A DNA stretch of 64,000 bases from NCBI GenBank assembly GCA_023665865.1, contig JAMPDC010000001.1:1133444-1197443 (forward strand), written 5' to 3'. Shown piece after piece: positions 1-64,000 of the stretch; positions within the stretch are counted from its first letter, which is position 1; the number at the start of each line of letters is the position of its first letter. Under the pieces are notes generated by a model. That model was not told the DNA's origin, searched no databases, and saw only the letters and a program-made list of their open reading frames with translations. The stretch comes from Staphylococcus sp. (GTDB lineage Bacteria > Bacteroidota > Bacteroidia > Bacteroidales > Muribaculaceae). Made by a program: the position numbers and the translations under genes.

Positions 1-332
1 CCGGTATCCACTTCGGTTTCTTCTACCTCGCCGAATACCTCAACCTCTTCATCGTCTCAGGCGTGGCCGCGCTCCTCTTCTTCGGAGGATGGATGCCGCT
101 CCACATCCCCGGTTTCGATGCGTTCAACCAGATCATGGACTATATCCCCTCTGTCATCTGGTTCATCGGCAAGGCTATCGTGCTCTCGTTCATCATCATC
201 TGGTTCAAGTGGACCTTCCCCCGTCTGCGTATCGACCAGCTGCTGACTCTCGAATGGAAATATCTCCTTCCCATCAACCTCTTCAACCTCGTGCTTATGG
301 TGCTTATCGTCACCTATAAGCTCTATCTCTAA
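1..332 (+). CDS. nuoH: NADH-quinone oxidoreductase subunit H, 3' end (partial)
   Basis: The reading frame is open from position 3 to the TAA at 330-332 and gives about 109 C-terminal residues; the start lies outside the window. The segment FFYLAEYLN, the following LFFGGW and the RLRIDQLL...EWKYLLP block are typical of the last membrane helices of NuoH, the membrane subunit of complex I that holds part of the quinone site and joins the membrane arm to the peripheral arm. At least two hydrophobic helices are visible. The next gene is atpD, not nuoI; nuoI lies about 7 kb downstream behind the whole ATP synthase set. The family assignment is firm from sequence; the subunit's full length cannot be judged. 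Confidence 0.93.
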
Positions 333-396
333 AACAAGACAATTTCCTCAAAACTCTAACCCATATCACGCAGTCCCGCCCCCTCGGCCTCAATGA

Positions 397-1938
<1,542 letters not shown>

Positions 1939-2007
1939 GCCCCGCATCCTCCCACAATCAGAAGAGTCAGTTAAATAATCTCTCATACTCATATCATCAG
2001 ACACAGC

Positions 2008-2244
2008 ATGATACTCAAAGTCATATCGGCAGAAGACATCGTCTTCCAGGGTGAGGTCAAAGTGGTGCACCTTCCGGGCACCATGGGCGCTTTCACCGTG
2101 CTCCCCGGCCACGCTTCGCTCATCTCAACCCTTACTCCCGGCGACATCCGCTATACCGGCGCCGATGGTGCGGAGCACAAAGTATCGGTCGAGGGCGGCA
2201 TCGTCGACGTCGACTCAAATATCGTGTCAGTCTGCATCTATTAA
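2008..2244 (+). CDS. atpC: F1 ATP synthase epsilon subunit, short form
   Basis: Encodes a 78-residue epsilon subunit of the F1 central stalk. It contains only the N-terminal beta-sandwich: the start MILKVISAEDIVFQG and the LPGTMGAFTVLPGHASLIS loop are characteristic. Typical bacterial epsilon subunits are about 130-140 residues, with a C-terminal two-helix domain that inhibits ATP hydrolysis; that domain is absent. Short epsilon subunits are, to my knowledge, common in Bacteroidota, so this is probably not a truncation. It lies 69 bp after atpD and 12 bp before atpB. Confidence 0.93.
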   Translation: MILKVISAEDIVFQGEVKVVHLPGTMGAFTVLPGHASLISTLTPGDIRYTGADGAEHKVSVEGGIVDVDSNIVSVCIY

Positions 2245-2256
2245 CCTCCGGTGACG

Positions 2257-3420
2257 ATGAAAAGAAACTTGTTAACAGCAATAGTCCTGGCATTGGCGGC
2301 CATCCTGCTCCCCCTCGGAGCCGTGGCTTCCGACAGTCACGCCGCGACCGGCTCCACCGAGGAGAAAAGCGGCGCGGTCGACGCGCAGGGCATCATTTTC
2401 GAGCACCTCGGCGACCGCTACGGTTGGGAAGTGCCCTTCAATCACCACAAGTCAATTCCGCTCCCGGTGATCGTATGGGGTTCAGACGGCCTCCACGTCT
2501 TCTCATCATCGCGCGTGGCTCACGGCGCAGTCTACCGCGACGGCAACACTGACTTCAAAGTGGCCGGCAGCGACAGTCCCTACAAAGGCAAAGTCGTCGA
2601 GATCATCGACGGCAAGGAGGTCAAGCCCGTCATCGACATCTCGATCACCAAAAATGTCTGCGGCGTCTTCATCGCAGTCCTCCTTGTCATCTGGTCGATC
2701 CTCTCCGTCGCCCGCTGGCACCGCACCCAGGGCATGAAGGGGCCCCGCAAGATGACAGGTGCGATCGAATTTGTGATCCTCTTCATCTACGACGGTGTCA
2801 TCAAACCCACCCTCAAGACCAAGGCCAACAAGTTTGCGCCCTATCTCCTGACCGTCTTCTTCTTCATCCTCGTGATGAACCTCCTCGGTCTGATAGTGGT
2901 CTTCCCCGGCGGCGCAAACCTCACCGGCAACATTGCAGTCACCCTTGTCCTGGCTATAATCACCTTCCTCATCACAAATATCTTTGCGACCAAACACTAC
3001 TGGAAGGAGATCTTCAACCCCGACGTCCCCTGGTGGCTCAAATGGCCCCTGCCTATCATGCCGGTCATTGAAGTGTTCGGTATTTTCACCAAGCCGGCCG
3101 CGCTCACAGTCCGTCTCTTTGCCAACATGATGGGCGGCCACATGATCGTCATCGTGCTCACCCTCCTCATCTTCATCTTCGCAGCCATGGGGCCTGTGGT
3201 GACCGGCGCCACCGCTGTCGTCAGCATCATCTTCTCGGTCTTCATGCTTCTGATCGATGTGCTCGTCAGCTTTATCCAGGCCTACGTATTCACCATGCTC
3301 TCCACTCTCTTCATAGCCCTCGGCCAGGAAGAAGGCCACGGGGAGCATAAGAAAGATGAGGCTCATGAGCCCGAAAAGCTCCCCGCTACCCCCCATCAGA
3401 CAACAACCAACCCCGCATAA
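2257..3420 (+). CDS. atpB: Fo ATP synthase subunit a
   Basis: Membrane subunit a, which forms the two proton half-channels next to the c-ring. The essential arginine lies in TVRLFANMMGGHM near residue 286, and PVIEVFGIFTKPAAL precedes it. The protein (387 residues from the ATG at 2257; a GTG at 2251 is an alternative) is longer than the usual 240-290: it begins with a signal-like segment (ILLPLGAVAS), followed by about 100 polar residues before the first Fo helix, and ends with a His/Glu/Lys-rich tail. Such N-terminally extended subunits a are familiar from Bacteroidota. At least five hydrophobic helices are visible. It is followed 37 bp later by atpE. Confidence 0.95.
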   Translation: MKRNLLTAIVLALAAILLPLGAVASDSHAATGSTEEKSGAVDAQGIIFEHLGDRYGWEVPFNHHKSIPLPVIVWGSDGLHVFSSSRVAHGAVYRDGNTDFKVAGSDSPYKGKVVEIIDGKEVKPVIDISITKNVCGVFIAVLLVIWSILSVARWHRTQGMKGPRKMTGAIEFVILFIYDGVIKPTLKTKANKFAPYLLTVFFFILVMNLLGLIVVFPGGANLTGNIAVTLVLAIITFLITNIFATKHYWKEIFNPDVPWWLKWPLPIMPVIEVFGIFTKPAALTVRLFANMMGGHMIVIVLTLLIFIFAAMGPVVTGATAVVSIIFSVFMLLIDVLVSFIQAYVFTMLSTLFIALGQEEGHGEHKKDEAHEPEKLPATPHQTTTNPA

Positions 3421-3457
3421 CTAAAAAAATTACATAAACCCTTTAATCTCCGCAATT

Positions 3458-3706
3458 ATGTTAGCAATGATTTTAGCAGCTATCGAAGGAACCCTCGGCA
3501 TCGGCGTATGTATCGGTGCAGCAATCGCAGCAATAGGTGCCGGCATCGGCATCGGTAAAATCGGTGGCTCGGCCATGGAAGCTATCGCACGTCAGCCCGA
3601 ATCTACCGGCGACATCCGCAGTAACATGATCGTAATCGCCGCCCTCATCGAAGGTGTGGCCCTCTTTGCTGTCATCGTTTGTATCCTCGCAATGTTTGTG
3701 GGCTAA
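3458..3706 (+). CDS. atpE: Fo ATP synthase subunit c
   Basis: An 82-residue, two-helix subunit of the c-ring. Helix 1 has the glycine-rich AIGAGIGIGKIGG packing motif, the polar loop is ARQPE, and the ion-carrying carboxylate is Glu65 in ALIEGVALF. The residue after Glu65 is Gly, not the Ser/Thr usual in sodium-binding c-rings, and helix 1 lacks an obvious partner Gln, so proton coupling is the more likely reading (inference). Length and topology are normal. Mid-operon, 23 bp before atpF. Confidence 0.96.
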   Translation: MLAMILAAIEGTLGIGVCIGAAIAAIGAGIGIGKIGGSAMEAIARQPESTGDIRSNMIVIAALIEGVALFAVIVCILAMFVG

Positions 3707-3729
3707 TCCAAACTTCAATTTATTGAAAG

Positions 3730-4227
3730 ATGGAACTATTCACGCCTGATTTCGGTCTGGTATTCTGGATGTTCGTGTCATTCGCCATCCTCTTCTTCAT
3801 CCTGTGGAAGTGGGGCTGGCCGGTGATCATGAAGGGAGTGTCTGACCGAGCCGACCTCATCGACAAAGGTGTGGAGTATGCTCAAAATGCCAAACAACAG
3901 CTTGACCATGCCCGCGAAGAGGCGGATAAATACATAGCCGACGCACGTCGCCAGCAGGCCGACATGCTCCGCGAAGCCGACAAGATGAAATCGCAGATCA
4001 TCGAGGAAGCCCGCTCAGCTGCCCAGTCAGAAGCCAAAAAGGTGATGGACGCCGCCAAGGTCTCTATCGAACAGGAACGCAAGCAAGCCGAACAGCAATT
4101 CCGCAACGAAGTCTCATCCTTTGCCCTCGACATCGCCCAGAAGGTCGTCCGCAACCAGATGAAAGACGAAAAAGCTCAGGAAAAGCTTGTCAACTCCCTG
4201 CTCGACGAGATGGAAAAACAGAATTGA
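3730..4227 (+). CDS. atpF: Fo ATP synthase subunit b
   Basis: Peripheral-stalk subunit b, 165 residues. One N-terminal membrane helix (roughly residues 9-27, FWMFVSFAILFFILWKWGW) is followed by a long, highly charged coiled coil rich in Ala, Glu, Lys and Gln, as expected for the stator that ties F1 to Fo through the delta subunit. It is followed by a 127-bp gap containing a GC-rich hairpin before atpH, the largest gap inside the atp block. Confidence 0.94.
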   Translation: MELFTPDFGLVFWMFVSFAILFFILWKWGWPVIMKGVSDRADLIDKGVEYAQNAKQQLDHAREEADKYIADARRQQADMLREADKMKSQIIEEARSAAQSEAKKVMDAAKVSIEQERKQAEQQFRNEVSSFALDIAQKVVRNQMKDEKAQEKLVNSLLDEMEKQN

Positions 4228-4230
4228 CGC

Positions 4231-4270
4231 CGTCGTCCCCGGTTCCCTCCACAGGCACCGGGGGCCGACG
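4231..4270 (+). promoter_or_regulatory. GC-rich hairpin between atpF and atpH
   Basis: CGTCG and CCCCGG at 4231-4242 pair with CCGGGG and CGACG at 4258-4270, with a small internal bulge and a 15-nt loop. No T-run follows, so it is more likely an attenuating or transcript-stabilising element than a strong terminator. It could help set the ratio of Fo to F1 transcripts, but that is inference. Confidence 0.4.
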
Positions 4271-4354
4271 TCGAAACTCAGTGACTCTCTCTCAGTCCGA
4301 CTCTAAATTTTTTCACTAAGATTACTCATCCTCTAAGGCTCTCATCTCCACGCA

Positions 4355-4900
4355 ATGAACCAAGGTCTCATCCCCAGCCGCTACGCCAAGGCCCTCTTCG
4401 GGTTCGCCTCCGAAAAGGCCGACGACGCGCGCATCTATCAGCTGATGCACACGCTCGAGAGCTCATTTGCTTCCGAGCCATCGCTCCAGCAGGCAGTGGC
4501 CAATCCCTTCATCCCCGCTGCCGACAAGGTGAAACTCCTCACCTCGGCCGCCGGCGCGACCACTAAAGATGAAGTCTATGCCCGCTTCCTTCAGCTGCTC
4601 GTCGAGAACAACCGACTTGATGCCGCACGCGAGATCGCTCTCGCCTACATGAAGATTTACCGTAGCGAGCACCACATCTACCTTGTGACCGTCACATCGG
4701 CCGCCCCAATGGGTGTCGCTGAGGAGGATCGTCTCAAATCGCTCATCGAGCGCCATCTCAATGGTGGGACTATGGAATACCATCACCGCGTCGACCCTGA
4801 CCTCATCGGTGGTTTCACCGTCTCAATCAACAACGAGAAGCTCGACGCATCCGTAGCCGATGAGCTCAAAAAATTGCGTCTTAAACTTTTAAGAAACTAA
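4355..4900 (+). CDS. atpH: F1 ATP synthase delta subunit
   Basis: A 181-residue OSCP/delta subunit that links the F1 head to subunit b. The start IPSRYAKALFGFA and the C-terminal segment DPDLIGGFTVSINNEKLDAS, with the closing LKKLR, are the usual family landmarks. Length is normal. It ends 24 bp before atpA. Confidence 0.93.
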   Translation: MNQGLIPSRYAKALFGFASEKADDARIYQLMHTLESSFASEPSLQQAVANPFIPAADKVKLLTSAAGATTKDEVYARFLQLLVENNRLDAAREIALAYMKIYRSEHHIYLVTVTSAAPMGVAEEDRLKSLIERHLNGGTMEYHHRVDPDLIGGFTVSINNEKLDASVADELKKLRLKLLRN

Positions 4901-4924
4901 CCATTTTCACACCCCTATACCACG

Positions 4925-6496
4925 ATGATTAACCCAAGCGAGATTTCTCAGGTATTAAAACAGCAACTCGAGAATATCAACTCCAAAGTCTCATTTGAAG
5001 AGACCGGAGTCGTACTTGAAGTCGGCGACGGCGTGGCCCACGTCTATGGCCTCGACAACGTCTGCGCCAACGAGCTTGTCGAATTTGAAAACGGAGTGAA
5101 AGGTGTAGCACTCAACCTGGAGGAGAGCAACGTCGGTGTCATCCTGCTCAACAACATCGACAAGGTGACCGAAAACATGACCGTCAAACGCACCGGTGAA
5201 ATTGCCTCCATCCACGTCGGCGAAGGTGTGTTCGGCCGTGTCATCAACGTCCTCGGTGAACCGATCGACGGACGTGGCCCTATCCAGGGCGAACTCCTCC
5301 CGATGCCCCTCGAGCGCAAAGCTCCGGGTGTCATCTTCCGCCAGCCGGTGAAGCAGCCCCTCCAGACAGGTCTCAAGGCCATCGACTCAATGGTCCCCAT
5401 AGGCCGCGGACAGCGTGAGCTCATCATCGGCGACCGCCAGATCGGTAAGACTGCCATCGCAATCGACACCATCATCAACCAGCGTGCCAACTTCGAAGCC
5501 GGCAAGCCCGTCTTCTGTATATATGTGGCCATCGGCCAGAAGGCATCCTCAGTGGCTGCCATCGTCGAGACCCTCCGTCAGCACGGCGCCCTCGACTACA
5601 CCGTTGTCGTCGCTGCGACCGCTTCCGACTCCGCCTCAATGCGCTACTACGCACCCTTCGCAGGTGTGGCCATCGGCGAATATATCCGCGACACCGGCCG
5701 CGACGCCCTCATCGTCTACGATGACCTCTCGAAGCAGGCCGTGGCCTACCGCGAGATCTCACTCATCCTCAAGCGCCCCTCAGGCCGCGAGGCATATCCC
5801 GGTGATATCTTCTACCTCCACAGCCGTCTGCTCGAACGTGCGGCAAAGATCATCGACAACCAGGAAGTGGCCCAGAACATGAACGACCTCCCCGAGTCGC
5901 TCAAAGGCAAGGTCAAGGGTGGCGGCTCGCTCACCGCGCTCCCCATCATCGAGACTCAGGCAGGCGACGTGTCGGCCTACATCCCGACCAACGTGATCTC
6001 AATCACCGACGGCCAGATCTTCCTTGAGACAGCCCTCTTCAACCGCGGTATCCGTCCTGCCATCAACGTAGGTATCTCCGTATCGCGTGTCGGTGGCAAC
6101 GCCCAGATCAAGTCGATGAAGAAAGTGGCAGGTACACTCAAGATCGACCAGGCACAGTTCCGCGAGCTCGAATCGTTCACCAAATTCGGTGGCGACATCG
6201 ACCCCGTCACCGCCCGCGTCATCGACAAGGGCCGCAAGAACGAACGCCTTCTCATCCAGCCCCAATACTCACCGATGAAGGTCGAGGATGAAGTCGCAGT
6301 CATCTACTGCGGTACACGCGGACTCCTCGAAAATGTGCCCCTCGACAAAGTAGCCGAGTTTGAGAAAAACTTCCTCCAGCTCGTCAACACAAAATATCCC
6401 GAGGTGATGGACGCTATCCGCGCCGGAAAGCTCGACGACGACGTGACCAAGAAGCTCACCGAAGCCGCCGCTGAAATCTCGGATTCTTACAAGTAA
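4925..6496 (+). CDS. atpA: F1 ATP synthase alpha subunit
   Basis: Non-catalytic nucleotide-binding subunit of F1, 523 residues. The N-terminal start [16 protein letters not shown], the P-loop GDRQIGKT at about residue 169 and the ISVSRVGG block near residue 387 identify the family. Length is normal and no disruption is seen. It lies between atpH and atpG with short spacers, as expected for one transcript. Confidence 0.97.
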
Positions 6497-6534
6497 ATCC
6501 ACAACCTCATCAACACTGACAGTCAGACACCATT

Positions 6535-7419
6535 ATGGCAACACTCCGCGAACTAAAAGGACGCATCGGCTCCGTGGCCTCCAGTGAGAAAATCACCGGT
6601 GCCATGAAGATGATTTCCTCGGCCAAGATGCACCGTGCCGAGAGCGATCTCCGCCGCCTACTCCCATTCCGTCAGCAGATCGAGAATATCATCGGCAATC
6701 TTCTCTCAGCCGACGCCGAGTTCTCGTCGCCTCTCACCGTAGAGCGCGAGGTCAATTCGGTTGCCGTCGTGGTGCTCGGTTCTGACGACGGTCTCTGCGG
6801 TGCATACAACATCAATATCTTCAAGGAACTCCTCGCAACCATCGCCTCCTACCGCGAGAACTACGGCCCGGCTGTCAAAGTCACCGTCATTCCCGTCGGC
6901 CGCAAGATGATCAAGGCTACCTCCAAGCTCAAAGTCAATGGCGTGAGTGTGGAGCCCGCCGCAGGAGTCGACTCGAAGTCGGCCGGTGATGCCGTCAAAG
7001 CTTTCACCCGCTCGGTCGAGCAGCGCTTCCTGGCTGAAGATTTTGACCGCGTTGACCTCCTCTATATGAACTTCCAGTCCGTCAGCCGCCAGCGCGTCAA
7101 GTACGACTCCCTTCTCCCCGTCAGCCCCGACTCGTTTGCCGCTGAAGGCGTAAAAGCTCTCTGCCGCCCCTACATTTTCGAGCCGGACGCCCCGACGATC
7201 TTCGTCTCAGTCCTCCCGATGTTTCTCCTCGCCGTCGTCCAGGAAGTTTTCACCGAAAACCGCGCTTCCGAGCAGGCCGCACGCATCATGGCCATGCAGA
7301 GCGCCAACGACAACGCAAAGAAACTCCTCGAGCAGCTCCGACTCGAATACAACAAACTGCGCCAGCAGAGCATCACGACCGAACTCCTCGACATCGTCGG
7401 CGGTCAGGTCCGCGACTGA
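6535..7419 (+). CDS. atpG: F1 ATP synthase gamma subunit
   Basis: Rotating central-shaft subunit, 294 residues. The N-terminal helix start MATLRELKGRIGSV...KITGAMKMISSAKM and the C-terminal helix ending ASEQAARIMAMQSANDNAK are diagnostic. It is the last atp gene; 70 bp later the nuo series resumes with nuoI, with no convincing terminator between them, so co-transcription of atp and nuo genes is possible. Confidence 0.96.
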   Translation: MATLRELKGRIGSVASSEKITGAMKMISSAKMHRAESDLRRLLPFRQQIENIIGNLLSADAEFSSPLTVEREVNSVAVVVLGSDDGLCGAYNINIFKELLATIASYRENYGPAVKVTVIPVGRKMIKATSKLKVNGVSVEPAAGVDSKSAGDAVKAFTRSVEQRFLAEDFDRVDLLYMNFQSVSRQRVKYDSLLPVSPDSFAAEGVKALCRPYIFEPDAPTIFVSVLPMFLLAVVQEVFTENRASEQAARIMAMQSANDNAKKLLEQLRLEYNKLRQQSITTELLDIVGGQVRD

Positions 7420-7489
7420 CGCCCGCCGCCGTTACAACCGTCACACTCATCCACACGAATTAAAACAGCTCAACAGATAATAAACCGAC

Positions 7490-8242
7490 ATGGGAAGTGT
7501 AAAAGACTATTTCTCAAATCTTGGATCCGGTATCGCAAGCCTTCTCAAGGGCATGCAGGTGACCGGCAAGGAATTTGTCACCCCAAAAATCACCGAAGAG
7601 TATCCTGACAACCGCGACAACCTACCCGTCGCCGACCGCTTCAGAGCCATCCTGACCCTCAAATATGACGATCAGGGCGACCACAAGTGTATTGCATGCG
7701 GTACCTGCGAGCGCGTCTGCCCCAACGGGACAATCTCGCTCGGAATCAAAACCGTTGATACCTGGGACGGCAAAAAGAAGAAAAAACTTGACAAGTATAT
7801 TTATGACCTCGGAAGCTGCACCTTCTGCCAGCTCTGTGTGACCAACTGTCCGACCGACGCGCTGGAATTCAGCAACGATTTCGAGCAGGCAGTCTTCACC
7901 CGTGGCAAACTCGTCAAGAAGCTCAACTATCTTCCCGAAAAGGAGGAACCTCAGCCCACCCCCGAGGAAATCGCCCGCATGAAGGCCGAGAAAGAGGCTA
8001 AGATCGCAGCCGCCAAGGCTGCTGCCGAAGCCAAGAAAGCCGCAGCAGCCGGCGCCGCCCCCGCAGCTCCAAAGGCTGACGCCAAGGCCGCTCCCGCTCC
8101 CGCCGCCAACGATGCCGCTGCCAAAGCTCTCGCAGCCGCAGCCGGTGATCCCGTCAAAGAGGCCAAAATCCGTGCCGCTCTCGAAAAGGCTGCAGCCCTC
8201 AAGGCGCAGCGCGAGGCCGGAAAGACCCCCGACGCCAACTAA
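7490..8242 (+). CDS. nuoI: NADH-quinone oxidoreductase subunit I with Ala/Pro/Lys-rich tail
   Basis: Iron-sulfur subunit of complex I. Two ferredoxin-type motifs, CIACGTCERVCP (about residues 65-76) and CTFCQLCVTNCP (about 107-118), bind the two [4Fe-4S] clusters that pass electrons towards quinone. The 4Fe-4S domain ends near residue 155; about 90 further residues form a low-complexity tail of Ala, Lys, Pro and Glu. NuoI proteins are commonly 160-180 residues without this tail, so the extension is notable. It restarts the nuo genes after the atp block and precedes nuoJ by 27 bp. Confidence 0.94.
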   Translation: MGSVKDYFSNLGSGIASLLKGMQVTGKEFVTPKITEEYPDNRDNLPVADRFRAILTLKYDDQGDHKCIACGTCERVCPNGTISLGIKTVDTWDGKKKKKLDKYIYDLGSCTFCQLCVTNCPTDALEFSNDFEQAVFTRGKLVKKLNYLPEKEEPQPTPEEIARMKAEKEAKIAAAKAAAEAKKAAAAGAAPAAPKADAKAAPAPAANDAAAKALAAAAGDPVKEAKIRAALEKAAALKAQREAGKTPDAN

Positions 8243-8269
8243 CCGCAAAATTAATCACTATCACAGTAT

Positions 8270-8785
8270 ATGGAATCAGTAGGAAGTACAATTAGTTATT
8301 GGATAATCGCTCTTGCGATTGTCATCTTCTCGGTACTGACTGTCACCACACGCAAGATCCTGCGTGCGGCCACATATCTGCTCTTTGTCCTTTTTGCCAC
8401 AGCAGCCCTCTATTTCAAGCTCGATTATGAGTTTCTCGGCGCTGTGCAGATTGCGGTATATGCAGGCGGTATCGTGGTCCTCTTTGTGTTCGCAATTCTT
8501 CTGACCACACACCCCGGTGACAACAGTGAACAGTTAGCTTCAAGAAAGAAACTTCTCGGCATTGTCGGCGCCCTCGCCACTGCCGGCGCCTGCGGATGGG
8601 CTCTCTGTTCGCGTTGCGCTGACATTTTCACTTCGCTCCCCTCGATGAGCAACCCCACGATGCACACCATCGGTCAGGCTATGCTCGGGACAGGCTACGA
8701 GCAGTATCTCCTCCCCTTCGAGGCAGTCAGCGTCTTGTTGCTCGCATGTATAATCGGTGGCGTAGTCATCGCCCGTAAACGCTAA
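8270..8785 (+). CDS. nuoJ: NADH-quinone oxidoreductase subunit J
   Basis: A 171-residue membrane subunit of complex I with about five hydrophobic helices. The segment LDYEFLGAVQIAVYAGGIVVLFVFAI is the hallmark of NuoJ, including the pi-bulge helix at the base of the membrane arm. It lies between nuoI and nuoK with short spacers; length is normal. Confidence 0.94.
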   Translation: MESVGSTISYWIIALAIVIFSVLTVTTRKILRAATYLLFVLFATAALYFKLDYEFLGAVQIAVYAGGIVVLFVFAILLTTHPGDNSEQLASRKKLLGIVGALATAGACGWALCSRCADIFTSLPSMSNPTMHTIGQAMLGTGYEQYLLPFEAVSVLLLACIIGGVVIARKR

Positions 8786-8799
8786 TTCACATTCACACC

Positions 8800-9111
8800 A
8801 TGGATATTACATTGATCTGGTATCTCGTCCCGGCACTCGTGATGTTTTGCTGCGGCGTCTACGGCTTCCTGACACGTCGCAACATGATCGCCATGCTCGT
8901 TTCGCTTGAGCTCATGCTCAATGCCGTCGACATCAACTTCGTGGTCTTCAACCGCTATCTCTTCCCCGAATCTATGGAAGGATGGATGTTCACCCTCTTC
9001 GGCATCGCCATCGCCGCAGCCGAGACCGCGCTCGCTATCGCAATCATCATCAACCTCTTCAGGGTCAGCAAAAATATTGACGTCCGTGACGCAACCAAAA
9101 TGAAAAATTAA
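8800..9111 (+). CDS. nuoK: NADH-quinone oxidoreductase subunit K
   Basis: A 103-residue, three-helix membrane subunit. The second helix, SLELMLNAVDINFV, carries the conserved buried Glu of the proton path, and a second Glu lies in AAAETALAIAII. Normal length. It is separated by 9 bp from nuoL. Confidence 0.95.
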   Translation: MDITLIWYLVPALVMFCCGVYGFLTRRNMIAMLVSLELMLNAVDINFVVFNRYLFPESMEGWMFTLFGIAIAAAETALAIAIIINLFRVSKNIDVRDATKMKN

Positions 9112-9120
9112 TTACGCCCT

Positions 9121-11067
9121 ATGGATATTACAATACCTATTCTTATATTGGCGATCCCGCTGTTCATGTTCATCCTTCTCGGACTTGCGGGCGTCAAGAT
9201 GAGTCACAAACTCGCCGGTACGCTCGGTACGCTCGGCATGGGAACCGTGTTGGTCTTGTCCTATTACACGGCGTTCACCTACTATTTCTCAGGAAATCCC
9301 GAATTCGTTGAGGGGACCACTCGTCTGCAGTATGTCGTCTTCAACCAGACCTGGCTCCAGTTCACCCCGAACCTCGCCATCCGTCTCGGCTTCCTGCTCG
9401 ATCCTATCTCGGCCATGATGCTCATTGTCATCCCGACAATCTCTTTCATGGTCCACGTCTACTCGCTCGGCTACATGCACGGAGAGAAAGGTTTCCAGCG
9501 CTACTATGCTTTCCTTTCGCTCTTCAGCTTCTCGATGCTCGGTCTCGTCGTTGCGACCAACATCTTCCAGATGTATATCTTCTGGGAGCTCGTGGGTGCT
9601 TCGTCATTCCTCCTCATCGGTTTCTTCTACACTCTTCCCTCTGCAATCTCAGCTTGTAAGAAAGCCTTCATCGTCACCCGTTTCGCTGACCTCGGCTTCC
9701 TTATCGGTATCCTCATCCTGTCGTTCTACACTCAGCAGCTCGACTTCCTCCCGATGACCCAGAACCCCCAGGGCGTTCTCGCAAGCTTCGGCGGAGCCAC
9801 TTTCATGGGCGCTTCAGTCCTGACATGGGCTCTCGTCCTCATCTTCACCGGCGGTATGGGTAAGTCAGCCATGCTTCCCCTCCACATATGGCTCCCCGAC
9901 GCAATGGAAGGCCCGACCCCCGTATCGGCCCTCATCCACGCCGCCACGATGGTCGTCGCAGGTGTCTACCTCGTCGCTCGCCTCTTCCCGCTCTACATGC
10001 TTGAAGACGCAGCCCTCATGTTTGTCACCGTTGTCGGTGCCGCCACCGCCTTCTATGCCGCGATGGTAGCCTGCGCGCAGATCGACATCAAGCGTATCCT
10101 CGCTTTCTCGACCATCTCGCAGATCGCCTTCATGATGGTGTCGCTCGGCGTCGCCTCACGCAACAACGTCGCAATCCACGAAGGTCTCGGCTACATGGCC
10201 TCCATGTTCCACCTCTTCACCCACGCGATGTTTAAGGCCCTCCTCTTCCTCGGTGCCGGTTCGCTCATCCACGCCGTACACTCCAACAACTACACAGCGA
10301 TGGGTGGTCTCCGCAAATACATGCCCATCACCCACATCACCTTCCTCATCGGCTGTCTCGCCATCGCAGGTATCCCTCCCTTCGCAGGCTTCTTCTCGAA
10401 AGACGAGATTCTCGCCGCATGCTTCCACAACCATTGGTTCTGGGGCGCTTGGATGATGATGGTTGCCGCAATGACCGCCTTCTACATGTTCCGTATGTAT
10501 TTCCTCGTATTCTGGTGGAACAATCCCGACTATGAGAAAGAGCACCACGGCCATCTTCCCCACGATCCGGGCGTAGCGATGACTTTCCCCTTGATTTTCC
10601 TTGCCATCGTCTCGACCGTTGTCGGTTTTGCCCCCTTCGGCAAGTTTGTGACCTTCGACGGACATGAATACCTCATCCACCTCGACGTGACAGTAGCCGG
10701 TTCAAGCATCGGCATCGCCCTCATCTCGATCTTCTTTGCGATGTGGCTCTACAAGAAGGAAAACGACAAGCCCAAACGCATGGCCGATTCCTGCCGCTGG
10801 CTCTGGACCGCAGCCCACCGCCGCTTCTACTGGGACGAAATCTATCTCTTCGTCACCCGCCGCATCATCTTCGACGGCATCTGCAAGCCTATCGCCTGGT
10901 TTGACCGTCATATCATCGACGGAACCATGAACGGCCTCGCCTTTGTCACCAACAAGGCTTCTGTCGCAATCAAGGGCTTCCAGAGCGGCAAAGTCCAGAT
11001 GTATATCTGGTGGTATCTCATGGGCGCCGTTGTCCTTGGTCTGATTGTCGCAGTTTGTATCCTCTGA
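9121..11067 (+). CDS. nuoL: NADH-quinone oxidoreductase subunit L
   Basis: A 648-residue antiporter-like subunit at the distal end of the complex I membrane arm. Landmarks include FWELVGASSFLLIGF, the conserved HIWLPDAMEGPTPVSALIHA block and FSTISQIAFM, which contain the Glu, Lys and His residues of the proton channel. The long C-terminal part (residues about 560-648), with a terminal membrane helix, fits the lateral helix of NuoL. The next gene's frame overlaps its end only if a TTG at 11045 is used. Confidence 0.96.
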   Translation: MDITIPILILAIPLFMFILLGLAGVKMSHKLAGTLGTLGMGTVLVLSYYTAFTYYFSGNPEFVEGTTRLQYVVFNQTWLQFTPNLAIRLGFLLDPISAMMLIVIPTISFMVHVYSLGYMHGEKGFQRYYAFLSLFSFSMLGLVVATNIFQMYIFWELVGASSFLLIGFFYTLPSAISACKKAFIVTRFADLGFLIGILILSFYTQQLDFLPMTQNPQGVLASFGGATFMGASVLTWALVLIFTGGMGKSAMLPLHIWLPDAMEGPTPVSALIHAATMVVAGVYLVARLFPLYMLEDAALMFVTVVGAATAFYAAMVACAQIDIKRILAFSTISQIAFMMVSLGVASRNNVAIHEGLGYMASMFHLFTHAMFKALLFLGAGSLIHAVHSNNYTAMGGLRKYMPITHITFLIGCLAIAGIPPFAGFFSKDEILAACFHNHWFWGAWMMMVAAMTAFYMFRMYFLVFWWNNPDYEKEHHGHLPHDPGVAMTFPLIFLAIVSTVVGFAPFGKFVTFDGHEYLIHLDVTVAGSSIGIALISIFFAMWLYKKENDKPKRMADSCRWLWTAAHRRFYWDEIYLFVTRRIIFDGICKPIAWFDRHIIDGTMNGLAFVTNKASVAIKGFQSGKVQMYIWWYLMGAVVLGLIVAVCIL

Positions 11068-11104
11068 ATCCGTCAACCCTGTAGCTGTAATTTATAGTAA
11101 CGAT

Positions 11105-12607
11105 ATGTTTTCCAATATATTAATTTACTTCGTGGTGATACCCCTGGTCATGATGCTGGGGCTCGCCCTCTGCCGGAACATCAAGCAGATCCGTGCAGTA
11201 GCCGTCACAGGCTCGGTCGCCCTGACCGCCCTGTCGGTGTGGCTTCTCATTGACTACCTCGCGCTTCGCGCCGCCGGAGCCACCGAACCGATGCTCTGGG
11301 TTGACTCCTGGTCATGGTTCGCTCCGCTCAACATCCACCTCGCCGTAGGTGTCGACGGTATCTCCATCGCCATGCTCATCCTCACCGGTATCATTCTCAT
11401 CACAGGTAGCTTCGCCTCCTGGGAGATTCCCCAGCCCAAAGAGTTCTTCCTCTGGCTGATCCTTCTCTCGACCGGTGTCTATGGTTTCTTCATCTCGATC
11501 GACCTTTTCACAATGTTCATGTTCTATGAGGTCGCCCTCATCCCGATGTATCTTCTCATCGGCGTCTGGGGTAGCGGCAACAAGAACTACTCGGCGATGA
11601 AGCTCACCCTCATGCTCATGGGTGGCTCCGCCTTCCTCATGCTCGGTCTCATCGGCATCTACTATCATTCATCGGCCGACGGCAACCTGACCTGGAACAT
11701 CCTCGAGATCGCCCAGAACGATGCCATCAGCCACGGCTGGCAGAAGTTCCTCTTCCCGATGACCTTCGTAGGCTTCGGTGTCCTCGGTGCCATGTTCCCC
11801 TTCCACACTTGGTCGCCCGACGGTCACGCTTCAGCCCCGACAGCCGTCTCGATGCTCCACGCCGGTGTGCTCATGAAGCTCGGTGGCTACGGTTGCTTCC
11901 GTGTCGCCATCTACCTAATGCCCCACGCTGCCAACGAGCTCGCCTGGATCTTCCTTATCCTCACCGGTATTTCGGTTGTCTATGGTGCATTCAGCGCCTG
12001 CGTGCAGAACGACCTCAAATACATCAACGCCTACTCGTCAGTCTCACACTGCGGTCTCGTGCTCTTCGCCATCCTCATGCTCAACACCACCGCGATGACC
12101 GGCGCCATCATGCAGATGCTCTCCCACGGTCTCATGACAGCCCTCTTCTTCGCCCTCATCGGTATGATCTATGGTAGAACCCACACCCGCGACATCCGCG
12201 AGATGGGTGGCATGATGCAGATCCTGCCCTACCTCTCCGTCTGCTATGTGATCGCAGGTATGGCTTCGCTCGGTCTCCCCGGTCTCTCAGGTTTCGTCGC
12301 CGAGATGACAATCTTCGTAGGCTCCTTCGAACACACCGATCTCTTCCACCGCGTCTTCGTCATCGTGGCTTGCAGTTCGATCGTGACCACCGCCGTCTAT
12401 ATCCTCCGCGTTGTCGGCAAGCTCCTCTACGGCCCTGTCTACGATGAACACCACCTGACCCTCACCGACGCCAAGTGGTGGGAGCGTCTCTCGACAGCCA
12501 CTCTCATCGTCTGCGTGGCCTGCATCGGTTGCTTCCCCAACTTCTTCGCCGATCTCATCAAGTTTACCTTCAGTCCTGAAATCTTCACCGTCATCGGTCT
12601 GAACTAA
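11105..12607 (+). CDS. nuoM: NADH-quinone oxidoreductase subunit M
   Basis: A 500-residue antiporter-like membrane subunit. The blocks VGVDGISIAMLILTG, FYEVALIPMYLLIGVWG and FPFHTWSPDGHASAPTAVSM are typical, with the channel Glu, Lys and His residues present. The frame is open from a TTG at 11045 inside nuoL, but the ATG at 11105 gives MFSNILIYFVVIPL, a proper first helix, so I use it. It lies 16 bp upstream of nuoN. Confidence 0.95.
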   Translation: MFSNILIYFVVIPLVMMLGLALCRNIKQIRAVAVTGSVALTALSVWLLIDYLALRAAGATEPMLWVDSWSWFAPLNIHLAVGVDGISIAMLILTGIILITGSFASWEIPQPKEFFLWLILLSTGVYGFFISIDLFTMFMFYEVALIPMYLLIGVWGSGNKNYSAMKLTLMLMGGSAFLMLGLIGIYYHSSADGNLTWNILEIAQNDAISHGWQKFLFPMTFVGFGVLGAMFPFHTWSPDGHASAPTAVSMLHAGVLMKLGGYGCFRVAIYLMPHAANELAWIFLILTGISVVYGAFSACVQNDLKYINAYSSVSHCGLVLFAILMLNTTAMTGAIMQMLSHGLMTALFFALIGMIYGRTHTRDIREMGGMMQILPYLSVCYVIAGMASLGLPGLSGFVAEMTIFVGSFEHTDLFHRVFVIVACSSIVTTAVYILRVVGKLLYGPVYDEHHLTLTDAKWWERLSTATLIVCVACIGCFPNFFADLIKFTFSPEIFTVIGLN

Positions 12608-12623
12608 TCACAGATTAATAGCA

Positions 12624-14066
12624 ATGGATTACTCACAGTTTTTAGCACTCAAGCAGGAAATAGGATTGTTAATCGTATTCCTATTAGTCTTCCTCTACGA
12701 CACCTTCGCCGGCAAGAAGTCGGCAGCGGCTGTCCCCATGATTGCCTGTGTTCTCATGGCTCTCCAGGTAGCCTGGGGCTTCTGTCCCTCGGTCAAAGGT
12801 GTTGAGTCAGCGTTTGCAGGGATGTATGTCTCCACTCCGGTCATCGTAGCGATCAAAAATATCCTCAACGTCGGTGTGCTCATCGTCCTCATCCAGTCGA
12901 TCAAATGGGCCAACTCAGACTTCATCTCCATCCGCCGCGGTGAGTTTTATGAACTCATATTGCTGACACTCCTCGGCATGTATTTCATGATCTCAAGCCG
13001 CCACTTCCTGATGTTTATCATCGGTCTCGAGACCGCATCGCTTCCTCTCTGCGCCCTCGTTGCTTTCGACAAGAACCGCTATGAGAGCCATGAGGCCGCC
13101 ATCAAATATGTCCTGACCGCAGTCTTCTCATCTGCCATCCTTCTGATGGGACTCTCGTTCGTGTTCGGACTCTCTGGCACCCTCTACTACTCAGGCATCG
13201 CCGCCGCCATCTCAGGCAACATGGGCGTGATGCTCGCCGTAGCGCTTGCCTTCGTGATGGCCGGTTTCGGTTTCAAGATCTCCCTCGTCCCCTTCCACCT
13301 CTGGACAGCCGACGTCTATCAAGGCGCTCCCACACCCGTCACCTCCTATCTTTCGGTGATCTCCAAGGGTTCTGCCGCCTTTGCCTTCCTCGTTGTGCTC
13401 ACCCAGGTTTTCGGCTCAGTCTATGAAGCCGCATGGGAATGGATGCTCTACGCCCTCATCATCCTGACCATCACGATCGGTAACCTCTTCGCCATGCGTC
13501 AGAAGAACATGAAGCGCTTCCTTGCCTTCTCGTCAATCTCACAGGCCGGCTATATCATGCTCGCCATCGTGGGCGACAACAACATGGGCGTCGCCGCTCT
13601 CATGTTCTACACCCTCGTCTACATCTTCTCCAACCTCGCAGCCTTCGGCGTCATCGGCGCTATCGAAAACGCTACCGGCAAGCTGGAGATGACCGACTAC
13701 AACGGTCTCTACAGGACCAATCCCCGTCTCTCGGTGACAATGATGCTCGCAATGTTCTCACTCGCAGGTATCCCTCCGTTTGCAGGCTTCTTCAGCAAGT
13801 TCTTCGTATTTACCTCGACCCTGAGCGGCACCAACTCCGCAGCTCTCTATGTCCTCGTGCTCATCGCCCTCATCAACACCATCATCTCCCTCTACTACTA
13901 TCTGCTTGTTGTGAAGGCAATGTTTATCAACGACAGCGAGACACCCATCCCCACCTTCCGTTCGGCCTGCTCCGAGCGCCTCGGCATGTGGGTCTGCGTA
14001 GCCGGCATCGTCGGTCTCGGTATCGTAAGCTACTTCTACAATTATCTCCTGACTGTTGCAGCCTGA
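12624..14066 (+). CDS. nuoN: NADH-quinone oxidoreductase subunit N
   Basis: A 480-residue antiporter-like subunit that completes the membrane arm. The blocks FKISLVPFHLWTADVYQGAPTP, FLAFSSISQAGYIMLAI and LAGIPPFAGFFSKFFVF identify it. About 14 hydrophobic helices. It is the last gene of the run and is followed by a hairpin at 14102-14139. Confidence 0.95.
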   Translation: MDYSQFLALKQEIGLLIVFLLVFLYDTFAGKKSAAAVPMIACVLMALQVAWGFCPSVKGVESAFAGMYVSTPVIVAIKNILNVGVLIVLIQSIKWANSDFISIRRGEFYELILLTLLGMYFMISSRHFLMFIIGLETASLPLCALVAFDKNRYESHEAAIKYVLTAVFSSAILLMGLSFVFGLSGTLYYSGIAAAISGNMGVMLAVALAFVMAGFGFKISLVPFHLWTADVYQGAPTPVTSYLSVISKGSAAFAFLVVLTQVFGSVYEAAWEWMLYALIILTITIGNLFAMRQKNMKRFLAFSSISQAGYIMLAIVGDNNMGVAALMFYTLVYIFSNLAAFGVIGAIENATGKLEMTDYNGLYRTNPRLSVTMMLAMFSLAGIPPFAGFFSKFFVFTSTLSGTNSAALYVLVLIALINTIISLYYYLLVVKAMFINDSETPIPTFRSACSERLGMWVCVAGIVGLGIVSYFYNYLLTVAA

Positions 14067-14101
14067 GCAGACTCTCTGCCGGCTTCACGATAGTTTAAAC
14101 C

Positions 14102-14139
14102 ATCTCCGGTTGTCGAGCGTTTTGCTTACAGCCGGAGAT
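14102..14139 (+). terminator. Hairpin at the end of the nuo/atp block
   Basis: ATCTCCGGTTGT at 14102-14113 pairs with ACAGCCGGAGAT at 14128-14139 (one G-T pair) around a 14-nt loop. There is no strong T-run, so intrinsic termination may be partial, but the position, just after nuoN and before murI, fits the end of the long transcript. Confidence 0.55.
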
Positions 14140-14204
14140 TGGTGGATAAAAGGGTCTCTGACCACACTCTTTCTCCGACCCGTAAAAAACTCATAACCAC
14201 TACA

Positions 14205-15038
14205 ATGATGTTTCCATCCACACCAGGCCCCATCGGGGTTTTCGACTCAGGCTACGGAGGCCTGACAATCCTCAAGGAAATCCGTGAGCGTCTCCCACAG
14301 TATGACTACATATATCTCGGCGACAATGCCCGCACGCCCTACGGCACGCGCTCTTTCGACGTCGTCTATGAGTTCACCCGCCAGGCTGTCGAAGCCCTCT
14401 TCGCCCGTGGATGCCACCTCGTCATCCTTGCCTGCAACACCGCTTCGGCCAAGGCCCTCCGCTCGATCCAGATGAAAGATCTGCCCTCATGGGATCCTTC
14501 CCGGCGCGTGCTCGGAGTCATCATCCCCACTGTCGAGGCTCTCGGTTCAATCACTAAAAACGGCAACATCGGTGTCCTCGGCACCCCTGGTACCATCAGT
14601 TCCGGCACCTACGACATAGAGATAGCCAAATTCTTCCCCCAGTTCCGCACTGTCTCCGTCGACTGCCCGATGTGGGTGCCTCTGGTCGAGAACAAGGAGT
14701 ATGACTCTCCCGGAGCCGACTACTTTGTCGAGAAATATGTCGAGGAGCTCTTCGCCCAGGAGCCGGATACCGACACCATCATCCTCGGTTGCACTCACTA
14801 TCCCCTCCTCATCGACAAAATCCGCCGCCAGGTGGCCGATAGAGCGACAATCGTCACCCAGGGAGAACTCGTCGCCGCAAGTCTCGCGGACTATCTCAAG
14901 CGCCACCCCGAGATGGATGCCAACTGCACCCGCGGAGGTTCATGCTCATATCTGACGACTGAGAATCCCGACAAATTCACTGAGCTCGCAGGCATCTTCA
15001 TGAACTCGCGTCTGAAAGCCGAGCATATCGCTCTCTGA
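14205..15038 (+). CDS. murI: Glutamate racemase
   Basis: Converts L-glutamate to D-glutamate for peptidoglycan in the cytoplasm. The start GPIGVFDSGYGGLTIL and the two catalytic-cysteine motifs LACNTASA and GCTHYPLL are all present. The frame is open from a TTG at 14139, but the ATG at 14205 (or 14208) directly precedes the conserved domain and gives about 277 residues, the usual length. It stands alone, between the nuo hairpin and a lipoprotein gene. Confidence 0.95.
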   Translation: MMFPSTPGPIGVFDSGYGGLTILKEIRERLPQYDYIYLGDNARTPYGTRSFDVVYEFTRQAVEALFARGCHLVILACNTASAKALRSIQMKDLPSWDPSRRVLGVIIPTVEALGSITKNGNIGVLGTPGTISSGTYDIEIAKFFPQFRTVSVDCPMWVPLVENKEYDSPGADYFVEKYVEELFAQEPDTDTIILGCTHYPLLIDKIRRQVADRATIVTQGELVAASLADYLKRHPEMDANCTRGGSCSYLTTENPDKFTELAGIFMNSRLKAEHIAL

Positions 15039-15089
15039 CGCCGTCCATCCCCACCTCCCGATCTTCCCCCCCCTCCCAACAGACCAATC

Positions 15090-17618
15090 ATGACTCTCAG
15101 ACTTGGCAGTCCTTTCATCAGACTTCTCACCGGACTCTGCCTGCTGCTTGCGGCGGCGGGCTGTTCGGGCGACAGAACCTTTGTCAGCAACGGCGCCGGC
15201 CGTCTGACGCTCAGCCTTACGGTCGACAATACCTTCTACTATCCCGACGGTACGATTGTCAGCCCCACCGGGGCCTATGTCCCGCAGCCCGGCGAGATCA
15301 GTGTCTCAATGAAGTCGATGACCGGCAACTACGGCTATGTCTGGTCGTCGTTCAGTGATTTTCCGCAAGGGGAGCTGTATTTCATGGGCACATATTATCT
15401 CCAGGCCTTCTATGGTTATGGCCACGAAGGTTTCAACCATCCCTACTACAGTGCGGAGATGGAAGTCAACCTGCTCTCCGACCGGCAGACCGATACCGAG
15501 ATGATCCTGCACCCTGTCAGCACAGCCAACACCGTCAGTTTCTCACCGGAATTCAGCGCATATTTCAGCAAAATCAAAGCCTATCTCCACGCCAGCGGTG
15601 GCGGCTATTATGACTATCCGGTCGGAGAGGGCGACATCCTCTATCTTCTCCCCGGCGAGACGTCGCTCTATCTTGAGCTGACGCTCTCCGACGGGCGCGT
15701 CGCCGGCTATCGCGCGGCCCGCCTTGACGATGCCGCGAGCGGAATCTTCTATGACTATATCCTCTCGGTCGACACTTCGGGTGAGACACCGGTGGTCAAC
15801 TGCACAGTCGGCTCTGAGACCTTCACCGAATCGCTGACCGACGGATTTCTGGCAGCAAAGCCTCCGGTGATCCGGCCGATCGGTTGGGAAAACGGCGGCA
15901 GCATACCGCTCCCGGAAGGAGAGCAGCCTGCCGCTCCCGTAAAGGCCGCCGTCTCCTCCTCGTCGCCCCTGTCATCCTTGATCCTTACGGTCAATTCCCC
16001 CTATCTGAATTCGCTCGGCGTCCCGGCCCAGTGTGACCTCCTGCATCTCTCCGACGAGCATGCCGGACTCCTCCGCTCCCTCGGGCTCAGCTGGAGCGCG
16101 GAGGGAACCGACGCTGCGGTCGACTTTACCACCTTGCTCGGCAACATTGTCTTTGTCAACGAAGCCCAGGCTGTCAACACTCTCTGTCTCCTCGCCGAGG
16201 ACAGTCAGGGGCGCTGCGGATATCCGGTCTCATTTAGTGTCACCTCCACTCCGGTCGAGATCGAGGTTGTCGATGTCCCTGCCGCGATGACCGGTGCCTC
16301 CGAAGCAGAAGTGACCGTCTCGGCTGTCGCTACGGATTTCGGCAGTCATGTCGACATCGAGCTCCTCTCATCTGCCGGAGAGTGGATCCCCACGACGATT
16401 ATCGAGTGTAAAGAGACGAGCCCTGACCGCCACCGCATCCGTTTTGCCATTCCCGATGGCAGTGGTGACATCAATGCGCGCATCCTCTACTGCAAAGAGG
16501 TCAGGGCCGATGTGGTCATCGAGCGTTTCATGCCATCCTTCGACCTACAGCTTGACCCCTACGCCACATATTGCTGCGTGAAAGTGACCGATGCGGAGCC
16601 GGATATCATCCGGGCCGTCACATCATCGTTGTCAGTCTATCTCAATGGCACCCATGCGAGTGTCCTCACCCGCGAACCCGAGACAGGTATTATAATCATT
16701 ACCGGGCTCACACCAAAGACCACCTATGAGCTGACTGGAACCATGATGATCCGTCCCGACAAGGACGACTTCACCACACCGCTCAAATTTGTGACCGAGT
16801 CGACCCCCGCGCTCCCCAATGCAGATTTCGAGGAGCGCCGCGATGGAATAAAATATGAGGAGATGCCGAGCGGCGGACGCTATTCACAGACCACTGTGGC
16901 TATCTTCAACTGGCAAAACCACACCACCTTCGCTCTTCAGGAGCCGAAAGAGTGGGCCAATACAAACGCCAAGACCTTCAACCGCCACGCCGGAAACCAC
17001 AACACATGGTATATGCAGCCATCGGTCTATACCGTCAGGGATGACTCCTTCGACGGTTCGTTTGCCGTCTGCCTCCGCTCGGTGGCTTTCGATATGAATG
17101 GCGAGATGATAGCCGACTATACCCAGACCGGACAGCCATATCTCAACTATTCGCCTATCGTGCCGCGGATATCCTCGCGTGCGGCCGGCAAACTCTTCCT
17201 CGGCAGCTATTCCTTCGATCCGGCGACAATGACAGAGACCTACAATGATGTAGTCGATTGGAAATCCCGCCCCATGTCGCTCAACGGTTACTATAAATAC
17301 AGTCCTTCGACCGACGATCCCTCCGACATGGGCATAGCTCTCATCGAGGTCTATGGTATTGTCGATGGGAAGCCTGAAGTGATAGGATCCGGACGGGCAT
17401 ACCTCCCCGTCTCCAACAGTTATGCCGCCTTCCGGGCACCTGTCAACTATGACCGTTTCGGCGTCAAGGCTACAGGACTCAAAGTGATGTTTGCCTCGTC
17501 GAGAACCATCGGCACCATAGCTGAGGAGACCGCGTCGATCGTGACTACACCATATCCCAAGGATGGTGCCTCGATCGGAAGCACTCTGTGGCTCGACCAT
17601 GTCAATCTCTCGTATTGA
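15090..17618 (+). CDS. Surface lipoprotein, DUF4493 / PCMD-like
   Basis: An 842-residue predicted lipoprotein: signal helix at residues 9-22 and a lipobox ending AAAGC with the acylated Cys at 25, followed by SGDR. The N-terminal half resembles the DUF4493 region of Bacteroidales surface proteins (tandem beta-rich, Ig-like segments). The C-terminal 260 residues, from LPNADFEE to the closing WLDHVNLSY, have the layout of the putative carbohydrate metabolism domain (PCMD), which ends in a jelly-roll-like fold. A role in glycan binding or fimbria-like surface structures is inference from family habit; no catalytic motif was identified. It stands alone between murI and a DUF4923 gene. Confidence 0.72.
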   Translation: MTLRLGSPFIRLLTGLCLLLAAAGCSGDRTFVSNGAGRLTLSLTVDNTFYYPDGTIVSPTGAYVPQPGEISVSMKSMTGNYGYVWSSFSDFPQGELYFMGTYYLQAFYGYGHEGFNHPYYSAEMEVNLLSDRQTDTEMILHPVSTANTVSFSPEFSAYFSKIKAYLHASGGGYYDYPVGEGDILYLLPGETSLYLELTLSDGRVAGYRAARLDDAASGIFYDYILSVDTSGETPVVNCTVGSETFTESLTDGFLAAKPPVIRPIGWENGGSIPLPEGEQPAAPVKAAVSSSSPLSSLILTVNSPYLNSLGVPAQCDLLHLSDEHAGLLRSLGLSWSAEGTDAAVDFTTLLGNIVFVNEAQAVNTLCLLAEDSQGRCGYPVSFSVTSTPVEIEVVDVPAAMTGASEAEVTVSAVATDFGSHVDIELLSSAGEWIPTTIIECKETSPDRHRIRFAIPDGSGDINARILYCKEVRADVVIERFMPSFDLQLDPYATYCCVKVTDAEPDIIRAVTSSLSVYLNGTHASVLTREPETGIIIITGLTPKTTYELTGTMMIRPDKDDFTTPLKFVTESTPALPNADFEERRDGIKYEEMPSGGRYSQTTVAIFNWQNHTTFALQEPKEWANTNAKTFNRHAGNHNTWYMQPSVYTVRDDSFDGSFAVCLRSVAFDMNGEMIADYTQTGQPYLNYSPIVPRISSRAAGKLFLGSYSFDPATMTETYNDVVDWKSRPMSLNGYYKYSPSTDDPSDMGIALIEVYGIVDGKPEVIGSGRAYLPVSNSYAAFRAPVNYDRFGVKATGLKVMFASSRTIGTIAEETASIVTTPYPKDGASIGSTLWLDHVNLSY

Positions 17619-17666
17619 CATGCACACATTTCTATTTTGTAACAATAAAAACAACAAGGATATAAA

Positions 17667-18356
17667 ATGAAAAAAATACTCATTCTCCTTCTGCTTGCCA
17701 TCATGGTCTCACCCGCAGCCTACAGCGCCGGCTGGGATCTCAATGACATACTCGGAAATCTCGGTAACTCTTCATCCACACAGACCACTCCCACCACGGA
17801 CAATAACAACACTCAGAAGTCGTCGAGCCTCGGCGACCTCCTCTCAGGAGTGGCCAACAAGCTCGGCCTCGGCAGTTCGGCCCTCACCATCGACAAACTC
17901 ACCGGCACCTGGTCATACTCCTCTCCGGCTGTGTCATTCCAGAGCGACAATCTTCTGCTGAAAGCCGGAGGCGCGGCCGCGAGCACTCAGGTCGAGAGCA
18001 AACTGGAACCCTACTACCGTACTGCAGGTCTCACGTCACTCGTGCTCACCATAGCCGAGGACTCGACGTTTACCTTCAAGGCACGCAGGATGACACTGAC
18101 CGGCACCCTTACGAAAAACGAACAGTCGGGCAACTTCGTCTTCAACTTCAAGGCTCTCAAAAAAATCAATGTGGGTTCGATGGAGGCTTTTATCGTCATG
18201 AACGGCAACACCATGGAACTGACCTTCGATGTCAGCAAGCTCCTCACCCTCATCGAAAAAGCCGGCAGCATCACCGGCAACACCACCCTCAAGAGTGTCT
18301 CGGCCCTCCTCAATCAATATGACGGCATGCGGGCCGGCTTCGAGCTCAAACGCTGA
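17667..18356 (+). CDS. DUF4923 family exported protein
   Basis: A 229-residue protein with a clear signal peptide (KKILILLLLAIMVSPAAYSA). A short Ser/Thr/Asn/Gln-rich linker (about residues 35-57) is followed by a lipocalin-like beta domain with the opening TGTWSY and the repeated pattern LTIAEDSTFTF / MTLTGTL, as in DUF4923 proteins of Bacteroidales. Function unknown; probably periplasmic or surface-attached. It follows the PCMD-type lipoprotein by 48 bp and precedes the glycosyltransferase by 26 bp. Confidence 0.75.
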   Translation: MKKILILLLLAIMVSPAAYSAGWDLNDILGNLGNSSSTQTTPTTDNNNTQKSSSLGDLLSGVANKLGLGSSALTIDKLTGTWSYSSPAVSFQSDNLLLKAGGAAASTQVESKLEPYYRTAGLTSLVLTIAEDSTFTFKARRMTLTGTLTKNEQSGNFVFNFKALKKINVGSMEAFIVMNGNTMELTFDVSKLLTLIEKAGSITGNTTLKSVSALLNQYDGMRAGFELKR

Positions 18357-18382
18357 CTCTTGCTATCCTCATCTTGACGGCG

Positions 18383-19354
18383 ATGGTATCGATAATAATC
18401 CCGGCATACAATGCTGAGAAATATATCCGTCAGGCTGTCGGGAGCGCGCTCTCGCAGACATGTCGGGATGTGGAGGTCATCGTGGTCGACGATGGATCGA
18501 CCGACGCCACTGCCGGGATTGTCGGGGAGTTTGCAGCGACCGACCCCAGAGTGCGTCTCATCCGTGAGCCGCAATCAGGGGTTTCCATTGCCCGCAACAC
18601 CGGACTGAAGGCTGCCGGCGGTGAGTGGATCTGCTTTCTCGACAGTGACGACGTGATGCTCCCCGGCTGTGTCGGGACTCTTCTCGACGTGGCCCGTAGC
18701 AGCGCTTGCGAAGTGGTCTATGGTGGCTGGCGTCCCTTCCGTCATGACTCCGACGCACCCTTGTCTGTGAGCGTCAGAAGCAATACAGTGGAGATCCTTA
18801 CACCTGAAGAGGTCATCGGGAGAGTGCTCTATCAGACCGACGGCATTGTCCCGACACCGTGGGGCAAACTCTATAGCCGGCGCATCCTCGACGGGGTAGT
18901 CTTTGCCGAAGGCTTGATCTATGAAGACCTCGACCTTTTCTACAAAATCTGTGCGAAAGTTGACCGCATAGCCCTCACCCGTACTCCTGTCTATCTCTAC
19001 CGCGACAATCCCGAAAGCCTTACCAATACGTTTGCTCCCGGGCGCCTCGATGTGCTCGACGTGACCCGGCGCATCGAGGACTACATGGCCCGGCGCTATC
19101 CCACCCTCCTCCGCGCGGCGCGCGACCGCCGTCTCAGCGCCAATTTCAACATGCTCGGCCTTCTTGCCATCCATGACGGCGCCGGGCGCTATGCCGCTGT
19201 GGCCGATGAGTGCTGGGAACTCATCCGCTCATATCGTGCCGACAGTCTGGCTGATTCACGGGTCCGTATGAAAAACAAACTGGGCATCATCGTCTCCTAT
19301 ATCGGGCGCCGGGTGCTCACAACCTTTCTCAAATTCGTCTACCGTAAGCAATGA
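18383..19354 (+). CDS. Family 2 glycosyltransferase
   Basis: A 323-residue GT-A glycosyltransferase. The start VSIIIPAYNAEKYI, the VVDDGSTD nucleotide-sugar motif (about residues 36-43) and the metal-binding CFLDSDDVM are all typical of GT2. I use the ATG at 18383; a TTG nine bases upstream is in frame. The stop overlaps the next gene's start (ATGA at 19351-19354), so this gene and the phosphoribosyltransferase are translationally coupled. Acceptor and donor cannot be read from sequence. The C-terminal 60 residues are Arg-rich, which may help peripheral membrane contact (inference). Confidence 0.88.
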   Translation: MVSIIIPAYNAEKYIRQAVGSALSQTCRDVEVIVVDDGSTDATAGIVGEFAATDPRVRLIREPQSGVSIARNTGLKAAGGEWICFLDSDDVMLPGCVGTLLDVARSSACEVVYGGWRPFRHDSDAPLSVSVRSNTVEILTPEEVIGRVLYQTDGIVPTPWGKLYSRRILDGVVFAEGLIYEDLDLFYKICAKVDRIALTRTPVYLYRDNPESLTNTFAPGRLDVLDVTRRIEDYMARRYPTLLRAARDRRLSANFNMLGLLAIHDGAGRYAAVADECWELIRSYRADSLADSRVRMKNKLGIIVSYIGRRVLTTFLKFVYRKQ

Positions 19355-19908
19355 AAGTCATCACTCTCAACGAAAAACAGTTTGCCTCCGCATGCCGCGA
19401 GCTTGCTGCCATGGCCGCCGAGAGGCTGCCGGAACCGGAGATGATAGTCGGTATCAAGACCGGCGGTGAATACGTGGCCCGTGAGATCCACACCTTCTTT
19501 CCCGCCTCCATGCTGGCATTAGTCGAACTGCGGCGTCCGTCGACCGCAGCCAAGAGTCCGCTTCAAGGAGTGTTGAGCCGGCTGCCTGTCCGTGTGCTCG
19601 ACTGGTTGCGCATAGCCGAGGCCCGTGTGCTTGCCCTGCGCCCCGCGCGCCGGAGGCCGAAGATCGAAATTTCCTCTGACTTGCGCCGGCAGTTGCCACG
19701 CCATATCCTCGTGGTCGACGATGCGGTCGACAGCGGCACGACGATGGATGCCATAGTCAGCGCTCTCCGCCGCGCGCGTCCCGATGTGGAGGTGCGCACG
19801 GCGGTCATCACCGTCACCACCTCCTCTCCGGCGATAAGCCCTGACTATGCTCTCTACAGAGACAAAACCCTCATCCGATTCCCATGGTCGATGGATATGA
19901 AAAGATAA
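19351..19908 (+). CDS. Type I phosphoribosyltransferase-like protein
   Basis: A 185-residue protein with a classical PRPP-binding motif, ILVVDDAVDSGTTMDAI (about residues 116-132), and an N-terminal MIVGIKTGGEYVAREI loop like that of purine phosphoribosyltransferases. The middle is Arg-rich and has no obvious base-specificity hood. It is sandwiched, with overlaps on both sides (4 bp and 25 bp), between a GT2 glycosyltransferase and a HAD phosphatase. Purine salvage is possible, but the context suggests a glycan-linked use of PRPP, such as ribofuranose formation (inference). Confidence 0.75.
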   Translation: MKVITLNEKQFASACRELAAMAAERLPEPEMIVGIKTGGEYVAREIHTFFPASMLALVELRRPSTAAKSPLQGVLSRLPVRVLDWLRIAEARVLALRPARRRPKIEISSDLRRQLPRHILVVDDAVDSGTTMDAIVSALRRARPDVEVRTAVITVTTSSPAISPDYALYRDKTLIRFPWSMDMKR

Positions 19909-20543
19909 AAGGCCGGCAGCGTCCCTGTGCTGTGGTCGATCTTGACGGGACTCTCGTCAGGGGCAACTCACTGCGCATGCTCATCCGCTTCCTTGTCTCG
20001 AAATTCATGCGTGGGCACCGCTACGCATCCGTGGCCCGTATCCTCACCCTTCTCGCGGCCCGCAAGGCAGGGTTGATCAGCCACGTGGCCATGAAGCATC
20101 CGATTCACCTCCTTGCCGCGGAGGCTTTGACCGATGAGGAGATCGAGCGATTCTGCACCACCCGTCTGCTCCCGTCTCTCAACCGTGAGCTCCTGCGCCG
20201 CCTGACCGCCCTGCAGCGCGATGGCTATGCGCTTGTGATCGCCACAGCCGCCCCCGACCTCTATCTTCCGACCCTTTGCCGCCTGCTCGGCTTCGACGCC
20301 TATATCGCCACAGTTCCGACCCCGCGCCGCAGCGACTACACCGAGACCCGCGGCGACTTCAAGAAGGCCAATGCCCTGGCTCTCGCTGAGAAAGCCGGCA
20401 TGAGAATAGCCCTCGTCGCCACTGACCATGAAGATGATCTGCCCCTGCTCATGCTTCCGGGTATTGAGCGTCTCCTCGTGGCCCCGACCACCCGTCTGCG
20501 CCTCCTCGCCCGGGCCGCTTCACTCGACTTTTGTGAGATTTGA
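19884..20543 (+). CDS. HAD-superfamily phosphatase (SerB-like)
   Basis: A 219-residue HAD hydrolase. Motif I is VVDLDGTLVRGNSL (catalytic Asp pair near residues 19-21), motif II is in VIATAAPDLY and the acidic motif IV is ATDHEDDLPLL. The helical C1-type cap between motifs I and II fits the SerB/PGPase-like subfamily. Its start lies 25 bp inside the phosphoribosyltransferase gene, so expression of the two is probably coupled. The likely substrate is a phosphate ester made by its neighbours, but sequence alone does not identify it. Confidence 0.8.
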   Translation: MVDGYEKIKGRQRPCAVVDLDGTLVRGNSLRMLIRFLVSKFMRGHRYASVARILTLLAARKAGLISHVAMKHPIHLLAAEALTDEEIERFCTTRLLPSLNRELLRRLTALQRDGYALVIATAAPDLYLPTLCRLLGFDAYIATVPTPRRSDYTETRGDFKKANALALAEKAGMRIALVATDHEDDLPLLMLPGIERLLVAPTTRLRLLARAASLDFCEI

Positions 20544-20587
20544 GAAACAAAAGTGTCGGCTATCTCGTTTAATCGGCGAAATTTATG

Positions 20588-20595
20588 TAAATTTG
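20588..20595 (+). promoter_or_regulatory. Bacteroidales-type -7 element ahead of nnr
   Basis: TAAATTTG matches the TAnnTTTG consensus and lies 26 bp upstream of the nnr ATG, implying a very short leader. No good TTG -33 element was found 19-21 bp upstream, so this is a weak call. Confidence 0.5.
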
Positions 20596-20621
20596 CGTGG
20601 GCAATTCTTTTTTGATTGACA

Positions 20622-22139
20622 ATGAAGATTTTTACTACTGAAAATATACGCAACATTGACCGCTTCACCATCGATGAGGAAGGGGTCAGCTCAATGGAGC
20701 TTATCCACCGTGTCGCCGAGGCGGTGGTGAGTGAGATATTGAACCGCTGGAGTCCCTCGAAGCCGACCATGGTCTTTGCCGGGGCGGGCAACAACGGCGC
20801 CGATGCGCTCATAGTGGCCAAGCTGCTCATTGAAGCCGGTTTCAATCCTCACGTTGTCCTCATCAATGTCAAGGGCGACTCGCTCTCGCGCGACTGCCGC
20901 GCCGCACGCGACGAGCTCATGAGGATGGGCAATGTCTCCATGACAGAGATCATCCACACTTCGCCTATCCCTACGCTGACGGCCGACCATCTCGTCATCG
21001 ACGGCCTTTTCGGCACCGGTCTCCGCAATCCTCTCGAGGGTGGCTACATGGGCATGGCGCGCTACATCAACGAATCGGGCGCTACAGTTGTGTCGATAGA
21101 TGTTCCCTCTGGCATGTTCGGCGACTGGAACACCCGCGTTCTCGCCCGCAACGTCGTGCACGCCGATCTGACCATTGCTGTCCAGTTTCCCCGTCTGGCT
21201 TTCTTCCTCAGCGACAATGCCGAGTTTGTCGGCAAGTGGAAGACAGTCGACATCGGTCTCAGCCGCCGTGCCATCGAGCAGACGCCGACAAAATATTTCC
21301 TCATCGAGAAAGAAGATGTCCGCCGGGTGCTCAAACGCCGTCCCGATTTCTGTTCGAAAGCTGATTTCGGCCACGCGCTCCTCTTCACCGGCTGCTACGG
21401 CATGATGGGTGCGGCGGTTCTTGCCGCCAAGGGTGCGCTCCGTGCTGGTGTCGGCAAACTCACCGTCCACTCCGCCCGCTGCGGCTTCCCGATATTGCAG
21501 ACGGCGGTGCCCGAAGCCCTCTTCCTCCCTGACAGAAACGAGCATGTGATCTCCGACATGACTCCGCGCGTCAACTACACCGCTCTCGGCGTCGGGCCGG
21601 GCATCGGTACCAACGACGCCACCAAGGGTGCTGTCGAGACCCTCATCAAGACTATCAAGCGCCCGATGGTGCTCGACGCCGACGCGCTCAACATCATCGC
21701 CCGCACCCCCTCGCTCATCGACCATATCACCCCGGGCTCCATCCTGACACCCCACGCCGCAGAGTTTGACCGCATTTTCGGTTCGCAGATGTCGGCCGAG
21801 TCACGTCTGCTCAAAGCCCTCGAGGTGTCTCACAAATACAAGCTCATCATCGTGCTCAAAGGTCACTACAGCGCCACTGTGCGCCCCGACGGCAAGGTGT
21901 TCTTCAACTCTACCGGTTCGGCCGGCATGGCTACAGGAGGGAGCGGAGATGTACTCACCGGCATCATCACCTCGCTCCTGGCCCAGGGCTACAAGTCGGA
22001 GATTGCCGCGACGGCCGGAGTCTACATCCACGGTCTCGCCGGCGACATGGCCGCCCACGCCGAGGGTGAATACGGTTCATCGGCCGGCGACATCGCCGCC
22101 AACGTCGGCAAGGCCATCAAGTCGATAATGGGGGTCTGA
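20622..22139 (+). CDS. nnr: Bifunctional NAD(P)H-hydrate epimerase / ADP-dependent dehydratase
   Basis: Repairs damaged NAD(P)H hydrates in the cytoplasm. The N-terminal half (to about residue 215) is the YjeF_N epimerase with GAGNNGADAL and GLFGTGLRNPLEG. The C-terminal half is the ribokinase-like ADP-dependent dehydratase with VLDADALNII and the GGSGDVLTGIITSLL motif. Length, about 505 residues, is normal for the fused enzyme. I use the ATG at 20622 rather than the TTG at 20616. It follows the HAD gene by 78 bp with its own possible promoter. Confidence 0.95.
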   Translation: MKIFTTENIRNIDRFTIDEEGVSSMELIHRVAEAVVSEILNRWSPSKPTMVFAGAGNNGADALIVAKLLIEAGFNPHVVLINVKGDSLSRDCRAARDELMRMGNVSMTEIIHTSPIPTLTADHLVIDGLFGTGLRNPLEGGYMGMARYINESGATVVSIDVPSGMFGDWNTRVLARNVVHADLTIAVQFPRLAFFLSDNAEFVGKWKTVDIGLSRRAIEQTPTKYFLIEKEDVRRVLKRRPDFCSKADFGHALLFTGCYGMMGAAVLAAKGALRAGVGKLTVHSARCGFPILQTAVPEALFLPDRNEHVISDMTPRVNYTALGVGPGIGTNDATKGAVETLIKTIKRPMVLDADALNIIARTPSLIDHITPGSILTPHAAEFDRIFGSQMSAESRLLKALEVSHKYKLIIVLKGHYSATVRPDGKVFFNSTGSAGMATGGSGDVLTGIITSLLAQGYKSEIAATAGVYIHGLAGDMAAHAEGEYGSSAGDIAANVGKAIKSIMGV

Positions 22140-22209
22140 CGCGGCCGTTGTAAAAACGTAAAAAACATTGTAAACTCATCTACCCACACATATATCTGCT
22201 ATATATCGG

Positions 22210-23301
22210 ATGAAAAAACTATTTTCCATATTGCTGACCGGTGCGCTGGCTTGTCTGCCCGCCGCCGCACAGACATCGACCAAACTCACGGCAACCAAGG
22301 CTAACGAATATGGTCTGATGTACACTCTCCCGCTGACCGCTTTTGAGGTGACCATAGCTGTCGAGAAGACTGTCAACACCCCGGGCGATTTCTATCAGTA
22401 TGCACGCAAGTATCTCAACACCGACCCGATCCTTAAGCCCTCGACCTCGTGGCGCATCAAGGAAGCCGTGGTCAATCCCGTGGCTGTCGCCGATGAAAAT
22501 GAGCGCTATCTGGCTAATTTCAAGGGTGGAGTGGGGACATTCATGATGCTCTCCGACGAAAATTTCCCCCTCTCGGTCAACGATGAGGACTATGATGCAG
22601 AGATCACCTTCACCGAGCTCCCCAAGGCTGTTCCCGCAGAGCCGACCGTGCTCCAGCGCCCCGTGGCACAGCAGGCCATGACTCCTGAGATGATCCAGAG
22701 CAAATCGTCGGCAAAGCGCGCCGAGCTTGCTGCCGACAAGATATATGAACTCCGTACAAACCGCAACGAGATCATCTCCGGACAGGCAGAGGCCATGCCT
22801 TCCGACGGTGCTGCCATGAAGCTCGCCCTCGACCAACTGACAGCTCAGGAAGAGGCTCTGACGGCAATGTTTCTCGGTACGGTACAGAAGTCGGTCGAGG
22901 TCCGCACCTACACTGTCTATCTTCCTGACGATCCCGCCGGGGGGCGTGAGATAGTGGCCCGTCTCTCGCCGGTCGACGGACTTGTCGATTCCAAAGACCT
23001 CTCGGGCGATCCGATCTATATCACCATCACTCCCACTACCCGTGGCGAAATCCCTGTCAATGAGAAGGGGGTGGCCAAGAGTTTCCCCAAGGGAGGTGTG
23101 GCCTACCGCATCCCCGGCGCAGCGAGGGTGAAACTCTCGTTTGACGACCGCACACTCACGGAGAAGGAGTTTGACGTGGCCCAGTATGGCGTTGTCTTCG
23201 GCCTTGATCCGGGTCTGTTTACCAATAAGAAGGCTCCGGCCTATCTCCACTACAATCCTCTGACCGGCGGCGTGCGCGAACTGGGTACACTTGAAAAATA
23301 A
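22210..23301 (+). CDS. DUF4831 family exported protein
   Basis: A 363-residue protein with an N-terminal signal peptide (LFSILLTGALACLPAAAQ). The opening GLMYTLPLTAFEVTIAVEK and the later AYRIPGAARVKLSFDDRTL are typical of DUF4831, a family found almost only in Bacteroidota. No enzyme motif is visible; the long region rich in short beta strands and helices gives no clue to function. It probably resides in the periplasm. A GC-rich hairpin follows directly (23306-23338). Confidence 0.8.
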   Translation: MKKLFSILLTGALACLPAAAQTSTKLTATKANEYGLMYTLPLTAFEVTIAVEKTVNTPGDFYQYARKYLNTDPILKPSTSWRIKEAVVNPVAVADENERYLANFKGGVGTFMMLSDENFPLSVNDEDYDAEITFTELPKAVPAEPTVLQRPVAQQAMTPEMIQSKSSAKRAELAADKIYELRTNRNEIISGQAEAMPSDGAAMKLALDQLTAQEEALTAMFLGTVQKSVEVRTYTVYLPDDPAGGREIVARLSPVDGLVDSKDLSGDPIYITITPTTRGEIPVNEKGVAKSFPKGGVAYRIPGAARVKLSFDDRTLTEKEFDVAQYGVVFGLDPGLFTNKKAPAYLHYNPLTGGVRELGTLEK

Positions 23302-23305
23302 TTTC

Positions 23306-23338
23306 CCCCGTTTTTGTATTATCGCACCATAAACGGGG
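23306..23338 (+). terminator. Hairpin after the DUF4831 gene
   Basis: CCCCGTTT at 23306-23313 pairs perfectly with AAACGGGG at 23331-23338, with a 17-nt loop that carries TTATCGCACC. It probably ends DUF4831 transcription, but it also overlaps the upstream promoter element of the next gene, so termination and initiation share DNA here. Confidence 0.55.
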
Positions 23339-23374
23339 TCTGACGGCAGTAAATTTGTGAAGTTTTTAAACTTC
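23313..23374 (+). promoter_or_regulatory. Unusual promoter and operator-like palindrome ahead of the phage-like pair
   Basis: TAAATTTG at 23350-23357 fits the Bacteroidales -7 element, but the -33 position, 21 bp upstream, holds the end of ATTATCGCACC (23318-23328) instead of TTG. The block TTTG-T-ATTATCGCACC (23313-23328) recurs with one change at 41692-41707 before the amidase gene. Just after the -7 element lies the inverted repeat GAAGTTT-TT-AAACTTC (23359-23374), a candidate operator. Start codon at 23395. Confidence 0.6.
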
Positions 23375-23394
23375 CAAATACCCATCTGTCCGTC

Positions 23395-25935
23395 ATGAAA
23401 CCCACCGACAAGCGCACAAATCCATCAGTCATCCGTTTTCCCGTCGCCACTCTCGGCGATGGCAACGTAGATATTTGCCACAACCTGCGTCCTCCCCTCA
23501 GAGGTCGTGGGTTGTGTGCCATACATAGCCCTGTCCCGCTCATAGAATCGCACTATCCCGGCGCCAGGTTGCTCCCTGGAGGGAGCCGCACGTCAGGCGA
23601 CCGCCGTATTCTTTTCATGGAATACCGCGGCAATCTGCTATGTCTCGATGAGGGGAAAGCGACCGCACTCACCCCGGTGGCAGGCAAGCCTGCGGCCATC
23701 CTTGCCACCACGACCGGCTATGTCGTCATGATGGGGGAGGGGGCATCTCCTATGTCGCTCCGCGAGGAGGCTGACGGCACGTGGTCATGGCGCCCGGCAG
23801 TCAGTTTCCAGGCCCCGTTTGCCATTGTGCGCAAGGACGAGGGACTCCTCTCGGCCGAGATCACCGCGCCGACCCTCCACGGCAGCTACAGTTCGCGCTC
23901 AGCCTCGCTGACAGCCGCCGACGCCGCGGCCTATGGCAAACTCATCGTCGATGCCTACTCGCGCATCAGCTCGCGTGCTGCCGCCAGACGGGTGTTTTTC
24001 CAACCGGTCATGGCCCGCTACCGCGTGAGAGGTCAGGATGGCTCCGTGTTGTGGCTCTCGGCGCCTGTGTTGGTATCGCCTCAGACGGGCGAACAGTTGA
24101 CCGGCGCGGATTTCACTCTTTCGGGCAGCGGATTCTCCACCTCGTCGGGCGCCACGCTCTCAGCCCGCACTTTCAGCCTCGGGCTGCGCTCATACGCGCC
24201 GCTCGACAGCGACTGGAGCCGGATGGTCAAATGTGTTGAGGTGCTCGTCAGCCCGCAGCTTCATCCGCTCGACGACAGCCTCACCGCAAACTGCACTTTC
24301 GGCCAGTTTACGACCACTTCCGCGCAGTTACATGTCGCTCTGCCCGGTGTCGATGACCGGCTCGCCTCCACGGGGAGTGGCGGTTCCTCGCTCCGTGCCA
24401 AGATCGAGGCTCTCCTCAGCCATCTTGACACAGCTTTGGAGACAGTTGCGTCTGTCCTTCCCGATCCCGCGACGGACGAGTGGGGGAACCGGCTCAGCTT
24501 CTACGGTCACGCCCCGCGCGACCTCAGCTCCGAGATGCGACGGCTCCGTACGCTTCTGTCGTCAACCGTCACGGCTGCAACACCCGAGGAGGAGGCGCTC
24601 GCAGCCCTGTCGCTCCCTCATGCACTGAATGTGTCACTCACAGGAGTCAGTGGCGACTGTGTTGTGCTCGGCGGACTCAGCGCCACCCGCTTCACCGGCT
24701 GGCTACCCGCGGATTTTGCCGTCGAGGGGACGGGTGCAGGCGTCAGCGACGCCTATCCGCAGGCATGCAAGGTCACATTTGCCGACGGGAGCACATCGGT
24801 CGGCGCCGGGCTGACTCTCGGGTTCATCCCGACCGCCCTCTCGCCGCTTCTCGTCTATCCCGCTGCCGATGCTGTGGGGCTGGAGCTCTATTTCGATAGA
24901 TTTACCCTCAATCTCACTCTCACTCCCGACCCCTCTGGGCGCTATTCCTATTGGCTCGCCGACGATTGCCGGCCCGTGGACTGTAGCTCTCCCCTCCGTC
25001 CGGCCTTTATCCTTCCTGCCGCCTCGCCGAGACCCCGCTGCTTCGACGGGATGCTCGCAGTTGCGACGTTCACATCGCCTCTCCGGCCCGTCTGCGTCAC
25101 CCGTGTGGCCGAAACCGCGCCGGTGGCCATCTGCGCCTCTCCCTCGCAGTCGGGTGGATGGGACACCGGAGCCCCACGCTTCTATCTCTTCGGTGCGGCA
25201 GGCATACAGGCACTCACTGTCAACACTTCCCGCACACGCCTGACGGCCCGTTCGCTCGATTCCAGACCTGTCGTGGATCCTCAGGCTGTCTGTGATCTCG
25301 GTCCTCGCGGTGTCGCGGCCATAGCAGGGTGCGATCTTCTCATATTCAGCGGACAGCGCGTCACCACCATCCATCCGCTCGCAGGGCGTGCACGCCTCGG
25401 TTGGATTCCGGCCCGCAGCGAGCTGACCTGTTTCTACACTGCCGCCCAACCCTGTCCCGAGACCTTCACCGTTGCCGAGGGTGGGGAAGAGCATCAGCTA
25501 CATGTCGACGCCATGGTTTTCAATCTCGACAGCGGCGACCGCTACTCGCGTTCCACCCCGGTGGTGGCGTCGCTTCTCTCCGATGCGTCCGGACTTCACA
25601 TACTCGACGCCGCCGGGCAGCTCTACGACTTCACGCGTGAGCTGACCGACGGCGATGAGGTCGATATCTGTTTCCGCTCCAACGTCGCCGCCACCGACTT
25701 CTCACCCTCCCGCCGTCTCTTCGCCCTGCCACTTGCAGGAAGCATCCGGGAGGGGCACGTCGAAATCCGTGGCGACAACGGTGGCGGCATCCGTGCCTCC
25801 GACATGCTTGCGTCGTGGGTTGTCAGCGGCGACATCGCCCATCTGCCACCATGTCCCGTCTTCACCCCTCACCGCCACAATCTCAGTCTCACCATCCGGG
25901 CCTCGGCCTCCTCAATCCGTCTCTCTCAGCCATGA
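23395..25935 (+). CDS. Large protein of unknown function coupled to a phage terminase
   Basis: An 846-residue protein that I do not recognise with confidence. It has no signal peptide or membrane helix and is rich in Ser, Ala, Leu and short beta-strand-like segments. A helical stretch at about residues 335-405 (SLRAKIEALLSHLDTALETV and following) interrupts the beta-rich parts. The C-terminal half contains repeats of the kind V-A-I-A-G-C-D-L-L-I-F-S-G (about residue 645), reminiscent of propeller-like phage tail or stabilisation proteins, but this is only an impression. Its stop codon overlaps the terminase start (ATGA, 25932-25935), so the two are translationally coupled. Base composition resembles that of its neighbours, suggesting long residence in the genome. 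Confidence 0.6.
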   Translation: MKPTDKRTNPSVIRFPVATLGDGNVDICHNLRPPLRGRGLCAIHSPVPLIESHYPGARLLPGGSRTSGDRRILFMEYRGNLLCLDEGKATALTPVAGKPAAILATTTGYVVMMGEGASPMSLREEADGTWSWRPAVSFQAPFAIVRKDEGLLSAEITAPTLHGSYSSRSASLTAADAAAYGKLIVDAYSRISSRAAARRVFFQPVMARYRVRGQDGSVLWLSAPVLVSPQTGEQLTGADFTLSGSGFSTSSGATLSARTFSLGLRSYAPLDSDWSRMVKCVEVLVSPQLHPLDDSLTANCTFGQFTTTSAQLHVALPGVDDRLASTGSGGSSLRAKIEALLSHLDTALETVASVLPDPATDEWGNRLSFYGHAPRDLSSEMRRLRTLLSSTVTAATPEEEALAALSLPHALNVSLTGVSGDCVVLGGLSATRFTGWLPADFAVEGTGAGVSDAYPQACKVTFADGSTSVGAGLTLGFIPTALSPLLVYPAADAVGLELYFDRFTLNLTLTPDPSGRYSYWLADDCRPVDCSSPLRPAFILPAASPRPRCFDGMLAVATFTSPLRPVCVTRVAETAPVAICASPSQSGGWDTGAPRFYLFGAAGIQALTVNTSRTRLTARSLDSRPVVDPQAVCDLGPRGVAAIAGCDLLIFSGQRVTTIHPLAGRARLGWIPARSELTCFYTAAQPCPETFTVAEGGEEHQLHVDAMVFNLDSGDRYSRSTPVVASLLSDASGLHILDAAGQLYDFTRELTDGDEVDICFRSNVAATDFSPSRRLFALPLAGSIREGHVEIRGDNGGGIRASDMLASWVVSGDIAHLPPCPVFTPHRHNLSLTIRASASSIRLSQP

Positions 25936-27797
25936 AAATAGAAGAAATCCTGCTTGAAAACGCGCGCAGGCACGCCCAGCTTGCCTATGCGCCCGATCCG
26001 ATCGCCGGTGATGCCGCCGATCCGGACCGCTCGGCCTACACTTTCGGGGCCACCACTTTCTATCTCCCCGCAGCCATGCTCGCCGATCCCAAGCTCGCGC
26101 TTGTCGGTAATCTCCGCGACCTCGCAAGGCTGCGCTTCAGATATGACTTCCCCTTCTGGGCGGCTACCTGTGTCACGATCAAAGACAAGATCACGGGGCG
26201 CGACGTCCCCTTCATCCTCAACCGTCCCCAGCGTCGTCTTGTGGCCATGCTCGAGAGCGAGCGCACGCAGGGCCACCCTCTGCGCCTCATCATGCTCAAG
26301 GCACGCCAGTGGGGCGGCTCGACGCTCATCCAGGTCTACTTCGCGTGGATACAGATCATCCATTGCCGAAACTGGAATTCACTCATCTGCGCCCACGTCA
26401 AGGACACAGCCGCAACGATACGCGGCATGTACACCAAACTTCTCGCCCGCTATCCCGAGGAATATTGGGAAGAGGAGACCGCACCGGAGTTCCGCCCCTT
26501 CGAGCGCATGAGCAACACGAGGGTCATCCAGGGGCGAGGCTGCCGTGTCACTGTCTGCTCGAGCGAGAATCAGGAGGCGACCCGTGGTCAGGACTATGCT
26601 CTCGCCCATCTGAGTGAGGTGGCTTTCTGGAAAAACTCCACGCTCCACAATCCCGTCGATCTGCTGCGCTCAGTGGCCTCCGGCATCGCCTCCAAGCCAT
26701 TCTCATTCATAGCGATGGAGAGCACGGCCAACGGTGTCGGCAACTTCTTCCACCGCGAGTGGATGAGAGCCAACAAGCCGGGTGCGAGCGACAAACTGCC
26801 GTTTTTCGTCCCCTGGCATGAGATCGAGATTAACCGGACCGAGGTCTCTGACCCGGAGAGCTTCTGGGAGAGTCTCGACGAATATGAACGCGAACTTTGG
26901 GAAGACCACGGCTGCACTCTGGAAGCCATCAAGTGGTATCACGACAAGCGCCTCGGTTTTCCCGACCACCGCTCGATGATGGCCGAATATCCGACCACCC
27001 CTGCCGAAGCCTTCGCGTCGACCTCGCGCAACGTGTTTGCCACGTGCGACATCGAGGCTCTGCGCAGGGATTGCACCGACGCCGGTGAGAGGGGCGAGAT
27101 GAGCTCATCGGAGCGGGGCGACGTCGATGGCCCGTCGGCCCGCTTCATCCCCTCGCCCGACGGCAAGCTGGAGATCTGGAGCCGCCCGCACAAGGATGGT
27201 GACTATCTGGTCTGTGTCGACATCGGCGGCCGCACCCGTGGAGCCGACTATTCGGTCATCTGTGTCGTCGACCGTCATTCCGCGGGCGGAGGACGTCCGG
27301 AGATTGTAGCGCAGTGGCGCGGCCACATCGACCACGATCTCCTCGCGCAAAAAGCCGGAGCCATAGGCCGCTACTATGGCGACGCGCTGCTCGTCATCGA
27401 GAGCAATTCGTGGGAAAGTTCCTCGGAAGGGCAGGGGCGTTTTATCCTCGACCGCCTCTCGGCCACCTATCCCAATCTCTATTTCCGCCCGTCGGGAGGA
27501 GGCGAGTCCATGATGGCCGGTTTCCATGTCAATGTCCGTACAAAGGCGGCCATCATAGCCAATCTTGTCGCCTATGTGCGCGAGAGGGCCTATGTGGAGC
27601 GCTCGTCGGCCGCTTGCGATGAAATGTTGCAATACGAGGCTCTACCCGACGGGAGCTATGCCGCCGCCCGCGGCTGTCACGACGACATGCTGATGACCCG
27701 TGCCATCGCTCTCTATCTCCACGCCTCCCTGTCGGTGTCGGCCACGGTCGGGTATCACGGCCACCCCTTCCGCTCCCTCCTCGACAACTGCCGTTGA
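25932..27797 (+). CDS. Phage-type terminase large subunit, apparently intact
   Basis: Encodes 621 residues from the ATG at 25932, the one coupled to the previous gene; the frame stays open further upstream only as overlap. The ATPase half has a Walker A-like KARQWGGST (about 123-131), a Walker B-like HLSEVAFW with Glu229, and the coupling-type AMESTANG (about 261). The nuclease half has the three acidic positions of the RuvC-like fold: Asp430 in VCVDIGG, Glu490 in LLVIESN and Asp584/585 in GCHDDML. These are the parts of a motor that packages DNA into a prohead and cuts it. No small terminase, portal, capsid or integrase gene is in the window. The gene ends at a bidirectional terminator facing a histone-H1-like gene. 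Confidence 0.88.
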   Translation: MKIEEILLENARRHAQLAYAPDPIAGDAADPDRSAYTFGATTFYLPAAMLADPKLALVGNLRDLARLRFRYDFPFWAATCVTIKDKITGRDVPFILNRPQRRLVAMLESERTQGHPLRLIMLKARQWGGSTLIQVYFAWIQIIHCRNWNSLICAHVKDTAATIRGMYTKLLARYPEEYWEEETAPEFRPFERMSNTRVIQGRGCRVTVCSSENQEATRGQDYALAHLSEVAFWKNSTLHNPVDLLRSVASGIASKPFSFIAMESTANGVGNFFHREWMRANKPGASDKLPFFVPWHEIEINRTEVSDPESFWESLDEYERELWEDHGCTLEAIKWYHDKRLGFPDHRSMMAEYPTTPAEAFASTSRNVFATCDIEALRRDCTDAGERGEMSSSERGDVDGPSARFIPSPDGKLEIWSRPHKDGDYLVCVDIGGRTRGADYSVICVVDRHSAGGGRPEIVAQWRGHIDHDLLAQKAGAIGRYYGDALLVIESNSWESSSEGQGRFILDRLSATYPNLYFRPSGGGESMMAGFHVNVRTKAAIIANLVAYVRERAYVERSSAACDEMLQYEALPDGSYAAARGCHDDMLMTRAIALYLHASLSVSATVGYHGHPFRSLLDNCR

Positions 27798-27815
27798 CCT
27801 CCACGCACACACGAA

Positions 27816-27850
27816 AAAAGGACAGCTGAACTGAATCAGACTGTCCTTTT
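27816..27850. terminator. Bidirectional terminator between terminase and H1-like gene
   Basis: AAAAGGACAG at 27816-27825 pairs perfectly with CTGTCCTTTT at 27841-27850 around a 15-nt loop. A-run and T-run flank the stem, so it can stop transcription arriving from either side, as expected between convergent genes. Confidence 0.85.
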
Positions 27851-27874
27851 AGGTCGTGTGGTGTGGTAAATCTC

Positions 27875-28048
27875 TTATTTACCGGCTGCGATAGACTCTT
27901 TGCGGAACTGCTTGAGAAGCTTTTCGATTTCGAGGGATACTTTACGTGCGCGGGCGCCGGCAGCTTTGTTGCCATTTTCTACTTGAGCCTGTGCGTCCTT
28001 TGCAAAAGCCTCAAAGTTCGCAGCCAGATTTTCAACGAGAGTTTTCAT
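27875..28048 (-). CDS. Histone H1-like small DNA-binding protein (Hc1 family)
   Basis: A 57-residue protein read on the minus strand, from the CAT at 28046-28048 to the TTA at 27875-27877. It starts MKTLVENLAANFEAF and contains KAAGARARKVSLEIEKLL and KQFRKESIAAGK; this Ala/Lys/Arg-rich helical layout matches the short Hc1 / histone-H1-like proteins common in Bacteroidales, which are thought to bind and compact DNA. It has its own promoter (TTGC at 28183-28186, 20 bp, TATATTTG at 28155-28162) and a leader of about 100 nt. It converges on the terminase gene. Confidence 0.85.
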   Translation of the reverse strand: MKTLVENLAANFEAFAKDAQAQVENGNKAAGARARKVSLEIEKLLKQFRKESIAAGK

Positions 28049-28154
28049 TGGTAATTGGGGTGTAGTTAAAAAAATTGTTAGTAAATTATAGTTTCGAGAA
28101 TATGGAGAGCCACAAAGTCAGCATGAAAAGCCGGTGGCTAAATGCTCGTTTTTG

Positions 28155-28186
28155 CAAATATACGGACAAAAAGATTAATTTTGCAA
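28155..28186 (-). promoter_or_regulatory. Promoter of the H1-like gene
   Basis: On the minus strand, TTGC (28183-28186) and TATATTTG (28155-28162) are separated by 20 bp, a near-perfect Bacteroidales housekeeping promoter. Transcription should start near 28148, leaving a leader of about 100 nt before the ATG at 28048. Confidence 0.75.
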
Positions 28187-28266
28187 GATTTTTGTTAAAA
28201 ATATTTGCTAAAACTCTCGAAATCCATACTTTTAATCGTTTTAACGTTGGATTCACGTCTTTTTCA

Positions 28267-28274
28267 TAACTTTG
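28267..28274 (+). promoter_or_regulatory. -7 element of the M16 peptidase gene
   Basis: TAACTTTG fits TAnnTTTG and lies 31 bp before the ATG at 28306. A TTGG lies 16 bp upstream, closer than the usual 19-21 bp. Together with the divergent H1 promoter it accounts for the 257-bp gap at 28049-28305. Confidence 0.55.
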
Positions 28275-28305
28275 CAACCTCTTAGTTAACCCCAGGGAGC
28301 GTATC

Positions 28306-29598
28306 ATGATTGACTTCACCCGTTTCACCTTGCCCAATGGCTTGCGCGTCATACATAACTATGACCCTTCTACCGCGATGGTCGCGGTCAACATACTATA
28401 TAATGTCGGTTCGCGCGACGAAGACCCATCGATGACAGGCCTCGCCCATCTGTTCGAGCATCTGATGTTTGGCGGTTCGGTCAACGTCCCGGACTTCGAT
28501 GCAGAGATGGAGCGTGCCGGCGGCATGAACAACGCATGGACCTCCAACGATTTCACAAACTTCTATGACGTCGCCCCGGCCCAGAATTTCGAGACCCTTC
28601 TCTGGCTTGAGAGCGACCGCATGCTCGGTCTCGCCTTTTCCGACAAGGCTCTCGAAGTGCAGCGCAGCGTGGTCATCGAGGAGTTCAAACAGACCCATCT
28701 CAACCGTCCGTATGGCGACCTCTATCATGAGCTCCGCTCGCTCGTCTATCACAACCATCCCTACAGAGTCCCCACTATCGGTGTCGACCCCTCGCATATC
28801 GAGAAGGTCACCCAGGCCGATGTCCGAGACTTCTTCTTCAGTCACTACGGCCCGAACAATGCTGTGCTTGCCGTCAGCGGCAACGTGACGCTTGAGGAAG
28901 TGCGCCGTGGGGTGGAGTGCTGGTTCGCTCCCATACCGGCCCGCGACATCCGTCCGCGCACCTATGCCCCCGAACCGCTTCCGGAGACTCCGCGGATGAA
29001 GGAAGTGCGGGGCCATGTGCCTCAGACCTGTGTGGTCGTGGCCTATCCGATGCCTGCCTACGGCGAGCCGGGCTACATAGAGTGTGATCTGATCACCGAT
29101 ATCCTCGCCTCCGGACGCTCCTCGCGCTTCTACCGCCGCCTCCTGCTCGGCAGCGATCTCTTCACCTCGGCCGACGCCGTCATCACCGGCAGTGAGGAGC
29201 CGGGCATGCTGATGCTCAAGGGCCACCTTGCCGATTCCTCGGAGGAAGCGGCCCACATAGCCGCCGGTCGTCTCATGGCCGAAGCCTCGGCTCTCTGCTA
29301 TCAGGCCTCGCGCCCCGACCGTCTATCCTACCGTCTGGCAGAGGCTCGTCCCGACGGTGTGACCCCCTATGAGGTCGAGCGCGCCATCAACCGCTTTGCG
29401 AGCGACTTCACCTTCTCGTCGCTGAGCTACCTCCAGCGCGCCCAGGCCCTTGCGATGGCCGAGATGCACGGCGAGGATATCAACGAGATTGTCCCTGCCT
29501 ACCGCCGCGTGACTACCGCCATGATAGCCACCACAGCGCGCCGTGTGCTCAATCCGCGCCACGCCTGCACCCTCATCTACCGCCCCGAGGAGGCGTGA
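28306..29598 (+). CDS. M16 family zinc peptidase
   Basis: A 430-residue insulinase-type (M16) protease. The inverted zinc motif HLFEH lies in GLAHLFEHLMFGGS (about residues 47-60), and the distal acidic ligand is in the following ALEVQRSVVIEEFKQ helix. The N-terminal half is the active domain and the C-terminal half the inactive-type M16_C domain. No signal peptide is seen, so it is probably cytoplasmic, like the PqqL/YmxG-type processing peptidases. It is monocistronic; rimP follows after 172 bp with its own promoter. Confidence 0.9.
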   Translation: MIDFTRFTLPNGLRVIHNYDPSTAMVAVNILYNVGSRDEDPSMTGLAHLFEHLMFGGSVNVPDFDAEMERAGGMNNAWTSNDFTNFYDVAPAQNFETLLWLESDRMLGLAFSDKALEVQRSVVIEEFKQTHLNRPYGDLYHELRSLVYHNHPYRVPTIGVDPSHIEKVTQADVRDFFFSHYGPNNAVLAVSGNVTLEEVRRGVECWFAPIPARDIRPRTYAPEPLPETPRMKEVRGHVPQTCVVVAYPMPAYGEPGYIECDLITDILASGRSSRFYRRLLLGSDLFTSADAVITGSEEPGMLMLKGHLADSSEEAAHIAAGRLMAEASALCYQASRPDRLSYRLAEARPDGVTPYEVERAINRFASDFTFSSLSYLQRAQALAMAEMHGEDINEIVPAYRRVTTAMIATTARRVLNPRHACTLIYRPEEA

Positions 29599-29675
29599 AT
29601 GGCGATGGTTGGCAAAATAAAAAGTTAAAAATTCATAAATCAAATTGGCCTGTCACCCCCGCAGGTGCCCCTAAC

Positions 29676-29706
29676 TTGCGAGGAATCATAAATTTTAGTA
29701 ATTTTG
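29676..29706 (+). promoter_or_regulatory. Promoter of the rimP-nusA-infB operon
   Basis: TTGC at 29676-29679 and TAATTTTG at 29699-29706, spaced by 19 bp, match the Bacteroidales -33/-7 consensus. The predicted start is near 29713, giving a leader of about 60 nt before rimP. Confidence 0.7.
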
Positions 29707-29771
29707 CAATCAGAAAAGTCGCGGAGGAGGCCAAGAGCTTCCTCCCTTATTTTTATATTGTCGAATAAGTT

Positions 29772-30239
29772 ATGATAGATAAGAACGAAGTCCGCCGTCT
29801 GGTGGACGAAGAGGTTGCCGGTACCGATGCTTTTGTCGTTGACATCACCGTGTCAGCGGCCAACGATATTGTCGTCGAGCTCGACAGCCCGACAGGTGTC
29901 GACCTTGATTTTTGTGCCGGACTCAACCGCAAGCTCAACGAAGCCCTCGACCGCGAGGATGAGGACTATAGCCTCGAGGTGGGATCAGCCTCGCTGACCG
30001 CCCCGTTTAAGGTCAAGGGCCAGTATGAGAAGAACCTTGGCAACGAGGTGGAGGTGCTGACCCGCGACGGCAAGAAGTTCAAAGGGATCCTGACTGCCGT
30101 CGGCGACGAAGACTTCACCGTCGAGGTGACCCGCAAGGTCAAGGAGCCGGGAGCGAAGCGTCCGGTGATGGTGGCTGAGCCCCAGGTGGTCCCCTACGCC
30201 CAGGCCAAGCAGGTCTGCTATGTCATCAACTTCAAGTGA
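29772..30239 (+). CDS. rimP: Ribosome maturation factor RimP
   Basis: A 155-residue protein needed for 30S subunit maturation. It has the N-terminal RimP fold with VVELDSPTGVDLDFCAGLNRKL and the SASLTAPF motif (usual form VSSPG(L/I)...), then an SH3-like C-terminal domain. Together with nusA and infB it forms the classic translation/transcription operon. The start ATGATAGATAAG is the only sensible one. Confidence 0.9.
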   Translation: MIDKNEVRRLVDEEVAGTDAFVVDITVSAANDIVVELDSPTGVDLDFCAGLNRKLNEALDREDEDYSLEVGSASLTAPFKVKGQYEKNLGNEVEVLTRDGKKFKGILTAVGDEDFTVEVTRKVKEPGAKRPVMVAEPQVVPYAQAKQVCYVINFK

Positions 30240-30298
30240 CACTATTTTTCAGCAAACGCATACAATCAAAAAAATAAATCAATACTCAAGATATCTTT

Positions 30299-31660
30299 AT
30301 GGCAAAAAAAGAAGAAGCTCCCAACATGGTGGAGCGTTTCGCCGAATTTAAGGAATTGAAGAACATCGACAAGACCACCATGATCAGCGTGCTGGAGGAG
30401 TCGTTTCGCAATGTGCTGGCCAAAATGTTCGGCACCGACGAGAATCTCGACGTCATCATGAACCCCGACAAGGGCGACGTGCAGATCTTCCAGAATCTCG
30501 AGGTCGTGCCCGACGGCGAGGTGACCGATCCCAACCGTCAGATCTCGCTCACCGATGCCCGCGCCGACGATGATCCCGACGTCGAGATCGGCGAAGACCA
30601 CACCAAGGAAATTTTCTTTGCCGACTTCGGTCGCCGCGCCATCCTCAACCTGCGCCAGACTCTCCAGTCAAAGATTCTTGACCTCCAGAAAGAGGCTGTC
30701 TATGCCAAATTCAAGGAGCTCGAAGGTGAGCTCGTCTCCGGCGAAGTCTATCAGACATGGTCGCGCGAGACACTCCTGCTCGACGACGAGAAAAACGAAC
30801 TCCTCCTCCCGAAGAGCGAGTCGATCCCCGGCGACTTCTTCCGCAAGGGTGAGAATGTGCTCGCCGTCATCGCCAACGTCGACAACAAGAACAACAATCC
30901 GAAGATCACCGTGTCGCGTACCAACGAGGCCTTCCTCCGTCGCCTCTTCGAGCGCGAGGTCCCCGAGATTGTCGACGGTCTCATCAGCATCCGCGCCGTG
31001 GCCCGCATCCCGGGCGAGCGTGCCAAGATCGCTGTCGAGAGCTTCGACGACCGCATCGACCCCGTGGGCGCCTGTGTCGGCGTGAAGGGATCGCGTATCC
31101 ATGGCATCGTCCGTGAGCTCCGCAACGAGAATATCGACGTCATCAACTACACTGCCAATCCCCAGCTCTTCATCCAGCGCGCGCTCAGCCCTGCGAAGAT
31201 CTCAAGCATCCACCTCGATGAGGAGGAGAAGAAAGCCGAAGTGTTCCTCCACCCCGAGGAGGTATCGCTCGCCATCGGTAAGGGTGGTCTCAACATCAAG
31301 CTTGCTTCGATGCTGACCGGCTATGTTATCGACGTCTACCGCGACACCCCCGAGGAAATCGACGAGGATATCTATCTCGACGAATTCAAGGACGAGATCG
31401 ACGGTTGGGTCATCGATGCTCTCAAGGATATGGGTTGCATCACTGCCAAGAGCGTGCTCCGCACACCCCGCCAGGAACTCATCGACCGCGCCGACCTCGA
31501 GGAGGATACCGTCGACAACGTCATCCGCATCCTCAGCGCAGAGTTTGAGGACGAGGACGAGGCTCCCGCACCTGCCGCCGGAGAGGCTGCCGCTGCCGAG
31601 GCTCCCGAAGCCGCTGCCGAGTCTGCTCCCGAAGAAGAAGAGGAGAAGCCTGCCGAATAA
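30299..31660 (+). CDS. nusA: Transcription termination/antitermination factor NusA
   Basis: A 453-residue NusA. The N-terminal polymerase-binding domain (about 1-130) is followed by an S1 domain (ending VSRTNEAFLRRLFEREVPEI), then two KH domains with ARIPGERAKIAVES and the VGACVGVKGSRI and LAIGKGGLNIKLA GXXG loops. A helical C-terminal region and a low-complexity Glu/Ala tail of about 45 residues close the protein. It binds RNA polymerase and nascent RNA, controlling pausing and termination. It lies 59 bp after rimP and 90 bp before infB. Confidence 0.95.
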   Translation: MAKKEEAPNMVERFAEFKELKNIDKTTMISVLEESFRNVLAKMFGTDENLDVIMNPDKGDVQIFQNLEVVPDGEVTDPNRQISLTDARADDDPDVEIGEDHTKEIFFADFGRRAILNLRQTLQSKILDLQKEAVYAKFKELEGELVSGEVYQTWSRETLLLDDEKNELLLPKSESIPGDFFRKGENVLAVIANVDNKNNNPKITVSRTNEAFLRRLFEREVPEIVDGLISIRAVARIPGERAKIAVESFDDRIDPVGACVGVKGSRIHGIVRELRNENIDVINYTANPQLFIQRALSPAKISSIHLDEEEKKAEVFLHPEEVSLAIGKGGLNIKLASMLTGYVIDVYRDTPEEIDEDIYLDEFKDEIDGWVIDALKDMGCITAKSVLRTPRQELIDRADLEEDTVDNVIRILSAEFEDEDEAPAPAAGEAAAAEAPEAAAESAPEEEEEKPAE

Positions 31661-31750
31661 GAGGCTTTCTCCATGCTTCCTCCTCCGCCTCAGGAGGCCG
31701 GCCACACTCTTTCCTCATAACTACATTAAAACATTCACCAAACCCCAAAT

Positions 31751-34729
31751 ATGCCGAAAGTAAAGATAAGTCAAGCCGCAAAAGAATTCAACGTCACTAT
31801 CCAGTCGTTAGCTGACGAGTTGAATAAGAAGGGTATCACCGTTGATGCCTCCAATCCCAACACCCGTTTGGATGAGAAGGCCTACGGTATCCTTGTCGAG
31901 GCATTCCAGCCCGACCGCAGGGTGCACAATGATCCTGTCAAGGGTCAGGATAAACCTTCCACCCCCGAGCCTGCGCCGGTCGTCAACACCGACACCCCCG
32001 ATGCTCAGCCCACAAAGGGCAGGACAGGCATCAGAATCGTAGGCTCTATTCAGCTTGACAAACACAACAACCCCATCCCACCGGCCCCCGCTCCTGTCAA
32101 GGAGGAGCCCAAGACTCCCGCTCCCGCCGAAACTCCGGCGGCCCCTGAGGCTGTCAAGACTCCGGAGCCTGTAGCGGAAGCTCCCAAACCAGCCGAGCCC
32201 GTCAAACCGGCTCCGGCTCCTGTCGCCGAGACTCCGAAGCCCGAGGCTCCGAAGAAACCTGAGGTCCCCGCAACTCCCAAGTCCGAGAAGCCCGGAGTGA
32301 AAAATGATAAACCTAACACTGACAAAGTGAAAGATAAAACCTCTGCTCCCAAACCTGCACCCGCTCCCGTCAAGAACGACGGTCCGAAGGAGACTCCCGC
32401 CGCGCCTGCCGACCAGACAGCGGCTGTCGGGCAGTCGGGCGACGATGGCGTATTCCGCATGAACGAGCCGCGAGTCGTCGGTCCCAAGATCGTCGGTGTG
32501 CTCGACCTCAATGCGATAAATACCTCGACCCGTCCCAAAAAGAAGACCAAAGAGGAGCGCCGCAACGAGCGCATGAACAAAGGTGGCGGTGGCCAGGGCG
32601 CAGCCGGTGCGTCGCAGAATGGTGGCACCGGTGACCGCAAGAAGCGCCGTCGCATCGGTAGCAAGGTCGACATCGAGAAGACCGTCAGCCAGGGCGTCGG
32701 CGAAGGCGGATCGCCCAAAAATGAAAACAAGAACAATGGCGGCAACGGCGGTGGCAATGGCCGCGACCGCGAGCGCGGCGGCCGTAACCGCGAGCGCAAC
32801 AAGCGTCCCGTCCACACCGAGGTCAACGAGGAGGATGTGCAGAAGCAGGTGCGCGAGACTCTCGCCCGCCTCACCTCCAAAGACAAGGGCCAGAAAAAAG
32901 GCGCGAAGTGGCGCAAGGAGAAGCGCGAGGCTATCGCCAACCGTGCCCATGAGGCTGCTGTCGAGGCCGCAGCCGAAAGCAAGGTGCTCAAGCTCACTGA
33001 GTTTGTGACTGCCAATGACCTTGCTGTCATGATGGATGTGCCCATCAACAATGTCATCGCAACCTGCATGAATCTCGGTGTCATGGTGTCGATCAACCAG
33101 CGTCTCGACGCCGAGACCATCAATATCGTGGCCGAAGAGTTTGGCTACAAGACCGAATATGTCTCCGCTGAGGTGGTCGAGGCCATCCATCAGGAGGAGG
33201 ACAGCGAGGATGAGCTCGTAACCCGTCCGCCGATCGTCACCGTCATGGGCCACGTCGACCACGGCAAGACCTCGCTCCTCGACTATATCCGCAACGCCAA
33301 CGTGATCGCAGGCGAGGCCGGAGGTATCACGCAGCACATCGGTGCCTACAACGTGAAGCTCCCCGACGGACGCCACATCACCTTCCTCGACACTCCGGGC
33401 CACGAGGCATTTACCGCGATGCGTGCCCGCGGTGCGAAGGTGACCGACCTCTGTATCATCATCGTGGCCGCCGACGACAATGTCATGCCCCAGACCGTCG
33501 AGGCCATCAACCATGCCTCGGCTGCCGGTGTGCCCATCGTCTTCGCCATCAATAAGATCGATAAGCCTGCCGCCAACCCCGACAATATCAAGCAGGAGCT
33601 TGCCCAGATGAACTATCTCGTCGAGGAGTGGGGTGGCAAGTATCAGTCGCAGGACATCTCTGCCAAGAAGGGTATCGGTGTCGACGAACTCATGGAGAAG
33701 GTGCTTCTCGAAGCCGAACTCCTCGACCTCAAGGCCAACCCCAACCGCCGCGCCACCGGTTCGATCATCGAATCGTCGCTCGACAAGGGCCGAGGCTATG
33801 TGGCTACCGTCCTCGTTCAGAACGGCACCCTCCGTGTCGGCGACATCATCCTTGCCGGCACTCACTTCGGCCGTGTGAAGGCTATGTTCAACGAGCGTAA
33901 CCAGCGCATCACCGAGGCCGGGCCTGCCGAACCTACCCTGATCCTCGGTCTCAACGGTGCTCCTACCGCCGGCGATACATTCAACGTGATGGAGACCGAG
34001 CAGGAAGCACGCGAGATCGCCACCAAGCGCGAGCAGCTCCAGCGCGAGCTTGGCCTACGCACCTCGAAGCGCACCACGCTTGAGGAGATCGGCCGCCGCC
34101 GTGCCATCGGAAACTTCCACGAGCTCAACATCATCGTCAAGGGCGACGTCGACGGTTCGATCGAAGCCCTCTCCGATTCGCTCATCAAGCTCTCGACCGA
34201 GGAGGTCAAGGTCAACGTGCTCCACAAGGCCGTCGGCGCAATCTCGGAGAGCGATGTGACCCTCGCTGCCGCTTCCGATGCCATCATCATCGGCTTCCAG
34301 GTGCGTCCGTCGCTTGCCGCACGCCGTGCCGCTGAGCGCGACGGCGTCGAAATCCGCCTCTACTCGGTCATCTATCAGGCCATCGAGGAGGTCAAGGACG
34401 CTATGGAAGGCATGCTTGCTCCCGAAATCAAGGAGGAGGTCATCGGTACCGCCGAGGTGCTCCAGACATTCCACATCTCGAAGGTGGGAACCATTGCCGG
34501 AGCCATCGTCCGCGAGGGCCGTATCAAGCGCAGCTGCAAGGTGCGTCTCATCCGCGACGGTATCGTCCGCTACACCGGCGAGCTCGGTTCGCTCAAGCGC
34601 ATGAAGGATGATGTCAAGGAGGTCACTTCAGGCTATGACTGCGGTCTCTCGATCGCCGGCTACAACGATGTCCAGGAGGGTGACCTCATCGAGGCATACG
34701 AGGAAGTCGAAGTTAAGAAGAGCCTTTGA
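31751..34729 (+). CDS. infB: Translation initiation factor IF-2
   Basis: A 992-residue GTPase that places initiator tRNA on the ribosome. A short N-terminal IF2_N domain ([11 protein letters not shown]...) is followed by a long Pro/Ala/Lys-rich linker (about residues 75-230) and an Arg/Gly/Asn-rich charged segment (about 255-370), both usual for Bacteroidota. The second IF2_N domain lies near 415-470 and the G domain starts at about 500 with GHVDHGKTS, then DTPGHEAF and NKID. Domains II-IV complete it. Its TGA overlaps the folK ATG by one base. Confidence 0.96.
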
Positions 34730-35244
34730 TGGATCTGAACACCACACTTGATATTCATATAAATATCGGATCAAACAGCGGCCACCGCGAAGCTTTCATC
34801 GAGCTTGCGGTGGCCGCTGTGTCGTCCGTCTGGGCGGGATGTGAAGTTGAGTGTTCGGAGGTGGTGGAGACGCCTCCGTGGGGCTTCGACTCGCCCAATC
34901 CTTTCCTCAACGTCGGGGTGCTCGTGAGAGTGCCGCGCGGACGTTGGGACTCCGGGGCCACGCGGGAGATGATAGCGCTCGCCGTGCTCGGGCAGCTGCT
35001 GGAGATACAGCGGTCGATCGACCCCTCGCCCCACAGGGGAGCCGACGGCTCATATATCGACAGGAATATTGACATAGACCTCATCGCCATAGCCGACTGG
35101 GTGGTGGAGACACCGGCCCTGACGCTGCCACATCCGCGCATGCACCTGCGTGAGTTTGTTTTGCAGCCTATGGTTCAGCTCGATGCCGCATGGTGCCATC
35201 CGCTTTATGGGAAAAGGGTGGGGGAGATGCTGGCGGAATGTTAA
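34729..35244 (+). CDS. folK: 2-amino-4-hydroxy-6-hydroxymethyldihydropteridine pyrophosphokinase
   Basis: Transfers pyrophosphate from ATP to the pterin in folate synthesis. About 171 residues: the N-terminal INIGSNSGHRE, the IDRNIDIDLIA catalytic Asp pair and LPHPRMHLREFVLQPM are the HPPK landmarks. The ATG at 34729 shares a base with the infB stop, so it is probably translated by coupling from infB. The substrate-binding loop around residue 90 is shorter than in typical enzymes (SIDPSPHRGADGSY), a small oddity. It is the last gene of the operon. Confidence 0.88.
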   Translation: MDLNTTLDIHINIGSNSGHREAFIELAVAAVSSVWAGCEVECSEVVETPPWGFDSPNPFLNVGVLVRVPRGRWDSGATREMIALAVLGQLLEIQRSIDPSPHRGADGSYIDRNIDIDLIAIADWVVETPALTLPHPRMHLREFVLQPMVQLDAAWCHPLYGKRVGEMLAEC

Positions 35245-35257
35245 ATAGTGTTATTTT

Positions 35258-35301
35258 ATAGTACCTTGTATTGCATAGTACCTTAGAAGTGTCTACCTTT
35301 G
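35258..35301 (+). promoter_or_regulatory. Promoter with repeated PadR-type operator
   Basis: ATAGTACCTT occurs at 35258-35267 and again at 35275-35284 (17 bp apart), with a third TACCTT at 35294-35299. The -33 TTGC (35271-35274) and the -7 TACCTTTG (35294-35301) lie among the repeats, 19 bp apart. A protein on these repeats would block polymerase, which fits autorepression by the PadR regulator encoded downstream. Confidence 0.65.
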
Positions 35302-35381
35302 CTTCGTCGACAGGGAGAAGTGCACACTCCCGCCAATAAAATCAATCCTCACACACCAACCAAACACCTATCGAGTGAATC

Positions 35382-35753
35382 ATGAACATAGACAATCTAA
35401 AATCGCAGATGCGCAAAGGGATGCTCGAATTCTGTGTGCTGCTGCTTCTGAAGAAGGACGACGCATACGCTTCCGAGATGATAGCCCGACTGAAGGAGGC
35501 ACATCTGATAGTGATGGAGGGCACCCTCTATCCGCTCCTGACCCGACTCAAGAATGACGGTCTCCTGGCCTACCGATGGGAGGAATCGCTGCAAGGCCCT
35601 CCGAGGAAGTATTACTCCATCACTCCTCTCGGCCTTGAATTTCTCAACCAGCTCCAGAGCTCGTGGGACGAAATAGCCCACTCGGTCAATCTTCTTCTCT
35701 GTGAAGACTCTTCAACTATCTCAACCAACATCTCCAACACTCCCGAACAATGA
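35382..35753 (+). CDS. PadR family transcriptional regulator
   Basis: A 123-residue winged-helix repressor. The order MRKGMLEFCVLLLLKKDDAYASEMIARL, then EGTLYPLLTRLKNDGLL and GPPRKYYSITPLG, is the PadR signature: DNA-binding helix-turn-helix, then the wing. It overlaps the PspC-domain gene by 4 bp (ATGA), so the two are co-translated; PadR-PspC pairs usually sense envelope stress and control their own operon. Effector unknown. Confidence 0.9.
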   Translation: MNIDNLKSQMRKGMLEFCVLLLLKKDDAYASEMIARLKEAHLIVMEGTLYPLLTRLKNDGLLAYRWEESLQGPPRKYYSITPLGLEFLNQLQSSWDEIAHSVNLLLCEDSSTISTNISNTPEQ

Positions 35754-36919
35754 AAAAGACTTTTCCTGTCAACATAAACGGCAATATATTCTATATCGAC
35801 GAGGATGCCTACAAACTTCTGCTCGATTACCTCTCACAGCTCCGCGCGACCTTCACCGGCGAGGAGGGTGAGGAAATCGTCGGCGACATCGAGTCGCGCA
35901 TCTCAGAGCATTTCGCCGAGCGCATAGCCGGCGGTGCAAATGTCATCGTCCTCGAAGACGTCAACCGCGTCATCGAGACCATGGGGCGTCCCGAAGAGCT
36001 CTCTGACAACGAGGCTGAACCTGCGGCGGCTTCTTCCGAGGGTGAAGGCGCCTCCGGCTGCGGCCCGACACCTCCCCCGATGCCCGGCACGGTGCCTCCT
36101 CCTCCGCCCGTGCGCAAGAAACTCTACCGCGACGTGCGCCACGAAGTCTTCGGCGGCGTCATCGCCGGTCTGGCCCAGTATCTTGGATGGGATGTCACAG
36201 TCATGCGCATATTGGCGGTTGTTTTCACTATCGTCACCTATTTCTGGCCCTGCGTGCTGATCTATCTTGTCGCATGGATGGTGATTCCCGTCGCCCGGAC
36301 TCCGCGCGAGATCCTCGAGATGCAGGGACAGCCCGTGACGCTCGACAATATAGGTCAGACGGTCATCAACAACTCCGTGCCCCCGGCTGCTCCCGTGCCG
36401 TCCGACAACAGCTCGTCGTTTGTGAGTTTCATCAACACCTTTTTTTCCGTCGCCGCGAAGTTTATCCTCGGATTCTTTGCCATAGTCTTCAGCATCGCCT
36501 GCATAGGCCTGATCGGAGTGGTGCTTGCGACGGTGGTGGGTATCACGCTCTTCTCGATCGCCGACATCCCGACTGTGCTTGACGGTCTCGGTTTCCTTGA
36601 GACAAACATGCCGGTGGTTGAAAACTGGGGCAACGTCTGTCTCTTCTTCTCCATACTCATCCCCTGTTTCCTCATAGTCCGCTATTCGGCCATCCCTGTT
36701 TTCAAAGCCAAGGCTCCATCGACCGCCACGGTCGTCACCGCTGTCATCTTTGAGGTGCTTTTCATCATCGGAGCCATCGTCCTGCTTGCGATCGCCAACA
36801 ATTCGGGTGACTATGAAGTGGTCTACAACTACAGCTCCTCGACCTTCGGAGGCATCTCGTCGGGTATCATGAGCGTGCTACCCCCGACAGCCATCCTCAC
36901 CACCGGAATGGCTGCCTGA
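35750..36919 (+). CDS. PspC-domain membrane protein
   Basis: A 389-residue protein. The N-terminal 100 residues are soluble and acidic, with an INGNIFYIDEDAYKLLLDYL start seen in Bacteroidales PspC proteins. A Pro-rich linker leads to the PspC domain (about 125-185: RDVRHEVFGGVIAGLAQYLGWD, then two helices ending YLVAWMVIP). Four or more further hydrophobic helices lie at about 230-380. A role in responding to membrane stress is inferred from the family. It is partner to the PadR regulator, whose stop it overlaps. Confidence 0.85.
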   Translation: MKKTFPVNINGNIFYIDEDAYKLLLDYLSQLRATFTGEEGEEIVGDIESRISEHFAERIAGGANVIVLEDVNRVIETMGRPEELSDNEAEPAAASSEGEGASGCGPTPPPMPGTVPPPPPVRKKLYRDVRHEVFGGVIAGLAQYLGWDVTVMRILAVVFTIVTYFWPCVLIYLVAWMVIPVARTPREILEMQGQPVTLDNIGQTVINNSVPPAAPVPSDNSSSFVSFINTFFSVAAKFILGFFAIVFSIACIGLIGVVLATVVGITLFSIADIPTVLDGLGFLETNMPVVENWGNVCLFFSILIPCFLIVRYSAIPVFKAKAPSTATVVTAVIFEVLFIIGAIVLLAIANNSGDYEVVYNYSSSTFGGISSGIMSVLPPTAILTTGMAA

Positions 36920-37017
36920 CAGGCGGTTACATGTGTTGGAGGGAATTTTTGCGAAAAATTTTGTTACAAAGGCCAGCCCCTTACGTCATCAAGGTATAAG
37001 CAATCATTTTTACTATC

Positions 37018-39126
37018 ATGTTGAAACAATTTATTATTATGATGGGCATTGCCGCTATTCCGGCGATGGCGGTAGGGCAGACGGCAGCGATTGATAGCAT
37101 CGCGTCGGACAGTATTGAGACAAATGTCGAGCTCGGGGAAGTCCTGGTCAAGGCTCCGCGTGTCGTGCGCAAGGCTGATATGGATGTCTTCTATCCCTCG
37201 CGCAGTTCCATCGAAAACTCGCAAAACGGCATGGCGCTCCTCAACCGCCTCATGATCCCGACCCTATCGGTCAATGAGATATTAGGGACTGTCACCACTT
37301 CGGGACAGGCTGTGCAGATACGCATCAACGGGCGCAAGGCCGACGTGCAGCAGCTCAAGAACCTCGAGCCTTCGTCGGTGAAGCGCATCGAGTGGATGGA
37401 TAATCCCGGTCTGCGCTATGGCGATGTCCCGGCGGTCATCAATATCATCATGGCCAACCCGACAGTCGGCGGCTCGCTGATGACCTCGGCGTCACCGTCG
37501 CTCACCCAGGCTTTCGGCCAATACAATCTCGATCTGAAGCTCAACTCGGGCCGCTCGCAGTGGTCAATCGGCGGGTATTATAAGATGACAAACCATCTTA
37601 CCGGCTACCGCCAGTATGAGGAACGCTTCACATCGGCCGACGGTGAGGTACTCAACCGCACGGAGTATCCTGTCAAGGGCGTTATCTCCAACAATCAGAT
37701 GACCGGGTGGCTCAACTATAGCTACATCAATCCCGGCAAGACGGTGGTTTGGGCCGGTCTCCGTGACTACTGTGAACCGCACAATGTGTTGGACTACCAT
37801 GGCCTCATGAAGCTCAGCGACGGCTCTCCGGATCTGCGTCTGCGCGACAAGACTTATACCGACGGCTCGACACCAAGTCTCAATCTCTACGTGGAGCAGC
37901 AGTTGCCACGCAAGCAGACCGTAGTCGTTGACATGTCGACATCTCTCTACAACGGCCGCTCTCAGCATCTCTACATCGAGAGTCCTGCCTCAGAGCCGGA
38001 AGAGAACATCGTCGATGTCGGTACTTCCATCAAGGACCATAACTATACCATCTCGGCCGAGGCTGACTATATCAAGAACTGGAAGTCGTCGAGATTCACG
38101 GCAGGCGTAGCATATACGGCCAACCGTAACCGCTCAACCTATATCAATCTTGATGATGCCGTGTTTCATCAGCATCAGGACCGCACCTACTTCTTCGGCG
38201 AGTATTTCCACCGCATCGGTCGTGTGAGCCTCACCGGGGGTCTCGGTGCCCAGTATGTCGACATCAAATCGGTAGAGTCGGGCCGTGGGACAAACTCCTG
38301 GGCGCTCCGTCCACGCTTCTCGGCCGCATGGCGCATCGCCGACGGTCAGCAGTTGCGCTTCAATTTCACCTCCTGGCAGACCAATCCATCGCTCTCGGAG
38401 ACCAACGTGGCTATGCAGCAGATCGACGGTTTCCAATGGCAGGTGGGTAATCCCGACCTCAAGACGTATTCAAACTACCGGCTGACGCTCAACTACAACT
38501 TCGACTATTCCATCCTGTCGGGCACGCTCGGTGGCCGCTGGCAGCGCTCACCCGACGCGATTGCCTCGTTCATGGAGTGGGACGGTGACCGCCTTGTCAC
38601 TTCCTACGAAAACTCACACGGCCGTACTGACTGGCAGGTGTATTTCTCACCGCAGATTTCCATTATCCCCGGATGGCTCATGGCTAACGGTACCATCAAT
38701 TACAGCCATACAGTCACTACCGGCACCGGCTACCGTCACCGTCATGCCAACTGGAGCGGCAACGTGACCGTAATGGCGACCCATTGGGGCTGGACGGCCT
38801 ATCTACTGATCCAGCAGGGTGGCTCCACACTCAGCGGAGAGACCATCACCAGCAATGAACGCTTTTCGGCATGCGCGATCGACTATCGTTGGAAGAGCTT
38901 TGAGTTTGAAGTCGGAATGATGATGCCCTTCCTTCACTATAGCCAAGGCTCCAAGTCGCTTAACCGCTACAATTCCAACCACTACACCATGCGCACGAAG
39001 ACAATCGAGCACATGCCTTTCGTGAAGGTCGCCTACAATCTCAAGTGGGGCCACCAGAAGCGCGGTGCCTCCAAACTCATCAATGCCGACTCATCGGTCG
39101 AGCAGTCGAAGGCCGCCGGACGATAA
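37018..39126 (+). CDS. Outer-membrane beta-barrel protein, TonB-receptor-like
   Basis: A 702-residue protein with a signal peptide (IIMMGIAAIPAMAVGQ). A plug-like domain (about 55-150) has the pattern GQAVQIRINGRKADVQQLKNL and IKRIEWMDNPGLRYG, here with V-K-R-I-E-W, and AVINIIM; the rest shows the alternating aromatic-rich strands of a large beta barrel. It lacks the N-terminal carboxypeptidase-like domain and any clear SusD partner, so it is closer to the 'outer membrane beta-barrel family' group than to SusC. The transported substrate is unknown. It ends at a long hairpin (39156-39216). Confidence 0.8.
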   Translation: MLKQFIIMMGIAAIPAMAVGQTAAIDSIASDSIETNVELGEVLVKAPRVVRKADMDVFYPSRSSIENSQNGMALLNRLMIPTLSVNEILGTVTTSGQAVQIRINGRKADVQQLKNLEPSSVKRIEWMDNPGLRYGDVPAVINIIMANPTVGGSLMTSASPSLTQAFGQYNLDLKLNSGRSQWSIGGYYKMTNHLTGYRQYEERFTSADGEVLNRTEYPVKGVISNNQMTGWLNYSYINPGKTVVWAGLRDYCEPHNVLDYHGLMKLSDGSPDLRLRDKTYTDGSTPSLNLYVEQQLPRKQTVVVDMSTSLYNGRSQHLYIESPASEPEENIVDVGTSIKDHNYTISAEADYIKNWKSSRFTAGVAYTANRNRSTYINLDDAVFHQHQDRTYFFGEYFHRIGRVSLTGGLGAQYVDIKSVESGRGTNSWALRPRFSAAWRIADGQQLRFNFTSWQTNPSLSETNVAMQQIDGFQWQVGNPDLKTYSNYRLTLNYNFDYSILSGTLGGRWQRSPDAIASFMEWDGDRLVTSYENSHGRTDWQVYFSPQISIIPGWLMANGTINYSHTVTTGTGYRHRHANWSGNVTVMATHWGWTAYLLIQQGGSTLSGETITSNERFSACAIDYRWKSFEFEVGMMMPFLHYSQGSKSLNRYNSNHYTMRTKTIEHMPFVKVAYNLKWGHQKRGASKLINADSSVEQSKAAGR

Positions 39127-39155
39127 GGGTCGTAACAGGAAGATAAGAATTGGAT

Positions 39156-39216
39156 AAACAGATGCATAAATTCAGAAAATGCCGGATTATATTTTTCTGA
39201 ATTTATGCATCTGTTT
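39156..39216. terminator. Long perfect hairpin after the outer-membrane protein gene
   Basis: A 24-bp perfect inverted repeat: positions 39156-39179 (AAACAG...AGAAAA) pair with 39193-39216 (TTTTCT...CTGTTT) around a 13-nt loop. The stem is AT-rich and much longer than most intrinsic terminators; A-rich and T-rich ends allow termination in both directions. Confidence 0.75.
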
Positions 39217-39234
39217 TAAAACAATCTCCAAAGA

Positions 39235-39266
39235 TTTGTGATTTACAAAAAGATTGCCTATATTCG
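39235..39266 (+). promoter_or_regulatory. Promoter of the Xer recombinase / hpf pair
   Basis: TTTG at 39235-39238 and TATATTCG at 39259-39266, 20 bp apart, resemble the -33/-7 consensus with one mismatch in the -7 element. The start would fall near 39273, about 30 nt before the ATG at 39302. Confidence 0.55.
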
Positions 39267-39301
39267 CTACCGACAAACCCACTGATACGCTCTTCGTGCC
39301 T

Positions 39302-40246
39302 ATGAACCTGATTGAGCAATTTCTTGAATATCTCCGTCTGGAGCTTAACTACTCACGGCTGACAGTCGACGCCTACGGTGCCGATCTGAAAGCCTGGGCA
39401 GAGTTTGCGACCGACGGGCGTCCGGGAGAGCTCGATCCGATGAGCGTCACCACGTCCGACCTGCGACTGTGGATAGGCTCGCTCGCGGCTGAGAAATGCG
39501 GCCCGCGCACCATAAGGCGCAAGGCCTCGGCCCTGCGGTCGTTTTTCCGCTTCCTGATGAGGCGCCACGGCCTCGCCTCCAACCCGGCTTCGGGGCTGAC
39601 GCTCGCCAAGGTGCCGAAAGATCTCCCCGTCTATATCCGTCCGGAGGACACGGCGAGGATTCTCGACGAGGAGAGCGGTGAGGCAGGAGAGTTTCGCAGT
39701 GTCAGAGACAGGTTGATAGTTGATCTGCTCTATTCGACCGGCATGCGCTGCTCGGAACTCGTCGGGCTGCTTGATGTCGACGTAGATACCGTCAAGGGTG
39801 AACTAAAAGTGCTCGGAAAGCGTAATAAAGAAAGAATAATCCCAATCGGCCCGGAGCTGATGGAGTCGATCGACGCCTACCGCAGTCTCCGAGACTCGTC
39901 GCCCTCCACCTCTATCTCTCTCTCCGACCCGACAGCCCCGCTCATGGTGCGGGAGGACGGGCAGCCTCTCTACCGGCGTTTGGTCTACACGGTGGTCCAC
40001 CGTGCTCTTGCCGAGGGAAATGTCCATGCCGCGCGGTTGAGTCCGCACGTGTTGCGCCACTCATTTGCGACCGACATGCTCAATTCGGGCGCTCCGATCA
40101 GTTCGGTGCAGCAGCTACTCGGCCACAGCTCCCTGGCCTCGACGCAGATCTATACTCACGTCACCTACAGTGAACTTAAACATAATTACCAACTCGCACA
40201 CCCACGTGCCTTAAAAAAAGGAGGAACAAATGGAACTCAACATTAA
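39302..40246 (+). CDS. xerC: Tyrosine recombinase of the XerC/XerD family
   Basis: About 314 residues from the ATG at 39302 (a TTG at 39254 is in frame but precedes the domain). The N-terminal SAM-like core-binding domain is followed by the catalytic domain with Arg in TGMRCSELVGL, HVLRHSFATDM and LLGHSSLASTQIYTH: the R-H-R-H-Y set is complete. Size and position ahead of hpf match the Bacteroidales chromosomal Xer protein that resolves chromosome dimers at dif, rather than an integrase of a mobile element. XerC versus XerD cannot be decided here. Its last 17 bp overlap hpf. Confidence 0.85.
   Translation: MNLIEQFLEYLRLELNYSRLTVDAYGADLKAWAEFATDGRPGELDPMSVTTSDLRLWIGSLAAEKCGPRTIRRKASALRSFFRFLMRRHGLASNPASGLTLAKVPKDLPVYIRPEDTARILDEESGEAGEFRSVRDRLIVDLLYSTGMRCSELVGLLDVDVDTVKGELKVLGKRNKERIIPIGPELMESIDAYRSLRDSSPSTSISLSDPTAPLMVREDGQPLYRRLVYTVVHRALAEGNVHAARLSPHVLRHSFATDMLNSGAPISSVQQLLGHSSLASTQIYTHVTYSELKHNYQLAHPRALKKGGTNGTQH
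40215..40232 (+). promoter_or_regulatory. Strong Shine-Dalgarno site before hpf
   Basis: AGGAGG, six bases before the ATG at 40230, sits inside the end of the recombinase gene. Such perfect sites are rare in Bacteroidota, where anti-SD pairing is generally weak, so it stands out from the other starts in the window. Confidence 0.6.
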
Positions 40247-40523
40247 AGCCATCCACTTCGACATCAGCGAAAAACTCACTTCCTTCATCAACAAGAAAAT
40301 AGATAAGTTGACCCGCCGTTATCCCGATGTGATGAGTGCTGAAATCTCCCTCAAGGTCGTCAAACCGGAGAGTGCTCTCAACAAGCAGGCCATCGTCAGC
40401 CTTAATGTCCCGCAGGAGCCCGATCTCGTAGCCGACAAGACTGCCGATACTTTTGAGGAGGCTATCGACCTCTGCATCGAGGCTCTCGACAAGCAGCTCG
40501 AAAAAATCAAGAATAAAAAGTAA
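40230..40523 (+). CDS. hpf: Ribosome hibernation-promoting factor (short HPF/RaiA type)
   Basis: A 97-residue protein of the YfiA/RaiA family, which binds the ribosome's decoding region and silences it in slow growth. The start IKAIHFDISEKLTSFINKK and the ADKTADTFEEAIDLCIEALDKQLEKIK closing helix are typical. The long-form dimerisation domain is absent. It overlaps the Xer gene by 17 bp; the Xer-hpf order is common in Bacteroidales, but the tRNA/tuf cluster often found after it is not present here. Confidence 0.92.
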   Translation: MELNIKAIHFDISEKLTSFINKKIDKLTRRYPDVMSAEISLKVVKPESALNKQAIVSLNVPQEPDLVADKTADTFEEAIDLCIEALDKQLEKIKNKK

Positions 40524-40564
40524 GCATCAGGCGTCAAGCATACAATACGCACACTGAACGCACA

Positions 40565-40619
40565 GCGCGCCGCGTCACACAGATGGATTTTAAACCGGAA
40601 AACATGTGGCGTGGCGCGC
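40565..40619 (+). terminator. GC-rich terminator after hpf
   Basis: GCGCGCCGCGTCAC at 40565-40578 pairs with GTGGCGTGGCGCGC at 40606-40619 over 14 bp, including two G-T pairs, followed by TTATTT. It closes the Xer-hpf transcript. Confidence 0.7.
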
Positions 40620-40657
40620 CTTATTTCATAAATACCCTCCCGAGAGATAGGTAATGG

Positions 40658-40688
40658 TTGCAAGATTTCAGAATAATTTGTAATTTTG
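40658..40688 (+). promoter_or_regulatory. dapA promoter
   Basis: TTGC at 40658-40661 and TAATTTTG at 40681-40688 are 19 bp apart, a clean Bacteroidales promoter. The leader to the ATG at 40772 is about 77 nt and AT-rich, with no riboswitch fold that I could recognise. Confidence 0.75.
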
Positions 40689-40771
40689 CAGCTATATTAT
40701 CGGTTTCCATAGGAAATTATCGCTTAATCGAGCAAAATACTGACACATTATAATATAAACAGATACTTTTT

Positions 40772-41659
40772 ATGTCAACAGAGCACTTACGTGGAATGGG
40801 TGTCGCGCTTACCACACCTTTTCTCGAGAACGGAGAAATAGACTATCCCACGCTCGACATGCATCTCGACTATCTCATTGACGGGCATACAGACTACATT
40901 GTGGCGCTGGGAACTACGGCTGAAACCCCCACACTGACGTCGGATGAGAAGCATCAGCTGGCCGTACATATCCTTGATTACGTCGGCCACCGCTGTCCGG
41001 TGGTCATAGGCATGGGCGGAAATTCGACAGGTGCTCTCGTCAAGGAACTGAAGGAGACGGAGCGTCTCGGAGAGTTTGATGCCATCCTTTCGGTCGTCCC
41101 CTACTACAACAAGCCTACACAGGAGGGCATGTATCGCCATTTCAGCGAGATAGCCAAGGCTTCGCCTATCCCTGTGATCCTCTATAACATTCCCGGCCGC
41201 ACCGGTGTCAACATGAACACTGACACTATCATCCGTCTGGCCAAGGAGTTTCCCGGCAAGATCATCGGCATCAAGGAGGCGAGTGGCAACATGCAGCAGG
41301 CCCAGGAGGTGATCACCCGCCGTCCGGAGGGGTTTCTCGTCATCTCCGGCGACGATTCGCTTGCCCACAGCATGATCCGCATCGGTGGCGACGGCGTCAT
41401 CTCGGTGCTCGGCAACGCTTATCCCTCGCAGTTTGCCGACATGATCCACCGCAGCATGACCGATGAGACTCCCGAGGGTGCCGCCAAGCTCCACCAGCAG
41501 TTTTCGGCGCTCTACTCTCTGCTCTTCAAGGATGGCAATCCTGCCGGCATCAAGAGTATGCTCCACATACTTTTCCCGCGCTACAAGGAGGTGCTCCGCC
41601 TGCCGCTTGTGCCTGTGACCGACGAGACCCGCCGTGGCCTCGAGGGGGAGAAGCTCTGA
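40772..41659 (+). CDS. dapA: 4-hydroxy-tetrahydrodipicolinate synthase
   Basis: Condenses pyruvate with aspartate semialdehyde in the lysine/diaminopimelate pathway. The 295-residue TIM barrel has LGTTAETPTL (phosphate-like binding loop), the catalytic Tyr in ILYNIPGRTG and the Schiff-base Lys in GIKEASG. Length is normal. It is monocistronic, with its own promoter; a hairpin at 41702-41727 follows. Confidence 0.95.
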   Translation: MSTEHLRGMGVALTTPFLENGEIDYPTLDMHLDYLIDGHTDYIVALGTTAETPTLTSDEKHQLAVHILDYVGHRCPVVIGMGGNSTGALVKELKETERLGEFDAILSVVPYYNKPTQEGMYRHFSEIAKASPIPVILYNIPGRTGVNMNTDTIIRLAKEFPGKIIGIKEASGNMQQAQEVITRRPEGFLVISGDDSLAHSMIRIGGDGVISVLGNAYPSQFADMIHRSMTDETPEGAAKLHQQFSALYSLLFKDGNPAGIKSMLHILFPRYKEVLRLPLVPVTDETRRGLEGEKL

Positions 41660-41691
41660 GGAGTGGAAAAATAAGAAAAATTTCAGAGTCA

Positions 41692-41761
41692 TTTGCATTA
41701 TCGCACCTTTCCGGCCGGGGAGGTGCGTAATTTTGTGTCAGTATTCACCAATTAACTGACA
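41692..41761 (+). promoter_or_regulatory. Amidase promoter sharing a motif with the phage-like pair
   Basis: TAATTTTG at 41728-41735 is the -7 element; 20 bp upstream ends the block TTTG-C-ATTATCGCACC (41692-41707), identical but for one base to that at 23313-23328. CGCACCT (41702-41708) also pairs with AGGTGCG (41721-41727), so the region can fold as the dapA terminator. After the -7 element, TGTCAGT (41736-41742) pairs with ACTGACA (41755-41761), a possible operator or leader hairpin. Confidence 0.65.
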
Positions 41762-41766
41762 AGAAA

Positions 41767-42177
41767 ATGCGAAAAATCAAAGAAATCATCGTGCATTGCA
41801 CGGCCACACCTGCCGGCAGGGAGGTCTCGGTGGCTGAAATTGACAGCTGGCATCGCGCCAGAGGCTTCCGTATGATAGGCTATCACTATGTGGTAGGTCT
41901 GAGGGGAGAAGTGTCGGCAGGGCGTCCCGCCGGGGAGATCGGGGCTCACTGTCTGGGACACAATGCGGGGAGTATCGGGGTGGTCTATGTCGGAGGGCTG
42001 GCGGCTGACGGGAAGACTCCGGCCGACACACGGACTCCGGAGCAGAAGGCGGCTCTGCGTCGGCTCATCGCTGAGCTGCGCGGGCGCTATCCGGGGGCTA
42101 CTGTCCATTCCCACTATGAGTTTGCGGCCAAGGCTTGTCCTTGTTTCGATGCGGGTCGGGAGTACGGCGATGACTGA
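41767..42177 (+). CDS. N-acetylmuramoyl-L-alanine amidase, phage-lysin type
   Basis: A 136-residue enzyme of the T7-lysozyme/PGRP fold that cuts the amide bond between muramic acid and the stem peptide. Zinc ligands are His10 in IIVHCTATP, a His in VHSHYEF (114 or 116) and Cys124 in KACPCFD; GAHCLGHNAGSIGVVYVGG is the substrate-groove block. There is no signal peptide, so the enzyme would be made in the cytoplasm and need lysis, a holin or a secretion route to reach its substrate, as phage endolysins do. Bacteroidales genomes often carry such stand-alone amidases. Its promoter resembles that of the terminase pair. Confidence 0.9.
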   Translation: MRKIKEIIVHCTATPAGREVSVAEIDSWHRARGFRMIGYHYVVGLRGEVSAGRPAGEIGAHCLGHNAGSIGVVYVGGLAADGKTPADTRTPEQKAALRRLIAELRGRYPGATVHSHYEFAAKACPCFDAGREYGDD

Positions 42178-42186
42178 CTAATAAAA

Positions 42187-42216
42187 AAACGGCCTGCCGG
42201 AATCGGCAAGCCGTTT
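42187..42216. terminator. Bidirectional terminator between amidase and inositol-phosphate synthase
   Basis: AAACGGC-C-TGCCG (42187-42199) pairs with CGGCA-A-GCCGTTT (42204-42216) around a GAAT loop with one mismatch. An A-run before and T's after suit termination from both sides for these convergent genes. Confidence 0.85.
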
Positions 42217-42246
42217 GGGATTATCCTTTACAGTATGGGATGAGGA

Positions 42247-43590
42247 TTAGTCGATTTCTTCGTCAGCCTCGTAGCCGCCCATCTCGCGGATAGCGTTCTT
42301 GAGCATGGTGTACTGCTGGAAGAGGTGGTTGACGGGCACTTCACCCTTGGTGTAGTCGTGCATCGGGCTCTTGAGGAAGAAGCTGAGGAAGCGCTGGATG
42401 CCGTGGCGGCCTGCGCGGGCGGCGAGGTCGCTAAGAAGCACGAGGTCGAGGCAGAGGGGAGCGGCGAGGATAGAGTCGCGGCAGAGGAAGTTGATCTTGA
42501 TCTGCATGGGATAGCCCATCCAGCCGAAGATGTCGATGTTGTCCCAGCCTTCTTTGCTGTCGTTGCGCGGGGGATAGTAGTTGATGCGCACTTTGTGGTA
42601 GTAGCCCTGGTGGCCGCCTTCTTCAGCACCGCCGCAGTTGGCGTTGTAGAGGTCGGGCTGGTCTTCGGGGACGAGGATTGACTCGAGGGTTGAAAGTTTT
42701 GACACTTCCTTGGTGCGGAAGTTGGCGGGTTCGTCAAGCACGAGACCGTCGCGGTTGCCGAGGATGTTGGTTGAGAACCAGCCGTTGAGGCCGAGGCAGC
42801 GGGTGCCGATGATGGGGGCGAAGCCTGACTTCACGAGAGTCTGGCCGGTCTTGAAGTCCTTGCCTGAGATGGGCATGCCGGTCTTCTCGCTGAGTTCCCA
42901 CATTGCGGGGATGTCAACGGTGGTGTTGGGGGCACCCATGATGAAGGGAGCGCCTTCCTGGAGTGCTGCGTAAGCGTAGCACATAGAGGGAGCGATGTGC
43001 TCTTTGTCGTCGGCTTTCATAGCGGCCTCGAGGGCTTCGAGAGTGCCGTGGATTTTCTCGTCAACGGGAACGTAGACTTCGGTAGAAGCTGCCCAGAGGA
43101 CTACGACGCGGTCAACACCTTTTTCTTTCTTGAAGTTGCGGATGTCTTCGCGGAGCTGCTCGACCATTTCCCAACGGGTCTTGTCGCCCATTGTGTTGTC
43201 GCCGTCGAGGCGCTTTGCGTAGTTCTTGTCGAAAGCGGCCTTCATGGGGACGATCTGCTCGAGCTCGTCCTTTACGGGTTCGATATCTTTTTCCTGAAGA
43301 ACCTCGGCGTATTTAGCGCTCTGGTATGCGTTGGCGGGATAAACGTCCCATGCGCCGAAGACGATGTCCTTGAGATCGGCCATAGGAACGATGTCCTTGT
43401 AGTGGAGATATTTTTTGTCTGCGCCTTTACCTACGCGGATTTTGTCATATTGAGTCATTGAGCCGACGGGCTTTGCGAGACCTTTGCGGGCCATGAGGAC
43501 ACCGGTCATGAAGGTGGAGGTTACTGCTCCAAGTCCTACTACGAGTACGCCAAGCTTACCGTTGGCGGGTTTTACAGTAGATGTAGCCAT
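42247..43590 (-). CDS. Inositol-3-phosphate synthase
   Basis: A 447-residue myo-inositol-1-phosphate synthase, which turns glucose 6-phosphate into inositol phosphate using NAD. The Rossmann start GVLVVGLGAVTST, the GAPNTTVDIPAM segment and the GGAEEGGHQG stretch fit the prokaryotic branch. In Bacteroides this enzyme feeds inositol phospholipid and phosphoinositol-sphingolipid synthesis from a small cluster; none of the lipid-transfer partners is next to it here. A leader of about 100 nt precedes the ATG. Confidence 0.92.
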   Translation of the reverse strand: MATSTVKPANGKLGVLVVGLGAVTSTFMTGVLMARKGLAKPVGSMTQYDKIRVGKGADKKYLHYKDIVPMADLKDIVFGAWDVYPANAYQSAKYAEVLQEKDIEPVKDELEQIVPMKAAFDKNYAKRLDGDNTMGDKTRWEMVEQLREDIRNFKKEKGVDRVVVLWAASTEVYVPVDEKIHGTLEALEAAMKADDKEHIAPSMCYAYAALQEGAPFIMGAPNTTVDIPAMWELSEKTGMPISGKDFKTGQTLVKSGFAPIIGTRCLGLNGWFSTNILGNRDGLVLDEPANFRTKEVSKLSTLESILVPEDQPDLYNANCGGAEEGGHQGYYHKVRINYYPPRNDSKEGWDNIDIFGWMGYPMQIKINFLCRDSILAAPLCLDLVLLSDLAARAGRHGIQRFLSFFLKSPMHDYTKGEVPVNHLFQQYTMLKNAIREMGGYEADEEID

Positions 43591-43906
43591 GATTGTTGCT
43601 TACTAATGTAATTTTTTAAGGTTATATTTATTTGTTATATATTTGCTTAGGTGTTTTAGTGTGTAACATTGACACACATTTATTAACGAGCCCCCAAAAG
43701 TACAGCTATTTTTTCTAATGTGAAATAATTTTTATTTAAAAAATCTCGCTTTAATGCTAAAATTAGTAAATGTGGCGCGTGATTAGTGAATTGTAGTTAA
43801 AATATGGCTGTTTTAGCTTGTGATTTGTGAATAAATGCAAATCGGCCCGACGGATTTGTCGGGCCGATTCAGTTTATGTGGAGGGGACAGTTGAGTCAAG
43901 GGGTTG
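43591..43906 (-). other. Intergenic gap: inositol-phosphate synthase promoter and korB terminator
   Basis: No gene is seen in these 316 bp. On the minus strand TACTTTTG (43695-43702) is a good -7 element for the inositol-phosphate synthase gene, with only a poor TTTC at the -33 position. The part nearer korB holds that operon's terminator. The remainder is AT-rich without further recognisable structure. Confidence 0.55.
43840..43869 (-). terminator. Terminator after korB
   Basis: GTCGGGCCGATT and AATCGGCCCGAC (43858-43869 and 43840-43851) form a perfect 12-bp stem with a 6-nt loop; on the minus strand it is followed by TTTGCATTTATT. It ends the korA-korB transcript. Confidence 0.8.
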
Positions 43907-44920
43907 TCATTCAACAGTCCAGGTTTCTCCGGCGAGCACCATGTCGCGGAGGGAACCGAAGTTTTTGCGTGAGCGGACTTCGGCAACCTGCTCTTCGACA
44001 GCCTGGTCGTAGACGGGGGAGTCGACGTCGCGGATCACACCGAGTGCGAGCGGGAGATCGTGGCCGTCCATCATTGCGAGCTGCTGGTGGAGGAAGTTGG
44101 ATGGAGTGTGGGCGTCATGGACGAGGACGTCGTCGATGGTGTAGCCGTCTTCTCCGACTTTGACAGCCTTGAGGAGGAAGCCGTCGCGGACGAGACCCAT
44201 CTCCTTGTCCTTGCCGAAGAGCATCTTCTCGCCGTGGACGAGGTGGATGGTGCGCTCTGCGCGGTGTTCCTTGTCGGTGATGAAGTTGTGGATGCCGTTG
44301 TTGAAGATGACGCAGTTCTGGAGCACTTCGACTACGGATGCACCCTTGTGGAGGGCGGCTGCGACGAGGACTTCCTGTGAGATCTGGAGCTCTACGTCGA
44401 TGCTGCGGGCGAAGAAGTTGCCGCGTGCGCCGAAGACGAGTTCAGCGGGGATGAAGGGATCCTCGGTTGTGCCGTAAGGGGATGACTTCGATACGAATCC
44501 GCGGTCGCTGGTGGGTGAATACTGACCCTTTGTGAGACCGTAGATCTTGTTGTTGAAGAGGATCATGTTGATGTCGACGTTGCGGCGGACTGCGTGGATG
44601 AAGTGGTTGCCACCGATTGCGAGGCCGTCACCGTCGCCTGAGATCTGCCATACGGTCATGTCGGGGCGGGCTACCTTGAAGCCGGTAGCGATCGCAGCGG
44701 CGCGGCCATGGATGGTGTGGAAGCCGTAGGTGTTCATGTAGTACGGTAGACGGGAGCTACAGCCGATGCCGGAGATGACGGCGGTCATGTGGGGAGGCAC
44801 ACCTACAGTGGCCATTGCCTTGTGGAGTGTATTGAGGATGGCGTGGTCACCGCAACCGGGACACCAGCGCACTGATTGATTGCTCTTATAGTTGGCGGGG
44901 GTAAACTGTGTCTGTTCCAT
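43907..44920 (-). CDS. korB: 2-oxoglutarate:ferredoxin oxidoreductase beta subunit
   Basis: A 337-residue thiamine-diphosphate-binding subunit. WCPGCGDHAIL near the N-terminus and the TPP/Mg motif SGDGDGLAIGGNH (about residues 94-106) followed by NNKIYGLTKGQYSPTS identify the KorB/PorB family; this last stretch is typical of the 2-oxoglutarate type. With KorA it decarboxylates a 2-oxoacid to the acyl-CoA and passes electrons to ferredoxin. It begins only 4 bp after korA ends. Confidence 0.92.
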   Translation of the reverse strand: MEQTQFTPANYKSNQSVRWCPGCGDHAILNTLHKAMATVGVPPHMTAVISGIGCSSRLPYYMNTYGFHTIHGRAAAIATGFKVARPDMTVWQISGDGDGLAIGGNHFIHAVRRNVDINMILFNNKIYGLTKGQYSPTSDRGFVSKSSPYGTTEDPFIPAELVFGARGNFFARSIDVELQISQEVLVAAALHKGASVVEVLQNCVIFNNGIHNFITDKEHRAERTIHLVHGEKMLFGKDKEMGLVRDGFLLKAVKVGEDGYTIDDVLVHDAHTPSNFLHQQLAMMDGHDLPLALGVIRDVDSPVYDQAVEEQVAEVRSRKNFGSLRDMVLAGETWTVE

Positions 44921-44924
44921 GATA

Positions 44925-46775
44925 TTATTTGTCCTCCATGATTTTGGTTACACCATTGACTACTTCGCTCACGAGGAAGGGCTGGCCCTGGATCTTGTTG
45001 ATGCGTTTGATGTTGAGATCGGGGTGTTTGGCCTGGAGATAGTCGGCAAACATTCCTGTGTTGAGCTCTGCTACGATCACTGTCTTGTAGCCGCTGAGCA
45101 CTTCGTGGGTGTTGGCGGGAAGCGGGTTGATGTAGTTGAAGTGGGCGAAGGCCACGGGTTTGCCTTCAGCGCAGAGTTCGGTGGCAGCGGTGCGGAGATG
45201 ACCGTATGTGCCACCCCAGCCTACGAGGATTGTGTCGGCACCTTTTGGATCGAGGACTTCGAGAGCAGGGATGTTGTTGGCGATGCGTGCGATCTTCTCG
45301 CGGCGTGCATGGACCATCTTCTCATGGTTGATGGGGTCGGTGGAGATAGCTCCTGTGTTGAAGTCTTTTTCGAGACCACCGACGCGGTGTGCTGCACCTT
45401 TTGTGCCGGGGATTGCCCAGTAGCGCACCATGTTTTCGTCTTTGCGGCTGTAGGGCTGCCATGCGGCGTCGACCTTCTCAGGGGCGAGCAGCGGGGGATG
45501 GATTTCGGGGAGCTCGTTGGCTTCGGGGACGCGCCATGCGCTGGAGCCGTTGCCGATGAAGGCGTCGGTGAGGAGGATGACGGGTGTCATGTGTTCCATG
45601 GCGATGCGTGCTGCCTCAAAGGCCATGGTGAAGCAGTCGGTCGGGGTTGAGGCGGCTACGACTGCGAGGGGCGACTCGCCGTTGCGTCCGTAGAGTGCCT
45701 GCATGAGGTCGGTCTGTTCGGTCTTGGTGGGGAGGCCGGTGGAGGGGCCGCCACGCTGCACGTCGACAACTACCAAGGGGAGCTCGGCGATGACAGCGAG
45801 ACCGATACCTTCGCTCTTGAGGGCGAGGCCGGGACCTGAGGTTGAGGTGACTGCGAGGTGGCCTGCGAAAGATGCACCGATGGCCGAGCAGACGCCTGCG
45901 ATTTCGTCTTCCATCTGGACGGCTTTGACTCCGAGGTCCTTGCGCTTGGCGAGCTCCTGGAGGATGTCGGTGGCGGGAGTGATGGGGTAGCTGCCGAGGA
46001 AGAGGGGGCGTCCGCTCTTCTCAGAGGCTGCGATGAGGCCCCATGCAGTGGCCGTGTTGCCGTTGATGTCGGTGTAGACGCCGGGGACAGCCTCTTCGGT
46101 CTCGATGCGGTAGGTGCTGACGCTGGCGTGGATATTGTGGCCATAGTTGAAGCCGGCCTCAATGACTTTGGCATTGGCTTCGTAGATGGCGGGTTTCTTG
46201 GCGAATTTGCCCTTGAGCATGCGGAGTGCGCCTTCGAGGGGACGGTCGAAGAGCCAGCAGACGAGGCCGAGGGCGAAGATGTTGCGGCATTTGAGGATGC
46301 TCTTGTTGTCGAGGCCGGAGTCGGCGAGAGCGGCCTTGGTCATGGAGGTGACGGGGACTTCGACCACCTGGGCCTTGATGTCGAGTTCCTTGAATGGATC
46401 GAGGGTCTCGAAGAGTGCTTTCTTGAGATCGGATTCTTTGAAAGAGTCGATGTCGACGATGACGACACCGTTGGGCTTGAGGAATTTGATGTTCTGTTTG
46501 AGGGCGGCGGGGTTCATGGCGATGAGGACGTCGCAGAGGTCACCTGGGGTGTGGACGTCGACACCGACGCTTACCTGGAAGCCTGAGACGCCGCTGAGCG
46601 AGCCTTGGGGGGCGCGTACCTCGGCCGGATAGTCGGGGAAGGTTGACACTTTGTTTCCTAACCCTGCGGATACATTTGTGAAAATGTTGCCTGCAAGCTG
46701 CATGCCGTCGCCGGAGTCGCCGGAGAAGCGCACCACAACTTTGTCGAGGGTCTTGACATTTGTCTTGTCTAACAT
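44925..46775 (-). CDS. korA: 2-oxoglutarate:ferredoxin oxidoreductase alpha subunit (gamma-alpha fusion)
   Basis: A 616-residue fused subunit: an N-terminal gamma domain (about 1-190, with VVVRFSGDSGDGMQLAGNI) joined to the alpha pyrimidine-binding domain (from about 245, GSYPITPATDILQELAK) and the C-terminal transketolase-like part. This fused form with a separate KorB is usual in Bacteroidota. It supplies succinyl-CoA and reduced ferredoxin in anaerobic metabolism. It lies 54 bp downstream of the dihydroorotase gene without a clear promoter, so it may share that transcript. Confidence 0.92.
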   Translation of the reverse strand: MLDKTNVKTLDKVVVRFSGDSGDGMQLAGNIFTNVSAGLGNKVSTFPDYPAEVRAPQGSLSGVSGFQVSVGVDVHTPGDLCDVLIAMNPAALKQNIKFLKPNGVVIVDIDSFKESDLKKALFETLDPFKELDIKAQVVEVPVTSMTKAALADSGLDNKSILKCRNIFALGLVCWLFDRPLEGALRMLKGKFAKKPAIYEANAKVIEAGFNYGHNIHASVSTYRIETEEAVPGVYTDINGNTATAWGLIAASEKSGRPLFLGSYPITPATDILQELAKRKDLGVKAVQMEDEIAGVCSAIGASFAGHLAVTSTSGPGLALKSEGIGLAVIAELPLVVVDVQRGGPSTGLPTKTEQTDLMQALYGRNGESPLAVVAASTPTDCFTMAFEAARIAMEHMTPVILLTDAFIGNGSSAWRVPEANELPEIHPPLLAPEKVDAAWQPYSRKDENMVRYWAIPGTKGAAHRVGGLEKDFNTGAISTDPINHEKMVHARREKIARIANNIPALEVLDPKGADTILVGWGGTYGHLRTAATELCAEGKPVAFAHFNYINPLPANTHEVLSGYKTVIVAELNTGMFADYLQAKHPDLNIKRINKIQGQPFLVSEVVNGVTKIMEDK

Positions 46776-46829
46776 AATGGGGTGAAGGTTTAAGTTACTT
46801 ATATGTTGATCATGGTTGGTTTGAAAAAT

Positions 46830-48242
46830 TCATTGTTTGCCGTCCGTTGATCCGGCGGAAAACCGCAGGGGCATGGCATGTGGGGTCTCGAAGTGGCCGT
46901 CGGTGAATGCCATCTCGCCGTTGACCATGGTGAGGCGTATCTTGTGGGCGAGGCTCATGCCGGCGAGGGGAGTCCAGGCGCAGTGGCTCTCGGCCTCGGC
47001 GTCGGTCACGCGGGTGTCGGTCTGGGAGCCGGGTTTCTCGATGAGGACGAGGTCGGCATAGTAGCCCGGGCGGATGAAGCCTCTGCGGTCGATGCCGAAG
47101 ATGGTGGCGGGATTGTGGGCCATCAGCTGGGCGATGCGGGCGGGGCTGAGGCCGTCGAGCTGGGGCTCGGTGTCGAGTAGCTCGAGCATGGCGCGGAGCG
47201 AGAACTGTATCATCGGCATGCCGGAGGCGGCGGTGAGTGCGTCGCCTTCTTTCTGGGCGAGGAGATGGGGGGCATGGTCGGTGGCGATGGTGTCGATGAC
47301 GCCTCCGGGCAGGAGTTCGCGCAGGAGGGCGATGCGATCGGAGGCTTCTTTGATGGCCGGGTTACACTTGATGCGGGCGCCGAGGCGATCGAAGTCGTTG
47401 CGGTCGAAGAGGAGATACTGCGGGCAGGTCTCGGCAGTGACGCGGACTCCATCGGCTTTGGCTTGCTTGATCAGGTCGAGTTCGTCGGCTGTGGAGATGT
47501 GGCAGATGTGGAGGTGTGCACCGCTTCGGCGCGCGAGCTCGATGGCGCGGCGGGTGGCGGCGATGCATGCTTCGCGCGGACGGACGTCGGGATGACGGCT
47601 GACGGGGATGGAGCCTCCACACTCTTCGAGGAGCCGCTCGCGCGAGGCGCGGATGATGGCTTCGTCCTCTGCGTGGACGGCTATGATGGCCGGGGCGTCG
47701 GCGAAGAGGCGCCCGAGGGTTGAGTTGTCGTCGACTAGCATGTTGCCGGTCGATGATCCGAGGAAGAGTTTGATGCCGGCGGTGCGGCTATAGTCGGCTG
47801 CGAGGAGCTCGGGGAGATTGCCGTTGGTAGCGCCGATGAAGAAGCCGTAGTTTGCGAGGGAGACCTCGGCGGCGCGGTCGAGCTTGTCGGCGAGTGCGGC
47901 GGCGGTGACAGTGGCCGGGCGCGTGTTGGGCATGTCGATAAACGAGGTCACACCGCCGGCGACAGCGGCCCGGCTCTCGGTGGCCATGTCGGCTTTTTCA
48001 GTTAGTCCCGGGTCGCGGAAATGGACGTGGGTGTCGATGACTCCGGGGAAGAGCATGGCGCCGCAGCAGTCGATGACTCTGTCGGGGCGCGGGGTCATTG
48101 AACGGAATGAGCCTTCTCCTTCGGCCGGCAGGGAGGCTTCGTCGCCTGTGCTGACGATGAAGCAGCCGTCGGTCAGGACGTAGCCGTGATAGCTTTTTCC
48201 TTCATTGACGATTTCGGCATTGTGTAGGAGTGTGACTGACAT
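46830..48242 (-). CDS. pyrC: Dihydroorotase (class I)
   Basis: A 470-residue amidohydrolase that closes carbamoyl-aspartate to dihydroorotate in pyrimidine synthesis. Zinc-site motifs are in order: DTHVHFRDPG (about 70-79), the carboxylated Lys in GIKLFLGSSTG, His in HAEDE, HICHIST and Asp in DTIATDHAPH. Allantoinase is a related alternative, but the motif set and the neighbourhood, typical for Bacteroidales dihydroorotase, favour pyrimidine synthesis. It follows the glycosyltransferase gene by 52 bp and is probably in its operon. Confidence 0.88.
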   Translation of the reverse strand: MSVTLLHNAEIVNEGKSYHGYVLTDGCFIVSTGDEASLPAEGEGSFRSMTPRPDRVIDCCGAMLFPGVIDTHVHFRDPGLTEKADMATESRAAVAGGVTSFIDMPNTRPATVTAAALADKLDRAAEVSLANYGFFIGATNGNLPELLAADYSRTAGIKLFLGSSTGNMLVDDNSTLGRLFADAPAIIAVHAEDEAIIRASRERLLEECGGSIPVSRHPDVRPREACIAATRRAIELARRSGAHLHICHISTADELDLIKQAKADGVRVTAETCPQYLLFDRNDFDRLGARIKCNPAIKEASDRIALLRELLPGGVIDTIATDHAPHLLAQKEGDALTAASGMPMIQFSLRAMLELLDTEPQLDGLSPARIAQLMAHNPATIFGIDRRGFIRPGYYADLVLIEKPGSQTDTRVTDAEAESHCAWTPLAGMSLAHKIRLTMVNGEMAFTDGHFETPHAMPLRFSAGSTDGKQ

Positions 48243-48294
48243 GGGTTATGATTAAGGAATCGTGAGGGGGATGTGGCGGAGCCGGCCGGAGGGG

Positions 48295-49050
48295 TCAGGA
48301 TTTCCGCTCGTATTTGTTGAAGAGGCTCGACCATTTGAGGCGGAGCACTCCGAAAAATCCTTCGCTGAAGATGCCCGAACTCATCTTGGAGGTGCCGAGC
48401 ACGCGGTTGACGAAGATGATGGGGACTTCGACAATCCTGAAGCCATATTTGTGGGCAAGAAATTTCATCTCGATCTGGAAGGCGTAGCCTTTGAAGCGTA
48501 TGGAGTCGAGATCGAGTGTGCGGAGCACTTCGCGGCGGTAGCAGACGAAGCCGGCGGTCGCGTCGTTGATGGGCATGCCGGTGACGATGCGGACGTAGCG
48601 CGAGGCGTAGAACGACATGAGCACGCGTCCCATCGGCCAGTTGACGACGTTGACGCCGGTGACGTAGCGTGAGCCGATGGCGACATCGGCGCCGTCGCGG
48701 GCACAGGCATCGTGGAGTTTCAGAAGATCGTTGGGGTTGTGGGAGAAGTCGGCGTCCATCTCGAAGACATACTCATATCCTCGGTCGAGAGCCCACTTGA
48801 AGCCGGTGATGTAGGCTGTGCCGAGGCCGAGTTTGCCCGGGCGCTCGAGCAGGTGGAGCCGGCCGGGATATACGCTCTGCAAGTCCTTGACGATGCCGGC
48901 GGTGCCGTCGGGCGAGTTGTCGTCGATAATCAAGACGTCGAAGTCTCGGGGCAGTTTGAATACTGCCTCGATGATTGCGGCTACATTTTCCTTCTCGTTG
49001 TAGGTAGGAATAATGACCACACTGTCAACTGTGGGTGTCTCGGACTGCAT
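48295..49050 (-). CDS. Polyprenol monophosphomannose synthase-like glycosyltransferase
   Basis: A 251-residue GT2 enzyme of the DPM1 type. The VVIIPTYNEKENV start, IIDDNSPDGT and FEMDADFSHNP (metal-binding DxD) are the family blocks, and the protein lacks C-terminal membrane helices as in soluble DPM1-like enzymes. It would move a sugar, typically mannose, from GDP to a lipid carrier for envelope or protein O-glycosylation; the exact sugar is inference. It has its own promoter and heads the run GT - pyrC - korA - korB. Confidence 0.87.
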   Translation of the reverse strand: MQSETPTVDSVVIIPTYNEKENVAAIIEAVFKLPRDFDVLIIDDNSPDGTAGIVKDLQSVYPGRLHLLERPGKLGLGTAYITGFKWALDRGYEYVFEMDADFSHNPNDLLKLHDACARDGADVAIGSRYVTGVNVVNWPMGRVLMSFYASRYVRIVTGMPINDATAGFVCYRREVLRTLDLDSIRFKGYAFQIEMKFLAHKYGFRIVEVPIIFVNRVLGTSKMSSGIFSEGFFGVLRLKWSSLFNKYERKS

Positions 49051-49083
49051 GATGTCAGGCCAACTTTGGGTGGATTATTTGTG

Positions 49084-49115
49084 CAAAATTAATGATTTAA
49101 CTTTGTCTATTCCAA
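49084..49115 (-). promoter_or_regulatory. Promoter of the glycosyltransferase-pyrC run
   Basis: On the minus strand TTGG (49112-49115) lies 20 bp before TAATTTTG (49084-49091), a good Bacteroidales promoter. The predicted leader to the ATG at 49050 is short, about 27 nt. Confidence 0.75.
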
Positions 49116-49206
49116 AAAATCTTGTGAAAATCGGCGAAAAAACAAAAAAATTAAGTGAAATCAATTAAATCGCGTCGTGGAGTGTCGGATAAACTGAAGA
49201 AAGCAC

Positions 49207-49214
49207 TATATTTG
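49207..49214 (+). promoter_or_regulatory. -7 element only six bases before the DUF2442 start codon
   Basis: TATATTTG at 49207-49214 is a perfect TAnnTTTG. The ATG follows at 49220, so transcription would begin at or next to the start codon, giving a leaderless or nearly leaderless message. Confidence 0.55.
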
Positions 49215-49219
49215 TAGAT

Positions 49220-49459
49220 ATGTGCAGAATTCAGAATATAAACATTGGCATCAAGAGTCTTGATTTTGTTTCGCGGCGCGGTAAGATGGCCGTGAAACTT
49301 AGTGATGGCCGCGAGATGATCGTCCCGCTATCAATGTTCCCGGATATCAAGAAGCTTTCTGTTAAGGACCGTCAGGATTGGATGGTGCTTGATGATCAGT
49401 TCTTCACATTCACACATCTGAGCAAGGTGTTTTCAATCCAGGACTTGTTTAGGCTGTGA
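49220..49459 (+). CDS. DUF2442-like small protein
   Basis: A 79-residue protein with the pattern KSLDFVSRRGKMAVKLSDGREMIVPLSMFP, which matches the core of DUF2442 proteins (a small beta-rich fold often found near toxin-antitoxin genes or alone). The usual 'HW' ending is replaced by DDQFFTFTHLSKVFS, so it is a divergent member. No toxin-like partner is adjacent. It has its own promoter and a strong terminator, and is thus monocistronic. Function unknown. Confidence 0.7.
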   Translation: MCRIQNINIGIKSLDFVSRRGKMAVKLSDGREMIVPLSMFPDIKKLSVKDRQDWMVLDDQFFTFTHLSKVFSIQDLFRL

Positions 49460-49482
49460 ATAATTATGCCGAAAAAGATTTC

Positions 49483-49520
49483 AAGAGGATGCCTCCGTTT
49501 TTGACGGCATCCTCTTTTTT
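49483..49520 (+). terminator. Rho-independent terminator after the DUF2442-like gene
   Basis: AAGAGGATGCC (49483-49493) pairs perfectly with GGCATCCTCTT (49506-49516), followed by a run of T's to 49520: a textbook intrinsic terminator. Confidence 0.9.
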
Positions 49521-49537
49521 ATTGTTAATTTATCGGA

Positions 49538-49905
49538 AGGGGCCTGCCGGAGGCAGGGGGGCGGAAACCCCGGGCAGGGCCCGGGGTGGTAAAGTCCTGC
49601 TATATAGCAGCCTCGGAGAGGCTGAGAAGATGGCTTGTCGGAACTGTCCCACAAATCGCCTCTCCGAGGCTATGCTGTAGATACTATGGCTATCCTCAGG
49701 CCTTGCCTGAGGTTTCAGCACGATTACTCTGCCTCCGGCAGAGTTTTTGCTTGGCAGGATACGTGGTTTGTGGAAGCAGCGATGTTCAGCGCGATATCTC
49801 TGCCTCCGGCAGAGTTCTTGCTTTGGAGGAAGTGTTGGTTTGTGTGGGCTTGGTGCTCAGGACGATTACTCTGCCTCCGGCAGAGTTTTTTTTGCTTGGG
49901 GGGAT
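49538..49905. repeat. Gene-free stretch of triloop hairpins and 71-bp repeats
   Basis: No gene is supported here. The first part holds small palindromes, each with a 5-8 bp stem and a three-base loop: CCTGCC-GGA-GGCAGG, CCCCGGGC-AGG-GCCCGGGG, AGCCTC-GGA-GAGGCT, GCCTC-TCC-GAGGC and CCTCAGGC-CTT-GCCTGAGG. The second part is three diverged units in which CTCTGCC-TCC-GGCAGAG recurs at exactly 71-bp intervals (GGCAGAG at 49737, 49808 and 49879), each followed by T's and TTGCTTGG-like sequence. It resembles a cluster of REP-like elements; ORFs crossing it are low-complexity artefacts. Confidence 0.75.
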
Positions 49906-49929
49906 GTGGTGGTCGGGATCGGGGATAAA

Positions 49930-49961
49930 AAAAGATGGTGTGCGGGGGCACACCATCTTTT
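49930..49961. terminator. Terminator after the SusD-like gene
   Basis: AAAAGATGGTGTGC (49930-49943) pairs perfectly with GCACACCATCTTTT (49948-49961) around GGGG. The 14-bp stem with A/T ends can act from either direction; it closes the SusC-SusD transcript. Confidence 0.9.
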
Positions 49962-49983
49962 CTTATAGGTTGAGGTCTGTGGA

Positions 49984-52065
49984 TCAGTCGATGTTCTCGA
50001 GACCTGAGTTTGCAGTCTGGCCGTAGCCGTTGTCACCATATTCCTCGTCGTTGAGGATCTGCTGGAGGAAGCTTGAAGAAACGGGACGGTTGTAATACTG
50101 AGGACGGAAGGACTTGGCAGCACGGTGGTTGTACTTAGCGAGGCGGCTCTCGAATGCGTTGTGGCGCTTGAGGAGTGCCCAGCGGTTGAACTCACCACAC
50201 ATTTCGCGTGCATATTCGTCGAAGATGTCGTCTTCAGTAGCGGTTGCGAGTTTCCAGGTGCTTTCAGGAGCGCCGGGACGGGCTGCGCGCTGACGGAGGA
50301 CGTTGAGGTAGTCGGCTGCTTTGCCACCGTTGCCGAGCATCTGCTCAGCCTCGGCTGCGATGAGGTAGATCTCGGCCATACGCATGATGAACATGTCGCC
50401 GGTCTTCATCTGGAGGTTGTTGCCGACGAAAGCGCCGTTGAACGACCAGTTGAACTTGATGAGCGAGGGGCATGCAGAAGCCTTGGTGCTACCGTTGCCT
50501 ACGTTGGGGGGATATACGCCTGATGAACCGTTGGCGGTGTTACCGTAGGTGATCTTGGTCTCGGGATCGTAGAGGTCGCTGAGGACTACAGTCATGTAGC
50601 GGCACTTGGCTTTCTCTTCAGGACTGAGGGCCTTGTGGACGAAGACGGTGTTGAAACGGTTGTCGTCAGTAGCCACGGGATAGGGGACTGCGTATGCCTT
50701 GGTCGAGCCGCTGAAACCGGGCTGGTTGATCTGGCTTGAAGAAGATGCAACGGTGAGGAGGTTGTCCTTGTTGCCTGAAGTGTCGCCCTTGGGCCAAATT
50801 TTGGCGGGATACTGGTTGCCGCCGAATGAAGAGGCCACGCCGTCGCAGTCAGCATAGGGGTAGATGGTCTCGCCTGAGTGAGAGAGATCGATACCGTAGT
50901 TTGTGCAGAGAGCGTCGGTGAGTTTTTTCTGGCCGGAAGCGTAGTTGGCCCAGCCACACTGCACCATTGAGAAGTCAGCATAGGCGTAGGTGAATGAGTA
51001 TTCCCAACGACGGTCCCACTCGGGGTCGAAGCAATACATCAGGTAGTAGCTCGGCACCCAGGTCTGGGCGTTGTAGCGGCCATAGAAGTAGCACTGTCCG
51101 TTTTTGGTTGGGTCATGTTTGAAAAGCTCGGTGTACATGCCGCCGCTGGTATAGGCGAGAAGCTTGTTTTTCTTTTGGCTTTGTGAATATGCCTCGCTGT
51201 TGCCGTCGGGGCCGGCTGCGATGAAGAGGGCCTCGCGGTTGGTGCGGTTGTTGGCATCGGCCCACATGTCGGCGATATCAGTGTAGAGATGTGCGCCGTA
51301 GGTTGCGGCATTTGCGATGAGATCCTCGGCAGTCTGGGCTGCGAGTTTCCAATATGTCTCTGCGTCGCCATACTTCTTGCCGAGGCCGGCACGCTGGGCG
51401 TAGGCACGGGCGAGAAGGCCGATGGCAGTCTTCTTGGTGACGCGTGCGCGGTTGCCTTCGTAGGGAGTGGTGCCGAGGTCTTCGGCTGCTTCCTTGAGAT
51501 CCTGGAAGATCACCTCATAGAAGTCTTTTTCGCTTGAGCGTTTGGGATAGAGATCGATATTGCCGGTGATGGCGGCGCTTGAGCCTGTGTTGAGTGTCAC
51601 GGGGCCGAAGTTGGAGACGAGGAGGAAATTGTAGAACGCGCGGAGGACTTTGGTCTCTGCAACGAGCACTTTCATCTCGTCTTCGTTGGCATTGACCACT
51701 TTGTCAGCCTCATTGATGACGCTGTTACAGTTGGTGATCATGGCGTAGCACTGCATCCAGAGCTTGTCGGTCGAGTTGTTGCTTGGCGAGAAGTTCTCGT
51801 AGTTGAGGTCTGAACGGTTGCCGTCGCCATTGTTGGCTGCCTGCCAGAGGTCAGTACCGCCTTCAGAGGCGAAGAGCCAGTCAGATGCTGTGTAGAGCTG
51901 GTCGTTGAGCGGCGAGTAAGAATATGCCTGAAGACCTTTCCAGGTATTGTAGCCCTGGAGAGATGCGTTGCCTCCCGAGGGGTTGTCCTCAGTGAGCTCG
52001 CAGGAAGTGAAGAGTCCTGCCACCGCAAGCATCGGAAGGGCGATATTTTTAATATAGTGTTTCAT
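49984..52065 (-). CDS. SusD/RagB family outer-membrane lipoprotein
   Basis: About 693 residues from the ATG at 52065 (a TTG twelve bases upstream is in frame). A lipoprotein signal ends LFTSC with Cys22 acylated, followed by ELTEDNP. The TPR-like helical core has TKVLRAFYNFLLVSNFGPV (about 140-160) and a C-terminal RMAEIYLIAAEAEQMLG / YLNVLRQRAARPG block, both hallmarks of SusD. It would cap the SusC barrel at the surface and bind the glycan or peptide to be imported. It lies 22 bp behind susC. No glycoside hydrolase, sulfatase or peptidase is linked, so the substrate cannot be guessed. Confidence 0.93.
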   Translation of the reverse strand: MKHYIKNIALPMLAVAGLFTSCELTEDNPSGGNASLQGYNTWKGLQAYSYSPLNDQLYTASDWLFASEGGTDLWQAANNGDGNRSDLNYENFSPSNNSTDKLWMQCYAMITNCNSVINEADKVVNANEDEMKVLVAETKVLRAFYNFLLVSNFGPVTLNTGSSAAITGNIDLYPKRSSEKDFYEVIFQDLKEAAEDLGTTPYEGNRARVTKKTAIGLLARAYAQRAGLGKKYGDAETYWKLAAQTAEDLIANAATYGAHLYTDIADMWADANNRTNREALFIAAGPDGNSEAYSQSQKKNKLLAYTSGGMYTELFKHDPTKNGQCYFYGRYNAQTWVPSYYLMYCFDPEWDRRWEYSFTYAYADFSMVQCGWANYASGQKKLTDALCTNYGIDLSHSGETIYPYADCDGVASSFGGNQYPAKIWPKGDTSGNKDNLLTVASSSSQINQPGFSGSTKAYAVPYPVATDDNRFNTVFVHKALSPEEKAKCRYMTVVLSDLYDPETKITYGNTANGSSGVYPPNVGNGSTKASACPSLIKFNWSFNGAFVGNNLQMKTGDMFIMRMAEIYLIAAEAEQMLGNGGKAADYLNVLRQRAARPGAPESTWKLATATEDDIFDEYAREMCGEFNRWALLKRHNAFESRLAKYNHRAAKSFRPQYYNRPVSSSFLQQILNDEEYGDNGYGQTANSGLENID

Positions 52066-52087
52066 TGTTGTTGTCAATAAGGTTGTT

Positions 52088-55000
52088 TTAGAATGTTACA
52101 TTCAGACCGAATACGAGCTGTTTGGTGAGGGGGAAGTTGAACTGGCCACCCATTTCAGGATCGTAGCCCTTGAGAATGTCGCTGTTGGCGTGGACGAGGG
52201 GGTTGGTGATGGTACCGTAGACACGGAGGCGGTCGATGTGGATCTTGCGGCAAGCCACTTCAGGAAGGGTATAGCCGAGGGTGATGTTCTTGATCTTGAA
52301 GAATGAACCGTCAACCCAGTAGAGTGATTCAGCACCGGGAGCTTTCTGCCATTCGCGTGAAGAGTCGAGGGCGGGGAACTCGTTTGAGGGATTTTCTGTA
52401 GTCCAATAGTTGAAGTGTTCGGGGAAGGCACCGCCGTGGCCGCTGTACCAGCCGACGGGAGCGTAGCGGAACATCTGGCCGTCGCGCCACATCATGTAGA
52501 TGCTGAGGTCAAACCACTTCCAGTTGAAAGTGTTCTGGAAACCGAGCTGCCAGTCGGGAGTCTGGTGACCGATGATCACGCGGTCGTCGTCGTTGATGGC
52601 ATAAGGAGTCTCGGCGTTGTAGGTTTGGGTGGTTACAGTACCGTCCTGGTTGTGGAAGGTCTTTTCCCAGACACCGTCGCTGACCTTGTGCATGTTGGGG
52701 ACGTCGACGCGGATGTCGCCGGGACGTGCGCCGAAGGCTGCTGCGTCAGCTTCCTGACCTTTCTGCCAGATGCCGGCGAACTTGAGCTGGCGGTAAGACT
52801 TGATGGGGTCGCCGATGTGGAGGGTGTAGTCGCCGTTGGTCACATATTCAGCCGCACCTGTACCGAGTGAGGTGACTTTCTCCTTGTTGGTGGAGAAGGT
52901 GAGGGTCGAGCTCCATGAGAAGTCGCGGGTCTCGATGTTGTGAGTGGTGAGCGAGAGCTCGAAGCCCTGGTTGCGGGTAGTTGCGATGTTGCGGTTGATC
53001 GAGAAGGGCTTGGTAGCGTCGAAACCACCGTTGGTGATAGGAATCTGCTGCTTCCAGATCACGTCGTCAGTGTTGGTGATGTAGTATTCGGCAGCGAGGT
53101 CAACACGGTTGTTGAAGAGACCGAGATCAAGACCGATGTTCCAGCTCTTGGAACGTTCCCAGGTGAGGGCGGCGTTGGTGAGGATCTCAGGGAAGTAGGC
53201 GGTGTTGGTAATGACATCGCCGAGACCCATCTGACCTGTCTGGAGGATTGACCATGAAGCGTAGGGATCGAGGCCGGCAGCACCGGTTTCACCGTAGCCT
53301 ACACGGAGCTTGAGGTTGTTGAGCCAGCCGCGGGTCGACTCCATGAAGTTTTCGTCGGAGATGCGCCAGCCTGCCGAGAAGGCGGGGAAGGTTGCCCAGT
53401 GGCGGTCACCGGCGAGCACTGAGTCACCGTCGCGGCGAACTGAGACAGAGAAGAGGTATTTGCCCATGAGGGTATAGTTGATACGGCCTACATAGCCCAT
53501 GCGCTTGTGCATGGTGTAGGAAGAACCTACTGTTGGGGTGGGATAGGTGGTTGCACCGAGGTTGGTCCAATACATGGTGTTGGAAGGAACTTCCTGATTG
53601 TAGGCAGTTGAACCGTCGTCCTGGCTGGAAGACCATGTGGTCACACCTGTGAGGGTGAACTCGTGGATGTCGGCGAGCTTGAAGTTGTAGGTAAGGATGT
53701 TTTCCCAAGTGTAACCCCAGCTGCGAGAGTTTTTAACTTCGGCGTTGGTGAGGTTCTTGAAGTTTTCAAGAGGTGCGCCGAGAGCGGCAGTACCGGCGTT
53801 GAGCCAGAAGTTGTAAGAACCGTAGCCGTTGTAAGTGTCCTGGTTGGTATAGTTGAATTTGGCACTGAGACGAGACTCGAGAGTGAGACCCTTGATCGGG
53901 GAGATGCGGATGTAGGGCTGCACATAGAGACGGAGGTTGTCTGTGCGTTTACGATAAGCGTCCTTGTCGTTGTTGAGCAGGAGGTTGGGGACGTTGGGGG
54001 CGGTCACGAGGGGGAAGGGGTTGAGGGTACCGTCCTCATTGTAGATTGTACCGAAGGGGTCGGAGCGGAGTGAGTTGTCGAGACGGACGTTGGTGGTGTT
54101 GCGGTTGGTGTAGGAACCCTGTACGTGGATGCCACCTGAGAGCCAGTCGTTGAGCTTGGTTGAGAGACGGACTGAGGTCGAGTAGACCTTGTAGTCGTTG
54201 TTCTTGTAAGAACCGTTGTTGTCGTTGTAGTTGAGCGAGAAGTATGACTGGGTTTTCTCTGTTCCGCCTGAGAGTGAGAGCGAGTAGTTCTGAGTCAAGG
54301 CGTTGTTGAGAATCTCAGAAGGCCAGTCGATGACCTGACCGGCAGCGTAGGCTTCCTTGATGGCGCGGAGGTCGGAGTCGTCGGGGGTAGTGATGCCGGC
54401 CTGTGCGTAGGCGAGCTCGCGGGTAGCGATGTTCTGGGCAGGCGAGGTCATGGTGGGGGTAGTAGCCCAGCCGTTGACACCCATATATGCGTCGAAGTTG
54501 ACGCGCATCTTGCCTTCGGCACCTTTCTTGGTAGTGATGATGATGACACCGTTGGAGCCTTCAGAACCGTAGACTGCGGTAGAAGAGGCATCCTTGAGGA
54601 CTTCGATGCTCTCGATGTCGTTGGGGTTGAGGGTGGCATAGTCACCGGGCATGCCGTCGATGAGGAAGAGGGGAGTGCCTTTTGCGTTGATCGAGCGGTT
54701 ACCACGGAGCTGGATTTCAAGACCTTCACCGGGCTGACCTGAGGTCTGGGTGATGTCGAGACCGGCTACGCGGCCCTGGAGGGCTGCCATCGGGTTGGCA
54801 GTAGGGGTGAGGGTGATGACATCGGACTTCACAGAAGAGATGGCGCCGGTGAGGTCGCGTTTCTTGACGGTACCGAAGCCGACCACGACTACGTCGTCGA
54901 GGACGTTGGTGTCGGGATCCATAGTGACGTCAATGGTTGTCTGTGAGGTGACCTTTACAGTGTAGGGTTTGTAGCCTATGTAGGAGAAGTGGAGAGTTGC

Positions 55001-55306
55001 GCCTGTGGGCACTGTGATAGAGTAGTTGCCGTCGAAGTCAGTGGCCACACCATTCTGTGAGCCTTCCTGCACGATGGAGACGCCGATCATGGGATCGCCG
55101 TTTTCGTCGATGACTGTGCCGCGCACTTTGATTTTCTGGCTAACTGCTTGCGGAGCTGTAGCAGAGGCTTCCGCGCTGTTGTCGGCGGCGTAGCTTGTCA
55201 TACCTGAACCTCCGATGAGAGCAGCAACAAGCAAACCGCAAGCCAACTTTCTGTCGGCCGGTGTTGCATAACCGGCGCGAGACAGAGACTTTGGTCTCGT
55301 TTTCAT
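52088..55306 (-). CDS. SusC/RagA family TonB-linked outer-membrane transporter
   Basis: A 1072-residue barrel. After a long signal region (to about residue 42) comes the carboxypeptidase-regulatory-like domain (KVRGTVIDENGDPMIGVSIV...), a TonB-box-like DDVVVVGFGTVKKRDLTGA (about 137-155) and the plug with QIRGNRS-type sequence (here LQLRGNRSINAKGTPLFLIDG-like; ends VYGSEGSNGVIIITTKKG). The remaining 800 residues are the 22-strand barrel ending in Phe (VFGLNVTF). There is no STN domain, so anti-sigma signalling is not expected. Paired with SusD. The promoter is at 55420-55451. Confidence 0.94.
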   Translation of the reverse strand: MKTRPKSLSRAGYATPADRKLACGLLVAALIGGSGMTSYAADNSAEASATAPQAVSQKIKVRGTVIDENGDPMIGVSIVQEGSQNGVATDFDGNYSITVPTGATLHFSYIGYKPYTVKVTSQTTIDVTMDPDTNVLDDVVVVGFGTVKKRDLTGAISSVKSDVITLTPTANPMAALQGRVAGLDITQTSGQPGEGLEIQLRGNRSINAKGTPLFLIDGMPGDYATLNPNDIESIEVLKDASSTAVYGSEGSNGVIIITTKKGAEGKMRVNFDAYMGVNGWATTPTMTSPAQNIATRELAYAQAGITTPDDSDLRAIKEAYAAGQVIDWPSEILNNALTQNYSLSLSGGTEKTQSYFSLNYNDNNGSYKNNDYKVYSTSVRLSTKLNDWLSGGIHVQGSYTNRNTTNVRLDNSLRSDPFGTIYNEDGTLNPFPLVTAPNVPNLLLNNDKDAYRKRTDNLRLYVQPYIRISPIKGLTLESRLSAKFNYTNQDTYNGYGSYNFWLNAGTAALGAPLENFKNLTNAEVKNSRSWGYTWENILTYNFKLADIHEFTLTGVTTWSSSQDDGSTAYNQEVPSNTMYWTNLGATTYPTPTVGSSYTMHKRMGYVGRINYTLMGKYLFSVSVRRDGDSVLAGDRHWATFPAFSAGWRISDENFMESTRGWLNNLKLRVGYGETGAAGLDPYASWSILQTGQMGLGDVITNTAYFPEILTNAALTWERSKSWNIGLDLGLFNNRVDLAAEYYITNTDDVIWKQQIPITNGGFDATKPFSINRNIATTRNQGFELSLTTHNIETRDFSWSSTLTFSTNKEKVTSLGTGAAEYVTNGDYTLHIGDPIKSYRQLKFAGIWQKGQEADAAAFGARPGDIRVDVPNMHKVSDGVWEKTFHNQDGTVTTQTYNAETPYAINDDDRVIIGHQTPDWQLGFQNTFNWKWFDLSIYMMWRDGQMFRYAPVGWYSGHGGAFPEHFNYWTTENPSNEFPALDSSREWQKAPGAESLYWVDGSFFKIKNITLGYTLPEVACRKIHIDRLRVYGTITNPLVHANSDILKGYDPEMGGQFNFPLTKQLVFGLNVTF

Positions 55307-55419
55307 GATGTTTAGTTAAAAGTGAGTGGTATATAACTTGATTAGAATTTTAGAAGCTTGTGAAGTGTGTGGGATGTGTATTTGTAAACACTTATTAATT
55401 TAAATTGTATAAATATTCG

Positions 55420-55451
55420 CAAATGTAGTGAAAATAATTTAATGCGACCAA
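55420..55451 (-). promoter_or_regulatory. susC promoter
   Basis: On the minus strand TTGG (55448-55451), 20 bp, TACATTTG (55420-55427). Start near 55413 and a leader of about 105 nt, which is long enough for post-transcriptional control. Confidence 0.7.
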
Positions 55452-55497
55452 GCATTTTTCTTAAAAAGTATGTTTTTAACACAAAATTGACCGGAGA

Positions 55498-55629
55498 TGT
55501 CCGCTAAATTGGTCAGTTTTGTCCGTTTAATCGTCCTATTCTGCTAAAAGTAAGATAAAATAGTGTCCGCCGGAGCAGGTCGGGCGGACGGACAGTGTGT
55601 GGCCACCTTCGGGTGTACGTGAGCGGACA
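55498..55629. promoter_or_regulatory. Cluster of TGTCCG sites upstream of susC
   Basis: TGTCCGCTAAAT at 55498-55509 and TGTCCGTTTAAT at 55520-55531 are direct repeats 22 bp apart, i.e. two helical turns. GTCCGCC (55565-55571) pairs with GGCGGAC (55583-55589), and a GCGGACA follows at 55623-55629. The cluster accounts for most of the gap 55307-55685 that the susC promoter does not. They look like binding sites of a regulator, possibly the one encoded at 56931-57500. Confidence 0.5.
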
Positions 55630-55685
55630 GACTGCGGGTGGCGGGGGAGGGTAATTGTAAGAAATGGATGAGGCTTATTGTAATA

Positions 55686-56891
55686 TTACATATTGGGCCG
55701 GTCGCTTTCAACTGTGGGGAGGGAGAGGGTGAAACGTGTCAGAGGTGCGAGTGCTGTCAGGAGCAATGTGCCTCCGTTGCGGTTGGCTATGCGGCGGCTG
55801 AGGCTGAGGCCGGTTCCGGAGCCGGAGGGTTTGGTGGTGAAAAGCGGGGTGAAGATGCGCTCGGAGTCGGCGGGAGAGATCGGGGTGCCGTCGTTGGTGA
55901 TGTCGATGGGGAGAGTGTGGAGGGTGGAGAGTGGGGGTTGCGGGGGTGTGGGGCGGGTTGAGATGGTGATCTGTGTGGCGCCGGCTTCGAGTGCGTTTTT
56001 GAGGAGGTTGAGGAGTATCTGTGTGATCTGGCCGCTGTCGGCGAGGATGACAGGGTCGGGTGTGGGGATTGCGGTGGTGAGGGTGACGGAGTCTGCTCCG
56101 GGAAGTGCGTGGAAGAGACCGGAGACGTGGTTGAGGAGTGTTGAGAGGGAGAAGGGTGAGGGTTCAGGGCGTGGGACGCGGGTCACGCGGTTGTAGCGGG
56201 CTACGAAGTTGCGGAGTCCGCGCGAGGATTCGGCAATGGCTTCGAGGCTGTCGGTCATGTAGGGTTCTGAGCCGTCGTAGCGGGTGAGGAGGGAGTCGGA
56301 GATGGAGATGATGGGTGCGATGCCGTTCATGATCTCGTGGGAGAGTACGCGGCTCATTTCCATCCACGATTCGATGCTTGCGGAGTCGAGCTGGGCTGAG
56401 ATGTCGTCGAGAGTGACTATCATGAGGCGGCGGCCGTCGGCAGGGGTGAAGATGGAGCTGTTGACGGCGAGGTTGCGGATGCGGGTGGAGCGTGAGGCGA
56501 ACGGCGGGGCGAGGAAGGCGGCGAGTTCGGGCCAGGATTCGGAGAGGGAGGTGGTGAAGGTGAGGGCGGGCCGGTCAAGGAGGCGGAGGGCGGCGGGGTT
56601 GGAGAGGAGGATGTGGCCCTCGGTGTTGACGACGATGACGCCGGTGGCTGTGGCGCTGACGATGGCTCCGAAGTAGTTGTCGGTCTCGACGGCGCGACAT
56701 TTCATCTCCGAGAGGCGCGAGGCGATGCGGTTGAGGAGGATGTTGACCCGGGGGTCGGCCGTCTCGGGGAAGCGCAGCGAGGTGTCGCCGGCGTCGAAGG
56801 CTTGGAGGAGCATGTCGAGACGCCGGTGGATGCGGGTGTGGTGGCGGTGGATTGCGATGGCTCCCCACAGGAGGAGGGGGAGGATGACCAC
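55686..56891 (-). CDS. NtrB-like sensor histidine kinase with a doubtful start
   Basis: At least 401 residues. After one membrane helix come a HAMP-like helical linker, a PAS-like domain (about 70-160), the phosphoacceptor His in SRVLSHEIMNGIAP and an ATPase domain with N box ILLNLLKNALEAG, G1 ITNDGTPIS and G2 GSGTGLSLSRRI: catalysis looks intact. The GTG at 56889-56891 cuts the membrane helix short; the in-frame codons upstream (AINILLAIC) extend it to a normal length but run straight to the TGA of the response-regulator gene, with no ATG, GTG or TTG between. The real start is therefore unknown. Confidence 0.8.
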   Translation of the reverse strand: MVILPLLLWGAIAIHRHHTRIHRRLDMLLQAFDAGDTSLRFPETADPRVNILLNRIASRLSEMKCRAVETDNYFGAIVSATATGVIVVNTEGHILLSNPAALRLLDRPALTFTTSLSESWPELAAFLAPPFASRSTRIRNLAVNSSIFTPADGRRLMIVTLDDISAQLDSASIESWMEMSRVLSHEIMNGIAPIISISDSLLTRYDGSEPYMTDSLEAIAESSRGLRNFVARYNRVTRVPRPEPSPFSLSTLLNHVSGLFHALPGADSVTLTTAIPTPDPVILADSGQITQILLNLLKNALEAGATQITISTRPTPPQPPLSTLHTLPIDITNDGTPISPADSERIFTPLFTTKPSGSGTGLSLSRRIANRNGGTLLLTALAPLTRFTLSLPTVESDRPNM

Positions 56892-56930
56892 GCAGATGGC
56901 AAGGAGGATGTTGATGGCTGTGTGGGTATT

Positions 56931-57500
56931 TCAGGGTTTCGTGATGTCAAGACCGTAGCGCTTGATCTTATTGTAGAGGGTCTGGCGTGTGATGCCGAGG
57001 CTTGCAGCGGCTGAGGCGAGGATGCCGCCGTTGTCGGCGAGGGCGTCTTCGATCATGATGCGCTCCATCTCTTCGAAAGTCGTGAATCGGGATTTGGGAG
57101 TCGTGAATTGAGAGTCGGGAGTCGAGAGTTGGGAGTCGGTGGCGTGGATGAGGGTCTGGAGGAGGCGTGCGTTGTCCCAGGGTTTCATGACGAAGTCAGT
57201 GGCTCCGGCTTTTATGCCTTCGACGGCGAGCTCGACTTCGGCGTAGGCTGTGAAGAGGACTATTGGGGTGTCAGGGGAGAGCCGGCGTATCTCACTGAGC
57301 CAGAAGAGCCCTTCGTTGCCGTTGCGGACTCCGGCTGTGAAGTTCATATCGAGCAGGACGCAGTCGGGACGTTCCTCGCGTAGGAGGGCGGGAATGCGCG
57401 AGGGGGAGGTGGTGGTGATGACTCGGTCAAATTTCATTTCGGCCACGAGTCTCACGGCTGCAAGCACCGAGCGGTTGTCGTCGACGACGAGAAGGGTCAT
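56931..57500 (-). CDS. Response regulator: receiver plus Fis-type helix-turn-helix, no AAA+ domain
   Basis: A 189-residue protein. The receiver (1-119) has VVDDN, phospho-Asp in CVLLDMNF, Thr in LFTAY and Lys in MKPWDN; the wording GNEGLFWLSEIRRL and AVEGIKAGATDFVMKPWDNARLL is that of the Bacteroidota NtrC-like family, which normally has a sigma-54 AAA+ domain and about 440-460 residues. Here a linker made of three heptapeptides (DSQLSTP, DSQFTTP, KSRFTTF) leads directly to the Fis-type helix-turn-helix (SAAASLGITRQTLYNKIKRYGL). It must act without sigma-54 ATPase activity, like RegA/PrrA-type regulators (inference). Confidence 0.85.
   Translation of the reverse strand: MTLLVVDDNRSVLAAVRLVAEMKFDRVITTTSPSRIPALLREERPDCVLLDMNFTAGVRNGNEGLFWLSEIRRLSPDTPIVLFTAYAEVELAVEGIKAGATDFVMKPWDNARLLQTLIHATDSQLSTPDSQFTTPKSRFTTFEEMERIMIEDALADNGGILASAAASLGITRQTLYNKIKRYGLDITKP
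57075..57137 (-). repeat. Heptanucleotide array forming the response-regulator linker
   Basis: Nine consecutive 7-mers of the pattern G-R/T-G/A-A-N-T-Y (for example GAGAGTC, GGGAGTC, GAGAGTT, GTGAATT on the + strand) span exactly 63 bp. Since 3 x 7 nt equals seven codons, the array encodes three heptapeptides without shifting the frame. The same 7-mers form intergenic arrays at 57506-57551 and 63637-63657. Confidence 0.85.
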
Positions 57501-57505
57501 TTTTT

Positions 57506-57551
57506 AGTCGAGAGTCGAGAATTGAGAATTGAGAGTTGGGAGTTGGGAGTT
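57506..57551. repeat. Intergenic heptanucleotide array before the response-regulator gene
   Basis: Partial AGTC then GAGAGTC, GAGAATT, GAGAATT, GAGAGTT, GGGAGTT, GGGAGTT: six clean 7-mers in the 68-bp gap between the ABC ATPase gene and the response regulator. It belongs to the same family as the coding array 370 bp away. Confidence 0.8.
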
Positions 57552-57568
57552 GGGGTTGTTTGACAAAT

Positions 57569-58249
57569 TTACGCTTTTTTCTGGACTTCGCCAACAATGG
57601 AGCCGTCGAAGAGGTTGACGACCCGGCCGGCATAGGCGGCGTCGCGGTCTGAGTGGGTGACCATGACTATAGTGGTGCCCTGGCGGTTGAGCTCTGTGAG
57701 GAGTTCCATGATTTCCTGTCCGTTGCGCGAGTCGAGGTTGCCGGTTGGCTCGTCGGCGAGGATGAGAGTGGGATTGGCGACGAGGGCGCGGGCGATGGCT
57801 ACGCGTTGCTGCTGTCCGCCCGAGAGCTGCTGGGGGCGATGGCGCGCACGGTGGCTCATGTTGACACGGGCGAGCATCTCATCGACTCTTTTGCGGCGCT
57901 CTGCCCGGCTGAGACCGAGGTAGATGAGGGGCAGTTCGACGTTGTGGGCGACGTCGATCTCGTCGATGAGGTTGAAGCTCTGGAAGACGAAGCCGACGTG
58001 GCCTTTGCGCAGATGTCCGCGCTCTCGCTCGCTGAGCCGGGCGACGTCCTTGTCGCCGAATATGTAGGCGCCTGCGGTCGGGGTGTCGAGGAGGCCGAGG
58101 ATGTTGAGGAGTGTTGACTTGCCGCAACCGCTCGGGCCCATTATGGCTACGAATTCGCCGTCGGCGATCGAGAGGTTGATGTTGTTGAGGGCTACGGTCT
58201 CGATTTCGTCGGTGCGGAAGGTCTTTGAGATGGATTTGGTCTGTATCAT
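57569..58249 (-). CDS. ABC transporter ATP-binding protein (MacB/LolD type)
   Basis: A 226-residue ATPase. Walker A is GPSGCGKST (about 38-46), the Q loop [14 protein letters not shown], signature [15 protein letters not shown], Walker [13 protein letters not shown] and H-loop VMVTHSD. This is the LolD/MacB group that drives mechanotransmission exporters rather than channel-type import. It follows its permease by 9 bp and precedes the response regulator by 68 bp. Confidence 0.94.
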
Positions 58250-58258
58250 GGTGATGGT

Positions 58259-60571
58259 TTATTCGGATTTTAGACGGTTTACGGGGTTTTCGGTGGCTAC
58301 ACGGATAGTGATGGAGAGGACGCAGAGGATCACGAGGACGACGACTGAGAGAGCGGCGAGAGTGTAGCAAAGCCAGAGGTTGTCGACGGCGATGGAAAAG
58401 TTTGCAAGCCAGATGTGGCCGACGTATGCGGCACAGAGAGTGCCGATGATTACGGCCGGGATGACTATGCGCAGGATGTCGGCGATGAGGAGGCCGATGA
58501 TGTCGGCCGGTTCGGCACCGTTGACCTTGCGTATGGCTATCTCTTTGCTGCGGCGCTGCACTTCATCGCGGGTGAAGCCGATGAGTCCCATGAGGGAGAT
58601 GAAGATGAGGGTGATGGTGGCGATGAGGGCTGAGTTGCGGAACATGCGGACGTCTTTGTAGAGTTCGATGGTCGCTTGACCGACGTCGACGGGGCTGAAA
58701 TCGTAGGAAGGATAGGTGTCTTCGAGGAAGGTCAGAAGTTTTGCGTAGCTCTCCTTGAAGGGAGCTTTGAGCCGGAGTGTGGCTTGATACCCGAAACCTT
58801 CGGTCGGTGAGATGCATATCGGGGTGAGTTCGCTGGTGAATCCGCTCAGGATATAGTCGCCGAATATGCCGGTGACAGTTACGGAATTGTCGTTGCCTCC
58901 GCCGACGTGGATAGTCGATCCGACGGCGCTCGCACCGGGTTTGCCGATGCGCCTGGCAAATTCTTCGGATATCATCATCTCATGCGAGTCATTCGGTTCA
59001 CGTCCGGCGATGAGAGGTATTTTCATAAGCTTCAGGTAGCCTTTGTCAGTCCATTCGATGCGGGTGTTGAAGAGCACGGCACCTTTGGCGTCGAAAACCA
59101 TCTCGCCCGAGTAGCCCCAGAGAGGAAGAGATGATGATGCTGCCACTTCTTCGACATAGGGGAGGTTGGTAAGAGTTGCCTTGAAGGCGTCGCCACTCTC
59201 GGCACCGGGGATGGAAATATAGGCAAGGCGTTCGGTGGAGAATCCCATGTCGCGGTTGATGACTTCGCGGTATTGCATCGTCACGATAACGAGCAGAGAG
59301 GCGATGAAGGCTATGCCTGCGATCTGGATGAAGAGTAGGGAGCGCTTCCAGGCGCTGTTGCGCTCGGTGAAGCGGCGGAAAACCTGGGTGACGGGGATGA
59401 GCGAGAAGATGCGGCCGGGCAGGAGTCCGCCGACGAGGAAGAAGAAGGCGAGCAGAGTGAGGGGTATCCACAGGCGCCGCGGCTCCACGATGTCGGCGAT
59501 GGAGATGGAGAGGGTGTCGGTGATGAGTGGCTCGAAGATGAAAAGCAGGAGGATCATCACAGCGAGCGAACAGATGAGGATGATGGCTGTCTCGCTGAGA
59601 AACATTCCCATGACGGTCATCGTGCCGGCGCCTGAGCATTTGTGGACACCGATCGCCTTGGCGCGCCGGCTGAGGGAGGCGATGGTGATGAGGACATAGT
59701 TGAGAGTGGTCATCAGCAGGAGGGCTGAGCCGAGGATCCAGAGTATGAGGTTCATTCTCTTGACAGAGTCGAGCTCAAGGTAGGTATCGCTGATCGGGCG
59801 GGCTGAGATGATGGTCTTGGAGTCGTCGGTGTCGGGATTGTGGGTCTGATACATGCGGTTGATGAGTGAGTTTATCTCATCATCGCTGAGGTTGCAGTCA
59901 GGGCTGACGCGGAAGTAGATGGGCCAGTTGTCAGCACCGCCCCATTGACGCCGACGCTCGAAGTGGGGTGAGATTCTCTGGGAGACAAGGCCTTTGAAAT
60001 TGTCGACGGTGACATTGACGGGGAGATCGGCGAAGATACCGCGGACGGTCACTGTCGCTTCATGGTTTAAGGAGAGGGTTTTGCCTATGGGATCCTCGTC
60101 ACCGTAGAGCTTCCTGGCGGTCGATCTGTCGAGGTAGATGACGTCGGGAGCTGTGAAGTCGGCTATAGGATTGCCTTGGATGACTTCAATTCCCATCGTG
60201 GCAAAGAAAGTTGAATCGATTGCCAAAAGTGGGATATCAATACGTCTGTTACCCTCGAAAATCGGGGTGCCGTAGATACGGCCTATGGCAGTGGCAGCGG
60301 AGACGTCTTGGCCGAGCGCTTCTACTATGCCTTCTGCTATTTTTCCCGGACAACTTGTGAAAGGTCCGAGCGGCTCACCGTTGAAGTTATATTCCATCCA
60401 GATCTGATAGAGCCGGTCGCGGTCGGGGAAGCAGGTGTCGTAGCTGTAGTTGTAGTCAAGTCGACTGAACACGAGCGTGCTCACAAGCAGACCGACCGCC
60501 ACTGAGATGATTTTGATGGCGTTGGCGCTCTTCTGAGCGAGCATCGTGTGGATGATGTGGTAGAGTTTCAT
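58259..60571 (-). CDS. FtsX/MacB-type ABC transporter permease
   Basis: A 770-residue membrane protein with two MacB-like periplasmic domains and two FtsX modules: helix 1 near residues 20-38, then a periplasmic domain (about 40-280), three helices, a fourth near 420, a second periplasmic domain (about 450-655) and three C-terminal helices with RRSKEIAIRKVNGAEPADII, the coupling segment of the family. This 8-helix layout is the common Bacteroidota exporter permease. With its ATPase and the two-component genes it forms one operon; the substrate, perhaps an antimicrobial peptide or lipid, is not evident. Confidence 0.9.
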   Translation of the reverse strand: MKLYHIIHTMLAQKSANAIKIISVAVGLLVSTLVFSRLDYNYSYDTCFPDRDRLYQIWMEYNFNGEPLGPFTSCPGKIAEGIVEALGQDVSAATAIGRIYGTPIFEGNRRIDIPLLAIDSTFFATMGIEVIQGNPIADFTAPDVIYLDRSTARKLYGDEDPIGKTLSLNHEATVTVRGIFADLPVNVTVDNFKGLVSQRISPHFERRRQWGGADNWPIYFRVSPDCNLSDDEINSLINRMYQTHNPDTDDSKTIISARPISDTYLELDSVKRMNLILWILGSALLLMTTLNYVLITIASLSRRAKAIGVHKCSGAGTMTVMGMFLSETAIILICSLAVMILLLFIFEPLITDTLSISIADIVEPRRLWIPLTLLAFFFLVGGLLPGRIFSLIPVTQVFRRFTERNSAWKRSLLFIQIAGIAFIASLLVIVTMQYREVINRDMGFSTERLAYISIPGAESGDAFKATLTNLPYVEEVAASSSLPLWGYSGEMVFDAKGAVLFNTRIEWTDKGYLKLMKIPLIAGREPNDSHEMMISEEFARRIGKPGASAVGSTIHVGGGNDNSVTVTGIFGDYILSGFTSELTPICISPTEGFGYQATLRLKAPFKESYAKLLTFLEDTYPSYDFSPVDVGQATIELYKDVRMFRNSALIATITLIFISLMGLIGFTRDEVQRRSKEIAIRKVNGAEPADIIGLLIADILRIVIPAVIIGTLCAAYVGHIWLANFSIAVDNLWLCYTLAALSVVVLVILCVLSITIRVATENPVNRLKSE

Positions 60572-60595
60572 GTGTCGGATGATTGATTTCTACAG

Positions 60596-60631
60596 CAAAG
60601 TTAATATAAAAAATGAGCTACCGGGTGCGAT
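60596..60631 (-). promoter_or_regulatory. Promoter of the ABC/two-component operon with an ATCGCACC element
   Basis: On the minus strand TAACTTTG (60596-60603) is the -7 element; exactly 20 bp upstream ends ATCGCACC (60624-60631), the same eight bases at the same distance as in the terminase-pair and amidase promoters, and in place of the usual TTG. The element lies in the loop of the kdsA terminator. The leader to the ATG at 60571 is about 18 nt. Confidence 0.5.
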
Positions 60632-60644
60632 GTTCGGTAGCTCA
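60614..60644 (-). terminator. kdsA terminator overlapping the next promoter
   Basis: On the minus strand TGAGCTACCG pairs perfectly with CGGTAGCTCA around an 11-nt loop, followed by TTTTTT: a good intrinsic terminator for the kdsA transcript, placed directly over the promoter of the ABC operon. Confidence 0.85.
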
Positions 60645-60716
60645 GTGGATTAGCGTGTCGGGCAAAATGCAAAAGTGTAAATATTTTTTACATCTGTATC
60701 CGATGTCGAGACTGTG

Positions 60717-61529
60717 TCAGTCAAAGCAGTTGATGGCGCTGCGGATAGCGGTCAGGCGTTCGAGGAGAGCGGGGAGCCGGTCGAGGGGGAGCATGTTGGC
60801 ACCGTCGCTCTTCGCTTTGGAGGGATCAGGATGGGTCTCCATGAAGAGGCCGTCGGCACCGACCGCTACGCCTGCGCGAGCTATTGTTTCGATGAGGTCC
60901 GGTCGGCCGCCGGTTACACCCGCGGCCTGGTTGGGCTGCTGGAGGGAGTGGGTGACGTCGAGGATGACCGGGGCTCCGAAACGCTGCATCTCGGGAATGC
61001 CGCGGTAGTCTACGACGAGATCCTGGTAGCCGAAGGTGACACCGCGCTCGGTGAGGGCTACATTGTCATTGCCGGCGTCGCGGACTTTCTGGAGGGCGAA
61101 CTGCATGGCTTCGGGTGAGAGAAACTGGCCTTTTTTGATGTTGACGGCACGTCCGGTCTTGGCAGCGGCCACGAGGAGGTCGGTCTGGCGGCAGAGGAAG
61201 GCCGGAATCTGGAGGATGTCGACAAATTCAGCTGCCAACTGTGCCTCTGAGGCCGCGTGTATGTCGGTCACGACGGGTATGCCGAAGGTGTCGCGGACTT
61301 TCGAGAGGATGCGGAGGGCCTCGATGTCGCCGATGCCTGTGAATGAGTCGAGCCTCGAACGGTTTGCTTTTCGGTAGGAACCTTTGAAGACGTAGGGGAT
61401 GCCGAGACGTGAGGTGGTCTCAAGGATTTTCCCGGCTATTTCGAGTGCCATTTTCTCGCCTTCGATGACGCAGGGGCCTGCGAGAAGGAAAAATTGAGGC
61501 TGGGAGGCGTAGTCTTGAAATGAAAACAT
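60717..61529 (-). CDS. kdsA: 3-deoxy-8-phosphooctulonate synthase
   Basis: Makes KDO 8-phosphate from phosphoenolpyruvate and arabinose 5-phosphate for the lipid A inner core. 270 residues; LLAGPCVIE, FKGSYRKANRSRLDSFTG, VTDIHAA and FMETHPDPSKAKSDGANM are the KDO8P-synthase landmarks that set it apart from DAHP synthase. Length normal. It lies 29 bp after rsmE and ends at the hairpin 60614-60644. Confidence 0.95.
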   Translation of the reverse strand: MFSFQDYASQPQFFLLAGPCVIEGEKMALEIAGKILETTSRLGIPYVFKGSYRKANRSRLDSFTGIGDIEALRILSKVRDTFGIPVVTDIHAASEAQLAAEFVDILQIPAFLCRQTDLLVAAAKTGRAVNIKKGQFLSPEAMQFALQKVRDAGNDNVALTERGVTFGYQDLVVDYRGIPEMQRFGAPVILDVTHSLQQPNQAAGVTGGRPDLIETIARAGVAVGADGLFMETHPDPSKAKSDGANMLPLDRLPALLERLTAIRSAINCFD

Positions 61530-61558
61530 GTCTGTATGTTCTGTATAATATATATGTG

Positions 61559-62269
61559 TCAGGAGAGAGCTGAGTCGAGTATGTGGCAGGCCGAGAGGGC
61601 GTAGAGCGCGGCGGTTTCGGTGCGCAGACGGTTGTCGCCGAGGGTGACGGGCTTGAATCCTCTATCGAGAGTGGCTGTGATCTCCGCAGGTGAGAAATCT
61701 CCTTCCGGGCCGATCAGGATGAGAGTGTCGCGCGTGGGAACGTAGACTTTAGTGAAATCCACACGCGGGATCGCCGGGTCGCAGTAGGCCACCATGCGTT
61801 GGGCGTCGGCCATCATTTTGATCACCTCGCGCAGAGGTGTCATCGGGAGGATGGCGGGAAGGGTGGCTTTGAGCGACTGTTTCATTGCCGAGACAGCTAT
61901 CTTCTCGAGGCGGTCAATCTTGATCTCGCGGCGCTCGCTGCGTTCGCATAGGAGCGGGATGATGGTATTGACGCCTACCTCGGTCATCTTCTCGACGAGC
62001 CATTCCATACGGTCATTGTGTTTGGTAGGGGCTACGGCTACGGCGAGCTGCTGCGACCAGGGAAGCGGCATCTCGGCGGCAGAGATTATCTCGACGGCGG
62101 CATGCTTGGAGTGGGCAGCTGTGAGGCGGCAGGTGTAGGCGTGACCTTTGCCGTCGATGACCTGCAAGGTGTCGCCCTCGCGCATGCGCAACACTCTGAC
62201 GGCGTGGTTTGAGTCGCTTTCGGGAAGCTGGAGGGTCTCGGTGATGTCAGGGGCGAAGAACTGGATCAT
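61559..62269 (-). CDS. rsmE: 16S rRNA m3U1498 methyltransferase
   Basis: A 236-residue SPOUT methyltransferase from the ATG at 62269; the frame is open twelve codons further but MIQFFAPD is the usual start. N-terminal PUA-like part (HAVRVLRMREGD), then the trefoil-knot block LILIGPEGDFSPAEI and LGDNRLRTETAALYAL. It methylates U1498 of 16S rRNA. It starts 7 bp after the MFS gene ends. Confidence 0.94.
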   Translation of the reverse strand: MIQFFAPDITETLQLPESDSNHAVRVLRMREGDTLQVIDGKGHAYTCRLTAAHSKHAAVEIISAAEMPLPWSQQLAVAVAPTKHNDRMEWLVEKMTEVGVNTIIPLLCERSERREIKIDRLEKIAVSAMKQSLKATLPAILPMTPLREVIKMMADAQRMVAYCDPAIPRVDFTKVYVPTRDTLILIGPEGDFSPAEITATLDRGFKPVTLGDNRLRTETAALYALSACHILDSALS

Positions 62270-62276
62270 TGTATCG

Positions 62277-63617
62277 TCATTTTGTATCGACCATGCCGTC
62301 GGCACCTGAGAGGGTGTCGTCGATGGCCATTTTTTCGAGCACAGGGTTATCTTTGGGAAGAGAATTGTCGTCGCGGAATATGAACATGAAGAGTATGGCT
62401 ACCACGAGTGCGTAGGCTGCGAATATTATCCAAGCTGTGATCCAGCCGGCGTGTTGGGCCTCGGGTGTTGTCTGGGAGAAGACGAAGTGGTTGACCACGC
62501 CCTGTGCGCAGAGGGTACCGACGGTGGCGCCGATACCGTTGGTCATCATCATGAAGAGTCCCTGTGCGCTCGAACGGATGTCGGGGCTTGTCTCCTTGTC
62601 GACATATAGGCCGCCGGACACATTGAAGAAGTCAAAGGCGACACCGTAGACGATGCAGGATATGATGAGGAGCCATAGGCCGCTGCCGGTGTCACCAAGC
62701 CCGAAGAAGGCGAAGCGGAGCACCCATGCGAACATCGACATGAGCATCACTCCTTTGATGCCGAAGCGCTTGAGGCAGAAGGGGATGAGGAGGATGCAGA
62801 GGGTTTCGCTGATCTGAGAGAGAGAGATGAGGGCGTTGGCGTTGTGTGCGCCCCAGGTGTCGGCAAATTCGGTAATGTTCTCAAATGAGGTGATGAAGGT
62901 ATTGCCATAGGAGTTGGTAATCTGCAAGGAGACTCCGAGCAGCATGCTGAAAATGAAGAAGATGGCCATGCGGCGCTGCTTGAAGAGGCTGAAGGCTTTG
63001 AGGCCGAGGGTTTCGGCGATGGAGCTTTTCCGGTCTTTCTTCACGGGGCATGCAGGCATAGTCAGGGCATAGGTGGCAAGGACGAAGCTGAGGACGGCCG
63101 AGGTGAAGAGCTGGTAGGCATTTGTCTGGAACTGGGTGAAGTTGACAAAAAGCATGGAGCAGATGAAACCGACGGTTCCGAAGACACGGATGGGCGGGAA
63201 ATGCTTGATGGTATCGAGCCCGGCGCTGGTGAGGGCGTTGAAGGCCACTGAGTTGGATAGTCCTATCGTAGGCATGAAGAAGGCTACGGAGAGAGTGTAG
63301 AGCGAGAATAGCGGTCCGAATTCGACCTGCGATGTCGTCAGGCAGTAGACACCGGCGGCAGCCATGAAGCAGCCGGCCAGCACATGGCAGATGCTTAGCA
63401 TCTTCTGGGCTTGTATCCAGCGGTCGGCAAGGATGCCGATGATGGCCGGCATGAACAGGGAGACTATGCCCTGGACGGTGTAGAACCATCCGATCTGTGT
63501 GCCCAGACCGATACGGAAGAGATAGTTGCCGAGAGAGATAAGGTAGGCGCCCCAGACGCCGAACTCGAGGAAGTTCATCAGGGCGAGTTTTGCCTGCAAG
63601 GAGCGGGAGTTTGCCAT
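62277..63617 (-). CDS. MFS permease, nucleoside:H+ symporter type
   Basis: A 446-residue protein with twelve predicted membrane helices. The start LALMNFLEFGVWGAYLISLGNYL and the segment SLFMPAIIGILADRW match the NupG/XapB-like nucleoside symporter group common in Bacteroidales; FFNVSGGLYVDKET lies in the second half. Nucleoside uptake is the likely role, but specificity cannot be read directly. Ahead of it is a gap of 38 bp with a heptanucleotide array. Confidence 0.85.
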   Translation of the reverse strand: MANSRSLQAKLALMNFLEFGVWGAYLISLGNYLFRIGLGTQIGWFYTVQGIVSLFMPAIIGILADRWIQAQKMLSICHVLAGCFMAAAGVYCLTTSQVEFGPLFSLYTLSVAFFMPTIGLSNSVAFNALTSAGLDTIKHFPPIRVFGTVGFICSMLFVNFTQFQTNAYQLFTSAVLSFVLATYALTMPACPVKKDRKSSIAETLGLKAFSLFKQRRMAIFFIFSMLLGVSLQITNSYGNTFITSFENITEFADTWGAHNANALISLSQISETLCILLIPFCLKRFGIKGVMLMSMFAWVLRFAFFGLGDTGSGLWLLIISCIVYGVAFDFFNVSGGLYVDKETSPDIRSSAQGLFMMMTNGIGATVGTLCAQGVVNHFVFSQTTPEAQHAGWITAWIIFAAYALVVAILFMFIFRDDNSLPKDNPVLEKMAIDDTLSGADGMVDTK

Positions 63618-63636
63618 GGAGGTTAAATTTAAAATG

Positions 63637-63657
63637 GAGAATTGGGAATTGAGAATT
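63637..63657. repeat. Short heptanucleotide array
   Basis: GAGAATT, GGGAATT, GAGAATT in tandem in the 38-bp gap between the bifunctional-nuclease and MFS genes; its last two bases are part of the nuclease stop codon. Same 7-mer family as the arrays near 57100 and 57530. Confidence 0.7.
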
Positions 63658-64000
63658 ATTGTCCGCGTTTGCGCTTGAGAATCTCGGAGACACGCGCGGC
63701 TTCTTCATATTCTTCGCGTTCGATGAGCTTGGCGAGTGTCTTTTCAAGCTCTTCGATAGCGTAGTTTTCGATTTTTGGTTCGCGTGAGATGTCGTCGAGG
63801 CTGTCGGCCCCCTCAGCATCGTCAGCCGTATCGCTATCTTCTTTGACCTCCATCTCGAAGCCTGTCTCATCGAGAATGTCGCGGGTGGTGAATATCGGTG
63901 AGCCTGTGCGCATCGCTATTGCTATGGCGTCGCTTGTGCGTGAGTCGATTTTGATTGTACGATCGCCATCGGTAAAGGTCATTTCCGAGGAGAAAATGCC
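63656..64000 (-). CDS. Bifunctional nuclease (DUF151) family protein, 3' part
   Basis: The frame stays open to the window edge, so the start is outside; the ATG at 63982 is probably internal. The visible part has the end of the DUF151 domain (DSRTSDAIAIAMRTGSPIF), an acidic linker and a C-terminal UvrB/UvrC-like helical motif (LEKTLAKLIEREEYEEAARVSEILKRKRGQ). DUF151 plus UVR motif is the usual layout in Bacteroidota. Nuclease activity has been described for plant and some bacterial relatives; role here unknown. Confidence 0.85.
   Translation of the reverse strand, partial: GIFSSEMTFTDGDRTIKIDSRTSDAIAIAMRTGSPIFTTRDILDETGFEMEVKEDSDTADDAEGADSLDDISREPKIENYAIEELEKTLAKLIEREEYEEAARVSEILKRKRGQ

Follow-up and report, generated by a model that had tools for sequence, protein, structure and literature searches.

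The two-gene locus analysed here, a translationally coupled pair encoding an 846-residue protein (U846) and a phage large terminase (TerL), is probably part of an eight-gene, gene-transfer-agent-like (GTA-like) system that was domesticated from a podophage, is ancient and has been inherited vertically. Judging from sequence comparison, we give this reading a probability of roughly three in four. The other genes of the set encode a capsid protein (MCP), a portal protein, and the proteins designated D2, D3, D9, and D10.

Genomic Context of the Gene Pair

The source genome belongs to the Muribaculaceae, to the genus of Duncaniella muris. In the window (the whole stretch of 64,000 nucleotides analysed), both open reading frames of the pair were found where the first-pass annotation had placed them. 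They share the overlap ATGA at 25932-25935, so that TerL, read from its ATG, has the extent given in Table 1. The pair is flanked by DUF4831 and M16/rimP/nusA/infB; the coupling and the housekeeping neighbours are thus as initially described. Comparison of neighbourhoods revealed that this chromosomal position is common to part of the genus. The pair is also present in the cultured Duncaniella muris DSM 103720 (contig NZ_PUEC01000017.1: U846, 164-2641; TerL, 2681-4546). The base composition had been called host-like, which applies to the GC3 values of the pair (0.71 and 0.76; range of four neighbouring genes, 0.67-0.77) but not to overall GC content (0.636 and 0.614 vs. 0.569 for the whole window).

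No phage module was recognised around the pair in the window gene list and the neighbourhoods read, and no integrase was recognised beside it. Accordingly, the pair does not lie in a contiguous module with integrase and replication genes, as a prophage gene would, and no complete prophage adjoins it in the window. The window contains no tRNA gene, and promoter and terminator signals around the pair did not exceed those of shuffled sequence. The claim that other phage genes are lacking from the window agrees with our reading of its gene list, except for a solitary phage-type N-acetylmuramoyl-L-alanine amidase. The amidase gene occurs in 25 of 27 genomes of the genus, the source genome included, and in 37 of the 61 genomes searched; it may be the lysis gene of the same system.

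Table 1. Coordinates of the gene pair, the sequence motifs of TerL, the solitary amidase and the clustered form of the set in genus g37.
Feature	Position	Strand	Remarks
U846, first gene of the pair	23395..25935	+	846 aa
TerL, large terminase (packaging ATPase and nuclease)	25932..27797	+	621 aa from its ATG
KARQWGGST, Walker-A-like motif of TerL	26298..26324	+	41 sequences: every position invariant or conserved in 90% or more
HLSEVAFW, Walker-B-like acidic motif of TerL	26607..26630	+	41 sequences: no variation at His and Glu
TerL nuclease region	27219..27686	+	Asp430, 27219-27221; Glu490, 27399-27401; Asp584/585, 27681-27686
Solitary phage-type N-acetylmuramoyl-L-alanine amidase	41767..42177	+	phrog_822, E 5.7e-54; PF01510, E 4.8e-13
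Eight-gene cluster, genome G620	L363 6232-16468	single strand
Eight-gene cluster, genome G165	L361 6137-16644	single strand

The Large Terminase and U846

TerL matched PHROG 2, the large-terminase family (E 1.4e-23), had no Pfam match, and resembled T4 gp17 by profile (3ezk, E 6.5e-19). An alignment of 41 TerL sequences bore out the earlier observation that the ATPase motifs and the nuclease acids are kept. Namely, Asp430 and Glu490 (numbered as in the first-pass annotation) are invariant and Asp584/585 is at least 90% conserved, so that the protein combines the ATPase motifs and the three-acid nuclease of a phage large terminase. The dN/dS values in the eight closest TerL pairs were 0.08-0.15, which means that selection on this gene is not relaxed.

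U846 had been reported as a protein without a recognised family. Indeed, it matched no Pfam family and gave only weak matches to PHROGs (phrog_32516, E 0.0025); it is, however, related to a phage protein family. The profile of Muribaculaceae U846 matched a 974-aa protein of a prophage in the source genome (E 1.9e-16) and gp26 of Bacteroides phage BS-TP4 (E 2e-14), and a U846 profile matched a 902-aa protein adjoining the portal gene in another family (E 1.1e-26). Profile-profile comparison with the phage protein family gave a probability of 99.5 (E 8.9e-23) over 776 columns. By these profile comparisons, U846 is a full-length relative of an approximately 900-aa virion-type protein of BS-TP4-like phages. 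It is taken to be a virion-type structural protein, probably of the short tail or the head-tail connector. The tail role is put forward as an inference because no significant profile match to T7 gp12, P22 gp10, or an SU10 tail protein was obtained; an identification with any of these was rejected. No sequence relative was found in the PDB (best E 0.06).

Capsid, Portal, and Associated Genes

The pair had been described as isolated, which does not hold at the scale of the chromosome. A solitary capsid gene of the SU10_MCP family (PF17236, E 6e-43) is located at C1:831875-833071, about 324 kb from the pair, and a D2-portal-D3-D10 operon at 852.5-855.4 kb, about 301 kb from the pair, which occupies 1156.8-1161.2 kb of the same contig. 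The set in the source genome thus comprises three loci spanning more than 300 kb. A dispersed arrangement is also seen in the single-contig genome G290 (portal, 1,148,873; MCP, 1,395,210; TerL, 1,427,267).

In the sister genus g37, the genes are kept together as one 10-kb cluster on one strand, in the order U846-TerL-D9-capsid-D2-portal-D3-D10. This clustered form consists of only these eight genes, with host genes on both sides (Table 1). In genome G622, TerL is missing from the cluster and is found some 4 kb beyond it, on the opposite strand. A two-gene stand-alone device or defence module was rejected as the primary reading, since capsid and portal genes are present elsewhere on the chromosome and clustered with the pair in g37.

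The portal protein matched P22_portal (PF16510; E 4e-16 and 2e-16 in genomes G029 and G002, respectively). Its reading frame is interrupted near codon 227 in the source genome assembly, and a portal open reading frame of at least 400 aa is present in 33 of 37 family genomes. Portal proteins are about 430-510 aa long in Muribaculaceae vs. about 630-690 aa in phages. No tail fibre, holin, or regulator gene was recognised on reading the genes beside the loci. A search of eight Muribaculaceae genomes gave no copy of the internal-virion-like protein of other families outside prophages.

Distribution

Among 61 genomes, profile matches were obtained for TerL in 36, for the portal protein in 38, and for MCP in 38. 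The wider survey of 226 Muribaculaceae genomes, weak matches included, yielded MCP in 191 and U846 in 196 (175 at E <= 1e-90 and 167 at E <= 1e-30, respectively, counted by hand from the match listings), which corresponds to 25 and 26 of the 26 genera. Related sets occur in six further families of Bacteroidales. The check for the pair in related genomes proposed by the first-pass annotation thus found it in most close relatives.

Some losses were also revealed. Two near-complete genomes, G004 and G031, possess capsid and portal genes and gave no match to TerL or U846 (for G031, the absence of U846 is deduced from its not being among the matched rows); G003 has only a TerL fragment. The capsid gene is mostly lost in genus g225, with strong matches in 10 of 48 genomes. 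Intact copies of TerL, MCP, and portal genes together were read in 25 of the 37 family genomes, a count lowered in part by the fragmentary state of the assemblies.

Phage Ancestry, Inheritance, and Selection

Relatives of six components are encoded by phage BS-TP4 (PQ571277.1), namely of TerL (gp7, 40%), MCP (gp11), portal (gp4), U846 (gp26), D2 (gp13), and D3 (gp9); BKO1-TP3 and BF1-TP2 are related phages. By similarity, the set is derived from a caudoviricete, and its genes go back to one phage lineage. BS-TP4 is a 64-kb phage with integrase and replication genes and very large proteins, none of which accompany the host set in the loci read. Prophages of the same lineage are carried by the source genome and others of the genus.

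In each of three trees, a single split places the host copies, as a clade of their own, opposite the phage and prophage copies: 120 vs. 21 sequences for TerL (support 0.931), 39 vs. 18 for MCP (0.984), and 41 vs. 16 for the portal protein (0.931). The trees used open reading frames of at least about 560, 350, and 380 aa, respectively. Copies had been classed as phage or prophage in advance, by their surroundings or by score, and the host label of TerL loci in named genomes was assigned without reading each neighbourhood. Some genomes appear twice; the distinct sequences among host and phage copies, respectively, number 104 of 120 and 20 of 21 for TerL, 39 of 39 and 17 of 18 for MCP, and 40 of 41 and 15 of 16 for the portal protein.

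Distances between the genes followed those of host infB, with Mantel rho values of 0.83 (TerL), 0.75 (MCP), 0.67 (portal), 0.64 (U846), and 0.62 (D2), and 0 of 1000 permutations gave values as high. This sample comprised 17 genomes, other than the source genome, in which all six genes were readable. Together with the shared neighbourhoods and the three trees, these values show mostly vertical inheritance and co-diversification with the host.

The set is under purifying selection: dN/dS was far below 1 in all seven genes tested, ranging from 0.01 to 0.15 for TerL, MCP, and portal and from 0.15 to 0.38 for U846, the fastest-evolving of them. These values come from the eight most similar pairs per gene, picked by shared 4-mers. 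Neither relaxed selection nor frequent turnover by gain and loss, either of which would be expected of prophage genes, was observed, apart from the losses listed above.

As a separate observation, which may point to a cheap-amino-acid signature, carbon content per residue is lower in Muribaculaceae than in phage copies of TerL (4.99 vs. 5.18), MCP (4.87 vs. 4.95), and portal (4.94 vs. 5.23), values that are uncorrected for relatedness and host GC content; in other families the difference is absent for MCP and portal and slight for TerL.

Proposed Function and Alternative Explanations

A GTA-like system was one of several options raised in the first-pass annotation. It is favoured by the dispersed and clustered arrangements of the set, by selection, and by the trees, while particle formation and DNA transfer are predicted from the genes alone. 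In analyses directed at other questions, nothing pointed to a role in defence or as a satellite. The capsid protein would form the head with the help of D9, and the portal protein, D2, and U846 would make up the head-tail vertex. D3, which is small-terminase-like, and TerL would package host DNA until the head is full and then cut it. The cell would be lysed, perhaps via the amidase, and the particles would carry chromosomal fragments to relatives. The roles of U846, D2, D3, D9, and D10 are putative, as is the membership of the amidase. The interrupted portal gene of the source genome and the lack of TerL in some near-complete relatives are counterpoints to this reading. So are the scarcity of the capsid gene in g225, the share of family genomes with intact TerL, MCP, and portal genes, the negative results for tail fibre, holin, regulator, and internal-virion-like genes, and the near absence of the carbon difference in other families.

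Particles that package host DNA could instead kill other cells without delivering it, as PBSX of Bacillus subtilis does; we consider this unlikely. Delivery and killing cannot be told apart from sequence, PBSX, a defective element of phage origin, is described as packaging host DNA yet acting like a bacteriocin (PMC7667829, PMC12946183), and the fast evolution of U846 is what a target-facing part might display. On the other hand, the purifying selection acting on TerL, along with the conservation of its nuclease residues, implies that DNA packaging matters, and inspection by eye of the genes around the loci revealed none for killing or immunity.

It is still less probable that the retained proteins interfere with incoming related phages, for example by mixing ill-fitting TerL, portal, or capsid proteins into the phage assembly, as a domesticated interference system. 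Same-lineage prophages in the genus and the shorter portal protein of Muribaculaceae are compatible with such a function, but a set of head, vertex, and motor with conserved catalytic residues exceeds what interference needs, and in the sister genus it is kept as a single cluster. Neutral decay of an ancient prophage into scattered remnants would explain the missing or fragmented TerL of G003, G004, and G031, the capsid gene being mostly lost in g225, and the interrupted portal gene; it is very improbable given the low dN/dS values of seven genes, the wide retention of MCP and U846 across genomes and genera of the family, the gene trees, and the preserved catalytic residues. Hardly credible is a satellite that exploits a helper prophage capsid, with TerL and U846 as a redirecting module, for although the window shows the pair in local isolation and a related prophage is present, the source genome itself encodes a capsid protein and an (interrupted) portal protein of the host clade, the pair also occurs in genomes with a single TerL match (G005, G008, and G018), its position is common to part of the genus, and no integrase was recognised beside it.

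Comparison With Known Gene Transfer Agents

The GTA-like reading can be compared with the GTA criteria given by Kogay et al. (2022; PMC9662315). There, GTAs are described as caudoviricete-derived producers of caudovirion-like particles containing mostly random host DNA. They are fully endogenized, often at multiple loci, with a genome not fully packageable into its own particle; they are mostly inherited vertically, co-diversify with the host, and deliver DNA to other cells. The set studied here is endogenized at multiple loci in the source genome and in G290, and as one cluster in g37. Going by its description, the closest published analogue is FpGTA of Faecalibacterium prausnitzii, also a gut commensal, which has capsid, portal, TerL, and short-tail-type proteins and, in one strain, two operons about 125 kb apart, one of them of 10.5 kb with ten open reading frames (PMC12946183). 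FpGTA, however, belongs to the Bacillota rather than the Bacteroidota, and particles, packaged DNA of 8.4-8.9 kb, and proteomics are reported for it (PMC12946183). The GTA of Rhodobacter capsulatus and other alphaproteobacterial type I GTAs are likewise described as caudoviricete-derived, vertically inherited, and located at several loci, with TerL mostly apart from viral homologues on the tree (PMC9662315).

The Bacteroidales set differs from the Rhodobacter capsulatus GTA in consisting of BS-TP4-like genes, and gene transfer by it is putative. GTAs of the Rhodobacter capsulatus type are siphovirus-like and have most of their genes in one cluster. Our literature search revealed no described GTA for Bacteroidota.

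The history of the set might be as follows, a scenario for which we see about even odds. A BS-TP4-like podophage would have been domesticated once, before the divergence of the Muribaculaceae and six or more further families; its genes would since have been reduced, often dispersed, and inherited vertically, and would still package and move chromosomal DNA among gut Bacteroidales. The presence of the pair in the cultured strain of Duncaniella muris makes the existence of a DNA-packaging particle directly testable. In the mouse gut, Muribaculaceae are a dominant family. A widespread, vertically inherited particle of this kind in the family, if confirmed, would represent an added route of gene transfer for the Bacteroidota.

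Gene content of the set

The pair formed by the 846-residue protein (U846) and the large terminase (TerL) was described in the first-pass annotation as isolated. This is not the case: capsid (MCP) and portal genes are located elsewhere on the same chromosome, and they adjoin the pair in g37, a sister genus from the same family. The three g37 genomes covered include two, G620 and G165, in which the order U846-TerL-D9-capsid-D2-portal-D3-D10 (D, small genes) occupies approximately 10.2–10.5 kb of a single strand. The g37 cluster is flanked by host-type genes. The G622 cluster is without TerL, whose gene is on the opposite strand roughly 4 kb farther on. The existence of this single cluster in g37 argues, therefore, that the window's pair and the capsid-portal genes make up one set.

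Both reading frames of the pair are positioned as annotated previously, and their coupling by an ATGA overlap was confirmed. TerL is intact, as had been claimed: an alignment of 41 relatives shows ATPase motifs and nuclease acids that are either invariant or conserved in 90% or more of the sequences. The protein was assigned to the large terminases (PHROG 2, E 1.4e-23) and resembles T4 gp17 in profile comparison.

The own genome (2.69 Mb, 88.75% complete) was searched with the capsid protein of a relative, G029, which carries capsid and portal genes, in that order, some 5 kb away from its copy of the pair. The capsid query retrieved a solitary gene (Pfam SU10_MCP, E 6e-43) flanked by genes read as OmpA-like and FKBP-like; a second match was a prophage copy. 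A portal query retrieved an interrupted portal gene in the operon D2 (194 aa)-portal-D3 (135 aa)-D10 (159 aa), which is recurrent in Duncaniella. The portals of G029 and G002 were classified as P22_portal/PHROG 156. Capsid adjoins portal, with D2 between them, in 7 of 10 family genomes outside the genus. D9 is a small ORF upstream of the capsid gene; its C-terminal end recurs in relatives (a visual judgement in the case of the own genome). A solitary phage-type lysis amidase, with one match in the own genome, is encoded near xerD in the window and was found in 25 of 27 genomes of the genus. It is a candidate, and possibly the lysis gene of the system.

Coordinates of the gene set and related loci (C1, own-genome contig, with the window at 1133444-1197443; L, sequence loci)
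Feature	Sequence	Position	Strand
U846	window	23395-25935	+
TerL	window	25932-27797	+
ATGA overlap	window	25932-25935	+
Lysis amidase	window	41767-42177	
Capsid gene	C1	831875-833071	
Portal gene, interrupted	C1 (L145)	853476-854743 (5447-6897)	
Prophage	C1 (L021-L022)	~2.055-2.095 Mb	
Capsid, prophage copy	C1	2076174	
g37 cluster, G620	L363	6232-16468	
g37 cluster, G165	L361	6137-16644	
TerL (gp7) of phage BS-TP4	L078	19779-21875	

Occurrence in Muribaculaceae and other Bacteroidales

A TerL search gave matches in 36 of 61 genomes, and some of these are prophage copies. The search among relatives proposed earlier revealed it in 26 of 27 genomes of the genus, own included. Duncaniella muris DSM 103720 (contig NZ_PUEC01000017.1, 79,865 bases) is a member of this genus. 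Matches were also obtained in 8 of 10 genomes from the rest of the family; elsewhere in the order, 2 of 24 genomes matched, and one of them (G055) is prophage-like. The sole match in G007 is a prophage copy, and G003 keeps U846 with TerL as a fragment only.

The synteny singled out for checking holds in part. Among 24 Duncaniella genomes whose TerL surroundings were read (G003 with its fragment included), TerL lies on the M16/rimP/nusA side in 12, matching the window; the pair is located elsewhere in the others. The genes nnr and DUF4831 precede the pair in G000 (own genome), G005, G002, and G018, and occur likewise on that side in G008 and G020; in G018, an extra 761-aa gene separates TerL from M16. 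Among the 80 best of the 176 loci from a scan of named genomes, U846 is immediately upstream of TerL (gap ≤150 bases) at 47, farther upstream at 3, downstream at 4, and not found at 26, 8 of which have little upstream sequence. It is present yet separated from TerL in G001, G006, G028, and G032. Contigs labelled as Desulfovibrio (L174) and Paenibacillus (L190) MAGs carry a Muribaculaceae-type TerL, so that these public labels are probably wrong.

In 226 Muribaculaceae genomes (own included, others ≥90% complete; E ≤ 1e-3), the MCP profile matched 191 genomes and the U846 profile 196, representing 25 and 26 of the 26 genera, respectively; some of these matches may be to prophage copies. By hand count, 175 MCP matches reached E ≤ 1e-90, the other 16 being weak and all in g225; 167 U846 matches reached E ≤ 1e-30, with 22 of the 29 weaker ones in g225. 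In this genus, the capsid match was strong in 10 of 48 genomes and weak in 16; most of g225 seems to have lost or replaced the system.

In a sample from across the order, MCP matched 34 of 392 genomes; these represent 16 of 205 genera, and f22, f28, f58, f65, f84, and f103 are among their families. When 28 of the matching genomes were searched again, all 28 gave TerL and 27 gave portal. G290, a single-contig genome, has its portal gene at 1.149 Mb, MCP at 1.395 Mb, and TerL at 1.427 Mb. G055, G306, and G372 are prophage-like, with lower scores and with all three genes in a stretch of about 17 kb of a single contig. Loci from other families (L340, L345, L352) contain extra virion-type genes, among them a U846 relative beside the portal gene; a putative scaffold-like protein precedes MCP, and an internal-virion-like protein is encoded close to TerL or portal (roles deduced from gene position). 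Because of these further genes, which suggest a fuller ancestral set, the Muribaculaceae set may be a reduced version.

Integrity of the genes

Of 37 family genomes, 25 gave intact reading frames for TerL, MCP, and portal alike. The own-genome assembly has an interruption of the portal frame near codon 227; most relatives have intact copies. The G008 frame is broken at a different place, and nearby host genes are split too, which suggests an assembly error. G004 and G031 (both 99% complete) retain capsid and portal with no match to TerL or U846; together with G003, which likewise retains capsid and portal, these are possible cases of lineage-specific inactivation. The genes read beside the loci included no recognisable tail fibre, holin, or regulator.

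Phage origin and inheritance

Host-protein profiles matched portal gp4 (1.4e-145), MCP gp11 (1.6e-107), D3 gp9 (6e-8), and D2 gp13 (4e-6) of Bacteroides phage BS-TP4 (PQ571277.1); TerL is 40% identical to gp7, and the D9 and D10 profiles gave no match in this phage. U846 had been regarded as lacking a recognised family. Indeed, Pfam gave no match and PHROG only weak ones, but the protein is a relative of BS-TP4 gp26 (2e-14). Profile-profile comparison of its alignment with that of four relatives (three from phages or prophages, the fourth from another family) gave probability 99.5 and E 8.9e-23 over 776 columns. Since gp9 lies two genes upstream of TerL on the same strand, and D3 relatives immediately precede TerL in four related prophages, D3 is a putative small terminase. 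The public record annotates the BS-TP4 TerL as 'tail spike protein', as in BKO1-TP3 and BF1-TP2. A contiguous prophage of this lineage is also present in the own genome and encodes another TerL (44% identical), a portal, a capsid, a very large protein of at least 4794 aa, and a 974-aa U846 relative.

For the host copies, the sequences point to one domestication followed by vertical inheritance. A single split separated all host from all phage/prophage sequences of the data set in FastTree phylogenies of TerL (120 vs. 21, support 0.931), MCP (39 vs. 18, 0.984), and portal (41 vs. 16, 0.931), counts that include some duplicates. Across 17 genomes, distances correlated with those of host infB for TerL (0.83), MCP (0.75), portal (0.67), U846 (0.64), and D2 (0.62), and between TerL and MCP (0.81); in every test, 0 of 1000 permutations reached the observed value. 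The dN/dS ratio of TerL, a check proposed earlier, was 0.08–0.15 (Nei-Gojobori, 8 closest pairs for each gene). Values were 0.03–0.15 for MCP and D3, 0.01–0.15 for portal, 0.09–0.26 for D2, 0.07–0.28 for D10, 0.15–0.38 for U846, and 0.01–0.04 for infB.

Proposed function

Kogay et al. (2022; PMC9662315) list six features of gene transfer agents (GTAs). Three were found here at the sequence level: caudoviricete-derived proteins, endogenization over several loci, and vertical inheritance. The remaining three are random host DNA, incomplete packaging of the own genome, and delivery. A literature search of titles and abstract openings, with most subscription journals and bioRxiv outside its reach, yielded no publication on a Bacteroidota GTA. 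The nearest published analogue is FpGTA of Faecalibacterium (PMC12946183), a podovirus-like GTA from a different phylum. Our results cover which genes are present, how they cluster, where they come from, and how they are selected and inherited; the working is proposed by analogy with GTAs. MCP would probably build a small head, which TerL would fill with chromosomal DNA via the portal; D2 and U846 would then probably close the filled head, and the particles would be released by lysis.
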